Source of the DNA: Oryzias latipes
Lineage: Eukaryota; Chordata; Actinopteri; Beloniformes; Adrianichthyidae
Assembly (NCBI RefSeq): GCF_002234675.1
Contig: NC_019859.2
Span: 28,639,973-28,703,972 of the forward strand
Length of the DNA stretch: 64,000 nucleotides
Reading direction: 5' to 3'
Positions 1 to 64,000 of this stretch are shown here, in pieces; the first letter of the stretch is position 1, and each line of letters starts with the position of its first letter. A program made the translations under genes and the position numbers. A model generated the notes under the pieces. It did not search any database. It was not told the DNA's origin and saw only the letters and a program-made list of their open reading frames with translations.

Positions 1-540
1 TATTTCCATCCATTTAATTACATCTGACAAGCTACAGATGTCGGTAATAATCCACGTGGAAATGGGAAATTGATCAGCGCAAATGTAATTTATTGTTGCT
101 TTCTGAATGGTTGAGACATACGCCATACATGGTTTTATCAAAAACAAAACAAACTAAAGGCATATGTATGAATACCATAATTCCATAGCTTATGAAGAAA
201 TGTTTTAATATGAAAACAACTTTCCCCAGTGGACAATTAGTGCGTCTGTCCGTCCGTCCGCACGCCCGCACTTATATCTGCTCCGCCAGACGGACACATT
301 GAGGAGAATATCAATTTTGTAAATTATTTCGTTCTGTTAACTATATTATTTATGAGGATGAATTGCTCAACATGCCAATATTGCAGAACATATTTCACTT
401 TTCTTTTTGCAAATAAGTGTTCATTTGAATTTCTGTTGTTTGTAATTTTCGTTTGATTTTTTTTGTTTGTTTCACTGCTGATCGTTCAAACGGGTGTTCA
501 TGTAGGCTGTTAATATTAAGACTTGTTTTGTGAAGTCTTC
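1..540. other. AT-rich intergenic sequence
   Basis: No gene is visible. The stretch is AT-rich and ends abruptly at the GC-rich block that starts near 540. A short run of GTCCGTCC-type repeats lies near 245-265. The small open frame on the minus strand here has no recognisable domain. Confidence 0.6.
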
Positions 541-2460
541 ATGTTATTTATGAGAGGCAGGATTGTCATTTTCACTTTCACGTGTTTCTTCCATCTGCCG
601 ACGGTGTCGCCGTTTCTCATTTCACCCGTTTTTGTGCGTACACCTGGGTCAGAGCTTGCGTGAAGGACCGCACATTTTCCCGTCAAGTTTGCTTCCCTGG
701 CTCTGGGGCGGGACGGGACAACCCTCTTGGGGACCCCGGTCGCTCTGGGTGTCATCCGCTTTGGCTGCGGGGTCTGGGGGGGGGGGTCTTGTCGGCCCGG
801 TCCTGTAGGGGGGCATTCTGGGGGGGGGGGGGGGCACTATTGGTACGGGGCAGGGGGGTTGACGGGTCGGGGTCTCCGCTGAGGCCATCAGCGGTTTCCC
901 CGGCCGGTTGGCTGCCTCGGTCCCGTCGAGGCCTGACCAGAGCTCTTCTAGGGCCGGCGTTTGGGGGTGGGGGCCTGGGCTTGCTCCGGGGGGGGCCGGC
1001 GCTTTCTGGCTCCTCTCTCTCTGTGTGGGGGGGGGTGGTGCTGGGCCTGGGGTGTCGGCGCCTCCGGGGGTGGGGCCCCTGGGCTGGGTGGGCCTGGCCC
1101 CGTTGCTGGGGGGGGGGGGGGGCGACAGCTGTTTGACCGCCGGGGGACAGTCTATCAGCTGTCCGCAACTTACCCCCTTCCTCATATAACCTCATAATAG
1201 GGTGAGGGGGTGGGGGGCTTAGCCTGCGATGAGCCTTGGGGGGGGGTTTACTAGGCAGTGGCCCCCCTCCTATGGTTGCCGTATGGAGTGGGCCCCCCCT
1301 CTTTCGGTTTTATTTGCACCTTAGACATGTAGGGCCCTTGGTAGGGGGGGTGCTTGGACATCACTGCCAGCAAGCAGCGGATGTCTTCCTAGCACCCTAC
1401 CCGCCAATTTTAACCGCACCTTAGACATTTAGGGCCCCTTGGGGGAGAGGGTGAGGGGACGTCACTGTGAGTAATCAGGAGATGTCCCCTTAGTGCCCTA
1501 CCCGCCAATTTTAACTGCACCCCCCTTAGTACACACACCCCTCCCCCCTCAATATATACATCCCAACATAAACACACACACATGAACACACACACCCTCT
1601 CAAACACACATACACGCACACACATTTTGCAAGGAAGGTGGGACCTGGGTCCATCTGTCCCCTGCCTCTTCCCTGGTGGGGGGTACGGGCCCCTTTGCAA
1701 CGGCGGCCGTGTCCCCGGGGTGCCGGCTTCCTGGGCCCGGCGGTGCTCTCTCCGCGCGGTGGGGGGGTTCACATTACATCTGAGCCAGGGGTGTCTGGTC
1801 CCTGGGTGGTGGGTTCTGGTCCTTGCTCCTGAGTGCTGGGCCCCGCCAAATTTCCTACTGTGGCCGAGCCTGGTCGGGCCATATTTACAACAACCTTTGT
1901 GGGCCCTCTTTTTTCCCCGGGGTTCCCCCCTCCTGGGCGGGGGCGGCGGGCCTCTGCCTCGCTTCTCCCTGGATCAACCGTGGGCCGGGCGGATGGCTGC
2001 CTGGAGTGCGGAGCGGGTCTCCCTTGGGGGGTCCTGGCTCGTACCTGGGGTTGGGGCGGGGGGATGCCCGGAACTCCTGGGTGGTGGTGGGGTGCTCGTT
2101 TGGGGCTGTGGGCGTCCTTCTCCGGTGGGGCCCTGCGTTGGGTTCTCCCGGCGTGGCGGGGGGGCTGCTCTCCTGGTTGGGCTGGGGCGGCGCTCTCTTT
2201 CCCTCCGTGCCTCCCTGGCCTCTGGCTCTGGGGGCCTTGCGGCGGCCCTGCTGGCCCTGGCCTGGGTGGCGGGCTTGGTCGCCCGGGCGGCGGTTGTTCC
2301 CTGCCGGTTCCCGTGTGGCGTTGGGGGGATTCCGGCTGCCGCTGCTGCTGCGGTGGGGGTCTTGGGGTGGGGATGGCTGGGCACTCTCCATCCTTCTTTT
2401 CACGTTCCACCATCCATTTTAGAAGAACATAAACACTCACCTGAGCACAGGTGTTAGCTC
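540..2460. repeat. GC-rich repetitive block
   Basis: About 1.9 kb of very GC-rich, G-run-rich sequence lies between AT-rich flanks. Stop codons are scarce because of composition, so long open frames occur on both strands (for example 1582-2457 plus and 1769-2440 minus). Their translations are Gly/Pro/Arg low complexity without a domain, so I do not call them genes. It may be the body of a retroelement whose 3' end is the stretch at 2460-2890, where AATAAA sits just before 2880. The family was not identified. Confidence 0.5.
1316..1515. repeat. 100-bp tandem duplication
   Basis: Two consecutive units of about 100 bp each begin GCACCTTAGACAT (1316 and 1416), continue through AGGGCCC, and end CCCTACCCGCCAATTTTAAC. 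The units differ mainly in the middle (TGGACATCACTG against GGGACGTCACTG). Confidence 0.85.
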
Positions 2461-3341
2461 ACCTTTGCACTAACAGTTTGCATGATTGAATGACTGAAAT
2501 ATTTCACACTAGTTGGTTTTAAGGCATAAGTATGCGTGTGAACACTATCTGTTTTGTGTACATGTCGACAGGTGGACATTTTTGCAGCTAGCAGGTGTGT
2601 TTATAACATTTGAGTGTGTGTGTGGACAGGCTCCGCCCTTTTTTTTAATTTATTTTTTTATTTTTTTACTACATTTGAACCTTACCATAATGATTAACAA
2701 CCAATAAACTTGTTGCTTTATGCTGCTTCATGGTCTTATCCCCCTTCCCCTCCTATTATCACCCCCTACCCCCCCTCTCTCTAACGTCCCTCTCTCTTCT
2801 TCCCCTCTTTCCTTTTCCGTCCGGTCCAACACCAAAGATTTTCAGACATGATTGAAATTAATAAAGTTTGGCCTCAATTACAAAGGTGTTTATTCAGACA
2901 TACCTTTGGTTTGTCTGAAGATTAATAACCCCTCTTGTTAAAGTAAAATATGTCCAACACAAGAGGGCCTCAGCTCTCATCTGTCTGCCCAGCTGTTGGA
3001 CAGGACAAGTTAAAAAAAAAAAAAAAAAAGTTTGCTTTTTATAAATCTCAATTATTGCGTAGAGAGTGGCGTACGCCTTCTTTTGTGCGTACGCAACCTT
3101 TATAAATGAGGCCCCTGATCTTGGGCCTCTCTTGCATGGGTTTTGCTTTATCTCATAGATGGCAGCACTAGTTATCCAATATGGCAGCACCCTTGTTTAA
3201 TTCAAGAAGGGCCCAAGTCCAGAGACTTTAGTTTGCTTGACCTCTGAAATTATAAAAGTGAGGTGCTACATATTACAGCATTTGTAAGCTATGAAGTGGT
3301 GCTAAATCTGGGTAAAGTATTAATCATTTGCTGTAGCCTCC
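2461..3341. other. Intergenic, repeat 3' end and AT-rich sequence
   Basis: No gene recognised. A pyrimidine-rich stretch (about 2750-2820) is followed by an AATAAA hexamer near 2860, which looks like the 3' terminus of the GC-rich repeat to its left. The rest is AT-rich with a poly(A) run at about 3012-3028. Confidence 0.45.
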
Positions 3342-3349
3342 CTTTAAGC

Positions 3350-4483
3350 CAGGGGTCGGGAACCTATGGCTCGCGAGCCATATATGGCTCTTTTGATGGT
3401 CACATGTGGCTCGCAGACAAATCTTTAATTATAGTTTTTTTTTTTTTTCATTAGACCAGTCCTTCTCGGGCGCGATGCGATGCCAGAGGCGCGCAGTAGT
3501 AGCAGTGCTTAGAGAGAGAAATCTGCGCCAGCGCTATCAGTTACTATTATCTATTATTTCACAGAGTTTGTACCAGCCGGAAACCTGTGAATTGCCGTGC
3601 CTAAAACTACGCGCTCCCGTCTCTGAGAAAGAGCGCGCAGATGCGGGGACGGGATGTGTGAGGGAGAAAGCAGAGGGTGGGGCTGAGGTGTTGTGGGGAC
3701 AGGCAGCAGGTGAATCGCGCAGGGATTGTAAAAACGTAAAACCCGCTTCCCGTCACTCACTGCAGCGTGTGAGTGTGTGTTTGTCTCCCCGTCTGCATGT
3801 GAGCAGTCTGTCTCACATCTACAGAACATTCAGACTATGATCACGTTTAAAGTCTCAACGCCTGCATGAAGCAGAAACTCACCACGTATCAACCAGACTA
3901 GACCATCAGCAAAACTACCACGAGAAATACTCATTTATTAGCAACAGAATAACAATGTTGTTAAAAATAATCCACAGACTTATTGTACTTTAAAAATGAT
4001 GAAATTAAATCAAATGCACACATTCATTTGTATATTTAGTTTTAAACAAATTATCGCGGACTGACTTGGATGGCTGTTGGGCCGCGTTAAAAGTTCTGGA
4101 GTTCATTGAACGCGTCAAGCAGAGATCTGATTGGCCCTCAGTTCTGTCGCTCAGCCTGTTGTTAGGTAGTTTGGACCAATGGGGTTCAGCTATGGGCCGA
4201 ATAAGGGAAATGGGAGGGCTGCAGCGGGAGCAGGGGAAAATAAAGTTGGGAGAAGCGCTCTCTCTCGTCTCGTGTCGGCGGGAGAGATTCAGGAGTTGCT
4301 GAATTAATTGAACGGCGTTTGTTGCGGTCTGCAGTAATCGGAATAAAGAACTTTAAAAGAGGTTAAGTCTCCGTGCCTCAGTGTGGGGAAGGGACACTAC
4401 ATTATTGTATGGCTCTTTCGAAATTACATTTAAAAATATGTGGCGTTTATGGCTCTCTTGGCCAAAAAGGTTCCCGACCCCTG
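3350..4483. mobile_element. hAT-type DNA transposon, non-autonomous, with intact target duplication
   Basis: The termini are inverted repeats: the left end starts CAGGGGTCGGGAACC and the right end finishes GGTTCCCGACCCCTG. The element is flanked by a perfect 8-bp direct repeat CTTTAAGC at 3342-3349 and 4484-4491, the target-site duplication size of the hAT superfamily. Length is 1134 bp. The frame at 3406-3840 inside it does not resemble a transposase, so the copy is probably non-autonomous. The perfect duplication suggests a fairly recent insertion. Confidence 0.92.
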
Positions 4484-4491
4484 CTTTAAGC

Positions 4492-5888
4492 TATGCAATT
4501 AAAATCATTTCCTGAAAAAATAAACCTCTTGGACTTGGGTCTCTTTAGAATTAAACGAATTATTTGTATTGCTCACACTGTATTGCTAATTGTCCATTTA
4601 TATTTTTATTTCTACTCTATATATTTATTCACTACGGAGCCCGTGTCCTGACATTAAGATGTAAAAATATATCTTGTTCCCACAGATTAATATCTCGTTC
4701 GCACAAAATACTATTCCGTTCCCACAAGATACTATTGCGTTCCCTCAAAATACTATTCCGTTACCTCGAAATGATAAACTCGTGCGAACGCAATAATTAT
4801 GTCGTTCGAACGCAATAATTATTCACGTCATAAGTCATACACGCGGATATGCTCTCTGTACGCCGGCAAAAGCCGCTTTCAGCGGTAACTTCCGTGTCTC
4901 TGTGACCCATATTCGTTCAAAAAAGGAACATGAAAAACAAAAATGATCACTTTATTACCGTCTCAATGAATATAAGAAAAATATCAAAAGTTTTATGATA
5001 ACTAGGCTGCTTTGTCTTACGATAGCTCCTGCTAGGCTACTACTAGCGCCACCGCAGAGCTCTTTGATGTATGCCGGCATTTGGGCAACTGACTGGTCGG
5101 TTGACAGACAGCTGATATTGTAGTTTAAGGTCGAATAGGAATAATAATATTCAGGACTTGTCTTTTATTAACTTTAGCAGTCAGTTGCTTTACATTCGAA
5201 GGCTATAAGGATACATGCTAACTGACTAGCCAATCATATCCTGTTATTAATTTACGTCATAGATTTACAGCAGATACCTTCACATTTCTGTCTGTGTGTG
5301 TCTCATTACATTGCATTGAAGACACGGAGGATGTTTAGAGAACAGATTTATTTATTTTAAAAAGCACAGAAGCATCCATCGTATTCACGTTCATTCACAC
5401 GATGATGATCTGGTACGCCCTCAGTCATCTTGCTGCAAAAGCCGCTTCCTGCCGCTACTTCCGTGTCTCTGTGAGCATTCAATAGGGGTAAAAATAAAAG
5501 CAAGAATGGTCGATCTGTTATTGTCTCGATGAAAATCTGAAAAATATATGAAGCTGGCTGCTTCGCCTAAAGCACTTACCTTTAGCTCGTAGCATAACAA
5601 CAATAGACCTTGGTCACAGGGACACGGTGATTGGACAATGATTGGCCGCTAAGCATGCTGGGCGTATCAGAGAAACTCGTTTAGTGCCACAGACTTGAGG
5701 CACAAAATAAGAACTAAATTGTCTCAAGTTAGTTTTATCTGTTTGCTACGGACAAAAAGCTTTAACTTTATGAGTTAATGGGTAATGAGTGCATTGTTTA
5801 CTGTGTAATGTATCCACCAAACCAAAATGTAGTTTAGTGGTTACATCAAATGTGCAACAATGACTAATCTTTCTTCCTAAAATTCCAG
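4492..5888. other. Repeat-rich region upstream of the lectin exons
   Basis: No exon was recognised here, although the missing 5' exon of the downstream lectin gene would be expected upstream. It holds short tandem repeats (4660-4815) and two diverged copies of one segment (about 4860-5050 and 5415-5580) sharing GCAAAAGCCGCTT, CTTCCGTGTCTCTGTGA and a following ATGA-rich stretch. Confidence 0.55.
4660..4815. repeat. Short tandem repeats around ACTATTCCGTTC / GAACGCAATAATTAT
   Basis: Several imperfect units of about 24 bp (CAAAATACTATTCCGTT and variants) are followed by two direct copies of CGAACGCAATAATTAT about 24 bp apart. The pattern looks like the subterminal repeats of a DNA transposon, but no terminal inverted repeat was found. 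Confidence 0.6.
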
Positions 5889-12992
<7,104 letters not shown>

Positions 12993-13282
12993 ACCAGGAC
13001 AGTGTCCCCATGAATGTTGGGAAATCTGCTCAAGATATGTTGAGGGTTAAACCTTGGTAAAAAATAACCTGCTCTCCTTTCTGCTCTATTTTCCAGAAAT
13101 AATTAAAACATTTACATCTTTTGGCATAATGGGTGTTAACAAATATTTAAATCATTAAGATACTCTTTCATGGGAGTGGCCTTTTTTAATGAAATTTCTT
13201 CTTGGATTAATTTTTCAATTAATTAATGACATTTGTGATTTTTTCTGCTGCCGTCTTTTAACTGCATACTTTTCTGAGGCTT

Positions 13283-13288
13283 AATAAA
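13283..13288 (+). terminator. Polyadenylation signal AATAAA for the lectin gene
   Basis: A canonical AATAAA lies about 290 bp downstream of the lectin stop codon on the same strand. It is the first plus-strand copy after the stop that I noticed. Confidence 0.5.
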
Positions 13289-13682
13289 GCATTGCAAAAA
13301 CATTTTGATGCATTTTTTCATGTCTAGTGCTTGCCTTAAAGGCAAAGTGAACTTTATTGTCAATCACTCTAAGTAACATACATCACACAGGGGGAAAAAT
13401 GTATTTACCGGGTCTCCAAAGGTTCAACCAAAGCCTAATGTGCAGTAAAAGTGCTAGTATATGTAAATAGACTTCCCCTCTCACCCTCTGCGGGTGGTTT
13501 CCTTCACCCAAGCTGGAGCCACTCCTCCAGCTTGGGGGTTACTGCCCCACGTGCTACAATCACCACAAAGCATCCTCAAAGCAAATATTACATCTGTGGT
13601 CAGGCTTGATTTAGGCATGGGCGACGCAATAGCTCCCAGCAAAAAAAAAAAAAAAAATTAAGAAAAAGGACAAAGCACAAAA

Positions 13683-13683
13683 A

Positions 13684-13717
<34 letters not shown>

Positions 13718-13850
13718 GGTTGGATTTATCTGTGCTTTTCCGGACACTCAAAGCGCTTACATTGTGTCCATTATTCATTCACTCCTCATTCATACTTGGT
13801 GATGGTAAGCTACTGATGTAGCCACAGCTGCCCTGGGGCAGACTGACAGA
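13683..13850. repeat. (ATA)n microsatellite with attached dispersed repeat
   Basis: A TAA/ATA trinucleotide run (about 13685-13715) leads into a segment containing CACTCAAAGCGCTTACATTG and CACTCCTCATTCATAC. A diverged reverse-oriented relative appears at about 56215-56385 (CACATTGTAAGTGCTTTGCG), which supports a dispersed repeat family. Confidence 0.7.
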
Positions 13851-14313
13851 ATGGAAATATAATAGAAAAGACAAAAAAAAGGATGGATGAATGGACAGAT
13901 GGACAAATAAGCATGAAAAGTTTAAAAAAGGGTAAATGTAGTTAAAAAAAGGTTAAATGCAAACCAGTATCCTGTTTGTGCTGGTCCCTAGCATGGTTTT
14001 CTATGCATTTTAAGGGATTGAAGGGAAATGACTCATAGCACACAGTGGGGGTAGCTAAATCCGGGCCTGTCTGTGGTTCTCTTTCTCCGCATTAAAACAT
14101 ACTGTTGCTCATAAATGTTCACTGTTAATCTCAGTCCAGCTTCCACTACTCTTTCCCATAACTTATGTGACTCATCTGTCTTATTCCTCTGTAGCTTCTA
14201 CAACTCTGTATGTCTCCCTTCTTTTTAAAATGGAACTAGAACATTTCTCCTCCATCGTTCAGACATTCTCTCACTCTCCGGAACCTTGTTACTCAGTCAG
14301 CCACCTCTCATGA

Positions 14314-14495
14314 CCCTTGTGCTATCCTAGGCACTTTAACATTGGGAGCTGGGTCATCCAGACCCTTCAAGACAGTGCCCTAACTCTTCACTGGTGTCTA
14401 TGGATTACATGAAATCATCTTCACCTTTATCCACCTTTGTCCTACTAGGGAGAACACGTCAATGGTCATCTTGACACAGTATGATAGCACAAGGG
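14314..14495. mobile_element. piggyBac-like MITE, copy 1
   Basis: The left end is CCCTTGTGCTATCCTAGGCAC and the right end is GATAGCACAAGGG in inverted orientation. Length is about 182 bp. Relatives at 23927 and 31014 have the same ends, and the latter is flanked by TTAA on both sides. Here the flanks have decayed (ATGA and CTAA). Confidence 0.8.
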
Positions 14496-15123
14496 CTAAA
14501 CTCTTCCACACCCCCACAGGTATCATAGCAGTTAGAAAGAACACAGATGCACCAATATCTACATTTGATATTCAGAACTGTTAAAGATTTAGCACATTTT
14601 TAACCAATGATGATGCGATTGTACACAAAAATTTCATCTTGGCTGGTCTGAGGTCAAATTTGTTCATCTTGAGTCAAGATTTAAATATTCACTTTTTAGT
14701 CTCGTCTGATCATGAGGTTTTATTGGATGTTGGGCTAAAACGTGGAACTGGTAGTTGTTGAAAGATCTTATCAAATTTGCCCACTGCCTTATTTGTTTAC
14801 GTTTCTTTTGATTTATAATACTTTGCTACATGTTGTAAATTAAAAGTGCAGAACAACAGATAGTTTTCTTCGCACTGCTGGTCTTAGATGCCCATGGATA
14901 TGGGAAAAGTAAGTCTACTCACTGCTGGCTAAGAATAAAAATATAAGAACATGTATTCTTCTCCTTGTGCCAATTATTATTAAAGGAAATATACAGGAAC
15001 TCAGGAACATAGCAATGCTTTTAGAAGAAATAACAATTTTCCATAATGCTCCTGTATGTACAGCAGAACAACAAATTCTAATTTGATTTGATATGATTTT
15101 TTTTCCAAGCACAAATAAAATAG

Positions 15124-15228
<105 letters not shown>

Positions 15229-16051
15229 TAAACCCCATCATAGATCTTCATGTTTATAAACAAAAAGGAATTGAAGAACAAAAAATACAGAACTACAACA
15301 AAAAGCATCTGGGTAGCAAAAGAACTTCCCAGTTCATGATTGTCCATATCTTTTCCCATTAGGCTTCTCAATTTTCTAATCTTTACGTTTCCTAATTTTT
15401 CAGTTTGTATTTTTTTTCAATTATGCAACATTTTTACTATTTTGATACTTTCTTCCTTATCATTCCACAACCTCAACCCACGGACAGAAATGCACAGACT
15501 GTTTGGTATTGTTCTAATACAAGGTCGTTTGATGTCTTTTATTTTTGTATCTTCTGTGGAAGTATTTTTTTGGCTTTATAAATGATTTGCATCGTATTAT
15601 ATGTTGCTATAACTATAACCATTATTAGTTTTGATTTATAGAATATAATACTGTGTGCATCATAATAACCCATTTTATGAATTGTGTTTTACACAAAGAT
15701 TTTTCCATTGCTTACCTCATTGCTTATTTCATTGCAGAGAGTGTGAAACCCTTGTTTGAGAGTTTGGTATAAAGTTCAGGGACAAGGTTTACAAAAATTC
15801 AGAATTGATCAAGATAAAATACAGCAGAAGTCAGAAGCAGAAGCAGAAAACAGAATCAGTGAGACAGAGGCAGGCTGGAAGGTTGTGATTTATCCTTTAC
15901 TTTATATCCTTGACTTTACTACAGTTGAAAAAACAAGTTTTTAGGACTCTGGAACCAATACACAACATTTCATTTGACAACTCACTGATAGTACATCTAT
16001 GTATGGACCATAAACAGAACATTATTGTGAACTGTTTTGAAGTTCTCAGGT

Positions 16052-16580
16052 TCAGCATAGAGAGCTGATCTCACTCTTGCTGCATCCCCACTTGCAGCAG
16101 GCGTTGGACAGTCCCAGCACAACGTCCCGTCCTTTCCTGTCCACACTTCGAAGAGCCTCCAGGACTTCATCTGAAACCGGAGAGCGAGCAGAGCGGCTGA
16201 AACCAGCAGCCACTGAAGCAACGTCAAGAATTTGGTCTTTCCATGCTTGGGACTTTTCTGGATCCTGATCCGAGTTGAGCTGAGAGATGGGACTTGTTTT
16301 CCACGGATCAAACGTCTCCTCTTCAGGACAGAAATTGACAGGAGAAGTTTTTTAAAGCATGAATTTAGAGCACATGCTAAAGATGAACATTTGTCTTTTC
16401 TTTACCTGAGTCTCCCACACTTCTCCTCCAGCGAGAGCCTCCACAGGTGAAGATGACGGCTCGAATGAATTCTCTTCCACAAAGTTTCACTCCGTAGAAA
16501 GAGGGATGGCCATCGTTGCACTCCACCCTGTTCATCAAAACCACCAGCAGGAGCAAAGTCAAGCATGGTGCTTTCCACAT
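16052..16580 (-). CDS. rln3: Relaxin-3 prohormone
   Basis: CDS is complement(16052-16320, 16406-16580), 147 aa, with one phase-1 intron of 85 bp, as in the insulin/relaxin family. Residues 1-21 are a hydrophobic signal peptide. The B chain carries CGREFIRAVIFTCGGSRW (residues 34-51), which contains the family's RxxxRxxI receptor-binding motif and is close to identical to vertebrate relaxin-3, followed by a dibasic RR. The C peptide runs to a furin-like RKGR site, and the A chain (residues 124-147) ends CCKWGCSKSEISSLC, giving the expected cysteine set. Relaxin-3 is a secreted brain neuropeptide acting mainly through RXFP3 (family knowledge). It is transcribed away from rfx1, as at the human RLN3-RFX1 locus. 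Whether it is the teleost rln3a or rln3b copy cannot be decided here. Confidence 0.97.
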
Positions 16581-16639
16581 TTTCCTGGGTGAAAAGAAGC
16601 CTCTGTGGTTTGTGCTCTCTTAAGGACAAATCCTTGATC

Positions 16640-16646
16640 TTTTATA
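16640..16646 (-). promoter_or_regulatory. rln3: TATA box of rln3
   Basis: On the minus strand the sequence reads CTTATAAAAGATC, with TATAAAA about 60 bp upstream of the rln3 start codon. This leaves room for a short 5' UTR starting near 16610. Confidence 0.65.
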
Positions 16647-16874
16647 AGCTTCAGAGAAGGACCTCAGCTCACCTCCACTTGGCGTCATCCTCAGAGATAA
16701 GCCTGGAGACCTTTAGAAACAACAATACACTTGTAGGGTGGTTGGAAGATACAAAAAGTTATGATTGAGAAGGCAGCAATGCTAGAAGTGCGTCCACAAA
16801 ACTCTGCAATCAAATTCCCACTGACCTTTTAATGGCCTTTGTGCTTCTGCTCAAAGGCCGTCGATGCCTCTATC

Positions 16875-16975
16875 TGCTCTGCAGAGCAGCCTACAGGGAG
16901 ATCACTATCAAGGACATTTCTGGTCTGTGACATCAATTTCATTGGAAGTAACAGGAGCGTGGCTGACATTTCCAC
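16875..16975 (-). repeat. Inverted copy of sequence inside the lectin CTLD intron
   Basis: About 90 bp here is the reverse complement of 12538-12620 in the lectin intron between the first two CTLD exons, with a core AATTGATGTCACAGACCAG and a shared GATAGTGATCTCCCTGTAG and few mismatches. The copies are 4.3 kb apart in opposite orientation. Confidence 0.85.
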
Positions 16976-17174
16976 TTTTGAAATAAACATCAACAAACAA
17001 TGAAACCACATCACAGGAAAAAGACTAAACCAAAATGACTTATACTGAAAAATTGCACCGTTGGGTCAGGAGCAGCTGATCTCTGAACTCAATAAGGAGG
17101 GCATGCGGGTTCCTGGGTGTTCTGGGCCCACGAAAGGTTGTAGAGAGGATCGACCGGTTCAAGGCGCATCCCGA

Positions 17175-17530
17175 AGACCCACTCCAGTAAAAATTATGAA
17201 TGTTAATGTAGCAGTTTTCTCATGATGGAAGACATATATAAAGAAATTTAAAATTAAAACTGTGTTTCTGAGTATTTTAAATCAATGTGTGGTGAATCAG
17301 GAGCAGACAGAAAAAAATGTAATTTAAAAAAAGCTTGTAGTTGTTACGTACAAACCACAATCGAAAGGCCATGAGCTCCCTGCTCCGCTCCATCCAGGGC
17401 TGCGGACAAATAGATCCATGTACGTCTTCATTTTCCTCACCTGAGCTGGCATCTGGCTCAAAATTGTATGGCTGGGTAGCTCCAATATTGCTCACCATTT
17501 TTGTTGCAGTGCTAATGCTAGGTTGGGGCC
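17175..17530 (-). mobile_element. CACTCCAAT-ended non-autonomous element, copy in reverse orientation
   Basis: It starts with ACCCACTCCAGT and shares long stretches with the copies at 41963-42547, 22025-22175 and 54290-54580: TTTCTGAGTATTTT, GGTGAATCAGGAGCAGA, AGCTTGTAG, GATCCATGTACGTC and ACAACAAAAATGG-type ends. It is partly rearranged and not full length. Confidence 0.7.
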
Positions 17531-18929
17531 TGAGCAGGCTGTGACTGTTCTCCCATCCGCTCGACAGCCGTCTCCAGGGCCGCCGGGGAGTGTGCGCTTG
17601 GCTGAGGCAGCTTTGCTGTCACACCAACAGCTACCGGAGATCATTCCTACCTCACTCCATTGGACGCTATAACTCCTCATCCATTTGCCACAGATAAACT
17701 CATTCAATGTCTGTTTTTTTAGAGCTGTTATCCGAACTGATTGTTTTCCTGATTGTTACTCATTGTTTGTTTTTATGAAATAAGCCAGTATTCAGTCGCC
17801 GCAACAACACAATTTCCCAAGCTGGGATCAATAAAGTATCTTTATCTTATTTCTTTGTTTTTGAAACCTATCCGTAAATGAAGCTTCACAAGACGCTCGA
17901 CGTCTTTCATCTTTAAGCATGGCTCAGATAATCCAACAACTTTGGTGTTTTTTCTCGTAAATTTCTGACTTTTTTTTCTCATAAATTTACATGATAAAAT
18001 GAACGACTTTATTCTCGTATTTAACAGTTATGCCTTGTTGTTGTTTTTTGGTAATGGCATCTGATATAAAAGAGAGCAGTGATGACTTCAGGTAGTAATA
18101 AGTAAACTATTGAAGCCACAAAAACTTCCTTTGACTGATTTCCCCTTTGAGAAAATAACTGCAGGCATACATGACGATTCAGTCACAGCAGAGAAGAATG
18201 AGGAGAGAGGTTCAGAGGATGGTGATGATGACAGAGGGAAAGAGAGAGGATCAGCTGATGATGAGGAGGGAGAAGAACAGAGAGGTACAGAGGAGAGGGC
18301 TGGGGCAAGGCATTACTCAGAAGATCCTTCTAAATGACCTTCACCACACAGAATTGGGGATTCATTGAGGAAATACATGGTTGAAAATGGCCCAAAAAAT
18401 GTCCTGATGGGCCAGATCAGATAAGAACAAATTAGATTACATTTAAACACAGAAGAAGTGTTGTATGGGTGTGTGGTTATCTTGAGGAGGGGTGGATGGG
18501 GCGTTTTATAATGTGTGTGTATGTGGGTGTTGGGCGGGGGGGGGGCTGTTATACTTGTGGCAACATACCCCTATGACTGGGTAGTTGCACCCCTGGGTCC
18601 AAATATGTTTGTTATTTAGGGTAGGGAAACTCGTTACATTTACGTTGGCTCTGTTTTCCTCTCACTCCTCTTTTATAGAAACTGTAATCACTACTTTTTC
18701 TCATGGTACAACATGTTCCTTCTCCAAAATGCTTTTGAGCGAAAGTGAGTGAACTTTTTTTCGTGTTGCGCAATAATAAGCAGTTCCATGTTGCGCCCTT
18801 CAGCGTAAGAAAGAGCGGCTTTCCCCCGAACCACGACCACCCCCTGACTCCGCTTGCATAATGAGAGCTGAACTCCTTGGCTCACTTTTTCCGGGGTGCG
18901 TTTAAAAAGTATCACAACAGTTCAAGTGG

Positions 18930-20350
18930 TCACTCGAGTCAGGGGACCTGGAAATAGACAGACATGTGAATCTTCCAATCAATGAGCCACTTCTTTGGTG
19001 ACGTCACCAACCACCTCCCCTTTCGACCAATCGGCCGTGAGGTGGGGTCAGCGCATTCAGGGGAGGGTAGCAACAGTTGCCCCGGTGAAGGCGAGGCGCC
19101 ATAGCCACGGTAGTCGTGGTGACAAGATCCAAGCAACTGGAGTCAACAACAACAACAATCTTCAACACCTGAGGAAATACAACCAAACCACAACAAAGAA
19201 CAGGACTCGGACACACGGGTAAAAAAAAGTGCATCTTGTGTGAATTTCGGTTTAGTTAGTTGATTTGGTGTTAATGTGCCCGTGCGCGTAACCGCAAACG
19301 TCCAGGCGAAGTCCGGGCGCGTGACGAAACCTGGAGCAGCTCTGAGCAGACGCAGACGGTTGTTATGGCGATGTGACATAATTTTAATAAGAGCACAAGA
19401 TGGCGGGTGTGTAAACGCGCACTTCTGACTTTAGCTTTAACGTCGTGTGCTGAACAGTCTGCCGAGTGTCTCTCGACACAGCACGTTAACCTGCCGGGTG
19501 CGGTAATGTGGTCACGCGCTCAAAGACTAACCAGTTAAAGAGCCGGCAGCTGCTGGTTAGTTTGTTTGACCGTCACTGACTAAGCGGGGGGTGGCGCACA
19601 CTTCCACACTGGGAACTTCTTGCTCCTCGGCCCCGGTGAAAAACTTTGGGCGACACAGTCGCAAAGACACACATGTACGAACTCCATGTTTAACGCTGAA
19701 AATGAGACACGCGCCTGACACGCGTTTCATGACGTCACTGTAACTTTGCAAACTTTCTGCGGTGACATTGAAGTCGTCCAGCCGCTTCCTGCGCTTCCGC
19801 ATGCGCGTCAACGCGCGTGCTGGTTTTCCAAGGAGCGACTCATTGGCTGCTTCGGCCCAAATCCACGACCCGAGTTGTGCGATTAGATACCATAACTCCT
19901 ACTTTGTATAGTTTTAAATAGTTCGGGGCTGGACCTATTCGACCTTTGACCCCACGCCTCCATTTTTTAGGGTTTGGAGAGTCTGTTCTCTCATCAGAGG
20001 AGGTTTTGGGGTGAGGGCTACCCAAGGAAGTGCTGTGGCTGGTTTTCTAAGTTTCAGTCCCCATTTTCCCGCCTCAGCTTTGGTTTAGGCTTCCCCTCCT
20101 GCTTGTTGCTCAGCTTAAACACACCTGATTCAAAAGGGCTATACCATGCTTTTCTTGATTCTTTCAGAGTAGACGATAATGTATTAGCTTTGGCACACTA
20201 CAGATTTTTTTAATGAAATATGAGTTGTTTTCAGAGCTCATTTTCCCGCCTGGGAGTAAGACGACTCGATCTCTGATGCACGTTTAGCTCCGTGTGGGCG
20301 CCGCCCATTTCACGACGTCAACCTAGAGGCGGCGTCTGCAGCATGTCTGT
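18930..20350 (+). promoter_or_regulatory. rfx1: CpG-rich promoter region and probable non-coding exon 1 of rfx1
   Basis: The base composition becomes CpG-rich here. A plausible 5' splice donor (CACACGG|GTAAAA) lies at 19218/19219 and would join to the acceptor before 22843, giving a non-coding first exon. The palindrome TTGGTGACGTCACCAA at 18995-19010 contains a consensus CRE, and a second TGACGTCA lies at 19730-19737. The transcription start was not determined. The exon 1 assignment is inference from position and splice signals only. Confidence 0.55.
18995..19010. promoter_or_regulatory. Palindromic CRE (TGACGTCA core)
   Basis: TTGGTGACGTCACCAA is a perfect 16-bp palindrome centred on a consensus cAMP-response element, about 210 bp upstream of the proposed rfx1 exon 1 donor. 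CREB/ATF factors bind this core (known). Confidence 0.6.
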
Positions 20351-22024
20351 GTCTCGCCCGCAAAAACAAACCACATCTGAACTTTTGCACTTTTTCCACA
20401 GAGAAAGTGGGCATGTGTGTTAGCCTGGGGGCAGTGCTGGCAGCGCAGACTCTTCCTGTTAGAGGCTGTTCTTCACTTTGTGATGTCACAATGTGAGAAC
20501 CTGCTCACTTCTATGGATTGGGAGGGGCAGGTGCTCAGAGATCAGGGTTTTAGCAATGTGAATGGGGCAAAATACCGATGTGGGGTTGTTTTTTGTGAGG
20601 AATAAAATATTAAGACTCTTGAAAACTCACAAAGTTGATTTTGCATGATACAGACGCTTTTAACCCATAAAGCTCTGCAGAGGCCAGATCATGACAGTTA
20701 TAGATGCAGGTGTGTTTAAGCAGAGAAACATGAAGAGCATCCAGGATGGTGGGTCCTGAGGTACTACATTTTACCTTCAGCCCCCCTCCACATTTTGCTC
20801 TTTAAATACATGCCAGATCTGGACAACTGCGACTTCAGGAACGCATCTGGATTAAACCTATCCTCCTAGGACTTACCTTCCATGCAACACGGTCATTACA
20901 CAAAGATCCACTGATGGCAGACCGAAGTGTAACAGATACTACTTCACCGTCTTGTAAAAGGGGTTTTCTAAATTATGAATATCAAATATAGTGGAGTGCA
21001 TGACCAGATAGGAGGAAAATTCTGTTGTCACCAGGAACGATGGATGTTTCTCTCAGCACTTTGTTTGTAGTGTGCTTCCATTTTTAAGGGCTGTTTAACA
21101 CTTTGCCCCACCTCTTCCACTTTATCTAAAATCACATTGTGACATCAAACACAGTGACGGGGCAGACATGTGACTCACCTTAAGCAGTGATAGAAACATA
21201 TCTGTCTTCTCACTGTTGATGTACAGAGGAAAACAGCTAAGTCTTTCCTTGCACTAATGTTTGAGGTGTGGTTCACTTCAGTGTGTACACAGACAGACCA
21301 TACAAAGAGACGACAACCAGAGCAGTTCCTGTTGTCAAAACCGTCGTTTTTTTTCTTTCTTTTTATAAGTGTAGCTTCCTGTCACTAATCCTTTTCAAAA
21401 GAAGTGGAGCCGGAATCACTGTGTTATTGTGCTTGTTTGTTACTGAAGTTCTTTCTAGCATTTTGTGCCACAGAATCACATTTTCCTGCTGCCCAGCCTA
21501 AAATCCTTCAGACCTTTTGACTTTTATTCAACTAGCAAGTTTCTTCTTGATAGAAAGTTACACAGTCTCTCCCAGAAGATGATTATTTAACAGAGACAAG
21601 ATTAAGAAAAATCAATCAAATACTTCATAAAAACTTCTCTTACCAGTTTGTGTTCCCTGATAGGTACATTTGCTCATTTGTCTTTGGCAGTGAGCTAATA
21701 AAACCACAAGGGGGGAGTGTCCTGTGTTTTTGTGTGCTGGTCCCATGCTCATATGGTCCTAATATGCTAAATACATAGGTCGTGTCAGGAAGGGCGTCCA
21801 TTGCAAACCCTTAGAATACTACATAGAGATTTAAAACTAGATCAGTTGTAACCCAGGAAAAAAATGGGTGACAGCAGTGGTGTTGATCTACACAGGGTGA
21901 AAACTGGACCACTGTTTGTTGAAAAAGGAGAGGAGGAAGGAGTGTTCTTCAGCAGAAAAACTAGGAGATCCAGTGTCTCTAGAGGAGAGAGAGTGGTGTT
22001 TGGAGCAAATACAGTATGTTTTTG

Positions 22025-22175
22025 GTGTTTTTAACATGTTCTATTTTCTCATGATGGTGGACATATATAAAGACAATTAAGATTAAAACTGCATTTCTGA
22101 GTATTTCTTTATTCAAATCATGGTGAATCAGCAGCAGATAAAAAAAGGCAATTAGAAACTAGCTTGTATTTGGTA
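22025..22175. mobile_element. Fragment of CACTCCAAT-ended element
   Basis: Shares TTTCTCATGATGG, GACATATATAAAGA, TTTCTGAGTATTT, GGTGAATCAG and AGCTTGTA with the copy at 17205-17340 in the same orientation. No terminal repeat is preserved. Confidence 0.7.
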
Positions 22176-22202
22176 CTGGAGTTTTACTGCTTTGCTTTAG
22201 AC

Positions 22203-22406
22203 CAGTGTTTCCCAACTCTTGTCCTCGAGACACGCTGTCCCGCATTTTTTCAATCCAAACCTGCTGAAATACACCTGCCTTTCATGACTGTCATTGTCAG
22301 GCTTCTGCAGAGCCTGACGATGAGCTGAATCAGGTGTGCATAAGCAGGGCAACATGGAAAACATGCAGGCCAGTGTGCCCCTGAGGACCAGGGTTAGGAG
22401 ACACTG
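22203..22406. mobile_element. hAT-type MITE in rfx1 intron 1
   Basis: It begins CAGTGTTTCCCAAC and ends AGGAGACACTG, with the inverted subterminal pair TTGTCCTCGAG and CTGAGGACCAG. It is 204 bp, flanked by CTTTAGAC and ATTTAGAC (7 of 8 matching), consistent with an 8-bp hAT target duplication. Confidence 0.82.
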
Positions 22407-22857
22407 ATTTAGACCATCCGCCTTGATGTTTCCACCAACTGAGCCCAGATTCAGAATGCACTGGTGGTGATGGCAGACTGATGAAGAACTTTAAACGTTC
22501 CCACAGACTGCATGAGATGTGAATATTTCCAGACATGTCACTTTTAGTTTGAAAGGAAAAGGAAGCTGAGAAATCTTTCCCTCCACTATGAAACCTTTTG
22601 TTTGTCGTCTCATGTTCCAGGAGACACACGTGTGTCATTTACAATCGAGAAAATGATGTATAAATGGGCTATAAATGATTTTATGCCTGACTGTATTTAG
22701 CTTGTGTGATGTCAGACAGAAGACCTGTTGCTTTTTCTGACCTTTGACCTGCATACATTCATGCTTACACACACACACACAAACACAAGACCTGTTGCCG
22801 CATGTAAAGCTCATAACAAGAGGTGCTTCTCTTTGTTCACAGACCTCCAAAGCATTA

Positions 22858-22871
22858 GTTTCCATGGCAAC
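22858..22871. promoter_or_regulatory. rfx1: X-box-like motif overlapping the rfx1 start codon
   Basis: GTTTCCATGGCAAC resembles the RFX-binding X-box (GTNRCC, 0-3 nt, RGYAAC), with one mismatch in the left half. The ATG at 22864 is the spacer plus first base of the right half-site. Confidence 0.5.
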
Positions 22872-25800
22872 TTGTAGTTACTCTGATGACCTGCAGCCTC
22901 AGCAGGTTGATGGTGTAACCATAGCAACGCCTGCCACCACCACACCTTCATCAGTAAAGACCACACATTTCCTGTCTGAGGTCTTGCCGACTTCTGGAGC
23001 CATTTCTGCAGCGGTCCAGTCAGCCACCATCTCAAAACCCCGACAGGATGCACTGTGTTCTCAAGCTGCACCCACACAGGCTCGGAGCCAGAGGCCGGTC
23101 GTCTTGGCAACTTCCACGCAGCAGTACGTCAACCGGGAGGTCCAGCACTCCGTGGTCCAGAAAAGTAACGGGCAGAGCAGCCCGCCTCAGTACCTCATAG
23201 TTACAGTTACAGGTGAGGATGGGGAAACCACACTAGCCTGCTTTGTAGTACTGCACCACACGTGGGTTACATCCAGCATGGCTGGTTGGACTTCAGGTTA
23301 AATCAAGGAAGGGTGTACAGTGTGGAACCTGATGATGAATCGCATGGACCAATGAAGGATCTTTGCCACCATCAGCATTATAGCGACGCTGTACTCGTGA
23401 GGGTGACTTTGATACTTTTAGTGGAATCAGATGGATGTTTAGAAGCTTAAAAAATGTGTCCAGGGGTTTTATTCTATCCTTGCTCACATTGAAAAACTAG
23501 AAATCTCTACAGAATGTACAGAAATGATGAAAAGGCAGTGGTTTAGCTCCCGCATGACATCATCCCTTCTGCTGGAAGAGCAGACTCTTCAAATCCCTTT
23601 GCATGGCACTACAAACCTAAAGTATTGTTCATGGAAACAAAACTCTTCCCCAGTTCTAAGCAGGGGAACAGCTGCTCTGTTTTGCCCTAAAGGGATGGAT
23701 GTTTTGTAGAGGTGTTGAGGACCTAATTTGTCACCATTCGAGAGGTAACTGGGACTGTAAGTTAGAAGTGGGTGGAGCAGCTACGAAGTGGCAGAAGCTT
23801 GCATGAACCTTTTGTGGTCAGAACCCCTTGAGTTGTTGTGGAACTGGAACAAAAGAAGATGAAGAGACACCTGGAGCACAATTGACTTTCATTTTTCAAC
23901 AATTATTTGGTCCTGTATTCTTTTAACCCTTGTGCTATCTTGTGGGGTCTAGATGACCCCACTCCCAACATTAACGTTGGGAGTGGGGTCATCTAGACCC
24001 ATTCCTTATCATCTAGACCCATTCCTTATCATCCATTCCAAGGCCCATTCCTTATTGTTTTTTATATTGGACCATGAAAGTATTATTCTACATGAAACTG
24101 GCCCGTGGCATGGAAAATGTTGGAAGACTTGTTACTCGTCTGTGTCTTGTGAAAGTCGGATGCAGTCCTCAGTCACTGATGATTGGAACCAAGACCTTGT
24201 GAGGAGATACTTCCCTATTAATAACTGTGACAGCAAAGAACATTGAAACAATTTTGTAGGTAAAGTCCAGGTAGACTTCAACTCCACAGTCACAGTAGAA
24301 GTAAGGGCAACACAAACTGCACAACAGCGAATCATTGTCTGTTTTTTAGTGTGACGCTTACAAAATTGTCTGTTCGCTCTCCACCCAGCACCCGTCCCAT
24401 GTTTGTCCGTCTTTTCAGTGGTCCACATGTGTCTGTTGTTTCCCTCCCTCATCTGATCTGCATGTTTACAAGTCGGAGGGATTTCTCTTTCCATCTGGGG
24501 AGCTTAGCTGTCCAAGGCTGTTTTACTGCATGAAAGATTGAAAGATGAAACGAGAATTGGAGCGTGACGCTCTTCCTCCTCTGCCTCTTTTCCGCCAACA
24601 CCTTCCAGTTAGTCCAGCTAAGAAGTCGTGAATGTAGCGAGATGTTCTGTGGAGGCTGTTACTATGACTTGGAAGCAGCATGTCGTGAGTACTGCTCACG
24701 TTGGTTACTTTTTCAATCAGCATTTATTAATCTGCCGTCTCTTTCTCAGAGGGCTCTGCTCACTCCAACGACAGTCTGTCAGACTCTAGCCCGTCGGCCC
24801 CCGGTGTTCCCACGCAGGCGGTGCAACCACCTCAGCAGGTGGGACACTAACATCCACATTTGTCTTCCTCTGGTCAGGTTGTCTCTGATCCTATGGATGT
24901 TGTTCACCCTCAGAGGTCAGTGCTGCAAGCGGCGTCACAGTCAGCCAAGAGGAATCAGACGAGCCACGTCGGCAACCTGCAGTCACTGCACATCAGCCAG
25001 GAGGTAACCAGACTAGCATGTCTCCAGGAGCACAGGACAACACAGTTATTTCTTTGTTTGCTTACCAGATCTAGGCATTCAGATCTCAGAGACCCGTCTC
25101 CCGTAGACATTTGTCCATGCAGTAACATGCCACATTAGGAAGGTTCTGCTAACTGGCCACAATCACGTGTGGATGCCTGACTTTCATTCAAAAAGTTAGA
25201 ATATTTTTAATTTAAAGAAAAAGAAGGTCTTGGAGAGGTGCAGCAGTAATATATTATGACATTCTATACATCTTAAAGGGTCTGTTTAGTTTTTTTTGTT
25301 GTTTTTTCAAGAATTTCTAAGCTCTTGACAAACTTTTTGCACTGGTCTGCTTACCTTTTTTTTCTTAGGTGTGCAAAGGCAAGTACCGGTAGTCCTAAAT
25401 TTTCAACAGCTTTGCAGCTAACAGTCCCTTCAGGAGTATTTTCTATGATTATCGCAGAACAAAAAACAGAAGTTGCCGCTGCTTTTCTAAAATGTTGCAA
25501 AAAAAGTTTACGTTTCAAAAATAGATTCAATTAAAGGCCATAAGAGGATGTACAAATATTAAAGTAATTTTTTTTGCTCAGTGTTTTGAAGTGCCGAACA
25601 AGAAATGCACAGACAGCAAGGATACCATTTTTCATTAAACAATCATTTGTTTCAAAATAAAGCAAACTTTTTTCATGTTTGCAAAAGAGAAACTGTAAAA
25701 GTTTAACAGTTATAGATGAGCAGCATGCTCAGAATGTTTTACACAAAAATGTCAGATGTCTACATTTAAACTAGAGCAAATACTGGTAAAGGGAAAACAT

Positions 25801-28800
25801 ATCTTTTAAAGAAATGTTTTATTCATTTTGTGGGGAAAAAATTATTTCCTCTTAGTGCAGTTGTTAGTTAAATGTGTCTGTTGGTGTCTTAAGCTCCACT
25901 CTGTTTTTTATTTTGTGATTACTAACATTTTATCTTAACTTCAATTTTTCCCTAAACTTCTTTGAGAAATAGAATTCATCATTAAACACAGGCATTAGGA
26001 AACAGCTGTTTCAGTTAGAAAGATCACTTAGACTGAACCCCTTGTTTCTCGGTCTCTTTTCTCAAAAACATCACTTTTTGGTCTAAGCCAAAAACACAAT
26101 TTGCAAAATGCCCAACTGCTCTTTGAAGAACACATGACACATTCTTCCTTTTGAACACAGCTGGCATTCACAACACACACGATTCGAAAACTGATCAAAA
26201 CAGAAGACACATGTTGCAAATCAACTGCAGTGAATATAAGAACAGTTCTAGAACAACTGAGCGGTTTTTCAAATGTGGACAACAGAGCAAGACCTGCACC
26301 AACTCAGACCTGCACCAAGAGCTGGACCCAGACAAAAGACAAAAACTGTTCACACACATGATAAATTTTACACATGTTAAATTTACACACAATAAATTTA
26401 CACACATTGTAAATTCACCACATGGTAAATTCACACACGCGCCTGCAGACTTTGGACACAACTTTCTGTAATTCTGTGTTTTTTCATCAATCTTTCAATT
26501 GACTTTCAAACGTGTTTAAACTTTGAAGGAGAACAACAGTTTACTTCCACTTCCATGAAGAGGTTTGTAAACTGTTGAAGCACACTTGTGAGTGCTATTT
26601 TGGTGCCATGTTCATATTTTTTCGGCAGTAATGTTAAAATTAAAATTTTAAGGACAATATGTTCTTTTAATTATGAAGCCAGTGACTTCTGTTTTGGAGA
26701 ATGGTCGTTTTTGTGTTGAATTGGATAAACGGACGGTGGGGTCACACGGGTATTTTACCCTTTATTATAATGGTACAGGTGAAACCATTCAAATGCGTAG
26801 GACAGCCCTGTTGTCCGTAAAGTTGTTCAAAATGAAAAAGAAAAAAAAAGACAAAGTGACTTTAACCTAAGAAAGACTCTACAAGATTGTTCAATGTTTG
26901 TTTTTGTCCTGTTCCATCTGGGACTGAATCACAGCACGAGATGCTGATTGACTGATCGCGACAGTATTACCAGAGGAAAGCTTTTATTTGAGATAAGAAT
27001 TAATAATAATTAATTAAAGTTAATTAATAGGATCTGGGTTATAAAAGCTTTCCTCATTACTATTGATTTTTAGTGTTAAATTGATGTAAAACTGGTCATT
27101 CTAACATTGTACATAACAGCAAATGTGAACAAATGAGAAATGAGTCTTTCTCCTCATTTAGGTGGAGCGTGTGTTTACGGGTCAGGTGCAGTATGTGGAT
27201 GGAGCAGGAGAATCATCTTTCCCCGCCTCCACCATGTAAGGCCAGAGCATCCTGCTTTCAGGTGTCTTCTTCACCTTCTGAACTTTCCTGCTCACGCGGC
27301 TGTGCACTCCTTTAAATCCAAGTATCTGTTTCTTTCCTGTCCAGTCGATCCAACACCTACCCCTTCTCCGACCCTGTCATCTTCTCCCAGACCAGTTCTA
27401 CGTCCTCTTCCAACTTTTATGAGGCCACACCCAGTCCAGGGTCAGACATTGCCGGCTCTGTGATCGCACAGCCCGTTGCTGTGGCAACAGCCGGAGGTAG
27501 TGGCGGTGATGCTGCAGGTGGAGGGGAGTATGCCATTCCTGTAGGCTACATAATAGGAGGAGAAGCAGCAGGCTCTGCAGGAGGAAGTCACAATTATGGC
27601 AGCCCCAACTCTCGAGCCCCACCTGCTACTGTGAGTCAAAACGTCCAGAAAGGAGCAGGACAGACAAACTAAACATGAGACATTTAATGCTATTGGCTTA
27701 TTTTCCCAAGGTGCAATGGCTGTGTGAGAACTATGAGGGGGCTGAGGGAGTCAGTTTACCCCGCTGTACCCTCTATTACCACTACCTGCTGCACTGCCAG
27801 GAGCAGAAACTGGAACCTGTCAATGCCGCTTCCTTTGGGAAACTGATCAGGTCGGTCTTTGTGGGGCTGCGAACCCGGAGACTAGGAACCAGGTACACAC
27901 ACACACACACACGACATGACATAACAGAAAAATTCCAAATCTGGAAGCTGAAATAGTTTTTTAAAATAAAATAAAAAGTTAAAAAATTCATAAATGTAAC
28001 ACCCATAACACCTGGACTTCACGCAAAAGCATCTTTTTTGAAGGGCTTTGTGTGCCTTTCAGAGGAAACTCCAAGTACCACTATTATGGCCTGAGGATCA
28101 AATCTGGCTCTCCTCTGCTCAGACTGATGGACGAGCAGCAGCACATGGCCATGAGGCAGCAGCCTTTCTCACAGAAGAGCAGGTATGAACACCTGCAGCA
28201 TCTGTACCTCACTTCACCTTTCATCTTCACAGTTGACTTCCTGAACATTTGATATTGGTGTAAGATTCTATTAGTGTGTCACTATACCCTCTGTCACCCT
28301 CCTGCTAGGATCAAACCCGTTCAGAAAGCTCCAGGGCTGTCCAATGGGATCGCAGGTGGGATAGGCCAGCTCCAGCCAGGAGCACCTGGAGATATTTCCA
28401 CTCAGGTGCAACAGTATCAGCAGTTCCTTGGTAGGAGCCTTCTTTGAATTCTTCATGTAGAACTGCAGGTTTTCTTTTGAGCTTCCTCTCACCATAACTG
28501 GACCCTGAAAGGCTTTCACACTGAGATCCATTCAGACGTTGTTCTTCTTTTTATCTTTGCTGATGTCGTTTTACGTCTTAAGTGAAGCTATGAAGAATTC
28601 CTTCTTCATAATTTCATTTGTTTATGATTTAGCATTATCACTGAAATCCCCCAGAGCTTGTTGTCTTTGTTTTCACTCAAAGACAATTAAAATGCTGTAC
28701 GTTTGGGAAGTTCTCACTTCCAAAACCTCTCAGAAATGTTCTCCAGTATGATGCGCTCGACTATTTAACTCTAGTAGAGCAGAGCAGAGAGTCAGCTCTG

Positions 28801-31800
28801 TCTGTGCTGACATGCTTTTACAGAAAGAACAGGTGAATGACCGAGGACGTCCCCTCTGCTCTCATGAGACAATATAGAGGCAGAGCTAAAAACAGGAAGT
28901 CTATGTCTGAGGCCATGTCAGGAAAGGAAGAATCTTTTTCATTTTCCAAAGAAAACATCAGTCGTGTCATCTTGTGATATACTGGTGATCTTGTGAGTGT
29001 GTGGTAGGATCAGCAATGCCTTATCATGAAAGCTCAGGAAGGGGTTTTCTGACGGTCCATGTGAAATGAACATCTGTCCTGCACAGAGACCTCCAGGCCT
29101 TTACCAGAGTTTGTGGACATTGATCTTCAAGGTCAGTCTTTGCCGGATGGGATCCAGTTGGAGCACCTGAAGGTCTTTCGGGATCTGTACAGAGAGCATT
29201 GTGAGGTGAGGAGATGTGCACACACACACGCACAAAGGTCTGTTCTTGAACTGCAAAAAGGCTGCTCTAAGCAAATGAACAGATGTGCAGATCGGAGCAG
29301 AGCTGTCAGGTGAACACGAAGAACAAAAACCCATGTTTACACACATGCCGTATCCAGACAAAAGGCCTCAATCTGAGGACCGTACATGTTGTATTGAAGG
29401 GAGTGTTGTTGTTTACATGTTTAGGACAACATTAGTACATGTCTTTACATGGTAACTGCATCCTATCCAGAAGAACATCCATGTTGTTTGATCGAGAACC
29501 ATGATGCTTGTTATCCCAATATTAACTGGCACATTAGATCAATCAGTTGAGAAATACAGATTGGACTCAAGTATTGGATAATCATGGTTAGAACTTCTCC
29601 TAGGCTCGTTATTGCTAAAAATTTGGTAGAATATTTTGAAAGCAATTAATAAATCCTTCTGCAGTTTGTGAAGAGGAGCCTTTTTCATTCGGGTGTTCAC
29701 GTGACATCACCCTGTTCAGGATAGGACCCAAACGTACAACCGGTGCGTTTCCCATCATTGAATCTGGGTTTGCTTCTCACAGGCTGTTCTGGACGTCATG
29801 ATCAACCTGCAGTTTAACGTCGTGGAGATGCTCTGGAAATCCTTCTGGAGGTTTAGTGAGAGCAACAATCCTGAATCCCCTGACCTGTGAGTATGAATAG
29901 GCCACGCCCTTTCACGCCTGCGGATTCACTTTTCTGCATTGAAATACTTTCAGCAGGAACGGTTCTAAACTCAATTAGGGAGCAATCTGATTCTGGTTGA
30001 TCCAGATCTTTTCCTGATCTAATCCAGGTCTGGTCCATCTTTAATCTAGTTTGGTCCTGGTTTGATCCAGGTCTGGTTTCCTCTGATGGTCCTCCTGGTT
30101 TTGCAGGTGTGAAAGTTCACCTGAACTTAACAAGAGAACTCTGGTCCTACTTAGAATCAAGGTTTGTTCTCTATGTAGTATGTTAGCGCAACCTGTCTCA
30201 CTTGTCTCCCCTCCAGGCCCGATGATGCAGAGAACTGTCTGCCCAAATCCTTGCTGGTGCTGCTGTGCAAGTTTGAACCGGTGCTGCTGTGGACCAGGTG
30301 GTGTGACAACCTGCTGTACCAGGCGCTGGTAGACGCCCTCATCCCTGACGTGCTCAGACCTATCCCCAGTACGTGCACGCTCGTGCCTCGACTGCACAGG
30401 CCCTTTAAAATGTGACAATGCAATAAAGCCCAACGGTTGTTGGCTTCTTGATTAATATTACAGATGGAACAAACCATCTCAGGGGGTGAAACATGAGAGT
30501 AAAAACCAGCTAAACTGAACCTTTTACAAAAGTGTGACGTGTGAATCTGAATGTGCTGTTTGACTCCTACCACCCACCCCCACCCCTCTGCAGGTGCCTT
30601 AACTCAGGCCATCCGAAACTTTGCCAAGAATCTGGAGAGTTGGCTGACAGGAGCCATGATGAACATCCCAGAGGAGATGGTTTGCATCAAGGTAACAGCG
30701 TTCTTCCAGACTGGACCTGTGTCTGATGACTTGGACCTCTGGGTTCAGAAACAGCTGTTTGACCATTCAGACATCGGCTGTCTCCAGCTGTCTTTAAAAT
30801 TAATGTTGATGTTCACTGGATTTGATCCTTTCTTTAGATGAGTTTCTGTTACTGGATGGTTTTAAGGATGAGAACAAACTTAATTTAAAAGAGCACAAAC
30901 AATACAAACAACAATAAGAACAAACTATGGAAACTCAAAAATAACTGTTGACGTCTACTTTTGGCCAAAAAAAAATGTAGTCATCCACCAATTGTGCAAG
31001 TTCTGTCTCTTAACCCTTGTTTTATCTTAGATGACCCCACCCTCACATTGACGTGTTCTTCCTACCATGACAAAGGCGGATAAAGGTGGAAAGATTTCAT
31101 GTAATCCATGGACACCAGTGAAGATCATAAATCATTGAAGAAAAAAAGGTTCAGACAACTTTCTAGTGGGTCTAAATGACCCAACTTAAAGTGCCAAGGA
31201 TAGCGCAAGGGTTAAATAAATGAGAGAGGCCTGTAATTCAATTTAAAGGTAAACCTCAACTATGAGAGACGGAGAAAAAAAACTGAAAGACATATTGTCT
31301 GATTTGTAAAGAATTTATTATTAAAATTAAGGTGGAAAACAAGTATTTGTCACCTACAAACAAACAAGATTTATGACTCTCATAAACCTATAACTTGTTC
31401 TGTAAGAGGATCCTCTGTCCTCCACTAGTTACCTGTATTAATGTCACTTGACTGAACTGGTTATCTGTATAAAAGAAACCCGTCCACAACACTCTTACCT
31501 CCACTATGCCCAAGACCAAAGAGCTGTCTAAGGACACCAGAAACCGTTGACCTGCACCAGGCTGGAAAGACTGAATCTGCATTAGGTAAGCAGCTTGGTG
31601 AGAAGAAACCAACTGTGGGAGCAATTATTAGGAAATGGAAGACAAACAAGGCCACTGATAATCTCCCTCCATCTGGGTCTCCCAGCAAGATCTCACCCTG
31701 TGGGGTAAAATGATCACAAGAACGATGAGCAAAAATCCCAGAACCCCACAGGAGGACTTGGTGAATGATTACCTGCAGAGAGCTGGGACCATAGTGACAA

Positions 31801-33908
31801 AGACTATCATCAGTAACACACTACACTGCCAAATCCTGGGGTGACCTATCCAGTCTCCAGATCTCAACCCCATTGAAAATCTCTGGAGGTAGCTGAAAGT
31901 CTGTGTTGCCCAGCGACAGCCCCAAAACATCACTGCTCTAGAGGAGATCTGCATGGAGGAATGGGCCAAAATACCAGCAACGCGTTGTAAAAACTTTATG
32001 AAGACTTACAGAAAACATTTGACTGCTGTCATTGACATCAAGTGGTATATAACAAAGTACTGAGTTGAACTTTTGTTATTGACCAAATACTTATTTTCCA
32101 CCATAATTTGCAAACAAATTCTGGAAAAAAATCAGACAATGTAATTTGCTGGATTAATTATTTTTCTCATTTTGTCTCTTATAGTTGAGGTTTACCTTTG
32201 ATGAAAATTACTGGCCTCTCTCATCTTTTTCAGTGACAGAACTTGCACAATTGGTGGATGACTTTTTGCCCCAATGTATATTTGTGGTATTCAATAATAT
32301 TTAGTTTTAAAAGACAGTTTGAGATTATAAAGAGTTTTCGTTTTTTGCTCTGCTGTAGAAATAAATTTACAGAAGTTATCATTTAAGGCGTCGTAAACAG
32401 AATATTTGAATATTCTTTGACATGAAGTCAGTCGATGTTCATGATGTTGGAACTCAGCTCCCTGTGGTGCTGAGCAGACGTAGGTGGTTACATGAAGGAA
32501 AGAGGTGGGGAAAGGCCTTCAACAATTTAGGAAAGGTTGTGTCATAAAGCTCTTCTCCTCCCCCACCACTCAGGTGGTGTGTGTCAGCTCGTTCTCCCAG
32601 ACGCTTCGGCGCTACACCAGCCTGAACCACCTGGCCCAGGCTGCCCGGGCCGTCCTCCAGAACTCAGCTCAGATCAACCAAATGCTCTCTGACCTCAACC
32701 GAGTCGACTTCAGTAATGTGCAGGTAACCACTGCCTGCATATGTGTGTGTGTGTGTGTCTTTGTTTCTGTGTATGGGTACTTATGTTTGTTTCTATCTCT
32801 CTGTCTGTGTCCCTGTTTGTGCTTGTGTCTTGTCTCTGTGTCTTTGTGTCTCTGTGTGTGTCTGGGTAAGTGTGTCTCCATGTCCATGTGTTTCTGTCTG
32901 TCTGAATGTGGGTGTGTACGTATGTGTGTCTCTGTGTTGAGTGTGTCTATATTTGAGCCTGTCTGTGTGTAGTTTCTGTATGGATGTGTTTGTGTCTGTC
33001 TGTGTCTGTGTGTCTCTATGTTTTTTGTGTGTCTCTGTATATGTTTGTGTCTTTTGCGTGGGTTTGTGTGTGGACCTGAACAAGGCCGGGTATGTGGGGG
33101 CTGACCCTCTGTGTCCCCCCTCCCACAGGAGCAGGCGTCCTGGGTGTGTCAGTGTGAGGACGGCGTGGTGCGGCGTCTGGAGCAGGACTTCAAAGCCACG
33201 CTGCAGCAGCAGAACTCTCTGGAACAGTGGGCCTCCTGGTTGGACGGCGTTGTGTCCGAGGCCCTGAAGCCCTTTGAGCAGAACCCTGCTGCTCTGTCCA
33301 AAGCTGCCAAAGTTTTCCTGCTCAACTGGTCCTTCTACAGGTGAGAGGTTCAAATCCGACATTGGTCTGTGGTTTGGTTCTAGCTCCTGGTTCCCTCTGT
33401 CCTCAGCTCCATGGTCATCAGAGACCTGACTCTACGCAGTGCTGCTAGTTTTGGCTCCTTTCACCTGATCCGGTTGCTCTACGACGAGTACATGTACTTC
33501 CTGGTGGAGCACCGGGTGGCCCAGGCCAAAGGAGAGCCGCCCGTCGCTGTGATGGCAGAAGTGCGTGAGCGGCACTCTGAAGCTCCGCCCACGTGTTAGC
33601 TCTGAACTCATGTGTGTTTTCTTCCCCCAGTTTTCCAACTCTGCTAAGAGCAGAAGCTCTCCAGATCTGGATAAAGGTAAGACAGACCCCCCCACACACA
33701 CACACACACAGGTGTTTTTGGAACCCTCAGCTGACTTTCTCTCCTGTCTTCATCAGAAGAGGAGGAAGAGGAGGAGGAGGACAGCGAGGAGGAGAGCGCA
33801 GAGATGGTGCTGCCTTCAGGCTCCCTTGGAGTTTGTGACGAGCCGCCTCCAGCCAAGCAGGCCAGGACGGGTCTGAATCTGCACGCGCTCACTGACACCC
33901 ATAGCTGA
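22864..33908 (+). CDS. rfx1: Transcription factor RFX1
   Basis: Coding exons: 22864-23212, 24750-24838, 24878-25003, 27162-27235, 27345-27630, 27711-27892, 28063-28182, 28309-28430, 29087-29205, 29783-29886, 30217-30368, 30594-30691, 32574-32723, 33129-33340, 33407-33560, 33631-33676, 33757-33908. All phases join, giving 844 aa. The winged-helix RFX DNA-binding domain (about 309-385) contains [19 protein letters not shown] and [22 protein letters not shown] and [14 protein letters not shown] favour RFX1 over RFX2/3. Conserved dimerisation regions follow ([37 protein letters not shown]), then an acidic tail (about 795-807) and [12 protein letters not shown]1 binds X-boxes as homo- or heterodimers in the nucleus. 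The protein is shorter than the mammalian one, mainly in the Gln/Pro/Gly-rich N-terminal part, so an extra N-terminal exon in 25004-27161 cannot be excluded. Confidence 0.95.
22915..22928. promoter_or_regulatory. rfx1: Perfect X-box consensus inside rfx1 first coding exon
   Basis: GTAACCATAGCAAC fits GTNRCC-NN-RGYAAC at every position. It lies 51 bp downstream of the start codon within coding sequence (codons for VTIAT). Confidence 0.6.
23927..24050. mobile_element. piggyBac-like MITE, truncated copy with long hairpin
   Basis: TTAA (23923-23926) is followed by CCCTTGTGCTATCTTG, the left end of the same family as 14314 and 31014. Inside is a perfect inverted repeat with 25-bp arms (23945-23969 and 23976-24000) and a 6-nt loop. 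The right terminus is not recognisable; instead CATTCCTTATCATCTAGACC is repeated. Confidence 0.75.
26345..26445. repeat. Minisatellite in rfx1 intron 4
   Basis: About five imperfect units of roughly 18-20 bp with a (G/A)TAAATT(T/C)ACACA core. Units alternate spacing and the last two carry TTCACC variants. Confidence 0.75.
30960..32277 (+). mobile_element. Tc1-like transposon fossil in rfx1 intron 13, with a MITE inside
   Basis: The inverted ends share CATCCACCAATTGTGCAAG on the left and CTTGCACAATTGGTGGATG on the right, running into GCCCCA-type termini. The interior carries decayed Tc1 transposase sequence (31490-31980), including GACCTATCCAGTCTCCAGAT and the region encoding NP(I)ENLW. Frameshifts and stops break the frame. 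The left arm is split by a 198-bp piggyBac-like MITE. A related copy is at 60870-61380. Confidence 0.88.
31014..31211. mobile_element. piggyBac-like MITE inserted in the Tc1 copy
   Basis: TTAA is present on both sides (31010-31013 and 31212-31215), with ends CCCTTG and CAAGGG. Comparison of the left Tc1 arm with the right arm shows the Tc1 sequence resumes directly after the second TTAA, so the MITE jumped into the Tc1 copy. TTAA target duplication is the signature of piggyBac-type transposition. Confidence 0.87.
32735..33075. repeat. TGTGTCTGT minisatellite in rfx1 intron 14
   Basis: About 340 bp of imperfect TGTGTCT/TGTCTGTG repeats between exons 32574-32723 and 33129-33340. It opens spurious low-complexity reading frames on both strands. 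Confidence 0.9.
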
Positions 33909-36058
33909 TCACGTGCACCAACACTGCGCACGTGATGATGGTTCCTCTCAGCAGAGCCGTGCTGCTGCTTCTCCTTAAAGACTGTTTTCATTAATGCAGA
34001 AAATGTCCAGCATATTTGTCTAGTCTGGAGTTCAGTGGACTTCAATGGATGCTGCTGAGGTTCTGTGAAACTAAAGAAAAACATCTAGACTGGAGGAAGT
34101 ATTTGATCTTTTGCTGATTTTGTTGGTTTGCCCTCTGAAAAGGTCTGTCACCGTAATGGTTCATTTGAACAGTGAGAGATGGAAAATCACAAATACTTTG
34201 TGGCAAAACCCTTATTAGTGATACAGAGGTCAGACGTTTCTTGTAGTTGATGAGCAGATTTCTGCAGATATCAGGAGGAATTTTGGTTCACTTTTCTAAC
34301 CCTGTACAGGAAAACACCCCCAAACCATAATGTTTCCACCTCCATGCTTGACAGTGGGGATGGTGTTCTTGGTGTCATTGGCAGCATGTCTCTTCATCCA
34401 AACACCACGGGTTGAGTTGATACCAAACAGCTCAGTTTTAGTCTCTTCTGACCACAGCTCCGTCTCCCAATCACTCTCTAAATCATGAAGGTGTTCATTG
34501 GCTAACTCCAGGTGGGCCGGCACATGTGCTTTCTTCAGCAGAAGGACTTTGCGAGATGTTAAACCCTTGTGGTATTAATAATAACATTAATAATGTTCTC
34601 ATGATCATGGATGGAAATCCCACCAGGTCAGATCTTGTTTGGAGCCCCAGACCTATAAGTGGATTGATGGTCATGTTGCAGCACAAGTTGCCTCCTTAAC
34701 CCCCAGCTTCTTGCTGATGGTGTTGTAGTCCATTCTAGTCTTGTGCAGCTCTACAATCTTCTCCCTTAAATCCACTGAAAGTTCTTTAGTCTTTCTGATG
34801 TTTGGAGTCTGTCTGATTCTGTGGACAGGTGTCTTTTCTACAGGTGATTAGTTTAAACAGGTGTCTCAAACTCAGGTGACAGGCTGATCAGGAGAGTCTA
34901 ACTGGTTTGTGTGAACCAGAACTCTTAAGTATTTTAACCCCCTTGTAACTATTAATCCCCTCACCGAAATGTAAATGAGTGTAAATAAAATCTTCAAAGT
35001 TGATTTCTTGATTTTCTATCTCTCACTGTTCAAATGAACCTGCCATTAGGACGACAGACTGATCATTTATTTTTAAGATGGGGAAACAACAAAACCAGAT
35101 GTTTATTTACTCTGCTGTACATTGAGAGAATTTTCAGTTTTCTTTCAAGTTTCTTGTCAAACTCAACTTGACTCAAAATCTGAACGATTGGGTCAGTTAA
35201 GGATGCAGTTCAGTGTAGTCTGTAGTTTATCCATGACCCCCCCCCTCCCCCTTTCCTGCCTTAACCACTGACCAGACTGCAGAGGGAGGGGCGCCTCTCA
35301 ATCTGTGCCTTTCTAAGGTTTTCAGCCTGAAATAAAAATATGGAGATGATGAACTTGAGCTGGTGGTGATGTTTGGGCCTCATCGCTGCTTTCCTGTCCT
35401 CCCCAGCTCAGAACCCAACCCCCCCACATGCACATTGTCACCATTTATTTGAATCTGAGCGAATGATAGAAAAAACATCTGCCTGTAGAAGCAGGACCAC
35501 TTAAAAAAAACAAACTGTTGCTTCTGAGGAGATCTTTCTGTGTCAAAGCCGAGCCTCCCCATTTGGGACCAGTTTGGTTTGGGAGTCTCTGGAGGCCCCC
35601 GGGTTCGGATCCTCTTCTTTCTCTGAGACTGGGGCTGCAGGTGCCCCAGACCTCCTGCCCAGTTTTTAGGTGTTAAAAATAAAAGAGTGAAAACCTTTCA
35701 AGAGTTTTATTTTAGCAAAAATATCTGCAGAATGGTAACTTCTACAGGAGTAAACAAAGAGGGTGAAGGTCTTTGTCTCTACTCCACTGAAGAACAAGTA
35801 GAGTCCCTTCACCTATAAATACGGCAGACTCAGCCCGGCCCCTGGGGTGCTTCTGACCCGGAGAGCCGGGTCCTAAAGCAGCTGTTAGAGTTTTCCATGA
35901 GAAAGATGTTTGTTCAGCTCCGGCTTTCACAGAAAACAGATAGAAGGTTCTGCTGACACATTTTTCGTTCGGGTCTTCTGAAATCGTGCAGCTCCGGAAC
36001 CCGCGGCGATCAGGTTGCGCTCGCGTGTTACGTTAACTCTGGAGCTCCGCGTCTTTCT
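33909..36058. other. Convergent 3' region between rfx1 and dcaf15
   Basis: It contains the rfx1 3' UTR, a Tc1-like fossil (34100-35110), then sequence with AATAAA at about 35330 (plus; possible rfx1 end) and a TTTATT at about 35706 (AATAAA on the minus strand; possible dcaf15 end). No further gene recognised. Confidence 0.6.
34100..35110 (-). mobile_element. Second Tc1-like transposon fossil, reverse orientation
   Basis: The inverted ends share TTCATTTGAACAGTGAGAGAT (left, 34161 on) with the reverse complement near 35020-35042. The minus-strand frame at 34296-34523 encodes transposase residues LWSEETKTELFG and KHGGGNIMVWGCF, typical of the Tc1 DDE catalytic region. The usual SDE Asp reads Glu, and the coding region is interrupted, so it is inactive. 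Its family differs from the copies at 30960 and 60870. It may lie in the rfx1 3' UTR. Confidence 0.87.
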
Positions 36059-39000
36059 TCATAACACAATCCAGGTGCAGCGGTCGCTGTCAGCCAACAC
36101 CTGCAAAGATGAACCTGCAAACCAGCAGACAGTCGTGTTACCGGCGGCAGCATCATGATGAGGCTTTAATGCTGGAAACCTGAGGCTAAAATGAAACAGT
36201 CGACTTCCCTTTACGGAAAATGATTTGTCCTTTGATCTGTGGGGACTGTCTTCATTTGGAGCTCCTGTCTGATGATCGGTTCCCCTCAGCAGAGGGTTGG
36301 GTTTTTGTTTTTTTGGCTGATGTCTATATAAGCAGATTGCAACCATAAGCACTTGTGATGCAGGACTCAGTTTACTTTGGTGTCACAGGACCACCTCAGT
36401 CTACATGAGAACTTAAAGAAGCAACAAAGGAGCTTCAGAGGAGGTGAAAGAAGAACCTAATCCTCCTTCCACCTGCACATAGCAGAACCCCACTATTCTG
36501 GACCAGAACAGCAGATGTCCGTTTCCTAGTGCGAGTTGCACTGAGATTTTACAGCAGATTTTAAAAATGTGCAAAGTCTCATGGAGTCTCTAACTGATCT
36601 CAGTTTAGTTTTAATGAATCAGAACTGAGGACTTGGTGGTCCATGAGAAGTGATGACAAGAATCTGGAAACATCACTGTGTTCTGCCATAAGAAGTCACA
36701 TTTATGATTGTTTGTGATTTTCTTCAGCTGGTAGTGAGGCAGAACCAAAAAAAGGAATCCTATTAAAAGAGCTTTTATCCTGTCATGGTTTTTTTAATGC
36801 CTGACAGACCGGATTCAGGGAAAAGTGTCACCGTGCCATGGTCAGACATAAAGTAGAAGCTGCAGGTGGTTCTGTCTCACCTTTGTGCAGCGCCTCGTTG
36901 GTCATGCGGTTGATGTAGCGGGAGCTGCTCTCTGGAAGCAGCCACTTCATCACCGTGTTGACGCAGGACTTCCTGTAGGAGCTCCACACGCTCCCACTGA
37001 AGGAGAAAACACTGTTAACACGCCCACAGCTCACCAACACATGTCTGCAGCAGACCCTCACCTGGTCTGACCCCTGACCTCCGTCAGGTCCCCCACCCCC
37101 ACGGTGCAGCACGCTCCTGTGTTGAGGTCCCAGCAGACCTGCAGGTTGGAGTGGTAGGTGTTTGGCCTGAAAACAGAAGAACCTGCAGTGAGAAACCGTT
37201 CACGCACAGACCCTGGACCGACAGACGTACCTGCAGTGCTCCTGGTCAGAGGTGGAAAACGCCAGCAGCAGCAGACCGATGTTGATCATCACCGTGTTGG
37301 TTTCTGGACAGACCTGTCAACATCAGAGCACAGCAGCTGAGCTTTGTGCAACCAGAGAGGCTGGTGCTCCAGAGGGACCTCTGGAGACCTGTTGAACGGC
37401 TTCTCAGAGTCAGACTGCTGGTCAATGTCACCCTAGGACACCGGCCAAGTAAAGACAAGAGAGTAGAGGTCAGAGTGAAACAGCTACTGAGAGAAAACTG
37501 GAATGAGAGGATCAGTCTGAACAGAAGTCTTTAGAAATCCTGATTAAAGAAGTCATTTATGTGTCATTCTGAGATGCTTAGCTGTTTGGAACTCCAAAAC
37601 TCTGTTTACGTGTCGTGAACGGGCCGGACTGCAGAGTGCTCACCTCCAGAATCACAACATCATAGTCGCTGAAGGAGCAAAACTGTGGAGCCCAACTGGC
37701 GTCATTCCTGATCACCTCATTGATGAGATACTCAAAATCCAGGGTCAGCTGTTCAACACAAACACTCTAGTGGGGGAGGGAGGAGCATGGTTAGAGCTCT
37801 AAGATTTCAGCATCACTAATGACAGCAGAGCCTCAGCTGCGGTTCTGCAGACACTGACCTGTCCATCATGAGGTCCAGTAACCAGCTGTAGGTTCCGTCC
37901 TTTCAGGTCCGTGACCGTGAATGCCAGCTGCACTTTGTCATCTTCATATCCTACAGAGGAAGATGATGGAAGAAAGAATGAGAAGCGGGAAAAACCATCA
38001 CCTTCCACTTCTCCATCTGTCCATTCCTCACCTCCTGAGGGCTGCTCTGCTGCCCCCGGCTGCTGCAGGCGGTAATGCAGGCGAGAGTAGTTCACATATC
38101 CAGGTTCAGTGGAGGTGGAATCCTGGGAGGAGGATGCAGCTGAGGTTGATGGATGCAGTGATGAAGATGGGGCAGGTGGCAGAACAGGTTCAATGCTCAG
38201 TGGATGAGTGACCCCCCCACACAGGCTTGATGCTGGTGGTGAGCTGGTCAGCCGTCCTTTACAGTCATCTGCTTCTTGGAAAGTCTCAGCGTTATTCCCT
38301 TTATCTTCTGATGGATGGTTGGGTTCTTTCTCGCTGCATCCAGTGGTCCTTCTGTCCCCCTGCCCCCCTCCCTGGGCTCGCCTAAAAAGGTCAGCAGCAA
38401 ACTCGCGGGCACGCATGGCTGCTTGAGAATGGCTGGGGGAGCAGGGAACCGCAGCAGGCCTACAGTGGGACGGCCGACTTTCAGGAACCCCCTGAGGTAG
38501 AGAAGACGGCGGTGAGGAGGAAGATGCTGACGGAGCCGCCCCCTTAGTGTAGAGGATCTGAGACGACTGCTGCCCTACAGGTGACATGGAAAAACAACCA
38601 CAGCAGCAGCACATAAGCAAACACACTTCTCCAAAATCTCTGTTTAAGATAAACGATTGATTTGAGAATTGAATGTTCATATGAATAATGATGTGTTTAC
38701 AGCCGGACTACGTTTCTACCACAACATGGGTGCAAGGGGCCACTTTCAATGAATATTCTGTAACTGCCTGTTTCAGGCTTCCGTGTTCAACACTCTTGTT
38801 CACACATCGCCATGCAAGCTTCTACGACCGTGTTGGACTCTGGGTAATAGATAATATTCTGAGAAGATGTCTGTACCAGAGACCACAGGTGAAACTCGCC
38901 TGCAGCTTGAGAGCGGTCCGCTGCAGAAGAATCAACACGCACCCCCAACACACTTGTGTGCGCTTCTTCCTCCTACACACGCAGCGCCTGACACAGTCAT

Positions 39001-42000
39001 TCTACAAAACCTATATAGTTCGTGCATTAGTTAGATAGGTAGTAGTTAGTTGTTACTGTTGTTTGTCAATAATTACAATTACAACAAACTGTTGTTTGTT
39101 GTAATTGTATTCATTTTTGACGCGGCCGCCGGGGGATTTTGTGTTTGACGGAGGGGACACCGCGCCCCTTGCTGGTTCATCACCGCAGTGATCAAAAATC
39201 CCACACCGCCACAGCTCTGATTGATCATGAAGGAGAAATGAATCATTTCAGTTTATTTCCGGCTATAATTCTATGACACCATGTCCTTTATTTATCGGAA
39301 TAGAGCTGTGAAAGAAAAAGCCTGCAGCAAGATTTATGGGATTTGCTCCACTTCTGCATTTCGCATCATCATACCGGATAGGCGCTAGTAGACAGTAGGA
39401 AAATAAAATAAAAGGAAGCCCCTCCCTGCTCGTCCAGTGTGAACACTGTGGGCTAAAGGGGGATTCCAAAACCCTTGTTTCAGTCAGTCTGAAGCTGGCA
39501 TCAGTAGCCTGTTCCGGAAAGTTTCACTACTTTCATCATTTATGAACGCAGGTGTCGGTGCATTTGCACATTTCAGAGACCTAATGGCGTGGGAAAGGTT
39601 AGCAACATTAGCAAAGAGGCTATTTTTGATGGTGGTAAATCTGCTTTGAGTGCAGCTCCAGGACAAGAAGAAAAAACTGATCTGTTTAAGCACAGAAAAC
39701 AACACTTCATCCTCCTTCAACTGGGAGGAGGAGAACAGGGAGGAGCGCTCCAGCATCTGCACAAACCCCCGTGGACCTCTGAAAGAACTAGCTGTGGGTT
39801 GGTGGTCTTTGGTCTCCAGCAGCTCAGAGGAAACGTGTCTGACCTGAACAGAGGGAGATGCCACAGGCCACCAGAGAATAGCTGGTGTTCAGCAGGATGA
39901 CCTGGTCCTTCTTTAGCTGGAAGGCCGGCTGAAAGGTGGGGAAGGGGTAGACCACCTGGTATCTGCTGTTGAGCACGTATCCGTGCTCCAGGCATTCACT
40001 GCTCCCTGTGGAAACAGCGGGAACATCATAGAGGGAGGCGGCCTGCAGAGAACGCTGAGGCGGAGCGGTTCTGTGGTTACCTGAGCGCACGGTGGTGGCT
40101 GGCGGGATCGCACTGCACTGAGAACAGGGTCTCGGAGGAGGCATGGAGGCAATGGTGATGTAGATGTCCCTGTTGTTCTCGTCACTCATCATCAGATTCA
40201 TCAGCACAGAGCTGGAGCTGCGAGTGCTGCAGACACAAACACCGCCTTAAGCTGGAACGTTCCACTTTGTTTTAATGGAGAAAGGTTTGGTAAACGTTTT
40301 ACTTGAAGCCAAAGATGACGATTTTGGAGTGGTCGTTAGGCCACTCGCACACAGTGAGGTACAGGTCACTGTAGATTTCCTCTCCTGCAAAAAGCCGCAC
40401 ATGATGGACCTGAAAACGAGAGGCAGGTGTGAGTCTGCGCAGACGCAGTCCGCAGCCAAGACGCTCGTGGAAATGCTCCCTGCACCTGTTTGAGTCTGCT
40501 GTGCAGGTTGAACTCCCACCAGTACAGATGGTAGGTGTAGAAGCAGAAGTCGTCGTCCTCTCCACAGTCACTGGTGTAGGACAGAACGTAGCGGCCACAT
40601 TTGGTGAAGCCCAGGAAGATGTGCCTACAGGAAGAGAGACGTTCTGCTGTCAGCCCCGTGGTGAAACATGCCAGGCACAACATATGATGAAGATGAAGGA
40701 CTTTAACATTGTCTGGTGTGAACCAGCAGGCTTAAAGCTGCATTTGTAAGTATCCAATCCCAAATGATGATTAAATATTCTGCTGTTTGAAAAAAAACAT
40801 TTGATAGATGAAATATTTGAAGAAGAGCTGAAAACACAGAGGCTGTTCAAACAACTATTAGGACCGATCTTCAAGTGAGTCAAACTTTGAGGACTTGGTT
40901 TCATGAACAACTAGGAGGCGAGGCATCAAGGAGAAAAAAAAAACAATCCTGACAGCCTATGGAAGCATCCATTTTGGAATAATGGCCTCTCATTTCAACT
41001 TCAAGTGGAGAGGTACAGGATTTAGACCTGAAGAACCCAACAGAACTACAAGAGCAAAGTCAACAAACAAGGTTAAGAGAGGAATGTAACAGAAGTAGAG
41101 GAGCGTTTTCACAAAGAAGCTCTAATAGATGAACATGAACGGGTTTGGGAACAGAGAAGACCCCCATCAGACATCAGGGTCTGCCAGTTTAAGCAGAAGA
41201 TGTTTGAAGAGCGAAACGAGAAAAGCAGCAGTCTGTGATTCAGCCTTAGAACACAGAATGTTCTTCAGATCGGGCTTCAACCAAACCAGATGCTGTGATT
41301 GTTCTCAAAGAAAGCAGAAAGATGCTGCAGGTGTTTCCACAGCTTAAAGAAGGTTTAAGGAGACAGAGCAAGAAAACTGGTTCTGTACACAACAAAAAAC
41401 AAGCTGCAGAAGGAACGGAAGCCAAGTTCAAAGAAATACAGTGGAACTTCCTGGAGTTTAGTGGTCAAAAAACTGTGAGGAAGCAGCTTCAAAAACATCC
41501 TGATCTTCTGAAAGAGCAGCAAGACTTCAAGCAAACAGTAGATGTTTTAGGAGGCCCGAAGTTGCAACACAGAGTTTGGTTATATGGTTATCGTAAGGCG
41601 GCTTATTGTTCCAAAGAAAGTTTTCAGTCTCAAAAAAGTATTTTGCTTGTAACTAAGCTAGATTTTTGTTAGTAAAGGTTTTTGTTTGGTAAGAAGGGTT
41701 GTAAATGAGGCCTTCAGATGAAGAGCTGGATAAAGAGTTCACCACCTGTGACAGACGTCAGAAGATTGAGAGATCCCCCCACCCTAAAAAAATACACACA
41801 GCGATCTTTGGACAGATGACCGAAAACATGTAGAGGACCCTCAGGGTGCCTGCACTACAACCAAAACATGTGAATAAAACTGCATTTCCTTTTTCACTAA
41901 AACATAAAACTTTTTTGATTTTGAAGGTTTTGCAAAGTTGTCTGATGGTTTAATAAACATGGTTTAAAATCCCACTCCAATCCTCTTTTAATCCATTTTA

Positions 42001-43362
42001 AAAACCTTCTTTTTTATTATGATTAAGTCGGTTTTAGATTAAAAATAAAAAATAAAATAAAAAATCGGTGTCGTTTTCTAGGGTGATTTCTGCAAAGAAG
42101 CAAGAGTTGATTGGAAATTCTGCTCCCGGTTATGGGGAGAACTTTCAGCGGGGAGGAAGCTCACCCCCATTTCCCATCATCCAAAGCTTATCCCCTCACA
42201 ACCCAAATCTAACATTACTGCTGCAACAAAAACAGCTAGTGATGTTGGAGCTATCCAGCTGTACAGTTTTGAGTCCGGCACCAGCTCAGGTGAGGAAAAC
42301 AAAGACGTACATGGATCTAGTCGTTGACAAGTGGATGCATCGGAATGGAGCGGAGCAGAGCAGGAAGCTTGTGGCCCACCGATTGTTGCTTCTGCGTCAC
42401 AGCTACAAGCTTTTACAAACAACCTTTTTTTTTTTATCTGCTCCTGATTTACAATGTTTCTAATGAATACTCAGAAATGCTATTTGGAGCTTAATTTTTT
42501 TTAGAAATCTACTCCAGCATGAGATTTTCATTGGAGTGGGTCTTTAAGTTAACGTCCAAATATACTAGCTGAAAGATAAACATGAAGAGTTGTAAAGGTG
42601 CTGTGCAGTTTGTGCGTTTGTTTACACTGACCCCGCTCGCAGGAAGTCCTCGCTGACGATGTTCTTGAGTGGGACACAAACCCGGGGAGGCAGCTTCCTG
42701 AACAAGCGCTGGGAAAACTGTCCTGACAGCTGTGAAGCGCACAGTGAACAGCTGTAGTTACAACAACTCACCACTACGTCACCATCAACGGCGTGTGGCG
42801 CTAGAGAGCTGTCAGCTCGCTGGAGTGAAGCTGCACTACATAAAACGTAGTTTTCAGGTGAATGCTTTTCAAAGTAGGCCGCTACGTGGACAGGTGTGCA
42901 CCCCAGGGTTACACGAGAAAGGCAAACTGCTGTTTCCGGTTACTACAAACACACCTCTGCAGCTTTTCTGAAGCTAGCTACGCAGCAGAGACACCACACT
43001 GACTGGCCCGTCCGTCAGGTTTAAAAGGAATTGTTGTATCTATTCCTATTGGCTTTAAATGTAAAGCAAAAAACAGACGTAAAACTTGCGTTTACTAAAT
43101 CTGCGTTTCTGTAGAGGTTAAGGGATAAGCATATTAGTTTCCTGGCTCGTCCAGCTGTTAGCCGCTAATTAGCATCGTGCATCAGAGAGGGCCTTTCCTG
43201 AAAGACTTTCTGGTTCTAAACCAATCTTTTGGGTGTAAATTACCGAGCCATAACATTCACGCTAACCTTTCCACGCATTAGAAGCTTTACGACATGGTCT
43301 TTGTGTTTCCTAGGGGTTGTCTCCTTGCTGTGGTCCTTTTCAGATTTCGAGCTGGGCGCCAT
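36059..43362 (-). CDS. dcaf15: DDB1- and CUL4-associated factor 15
   Basis: CDS is complement of exons 43267-43362, 42632-42729, 40486-40624, 40303-40409, 40081-40226, 39844-40005, 38032-38574, 37859-37950, 37644-37766, 37231-37313, 37062-37166, 36881-36996, 36059-36114; 621 aa, all phases joining. It starts MAPSSKSE as in mammals and ends DRCTWIVL. Diagnostic stretches are [11 protein letters not shown] (exon 2), [13 protein letters not shown] and YHLYWWEFN (exon 3), [15 protein letters not shown] (exon 4), [17 protein letters not shown] (exon 6), EPGYVNYS (exon 7) and [13 protein letters not shown] (exon 9). DCAF15 is a substrate receptor of the CRL4 (CUL4-DDB1) ubiquitin ligase, the one redirected to RBM39 by aryl sulfonamides. 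Its N-terminal half is WD40-like and exon 7 encodes a long Ser/Pro-rich linker. It is tail to tail with rfx1. Confidence 0.96.
41963..42547. mobile_element. CACTCCAAT-ended non-autonomous DNA element in dcaf15 intron 2
   Basis: The left end TTAAAATCCCACTCCAAT and right end ATTGGAGTGGGTCTTTAA are imperfect inverted repeats. The interior carries the stretch GACGTACATGGATCTAGTCG shared with copies at 17175-17530 and 54290-54580. About 585 bp, no transposase. It is the most complete copy in the window. Confidence 0.8.
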
Positions 43363-43405
43363 CTCCCTCCTCACTGTTCCTCCCCGCCGAAACGGCCCTG
43401 CTGCC

Positions 43406-43441
43406 ATTGGTTGTCTTCCTGCTCGAGCCTATTCTGATTGG
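43406..43441 (-). promoter_or_regulatory. dcaf15: Two CCAAT boxes upstream of dcaf15
   Basis: On the minus strand CCAAT occurs at 43437-43441 and again at 43406-43410, about 75 and 45 bp upstream of the ATG and 31 bp apart, an NF-Y-like arrangement. No TATA box was seen. Confidence 0.55.
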
Positions 43442-43999
43442 TTCAGAGATCCGTCAATCAAAAGGATGACAAAGGAAGCAAAACACAAGGTGACGCCGAG
43501 CAGGAAACTCACGAGCGTCACAGACAGACAGGTGAGTTCTCAGCTGTGGGAGGGACAGCAGAAATCAAAAACAAATCCAAATTCTACTCTTAATAAAGTT
43601 AAATCACACCAAAGTATTTGATGCTATTATTAAAAAACGAAGGAAAAAAACAATCGTCTAAAATTATTTTCATTTACTGCGAAAAAAATCTATTCCGAAA
43701 ATATTAGAACCTGTTAAAAAAAATTTCCTGAAAAAAGGTTGTGATTCTGCAGTAAAAAAAAAATAAAAATAAAAGCAACCTTTGGAAAATGACAGTAAAA
43801 GTTTAAATATATCGGGTTTATCGTGAAAAATCTGTACAATCAGGCCAAAAAGAAAAAACATTTCAAAAAAATGGTTAGAACTTAAGACATGAAATATTTA
43901 AATATTGTGAAAGTAAAGAATCTGATTTCTCTCCTTGGCACCATGTTTCATTAAAGAAACGACTGACAAATTGGGCAAAAATTGCTCGTAAGAATCTCC

Positions 44000-45375
44000 T
44001 TATGAGTAGATAAAAAATGACGTCACCCGGATTGGCGTCACTGGGGCCCCAATCTGGAGTACGGGTCTGGAGTTGGTGCTTGCAGGCCAGTGCCTGGCAG
44101 TCGTGGATCTTCCCCGGTTGGGTCCAGCTCGAAGGGGTGACGTTGGATCATTCCCTTATGGGCCCACCAACTGCAGGACAGCTCGACAGAGTGCAATGTG
44201 GATTGGTTGACAGTAGAGGGTTTTTACCTTGGTAGACCAACTTTCGGTCATGGAATCTGGTGTCTGTCATGGTGACAATCCCCGAACCCGGTGGTGGACA
44301 CAAGATGCACGGGATGCCATCAAGCTGAAGGAGTGCTACGGAGCCTGGCTGGCCTGTGTGACTCCTGAGACAACTGGCAGGTACCAGCAGGAACCTTGGA
44401 ACAAACTTTAGCTTGTTGTGGAGGCAAAAGAAAATCTGTCCAAGGAGTAGTTAAGTGAGGGCAGAAAGAGGAAAATACTGGTCTTCTTCAAAGAGATTCT
44501 GGTGAATCTTTTAACATTTGAAGAAGGAAGCAGTTTTTAGCTGGCAGCAAATTTTGGTAAGCTCCCGCTGTAGTCTTCAACCCAAATATTGTTATGTGGT
44601 GCAAGGAGCTCATTTCTGCAGAAATGCCTCCTGTTGATGAAACAGAGGTGGAGGACTTTGGGGTGGGGCTGACCATCACCCGTGCTTAAGTCACTGAGTC
44701 AGTCAGTTCTTTGGTGGCAAGGCACTAGGAGTGGATGGAGTCCAGGATGCCTCGGGACTGGCTTGGCTGACATGTCTCTGCAGCATCGTGTATCAGACAG
44801 AACCACTGGACTAGCAGACAGGGGTGGTGGGTCCCCTTTTAAAAAGAAAGGGGGACCAGAGAGGGGTGTTCCAACTAATGGAAATCCTCTGCCTCCCTGG
44901 GAAAGTCTATTCCAGGATACTGGAGGAGAGTTCTGGCAAGAGTCAACCCTTCAGATTCAGAAACAACAGCTGGGTTTCCATCCTGGTTGTGGACCAGCTC
45001 TACACTCTCCAAAGGGTAATGGAGGGCTCATGGGAGTTCGCTCATCCCATCCATCCCTGCTTAATCTTTTTGGGGGTCACCAAGTTGCTGGAGCCTATCC
45101 CAGCTACTGTTGGGTGACGGCAGGGTACACCTAACAGTCAAGCTTAGGGCTACAAACTCACATCCTAGGGCTGTTTGGACACTCTAATAACCTACAAAGC
45201 ATAGTTTTGGACTGTGGGAGGAAGCTGGACAAAGTCAATGAGAAGATGCAAACTCCACACAAATGATCAAAGCAGGATTCAAACCAGGGCCTTCTCAGTC
45301 AGATGAGCATGTTAACCACTACCTCACTCATCCACCCAAAGTGTTTTGTGGATTTGGAGGTGTCTGGCTGCATCC
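44000..45375 (+). mobile_element. LINE fossil A (endonuclease/RT type with LPGKVYSR), interrupted by a SINE
   Basis: Broken frames carry recognisable pieces in order: a linker resembling TRWWTQDARDAIKLKE (44290-44350), KRKGDQRGVFQL (44846 on), LPGKVYSRILE, VDQLYTLQRVMEGSWEFAHP (to about 45050), then after the SINE CFVDLE (about 45340). These are the usual reverse-transcriptase motifs of a common fish non-LTR element. Multiple frameshifts make it inactive. Confidence 0.82.
45040..45335 (-). mobile_element. tRNA-derived SINE-like element inserted in LINE A
   Basis: In reverse orientation it carries AACCAGGGCC-type B-box sequence, AACTCCACAC and GTGGGAGGAAGC, shared with the elements at 56950-57261 (plus) and 62530-62722 (minus). 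CATCCATCC and CATCCACCC flank it. Confidence 0.75.
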
Positions 45376-45379
45376 CCCA

Positions 45380-46470
45380 TGGACCATCAGGTTCTGGGCT
45401 CACTGACCCGGATGAAGACTCAGGACACACCAGAGAGACCAAGTCTCTGCTGGCCTTAAACCCTCTCTGGATTCCACCAGAGGAGCTGGATGAATGTCAG
45501 GACATCTTTGCTCGGACTGCTTCCCCTGCAGCTCAGCCTCAGGAGAGCAAATAATAAAAGGATGGCTTACAGTAAGCACACTGGGGTCAATATTTCAGAA
45601 ATGCTTGGATTTACACCGTGTTCCAGAGCCGAGGAAAAAATCTACAATCATACCAGTCCCCAAAACATCTTGCCCATCTACGATCAGCGATCTTAGACCA
45701 ATCGCGGTGACATCTGTGGTCATGAAATGTTTGGAAAAGTTCGTTGGGAACTTACTCAAAACAGAGGTATGTTCTCAGTTTGACCCCCTTCAGTTCGCTT
45801 ACAGGCGTGGAACTGAGGATGCAGTTGCTTGTCTAGTGCGTCTCATCTCAAAACATCTAGAGAATCCCAAGACTTATGCCTGGGTGTTGTTTGTAGACCT
45901 CTCCTCAGCCTTTAATACAGTACAACTTCATCTTTTGGTTCAGTTGCTTTCTGATTTGAAGGTCAATCCATTTTGTTAAATTTTCTGTATTCCTTTTTGA
46001 CCAACAGGCCTCAGCAGGTCAAAGTTAACATTTTATCCCAGGCCAAATTCTGTAGAACTGGTATTCCTCAGGGCTGTTAGCTTTCCCTTTCTTTACACAT
46101 TGTACACAAACAACTGTAGGACTAATGAGCCTTATTACATTATAGAAGTCTCTGATACTGGGATTCTAAGTCTATTGCTCAGAGACAACCCTCCTTCTCT
46201 CTACATGGAGGAAATCTCCTTTAACATCTGGTGTGGAAATTATTTAATGAGAAAAAGACAGATCAACTTTGATCCACGGGTGCTGAGAGAACACAGCCCC
46301 GTCACCATTAATAATACCATAGAAACGGTCACATCCTTTAAATACCTGGGTGGACATGTGGACAGTCTGCCAAACTGGAACGCTCACACTGACTGTCTGT
46401 GCCCGTGTGGCCCAAAGGATGGACTTTATACGACGTCCGAGGCTCTTTGATGTCTGTCACAAAATAATGT
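45380..46470 (+). mobile_element. LINE fossil B (L2/CR1/Rex-like reverse transcriptase)
   Basis: The frame at 45494-45979 encodes ISDLRPIAVTSVVMKCLEKF, DPLQFAYRRGTEDAV and LFVDLSSAFNTV, the RT fingers and catalytic block A of L2/CR1-like LINEs. After a frameshift, 46100-46450 encodes the 3' part with the motif SFKYLGGHVDSLPNWNAHTD. The FADD catalytic block is missing, so the copy is dead. Confidence 0.85.
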
Positions 46471-46841
46471 GGACCTTTTTACACATCTGTACTTGAAAGT
46501 ATCATCCGCTACGGTCTGTGTGTCTGGTTTGTCTGTTCCAAACAAAAAAAAACAAGATTGTTACACAGTGAAAACAGCTATGAAGGTCATAGGTGCATGC
46601 CAATTTCCATTTTTGCAGCAAATTTGAGTGTTCTCCGACACGTCTAGCTCATAAAATTATCAGTGATCCAACTCATTCTGCTTTCTGACTTTGAACTAAT
46701 GATATCTGGACGCTTCAGAGCAGCCAACTATAAAACCAACAGATAATTTCCCCCACGAGACAATAAAATATATATTGATCTGACATACTCGTAAGCCTGA
46801 CTAAAGAGGCAAACCCGCTGAACACTGCTCGTATGAATGTT

Positions 46842-46847
46842 TTTATT
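46842..46847 (-). terminator. khsrp: Polyadenylation signal of khsrp
   Basis: AATAAA on the minus strand about 690 bp downstream of the khsrp stop codon, the likely end of its 3' UTR. Confidence 0.55.
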
Positions 46848-47536
46848 GGATTCTTTAAAAACAAACAGTAAAAAAATAACTTTAAAAAAAACGGCATACA
46901 TTAACAAAAACTAAAGGATGAAAACAATTTAGAACCAAAGAGAGAGAAATGAGGGCAGTCGGGCACACAGCAGGCCCGTCAGTGCCTCGTCTCAGCCAAT
47001 CCACACACCCTTTTCTGTTCAGCAACACAAACCACACACAGACACACAAGACTGTCTCAAAAGGAGTCATTTTAGAGGAAATAAAGAACGAATCACAGGC
47101 AGGGAGAGATGTCCTTGCATGAAACACAGGGAATGTGTAAAGAAAAAAGCTTTGTACAAACACGTCTTTGTGATTATTTTCAAAATACTGCTAGATCAGG
47201 TTTTCTGAAGGGAAGGACAGACGTGAGTCAATGCTGCTGTGCTAGCCTGTTAGCAGAGATTCTCATTTCACATTATTACTCCGAAAGAAAACGAACAGTA
47301 ATCAATGAGTGACGGGATGTGGTTGGGTGAGGGATGGAGCAAACCTAAGAGTAAGAAAGGTGAGTATTCACTGCTCTGGCCAATGCATGGGACGCAGCGC
47401 AGTACTTTTCCCTTTCGTCTTCAGCCGGGACTTTAAAAAACACCTACGGGGACAGAAAGAGTCCTGTGATGAGGAAACCACGCCCTTCTTCGGAGAGCCG
47501 CTCCACACATCCAGATCCGTCCATCCGTACGAACGT

Positions 47537-49471
47537 TTACTGCGGCTGAAATGACAGGAAAGCGCATTTTCAGCATCAATCGGAACTTTTTAAATGGTAG
47601 TTTCCTGTGCACATGCACACACTAACACTGCAATAAAACACTTCCTTAACTAAACCAAAGGGAGGACATCCACAAAGCAGTTCTGCTGTGCTACCTGCTG
47701 TCCCGGCTGTGGACCACCTCCCTGTCCAGGAGCCTGTCCCGTCTGACCGTAATAAGCAGCCTGCTGTCTGTAGTATTCAGCCCAGGCTGCACTGTAGTCC
47801 TGCTGGCCCCCAGCCACCGCCGCCGCAGCGGTGCTGCCTGCAGCAGCTGCACCTCCACCCGGCTGGGCTGAGGGAACGAAAAGTCAAGATTTGTCAAATT
47901 TAGCCAACAAAGGCTAAACAGTGTTGATCCTGTCCAGTCTTCAGATGGATCCAATACAGGTTTATGTGTGGTACCTGACGGTGACCTCATAGGTGACCTC
48001 ATTTTTATCAAGTGTACATGTGGACGGGGCTTTCATACAAACAGATATACCCATTGCCATCTTCTTGTAGTACTCCTCCCAGGCCTTGGTGTAGTCTGGC
48101 TGCCCCCCCGAGGTCTGCCCCGGCTGGCTCTGGTCCCCCGGTGCTGCTGCAGCAGGGATGCCTGAATTCTGGGCTGCCATGGCGCCCCCCTGTGGTTGGC
48201 CATAGTACTGTGCATAGTAGGCTGCCCATGCTGCATTCGGGTCTGCTGCTGCTGCTGCTGCTTTACCTGATGAAGGGGGGGGGGGGGGGGGGGGTGTGTG
48301 CTTAAACAGGACAGAATTTGACATCAAAGGGGAATTTGTTTGCAGGGCACTCACTGGGGTCATGAGGGTTTGGGGCCTGCCACTGTTGATATGCATCCCC
48401 CCAGCCCTGAGCACAGTACTGCGCTCCCCCAGGCGTCCCACCACTGAAAGACAGAGACAGCTCAGACAAACTGATTCATGTTGGTTTCCCCTAAACACTT
48501 TGGCTTCAGTGGGGTACACTTACTGCGGTGCTCCACCAGGGGGCCCTGCATTATAAGGGTTAGGAATATAGGGACCCATGGGACCGCCAGGACCCCCAGG
48601 GCCCCCAGGGCCAGGACTGCCACCAACCGGACACAAAGGAGCCTGGGTACAAGAGAAGAAACAGACAGAATATGAGAAGTGGGGGGGGGGGGGGGGTCTG
48701 ACACACTCATTGCTGATTGACAACCACGATGGGGTTAAAGGGGCACACCTCGCCCCATACCTCAATCTTCTCCTCTATTAGCTGCTTGGCGTGGTCGATC
48801 TCCTGGGGGGAGCCCCTGATGGTGAACAGCTTGAAGTTCGGATCCCCGTTGGGCTGACGGCAAACCTCCACAAAGGCCCCCGTCTGCTGGCTGATGGATT
48901 TGATGTTTTCTCCCCCCCTCCCGATGACGATCCCGCATTTGTGAGCAGGAATGGAGAAGGTCATCTCCCCGCCCGGAGGACCCCAGCTGCCCTGGCCTCG
49001 TCCCCACCCTCGACCACCGGGCGACATCCCCTGAGAAGCAGGTGGGTCAGCCTTTCATCCACATCACACCTGAGAGCGAATGCTGGGCCTGAGCCTCCAC
49101 CTACCCCCTGCCCGCCCTCGTCCCGGGCTCGGATGCTCTGCAGCAGGTCATTGATGATGGAGACGGCATGCTGACACTGGTCTGGGGGGCCCATGATGTG
49201 AGCTATCTTCTCTGGCGCCGTGCCGTCATCTGTGAGAAACGACAAACATGAACTCCAGTTTGTTCAGAGATGTGTTTGAACGCCTCATGAAGCTGCAGGT
49301 GTGGATCCTCAGCAGAGCACAACCCACATGTCTGAGCGTCACATTTCACCCAGAAAGTTAGATTCTCTGTTCGGTTAACAATCAAAAGTATCGATTAGGG
49401 ATCGATCATGGCTTTTTTTCAACACCTCCAAATTTCATGTGAGAGTTTCATGTGGTTGTGTCTTCACAACC

Positions 49472-49502
<31 letters not shown>

Positions 49503-52500
49503 ACCATGAGTTGTGGTTATTAATCACAAATACAAGGAGCAGAGAGGCGATTCTGGGCTAGGGTCCCCTTAAGCCGTATTCACACCAATCACCATCCACG
49601 CCTCAGTGGCGTCTTGTTTACATCTCAATTCATTGTTCAGACGCATTCGGCAGTCTTGCGGCCTGATTTGGGTGTCGGTCTCTTGTACTAATGCGTTTTG
49701 AGTGTTGCAGCGCGTCAAGAGTTCAGAAATCTGAACTTTGGCAAAGAGGTGACATGTTAATGATGTGATCAGTGGGTGGAGTCCAAAACCAACATGAAGG
49801 AGAAGGTGATCGTTTTCCTCCTGAACTTTATTTGTATCGACACAATAAAAAGATTCTCTAATGTTATTTTTTACCTCCTAGGACTAATGCGGGACAGCAA
49901 GTCGTCAAAATGGGTCACAGAGAGAAAGCGGCCGTCAGTCAAATGCAGCTCCTGGAGTACCGTAAATTCCGGACTACAAAGCGCACCCGATTACAAGCCG
50001 CACCCACCCATTTTCACGTGTTTGACTGCTTTTATACATACTCAAGCCGCGCATGTGTTACGCGATATTGTCACGGCCAGCATCCCAGAGTGAGTGCGAT
50101 TCATTAGCACATTGTGGGTGGTGCCAGCTTTGCCTCAGGCTCATGTATTTGAGTGTACCGACATCTGTCAAACAGCATGCACCTATATTCTGTTCACAAG
50201 TTCCTCAGTTATGGTGTTTTTATTTCATTTTTTTTTTTTACTTGTTGACAATCTAGGTATCATACATAAAATTACAAACAGTAACCATATAATCAACATT
50301 ACATCCCTCAGTTATAATGAGGAAATTTACATCCGCGATTCCCCATTTCCCATGAGTCTTAGGGGCTAAAGGCGGGGCCAACGCCCGGCTCGCCATACTG
50401 TTGTACGTGTTTAAGAATGAGCAAGTAGCAGCAGTGCATGGAGGGGTGAACGGGTAAAGCTCTCCTTCCGCTTGTGTCGCAGCAGCATTATGGGAGTAAC
50501 AGGACTGGTTAGAAAACACAACGGTAAAATAAAGCAGCGGCGACTGAAAAGCGCGCCTCAGCGCGATACGCGCGCCTCAGTGCGGCGCGTGCGTCAGAAT
50601 TCAGAAGCCTCTGCACTCCGCGGACGCCTCTGCGCTCCGCTCCCGCCCCGCGCGCTCCTTGTCTCCCGTTCCTATCTACTCCGACACCTCTGGCCAGGGC
50701 AGCTTTAAGGAGGAGCACTTCGTCCCCGTTGGTGGACTTTTTTACGCTGCTTTTAACGATTGCTTTTAACTTGAAAGCTTCATCATAATGTAGCGGCGAT
50801 CACGTGCACGTTGGGTCTAATGGCCCCAAAGGATTCTGGGATGCGGCCGGGCATGCGTGTTTCATTTTGTTGAACCATGACTGAAGTGTCTAAGACCTGA
50901 AGTCAAGTCCATGCTGTTTGGCTGCTAAGAGGTGTGTTGAATAAAAATGCCTTGAGCTAGGTGTTAGATAGAGAATTCAAACTATTCACTGAGTTCGAAA
51001 GTACGTACATGGCGGCCGCTAATTAAATCCATAAATTGGCCGCGTCACTGAATAAGCCGCAAGGCTGTAAGCGCAGGAAAAAAGTAGCGGCTTGTAGTCC
51101 GGAAATTACGGTAGATGGTGAAGCTCAGACTTCTATGAATGATGTCATGAACCCAGACATGGAGATGTGATTACTGATGCTTTTGAAGAACGTTTAAAAA
51201 AAAAAAAAAAGATCTCTGAACATCATCCGTGTCTTCCATTCATTGAAATGAGATACTATCCAAGCTTCTTTGCAGCGATGAGGCTAAAAACGTTGGACGA
51301 TAGCTCCTCCCACACGCCTCTGGAGCTTCAAGTTTATGAATACATCTTTGGACAAGCGCCGAGCAGCAAATCGGAAAGAGAGGCCTGTGAATTTGACGTG
51401 CGAATCGCATTTGGTGTGAACGCAGCATTAGAGACGGGAGATGAAGCTCAGAGTTCCTGAAGAGCCAATGTTTCTCTCTGGACATCTTGGTGTCCTCCCC
51501 CAGGAGCTGAGGAGAGGCCACGGAGTAACGAAGGGCTTTTCCCGAGACTGACGCAAAAGGAAACCATTGTCAGCTTCAGAGCCGTTAAAGTTTTGATGGG
51601 AGTTCCATAAAAAGCTGCATGATGCTGTGGTTGAAGATTTTAGAGCTCTGAACCCATTAAACCTCCAAATAGAACTTCATCAACATTCAATCTGAATGAC
51701 TTGAATGTCAGAAATGAGACTTTTTTTTGGTGAGAGTCACTGACATTCAAAACTGGAGATAAATGACATTAAACAGTAAAGCTTCAAAAGCATCTAGGAT
51801 CATAAAAACTCCTTTTAGAGGCTTTAACTCTGGAATTTTACAATTACAATTACATTTAATAACAGCGTCTTGTTTTTTTGATCTCTGAGATGCTTTTAAT
51901 GAAATAATTAAAACCAAACTTTGAATAAAACACTTTCAGAATGCAGAGAACTGCAGTCAGCAACCACTGACCCCTTCTGCAGGAGCACTTTACCCGGTTT
52001 AAACTGAATCTTCACTCCAGCATCGTTCTGGATCTTCTTGATCATCTCCCCGTTCCGACCGATGACAACCCCGACGGACTGTCGAGGCACGGGGATCTGC
52101 AGGATCACAGGCGGCCTGATGAACACCGCACAGCTCTTTGAACCATCAAATCAGGATAACATCGACCAGAGCTTACTTCAATGCCGCCCCCTCCCATCCT
52201 GGACCCGTATTCGCTCCTGTCTCCAAACCCCGCGTGGTCGCGCTCCCTCAGGATCTCGTTGACCATCTCCTTTGCTTGCTGTAAAATAACAGAACAGCTT
52301 CAAAACCCGGTGCTTTCTCGCCGTCTGTCCCAGTGAACTGAGCCCGGATGAACCTGCACTTTGTAGGGGTCTCCAATGATGCGCAGAGGTTTGTCTACGT
52401 TGGGGGGCTGGGATCCATCCTGGATGAGGATCATTTTAACTCCAGCCCGCTCCTGGAATCAGTAGAAAAGGTGAGGCAGTTCTTGAAACAAGAGGCTTTA

Positions 52501-55399
52501 GTCCAACAGGACAACGTCTCCACAGATCTCACCTGCAGCTGCTTGATGGTTTCTCCTCCTTTCCCAATGATCAGGCCAGCCTTGCCTGCTGGGATGATCA
52601 TCTCCTGCATGGAACCTTGTTGACCGTTGCTCGGCTCGTGACCCCTGGACACAATCTCATCGATAAGGGCCCTGGCTCTCCTGGAAGGAGAAAGGTTCAA
52701 GGTTAAAGAGCTCAGCGCTTCTGCATGGGCTGGAAACTATATGCTGTCCACAACCACAAGTCCTGGTTTTGCTGTTTGATCCAAAGCATACAAGCACACC
52801 TTGTCTTCACACATCCTCACAGGTTCTGGCAGAGAACTTCTGTCACAACCCACAATGCACCAGAGCTCCCCATTGAACATGAACACAAAATATATATATA
52901 ACCTACATCAGGAAACACGGTTTACACTGAACACAGCAAATCTATCAAATGACCAGATCTTCAAAACGCTACAGGTAACCTTCAATTAGCTGTTCACGTC
53001 ATGAAGTTCAGCTGCAGATTACCATCGGTCTACAACAAACACCAAACATTCAAACCCCACAGATGAAGGGGGGGGAGCAGCTTACTGAATAGCATCCAGG
53101 CTGCCTGTCAGAGAAATGCTCCTTTCAGGAAGTCCAGCACTGTCTGAGGAAGAAAGAGAAATTCTGAAGAAGAGCTGCAGAGCAAACCCCCAGCAGCAGG
53201 ACCCCCACCCAAAGAAAAGGTGGAGCCACAACTCACCATGAGCGATTTGGACTTTGCAGCCAGACTCGTGTTGTATTTTGTTGATCTGTTCGCCTCCTCT
53301 GCCGATGACTAAGGAGAAGGAGCAGACAGGTGAGTTTAAACTCAGACAGACTCTCCGGTTCAGGACGTTCCTCCGGTGTACTCACTGAGACCGACCATGC
53401 TGTCGGGAACCTTACACTCCTCCATCATGGTGGACGAGCGGACGCTGCGGACAAACAACGACATCCAGAACAAGCGCGCAACAGTAAAGGCTTCAGATCA
53501 GTGCCAGAACTGGGCCTTACCTTTGCTGGGACAGCGCAGCCAGCTGGGCTCCGATAGCTGTGAGAGACGGTAAAACAGGTGAGACAGTGAGCAGAGCGAG
53601 TGCCTGTACCTGAGCTGACATATTACACATCACGTACACATTGCAGAGTCTCGTTCACTCTGTGATGCTACCTTCTTAGCATCAGGTTCATCTGGAGGAG
53701 AGAACAGGAAACCCGTTTTAGAAGCAAACCAGTGGAAGCAGCCGCTCTTTGTGGGGACGTCCTACCTGCCTCCTCCAGCGACCGCTTCTGTGCTGTGAAC
53801 GGATAACTTTCTGCACCCCCGTTGTTTGTAGAGGAGCTGGTGCCGTCTCCACCAATTTTTGCTGCAATCTGGAATTAAGATTGCAAACGACAGCAGTCAT
53901 GAAAACTGTTCAAAAGATTTCAGCAGGCCTCGGCCGTGGGCTTGACAGATCCTTCTGTTTGGGACGATAATCAGGAAGTCTTCTCTGCTGAGATCTCGAG
54001 GAACAGCTGTTGTTCTGCTGGCTACAGAACAACAACAAAACTGAACCCATGTTCTCAGAGGACAATTAAAGCAAAAAAGTGTCTCCTCTGATGTCAGGAG
54101 GAACACCAATATAGTTTTTTCCCATGGAGTTTAAGCAGCTGCTCAGGAGGAGGTGCTGATGGGATGACTCCTCTGAGGGGGGTGGGGGTCTGATCAGACG
54201 TGAAGAGAACTTGTGTCCCACCATCCCTGCTGACTAATTACCTTCACGTGCTCTCCTGCTAGCTAAAAGCCCCCTCACACCCCTTAACCTATGATTAGCG
54301 GTGCAACAAAAACGGCGAGTAATACTGCAGCCATCCAGCCGTACAGTTTTGAGTCGACGACGACGTACATGGATCTAGTCGTCTACAAGCGGATGTATCA
54401 GAATGGAGCAGAGCAAGGAGCATGGCGTAGTGGCGTACAAGCTTTTCAAACATTTCGTCTGCTCTTCATTCACAATAGTTTGAACAAAACAATGCTATTT
54501 TAAGCTACATTTTCTTTATGTCAATCACCTTGAGAAAAATGCCACAGTAACATAAGTTTCATTGGAGCAGGTCTTTAACGTTGACTCAAACTTTGATCAG
54601 AGTTCATCAGTAGGAAAGTGATGTACAGAAATGAGAGGGATGAAGGTCATCCGCTGCAGCTGATTGGCTGAGGAGAGCCCTATAGAGAACAGTGGAACAG
54701 CAAAGATTGATGCCATATTTGAGGTTCATCCTGAGGAGGTGACTCAAGGATAGAAAAGACTTCTGCATTATGTGTCTGTGTGATAATGACTGCTGCATGT
54801 GTAGCTTCAATAACAACAAAATGTGTGCTACTCCCAGAAGAAAAACGCGTCTGTACTCTGTTTACTGAAAACATTCAGACGGACGGAAACTCTCGTCGTT
54901 CAGGTGATAAAGTTTCTTCTATCGGTAAAATTAATTTAATTATATTGACGAGTCGTGAATATAAATATGACTGATCGCACTATTATATTAACTGGTTTAC
55001 CACAACGACTGACCGAGCTGCTTAGGTTCACAGCAAGCAACTGATGATGGGATTCGAAGAGTCACTAAGGTGGTCGTATTTACGAAACGAGCTTGATTCA
55101 TTGTTGTCGCTGCAGAGACTTCTAGATAATCTTTAAACCCAGAAGAATTTGAAATGGGATAGCATGTTAGCCTGTTAGCTCTGCGTTAGCCCGCGTTAGC
55201 TCAGCGTTAGCCTAGCTTGTTAGCTCTGGCGACAAGCCTGTTAGCCTGCTATCTCCGGCCAGCGTCAGATCAGCTAGCAGCGGAGCTCCAGTCCGGGATT
55301 GGCGCTCACCTGTCGGGCTCGCTGCACCGCATCAGCGAAGGCGTCCTTCTTCATCCCAGCGCCGACTCCGTTCGACGGCAGACCGCTGTAGTCAGACAT
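47537..55399 (-). CDS. khsrp: KH-type splicing regulatory protein (FUBP2)
   Basis: CDS is complement of 55310-55399, 53766-53868, 53638-53691, 53521-53557, 53386-53444, 53237-53308, 53086-53143, 52533-52680, 52354-52452, 52177-52278, 51994-52096, 49105-49229, 48761-49030, 48524-48642, 48355-48443, 48051-48266, 47695-47867, 47537-47545; 641 aa. Four KH domains with GxxG loops: GRGG (117-120), GKGG (197-200), GRNG (287-290), GRGG (387-390). The C-terminus has three Tyr-rich repeats ([31 protein letters not shown]). NGDPNFKLF and APLCPVG plus the slc25a23 neighbour favour KHSRP over FUBP1/3. It binds AU-rich mRNA and promotes decay, splicing and microRNA processing. The N-terminus is short, lacking the long Gly/Pro stretch of mammals. 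Exon 3 donor (GTACGT) and the 9-nt final coding exon are inferred from phase. If intron 17 is retained the protein ends 14 codons later. Confidence 0.93.
48275..48294. repeat. Poly-G run (C-tract of a khsrp 3' splice site)
   Basis: Twenty consecutive G on the plus strand. On the khsrp strand this is an unbroken C run ending about 8 nt before the acceptor of exon 48051-48266, so it acts as the polypyrimidine tract. Confidence 0.85.
48680..48696. repeat. Poly-G run in khsrp intron 13
   Basis: Seventeen consecutive G (C run on the gene strand), about 37 nt upstream of the acceptor for exon 48524-48642. Confidence 0.85.
49470..49503. repeat. Poly-C run followed by (AC)n in khsrp intron 11
   Basis: Nineteen C then about seven AC dinucleotides. 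Confidence 0.9.
49565..51433. mobile_element. Outer DNA element in khsrp intron 11
   Basis: The left end TAAGCCGTATTCACACCAA and right end TTTGGTGTGAACGCAGCATTA are imperfect inverted repeats sharing TTCACACCAA. No target duplication was fixed, so the boundaries are approximate. A second element is nested inside. Confidence 0.6.
49960..51111. mobile_element. Inner DNA element with CCGTAA termini, TA flanks
   Basis: The left end CCGTAAATTCCGGACTAC and right end GTAGTCCGGAAATTACGG are near-perfect inverted repeats, flanked by TA on both sides. Length is 1152 bp. The interior has a CpG-rich block (50540-50700) and no recognisable transposase. Repeats with these termini are common in fish and amphibians. 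Confidence 0.85.
54290..54580. mobile_element. Fragment of CACTCCAAT-ended element in khsrp intron 1
   Basis: Shares CAACAAAAACGGCGAGTA, CAGTTTTGAGTC, GACGTACATGGATCTAGTCG and a right end CATTGGAGCAGGTCTTTAA with the full copy at 41963-42547. Confidence 0.75.
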
Positions 55400-57750
55400 G
55401 CTGCTTTCAGGGGTCAGGCTGAACAGCTTAGTGCGGCTCGAGCTGCGCAGAAGCGGTCAGGATACCGGGAGCAGAGCTGGACACAAACGCGACAGATCGG
55501 CGGCACGCCGGCAAAAGTTCCTGCTTAAAACCACCAATCAGGGCATGGCGGCTCCTCTTCTTCACCCTTCTCACAATAACTGTCAACATAACACACTGCC
55601 ACCTGCTGGCGGAAGCAGAAAAAAAAATAAAGGTCTCTAAATAAATATATAATCTTTTTTGGTTTTGTTTCTTATTGTTAAACGAGTCGCAAAAAGATGA
55701 GAATCTCGTTTAAAAAGACGTCAGCACCCAAAAAATAAAAAATATACTTCCCTTAATGTCTCCTTAAAGAAAAGGAACACCTTCCAAAAACATGTCAGAT
55801 CAGTTTGACCTGATTGACCTGCAGGAATGGATTTCATTGAAAACTTGCGGCGATCTGTCTGTTTGCATATCCCTGTAATAAAATTCACCTGTGTGGAGTA
55901 GAGACGATAGGTGGGGCCTCTGATTAGAGTGCAATCAGCTGTGGGGGGGGGGGGGGAGAAAAAGGAAATTCTGGGGGTTTTCAAGAGGAGATCAAGACAG
56001 GTGGATGCATCCATAACACTTTGAAAGAACCAGCTTTTCCTACATTTTCTGGGTTTTACCACCTGATTCATTATTTCATCTCTTCCTGTAAAGAATGGTC
56101 TCCTCCACTATCAACTTCTGGGACAACTCCTGTTCATCCTTTCTTGGCCGGTCTTTCAGCCAATAATTCCTGATCCAGTCAACTGTCGTTGTGTCCTTGG
56201 GTAAAACAGCTCACCCTCCCTGCCTCCAGTGTGGCTCCACTGGTGTGTGAATGTCCATGAATGTCTTGGTGATGGTCAGTCTGCTCCCAGGGCAGCTGTG
56301 GCTACATCAGTAAGTATCACCAGGTATGCATGAAGAGTGAATGAATAATAAATACACATTGTAAGTGCTTTGCGCACAGAAAAATCCAGTCCATTCTTTT
56401 TACCAGCTCTCAAAAGAAAACAGTGTGAGAAGCGATGTGTATTATTTTTAACATTTATCCACAGCTTATGCCTCCTTCCTGCTCTGTTCACATCCCCTAA
56501 TGCTCGGCACGGAGGCCATTTGGTCCACTTGTGCTGCTCCGAGCACAGATTATTTTCAGACAGGGATCTCAGAGCGAACCGGAGCTCAGTCTAATTGGAA
56601 ATGAACTGAGAAAAATGGTGGGTCAGAAAGCAGTTCTATGGAGAGGAGGGGTCCGTAGAGGGTAGTGTAGTGTAGGGAGGTAGGGGTGGAGGGATGGATT
56701 CTGAAGTTCTCTCAGTTGCCTCTTTTCTTGCCACACCTTTTCCTTGCAGTCAGTTTCCAGCCAACATGCTTGGATGCAGCAGTCTGTGACCAACCGGCCT
56801 CCCCTTCAGACTCACACTGAGAAAACCATTTAAAGAATCTGGAAGCCTTTGTTGCTGTTTGAGATGATTGACTGATAAAGCTGAGACTCCAGCAGTTTCC
56901 AACAAGGATGTTTTTCCACAATAATCACATTTTCTGAGACTGAATTTTTGGTGGCGGCTGCACAGTGGCACAGTGGTTGGCGCTCTTGCCTCAAATCAAA
57001 AAGGCCCCTGGTTCAACTCCTGGCTGGGGGACCTGGAACAGAACACCATTGGGGGACCTTTCTGTGTGGACTTTGCATGTTCTCACTGTGCACGCATGGT
57101 TTTTTTCCACCCACCGTCCAAAAACATGCTTCATAGGTTAATTGGTTACTCTAAATTGTGCATGGGTGTGTGAATGTGGCCCTGCGACAGACTGTCCAGG
57201 GTGTCTCCTGCCTTTGCCCGCAAGTGGCCGGGACAGGCTCCGGCTTCAAGATGAATGAATTTTTGGTTGAAAGTAACAGTAAAATAATTAGTTAAAACAA
57301 AAAACTAACAAAAGAGTAATTTTAATCCACAATCGCACACAAATATTTAATTATTTTGAATTCAACAAGTTTAAATGATAACATGGGAATATTTATTTCT
57401 GGAAAATAAAAAGGTAGAAAAAAAAGGAGGTTATAGTCAAAAGCTTTTTCTTTCAAATGAGATACGCTGAAGGTTGTTTTACTTCAGTGGTGGAAGCTGA
57501 CTACCAGAAAAATTCTGTTTAAATTCACAAAAATGCTTTATGACGTTTAGAAATGTGTCTTTTAGACTCTCCTCATAGTCCTGAGAGTCAGCTCCGACTT
57601 TAAATTCCATCACACGCCTCAGAGCTTCTTCTGTTTAAACCTAAGCAAAGAATTCAGCCAGGTTTTCAAAGTATTTGTGAAAAAGCATATGATGAGAGAA
57701 ACTATAACTGGTTCCAAAGAATCAAAAACATGCAGCTTATGAATAACATC
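55400..57750. other. Intergenic region between khsrp and slc25a23
   Basis: It contains the khsrp 5' UTR/promoter (to about 55540), a 14-G run at 55943-55956, a reverse copy of the dispersed repeat also seen near 13720 (56215-56385), and a SINE (56950-57261). No gene recognised. Confidence 0.6.
56950..57261 (+). mobile_element. tRNA-derived SINE-like element (DANA/Mermaid type)
   Basis: It starts with an A-box-like GGCACAGTGGTTGGCGCTCTTGCC and a B-box-like GGTTCAACTCC about 45 nt later, as in RNA polymerase III promoters. The body has GTGTGGACTTTGCATGTTCTC and ends near GGGACAGGCTCCGGC and a short ATGA tail. Reverse relatives lie at 45040-45335 and 62530-62722. The family name is from memory. 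Confidence 0.75.
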
Positions 57751-57754
57751 TCTG

Positions 57755-57760
57755 TTTTAT
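57755..57760 (-). terminator. Candidate polyadenylation signal of slc25a23
   Basis: AATAAA on the minus strand about 590 bp downstream of the carrier stop codon. Confidence 0.45.
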
Positions 57761-58347
57761 TCAACTATAGTCCAAACCCAGTCAGTGCGGGGTCTCCGAG
57801 TGCCTCTCATGAACATTCTCCTCGTCCAGCACTGATCTACATCTGCCCGTGTCTTGGTGATGAAGATCTTCTCTGGATCTTCCCTGTGTCTCCTTGCCAG
57901 CTCTCTCCTGAAAGCAGGAAGTCTCCAGGCAGGTTGCAGGAGTGTCTCTTCCTGCTTCACTGTCACTGCTGCTCTCTGTTGTGCTCTGGCTTTGGTAACT
58001 TCTGATAAATGCATGTTTCTGGATGACTTGATTTCATAACCTCAATGGAGGTGAGGTTCTGGTCACCTCGAACCCTCTGCTGGGTGAGAAGATCATACTG
58101 TAGAAAAGGATTTTTACAATTCACAAGTCCTCCCCCAAGTTCATGCAGAGTCTGAGTCACTGCAGCAGCCGGATGCAGGTTACTGAGCTGACATGCATTT
58201 AAAAAGAAGATCCTTCTGTGTTAGAGAGCTGTTCTGATCTCGATTTTCTTAACTTTTATTGGACGGGGGGTCACGTTTCCTCGTGCACCAACAGTTGATC
58301 TGCACGTGCCTGCAGATTAAAACCACAGCAAACCCTTTCTCCGTTTG

Positions 58348-63963
<5,616 letters not shown>

Positions 63964-64000
63964 CTGAAGAGAACCAAGCAGTCTTTTACCACAGCAGATC

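Follow-up and report, generated by a model that had tools for sequence, protein, structure and literature searches.

The 64-kb stretch of medaka DNA that was analyzed (64,000 nucleotides; the window) harbors an rfx1-like gene on the forward strand, recognized by Pfam matches to RFX1_trans_act, RFX_DNA_binding and BCD_RFX, all on that one strand (Table 1). The DNA-binding exon (27753-27893) finds its best match of solved structure in human RFX1 (1dp7, E = 2e-23), with RFX5 a weaker one, and the combination of an RFX DNA-binding domain and the RFX1 activation region on the same strand identifies the gene as rfx1. The acceptor (TTCTCTTTGTTCACAG) and donor (GTGAGG) of the first coding exon (exon 2) were taken directly from the sequence; its frame runs into the exons at 24750-24838 and 24878-25003 without meeting a stop. 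Pfam searches returned no match above cut-off for exon 2 and no match for positions 27370-27669. For the protein encoded by exon 2, no relative was confirmed among contigs of viruses (36 pattern stretches) or of bacteria and archaea (257 stretches), collections that carry no information on its conservation. The ATG at 22864 is probably the start codon, because the stretch that we take to be exon 1 (19040-19218) contains no ATG and, 40 codons before the ATG of exon 2, the joined reading meets an in-frame stop; human RFX1 starts with M-A-T. Downstream of rfx1, a DCAF15-like gene, a KH-domain gene and an EF-hand/mitochondrial-carrier gene lie on the reverse strand.

Table 1 Features of the rfx1 locus and RFX-type sites (positions within the window)
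Feature	Position	Strand	Details
CpG island	19000..19999		probable promoter of rfx1, with putative non-coding exon 1
Two RFX half-sites, everted AGCAAC-a-GTTGCC	19069..19081		starts 19069 and 19076
Third RFX half-site, AGCAAC	19132..19137	+	completes cluster of three in 70 bp
First coding exon (exon 2)	22843..23212	+	21 nt of 5' UTR, ATG at 22864, donor GTGAGG
Site 1, GTTTCCATGGCAAC	22858..22871	+	13/14 to RFX inverted repeat; spans ATG; V-S-M-A-T
Probable start codon	22864..22866	+	T at -3, G at +4
Site 2, GTAACCATAGCAAC	22915..22928	+	exact to GTNRCCNNRGYAAC; 11/14 to palindrome; V-T-I-A-T
Site 3, GTCGTCTTGGCAAC	23098..23111	+	11/14; V-V-L-A-T
rfx1 coding exon	24750..24838	+	splice sites, frame
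RFX1_trans_act (PF04589)	24875-25051	+	E = 2.2e-05
rfx1 coding exon, RFX1_trans_act region	24878..25003	+	PF04589
rfx1 coding exon with site 4	27345..27630	+	splice sites, frame; just upstream of DNA-binding domain
Site 4, GTTGCTGTGGCAAC	27475..27488	+	12/14; exact to GTNRCCNNRGYAAC on reverse strand; V-A-V-A-T
rfx1 exon, first part of RFX DNA-binding domain	27711..27892	+	PF02257, 1dp7
RFX_DNA_binding (PF02257)	27753-27896	+	E = 8.1e-19; second match, 28064-28192, below cut-off
BCD_RFX (PF25340)	32601-32720 and 33135-33341	+	Pfam
V-x-[ILV]-A-T peptides	22915, 23098, 27475		joined-exon positions 18, 79, 232; Rfx1 N-terminal region
Other places of at least 11/14 in the window	48173, 60534, 60726		11/14, 11/14, 12/14

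The CpG island upstream of exon 2 has a GC content of 0.52 and an observed/expected CpG ratio (CpG o/e) of 1.03-1.17, versus 0.10-0.32 between 20500 and 22999, with a value of about 0.25 around exon 2 itself (22250-22999). A TGACGTCA element and CCAAT boxes can be read by eye in the island region, as can an exon-like stretch; the latter is the putative exon 1, for which a donor is suggested at 19219. The island is probably the rfx1 promoter, and the start site that it suggests would place the sites in exon 2 approximately 3.7 kb downstream. The window contains 57 half-sites of the form RGCAAC/GTTGCY, and nowhere but in the island do three of them fall within 70 bp, with starts at 19069, 19076 and 19132. 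Such a cluster appeared in 1.5% of 3,000 shuffles of positions 18800-20400 (P = 0.015) and in 12% of 60 shuffles of the whole window, which makes it a suggestive, not a strong, candidate for a classical autorepression element.

Half-sites of this kind have been reported for RFX1. Self-repression of RFX1 is indeed described at its promoter, where the earlier note had placed it: PMC2797782, citing Lubelsky 2005, attributes it to promoter half-sites, and both PMC3174211 and PMC8106159 state that RFX1 represses its own promoter. PMC5838959 presents RFX1, through this autorepression, as perhaps the only RFX gene that regulates itself. The medaka locus resembles this system in that an rfx1 gene carries RFX-type sites to which the Rfx1 protein could bind, and the half-sites in the putative promoter are of the reported type. 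A further resemblance is to the CpG-island promoter of mouse Rfx2, which has three half-sites, including one reversed-inversion arrangement as at 19069-19137; the mouse promoter differs in belonging to another paralogue and in the order and spacing of its half-sites, and binding there is cited as unpublished (PMC2797782).

The sites in exon 2 are of another type: X-box-like palindromes in a coding exon, one of them over the ATG, and not promoter half-sites. Both 14-mers that the earlier note had singled out lie where it placed them, at 22858-22871 and 22915-22928 (sites 1 and 2). Compared with the X-box consensus GTNRCCNNRGYAAC, site 2 matches at every position and site 1, within which the ATG at 22864-22866 lies, departs from it once, with T in place of R at position 4, just as that note had read them; both sites are exact to the looser consensus GTHNYYATRRNAAC. 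As for the letters of these consensus strings, RGYAAC was not found in the main text of PMC2797782, nor GTHNYY in that of PMC1794439, nor GTNRCC or RGYAAC in that of PMC5760533. PMC2797782 describes the X-box as an inverted repeat of GTTGCC, and palindromes were scored here by their identity to GTTGCCATGGCAAC, the GTTGCC inverted repeat with an AT spacer. By this score, two further sites are found in rfx1 coding exons that the earlier note did not include (sites 3 and 4). All four resemble a GTTGCC inverted repeat with a spacer of 0-3 nt (13/14, 11/14, 11/14 and 12/14 for sites 1 to 4), and site 1 scores highest of all RFX palindromes in the window.

The four exonic sites also share one reading frame (chance 1/27, calculated by hand). 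Read in this frame, the ideal palindrome GTTGCCATGGCAAC, with CCATGG at its center, translates as V-A-M-A-T, and site 1 reads V-S-M-A-T, its first two codons being 5' UTR, where the hexamer GTTTCC directly precedes the ATG. When the strings of the sites and of the start-codon region were sought in open-access full texts, only GTTGCTGTGGCAAC was matched, in a paper on CHD5 methylation.

Comparison with shuffled DNA was made over the whole window. Exact matches to GTNRCCNNRGYAAC number two (0.18 expected; at least two in 3 of 100 shuffles), and if one mismatch is allowed there are 11 strand-hits at 9 places (5.47 expected; at least 11 in 3 of 100 shuffles). The looser GTHNYYATRRNAAC gives four strand-hits at three places (0.40 expected), a number that none of 100 shuffles reached. 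Identity of at least 11/14 to GTTGCCATGGCAAC occurs at seven places, four of them inside rfx1 coding exons, compared with a mean of 3.49 places in 300 whole-window shuffles; a 13/14 site was present in 1% of the latter, and in none was such a site accompanied, no more than 57 bp away, by another of at least 11/14. Thus, measured against random DNA, the exonic sites are more than chance would provide.

Coding DNA is not random, and what the protein and the 5' UTR impose was estimated by holding both fixed while synonymous codons were permuted 4,000 times in the exon segments 22864-23212, 24750-24838, 24878-25003 and 27346-27630 (coding exons at 25.0-27.3 kb and after 27.9 kb were left out). In a second null, codons were sampled according to their usage in these exons together with the DNA-binding exon. 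Over the four exons, the four sites of at least 11/14 compare with a permutation mean of 1.88 (P = 0.029; codon sampling, P = 0.017). Within exon 2, excesses were seen for GTHNYYATRRNAAC on the forward strand (2 observed, mean 0.43, P = 0.019; codon sampling, P = 0.017), for X-boxes with at most one mismatch (4 observed, mean 1.79, P = 0.012; codon sampling, P = 0.019) and for exact X-boxes (1 observed, mean 0.04, P = 0.041; codon sampling, P = 0.051). The number of exon 2 sites of at least 11/14 was less unusual (3 observed, mean 1.53, P = 0.073; codon sampling, P = 0.060), and 38% of permutations gave exon 2 a best match of 13/14 or higher (codon sampling, 0.33). These six measures overlap and were picked after the sites were known. 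When codon order itself was shuffled, the mean number of sites of at least 11/14 fell to 0.06, and when the first three codons were kept and the rest reordered it was 1.05; in either case, none of 20,000 shuffles reached four. The low mean under codon-order shuffling indicates that the order of the protein carries much of the effect. Together, the nulls attribute about half of the sites to protein order and UTR and leave a modest synonymous excess, which is weak and post hoc evidence for DNA-level selection on the exonic sites.

Codon usage alone gives the observed score in 25% of draws for VTIAT, 22% for VVLAT and 7% for VAVAT, and site 1, once its UTR hexamer is given, needs only GCA for alanine (35%). 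With the UTR left free, a 13/14 site over an M-A-T start has a probability of 0.002 with uniform bases, or 0.005 with Kozak-like frequencies. The left half of site 1 lies in the 5' UTR and so is not explained by the peptide. Codon choice also speaks against the peptide reading: among the eight Ala-Thr dipeptides in the exons examined, alanine is encoded by GCA in 4/4 that follow M, I, L or V and in 0/4 otherwise, the other four using GCC, GCC, GCC and GCT (one-sided Fisher 1/70, by hand and post hoc). The motif V-x-[MILV]-A-T, which was defined after the sites had been seen, occurs three times in the joined exons versus 0.04 by amino-acid shuffling, with 0 of 50,000 shuffles reaching three. 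This peptide repeat is either protein-driven or DNA-driven, and a DNA-level origin could itself have made it; the single frame common to the sites is what a peptide-driven origin predicts, and DNA-level selection alone would not require it.

The exonic X-boxes are probably, in the main, a by-product of coding, with any self-control of rfx1 residing in the promoter. Since the ideal palindrome spells V-A-M-A-T in one frame, peptides similar to this would tend to be encoded by X-box-like DNA. The three V-x-[ILV]-A-T peptides in the N-terminal part of Rfx1 could thereby generate such DNA without selection on binding, and site 1 would arise where an M-A-T start follows a UTR hexamer that is GTTTCC by coincidence. 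Counting against a by-product of coding are the residual synonymous excess, the UTR half of site 1, the GCA pattern, the absence of four sites from all 20,000 reorderings that kept the first three codons, and the marginal standing of the promoter half-site cluster. If rfx1 represses itself, the half-sites of the CpG island near 19.07-19.14 kb would be the likelier elements. Site 1 is nevertheless likely, judged by its sequence, to bind RFX in vitro, since X-boxes closer to the perfect inverted repeat show higher affinity in EMSA (PMC2797782); in vivo, RFX proteins may bind it, perhaps weakly, and it would not be the main point of control. The same reasoning offers a lesson for controls: a binding palindrome that translates as V-A-M-A-T should turn up repeatedly at start codons and wherever Ala-Thr follows hydrophobic residues, and a motif hit in such a place should be compared with a synonymous null before a regulatory role is assigned to it.

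The earlier note had instead suggested autoregulation through the exon, in which RFX1 dimers on the ATG palindrome, helped by site 2, would repress or enhance rfx1 and the coding sequence would serve two uses. This is less likely, unproven and, in our estimate, doubtful; site 1 itself may well bind RFX. It is weakened in three ways: V-x-[MILV]-A-T peptides make X-box-like DNA by themselves, the exon lies some 3.7 kb beyond the putative start, and the probable promoter has an RFX half-site cluster of its own. In addition, site 2 reaches only 11/14, and site 1 has T at -3, where a G would give a better X-box and would also improve the start-codon context. In favor of exonic action are the 13/14 score of site 1, given that relation between affinity and the ideal repeat, and the synonymous excess left after the coding control (P = 0.012-0.041 for four measures out of six), which leaves the suggestion some footing. 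On the other side, X-boxes of validated human targets lie between -500 and +500 (robust) or -2300 and +1400 (permissive) of start sites, and exon 2 would fall outside even the wider interval; moreover, human RFX genes are reported to be without over-represented RFX motifs (both PMC5838959).

Exonic binding by RFX proteins is not new in kind. Exons, with introns and intergenic DNA, are among the locations of the nearly 3,000 RFX2 ChIP peaks, of which about one-third are at promoters; by contrast, the most robust peaks favor promoters (PMC4498915). More generally, 24 of 31 conserved coding exons tested in zebrafish had enhancer activity, and 7.3% of human coding exons are bound by at least one factor (PMC3342275). 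The rfx1 sites resemble such coding enhancers and duons in placing a putative binding motif over codons of a regulator gene. The first-exon RFX site of COL1A2 (-1 to +20) offers another likeness, as RFX1 acts there at a first exon; the COL1A2 site extends across the transcription start and is bound more strongly when methylated (PMC8106159, PMC12712669), unlike sites 1 and 2 of rfx1, which contain no CpG and would lie far from the start. Among the matches listed by one open-access library, no title or opening of an abstract mentioned an rfx gene with an X-box in its exons or across its start codon. Were autoregulation through the exon true, synonymous variants and codon-altered rfx1 transgenes would shift RFX1 dosage. 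This would be relevant to the reading of coding variants; mice that lose RFX1 die as embryos (PMC5838959).

Chance alone, without any contribution from the peptides, by which two motifs would be close by coincidence and have been noticed since the gene is rfx1, is unlikely. In its favor, the window was read for anything striking, and 64 kb should hold 5.5 strand-hits if up to one mismatch is allowed; against it, four sites of at least 11/14 lie in about 0.87 kb of exons and UTR, where codon-order shuffling yields 0.06 (0 of 20,000 reaching four), and all four are in one frame. It is also quite improbable that the four in-frame X-boxes form a dispersed array, translated as a V-x-[MILV]-A-T repeat of the N-terminal region of Rfx1 and encoding part of the activation region while acting as an intragenic sensor of RFX1 dose, strongest over the start codon. 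What stands of the earlier reading of the motifs is that their sequences make good X-boxes, that they lie in the first coding exon and that one is over a plausible start. The internal promoter that was part of this reading, in which a short rfx1 transcript would begin with exon 2 and have the X-boxes as promoter elements, accords with the usual proximity of X-boxes to start sites but was judged unlikely, indeed very improbable, on CpG content (CpG o/e about 0.25 at 22250-22999 versus 1.03-1.17 in the upstream island) and on the good splice acceptor directly before exon 2.

Several other features were observed in the window. The intron after exon 2 contains an inverted repeat with abutting 28-nt arms (23945-24000; 96% complementary), the second arm of which overlaps a tandem 20-mer (23989-24028). 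A GC-rich stretch at 501-2500 (0.62-0.66) has long open frames on both strands, one of which (1471-2454) gave no Pfam match. A reverse transcriptase fragment lies at 45494-45976 (RVT_1, E = 7e-14), and relics of Tc1/Sleeping Beauty-like transposases at 31456-31710 and 61002-61292 (HTH_SB 42.9 bits versus a cut-off of 43; DDE_3 below cut-off). Beside the EF-hand/mitochondrial-carrier gene, three X-box-like matches occur within approximately 540 bp (60534, 60726 and 61062). The last of these, GTTGCCCAGCAAC, has a 1-nt spacer and otherwise fits the consensus exactly, lies inside a weak DDE transposase match and is an example of a background X-box.
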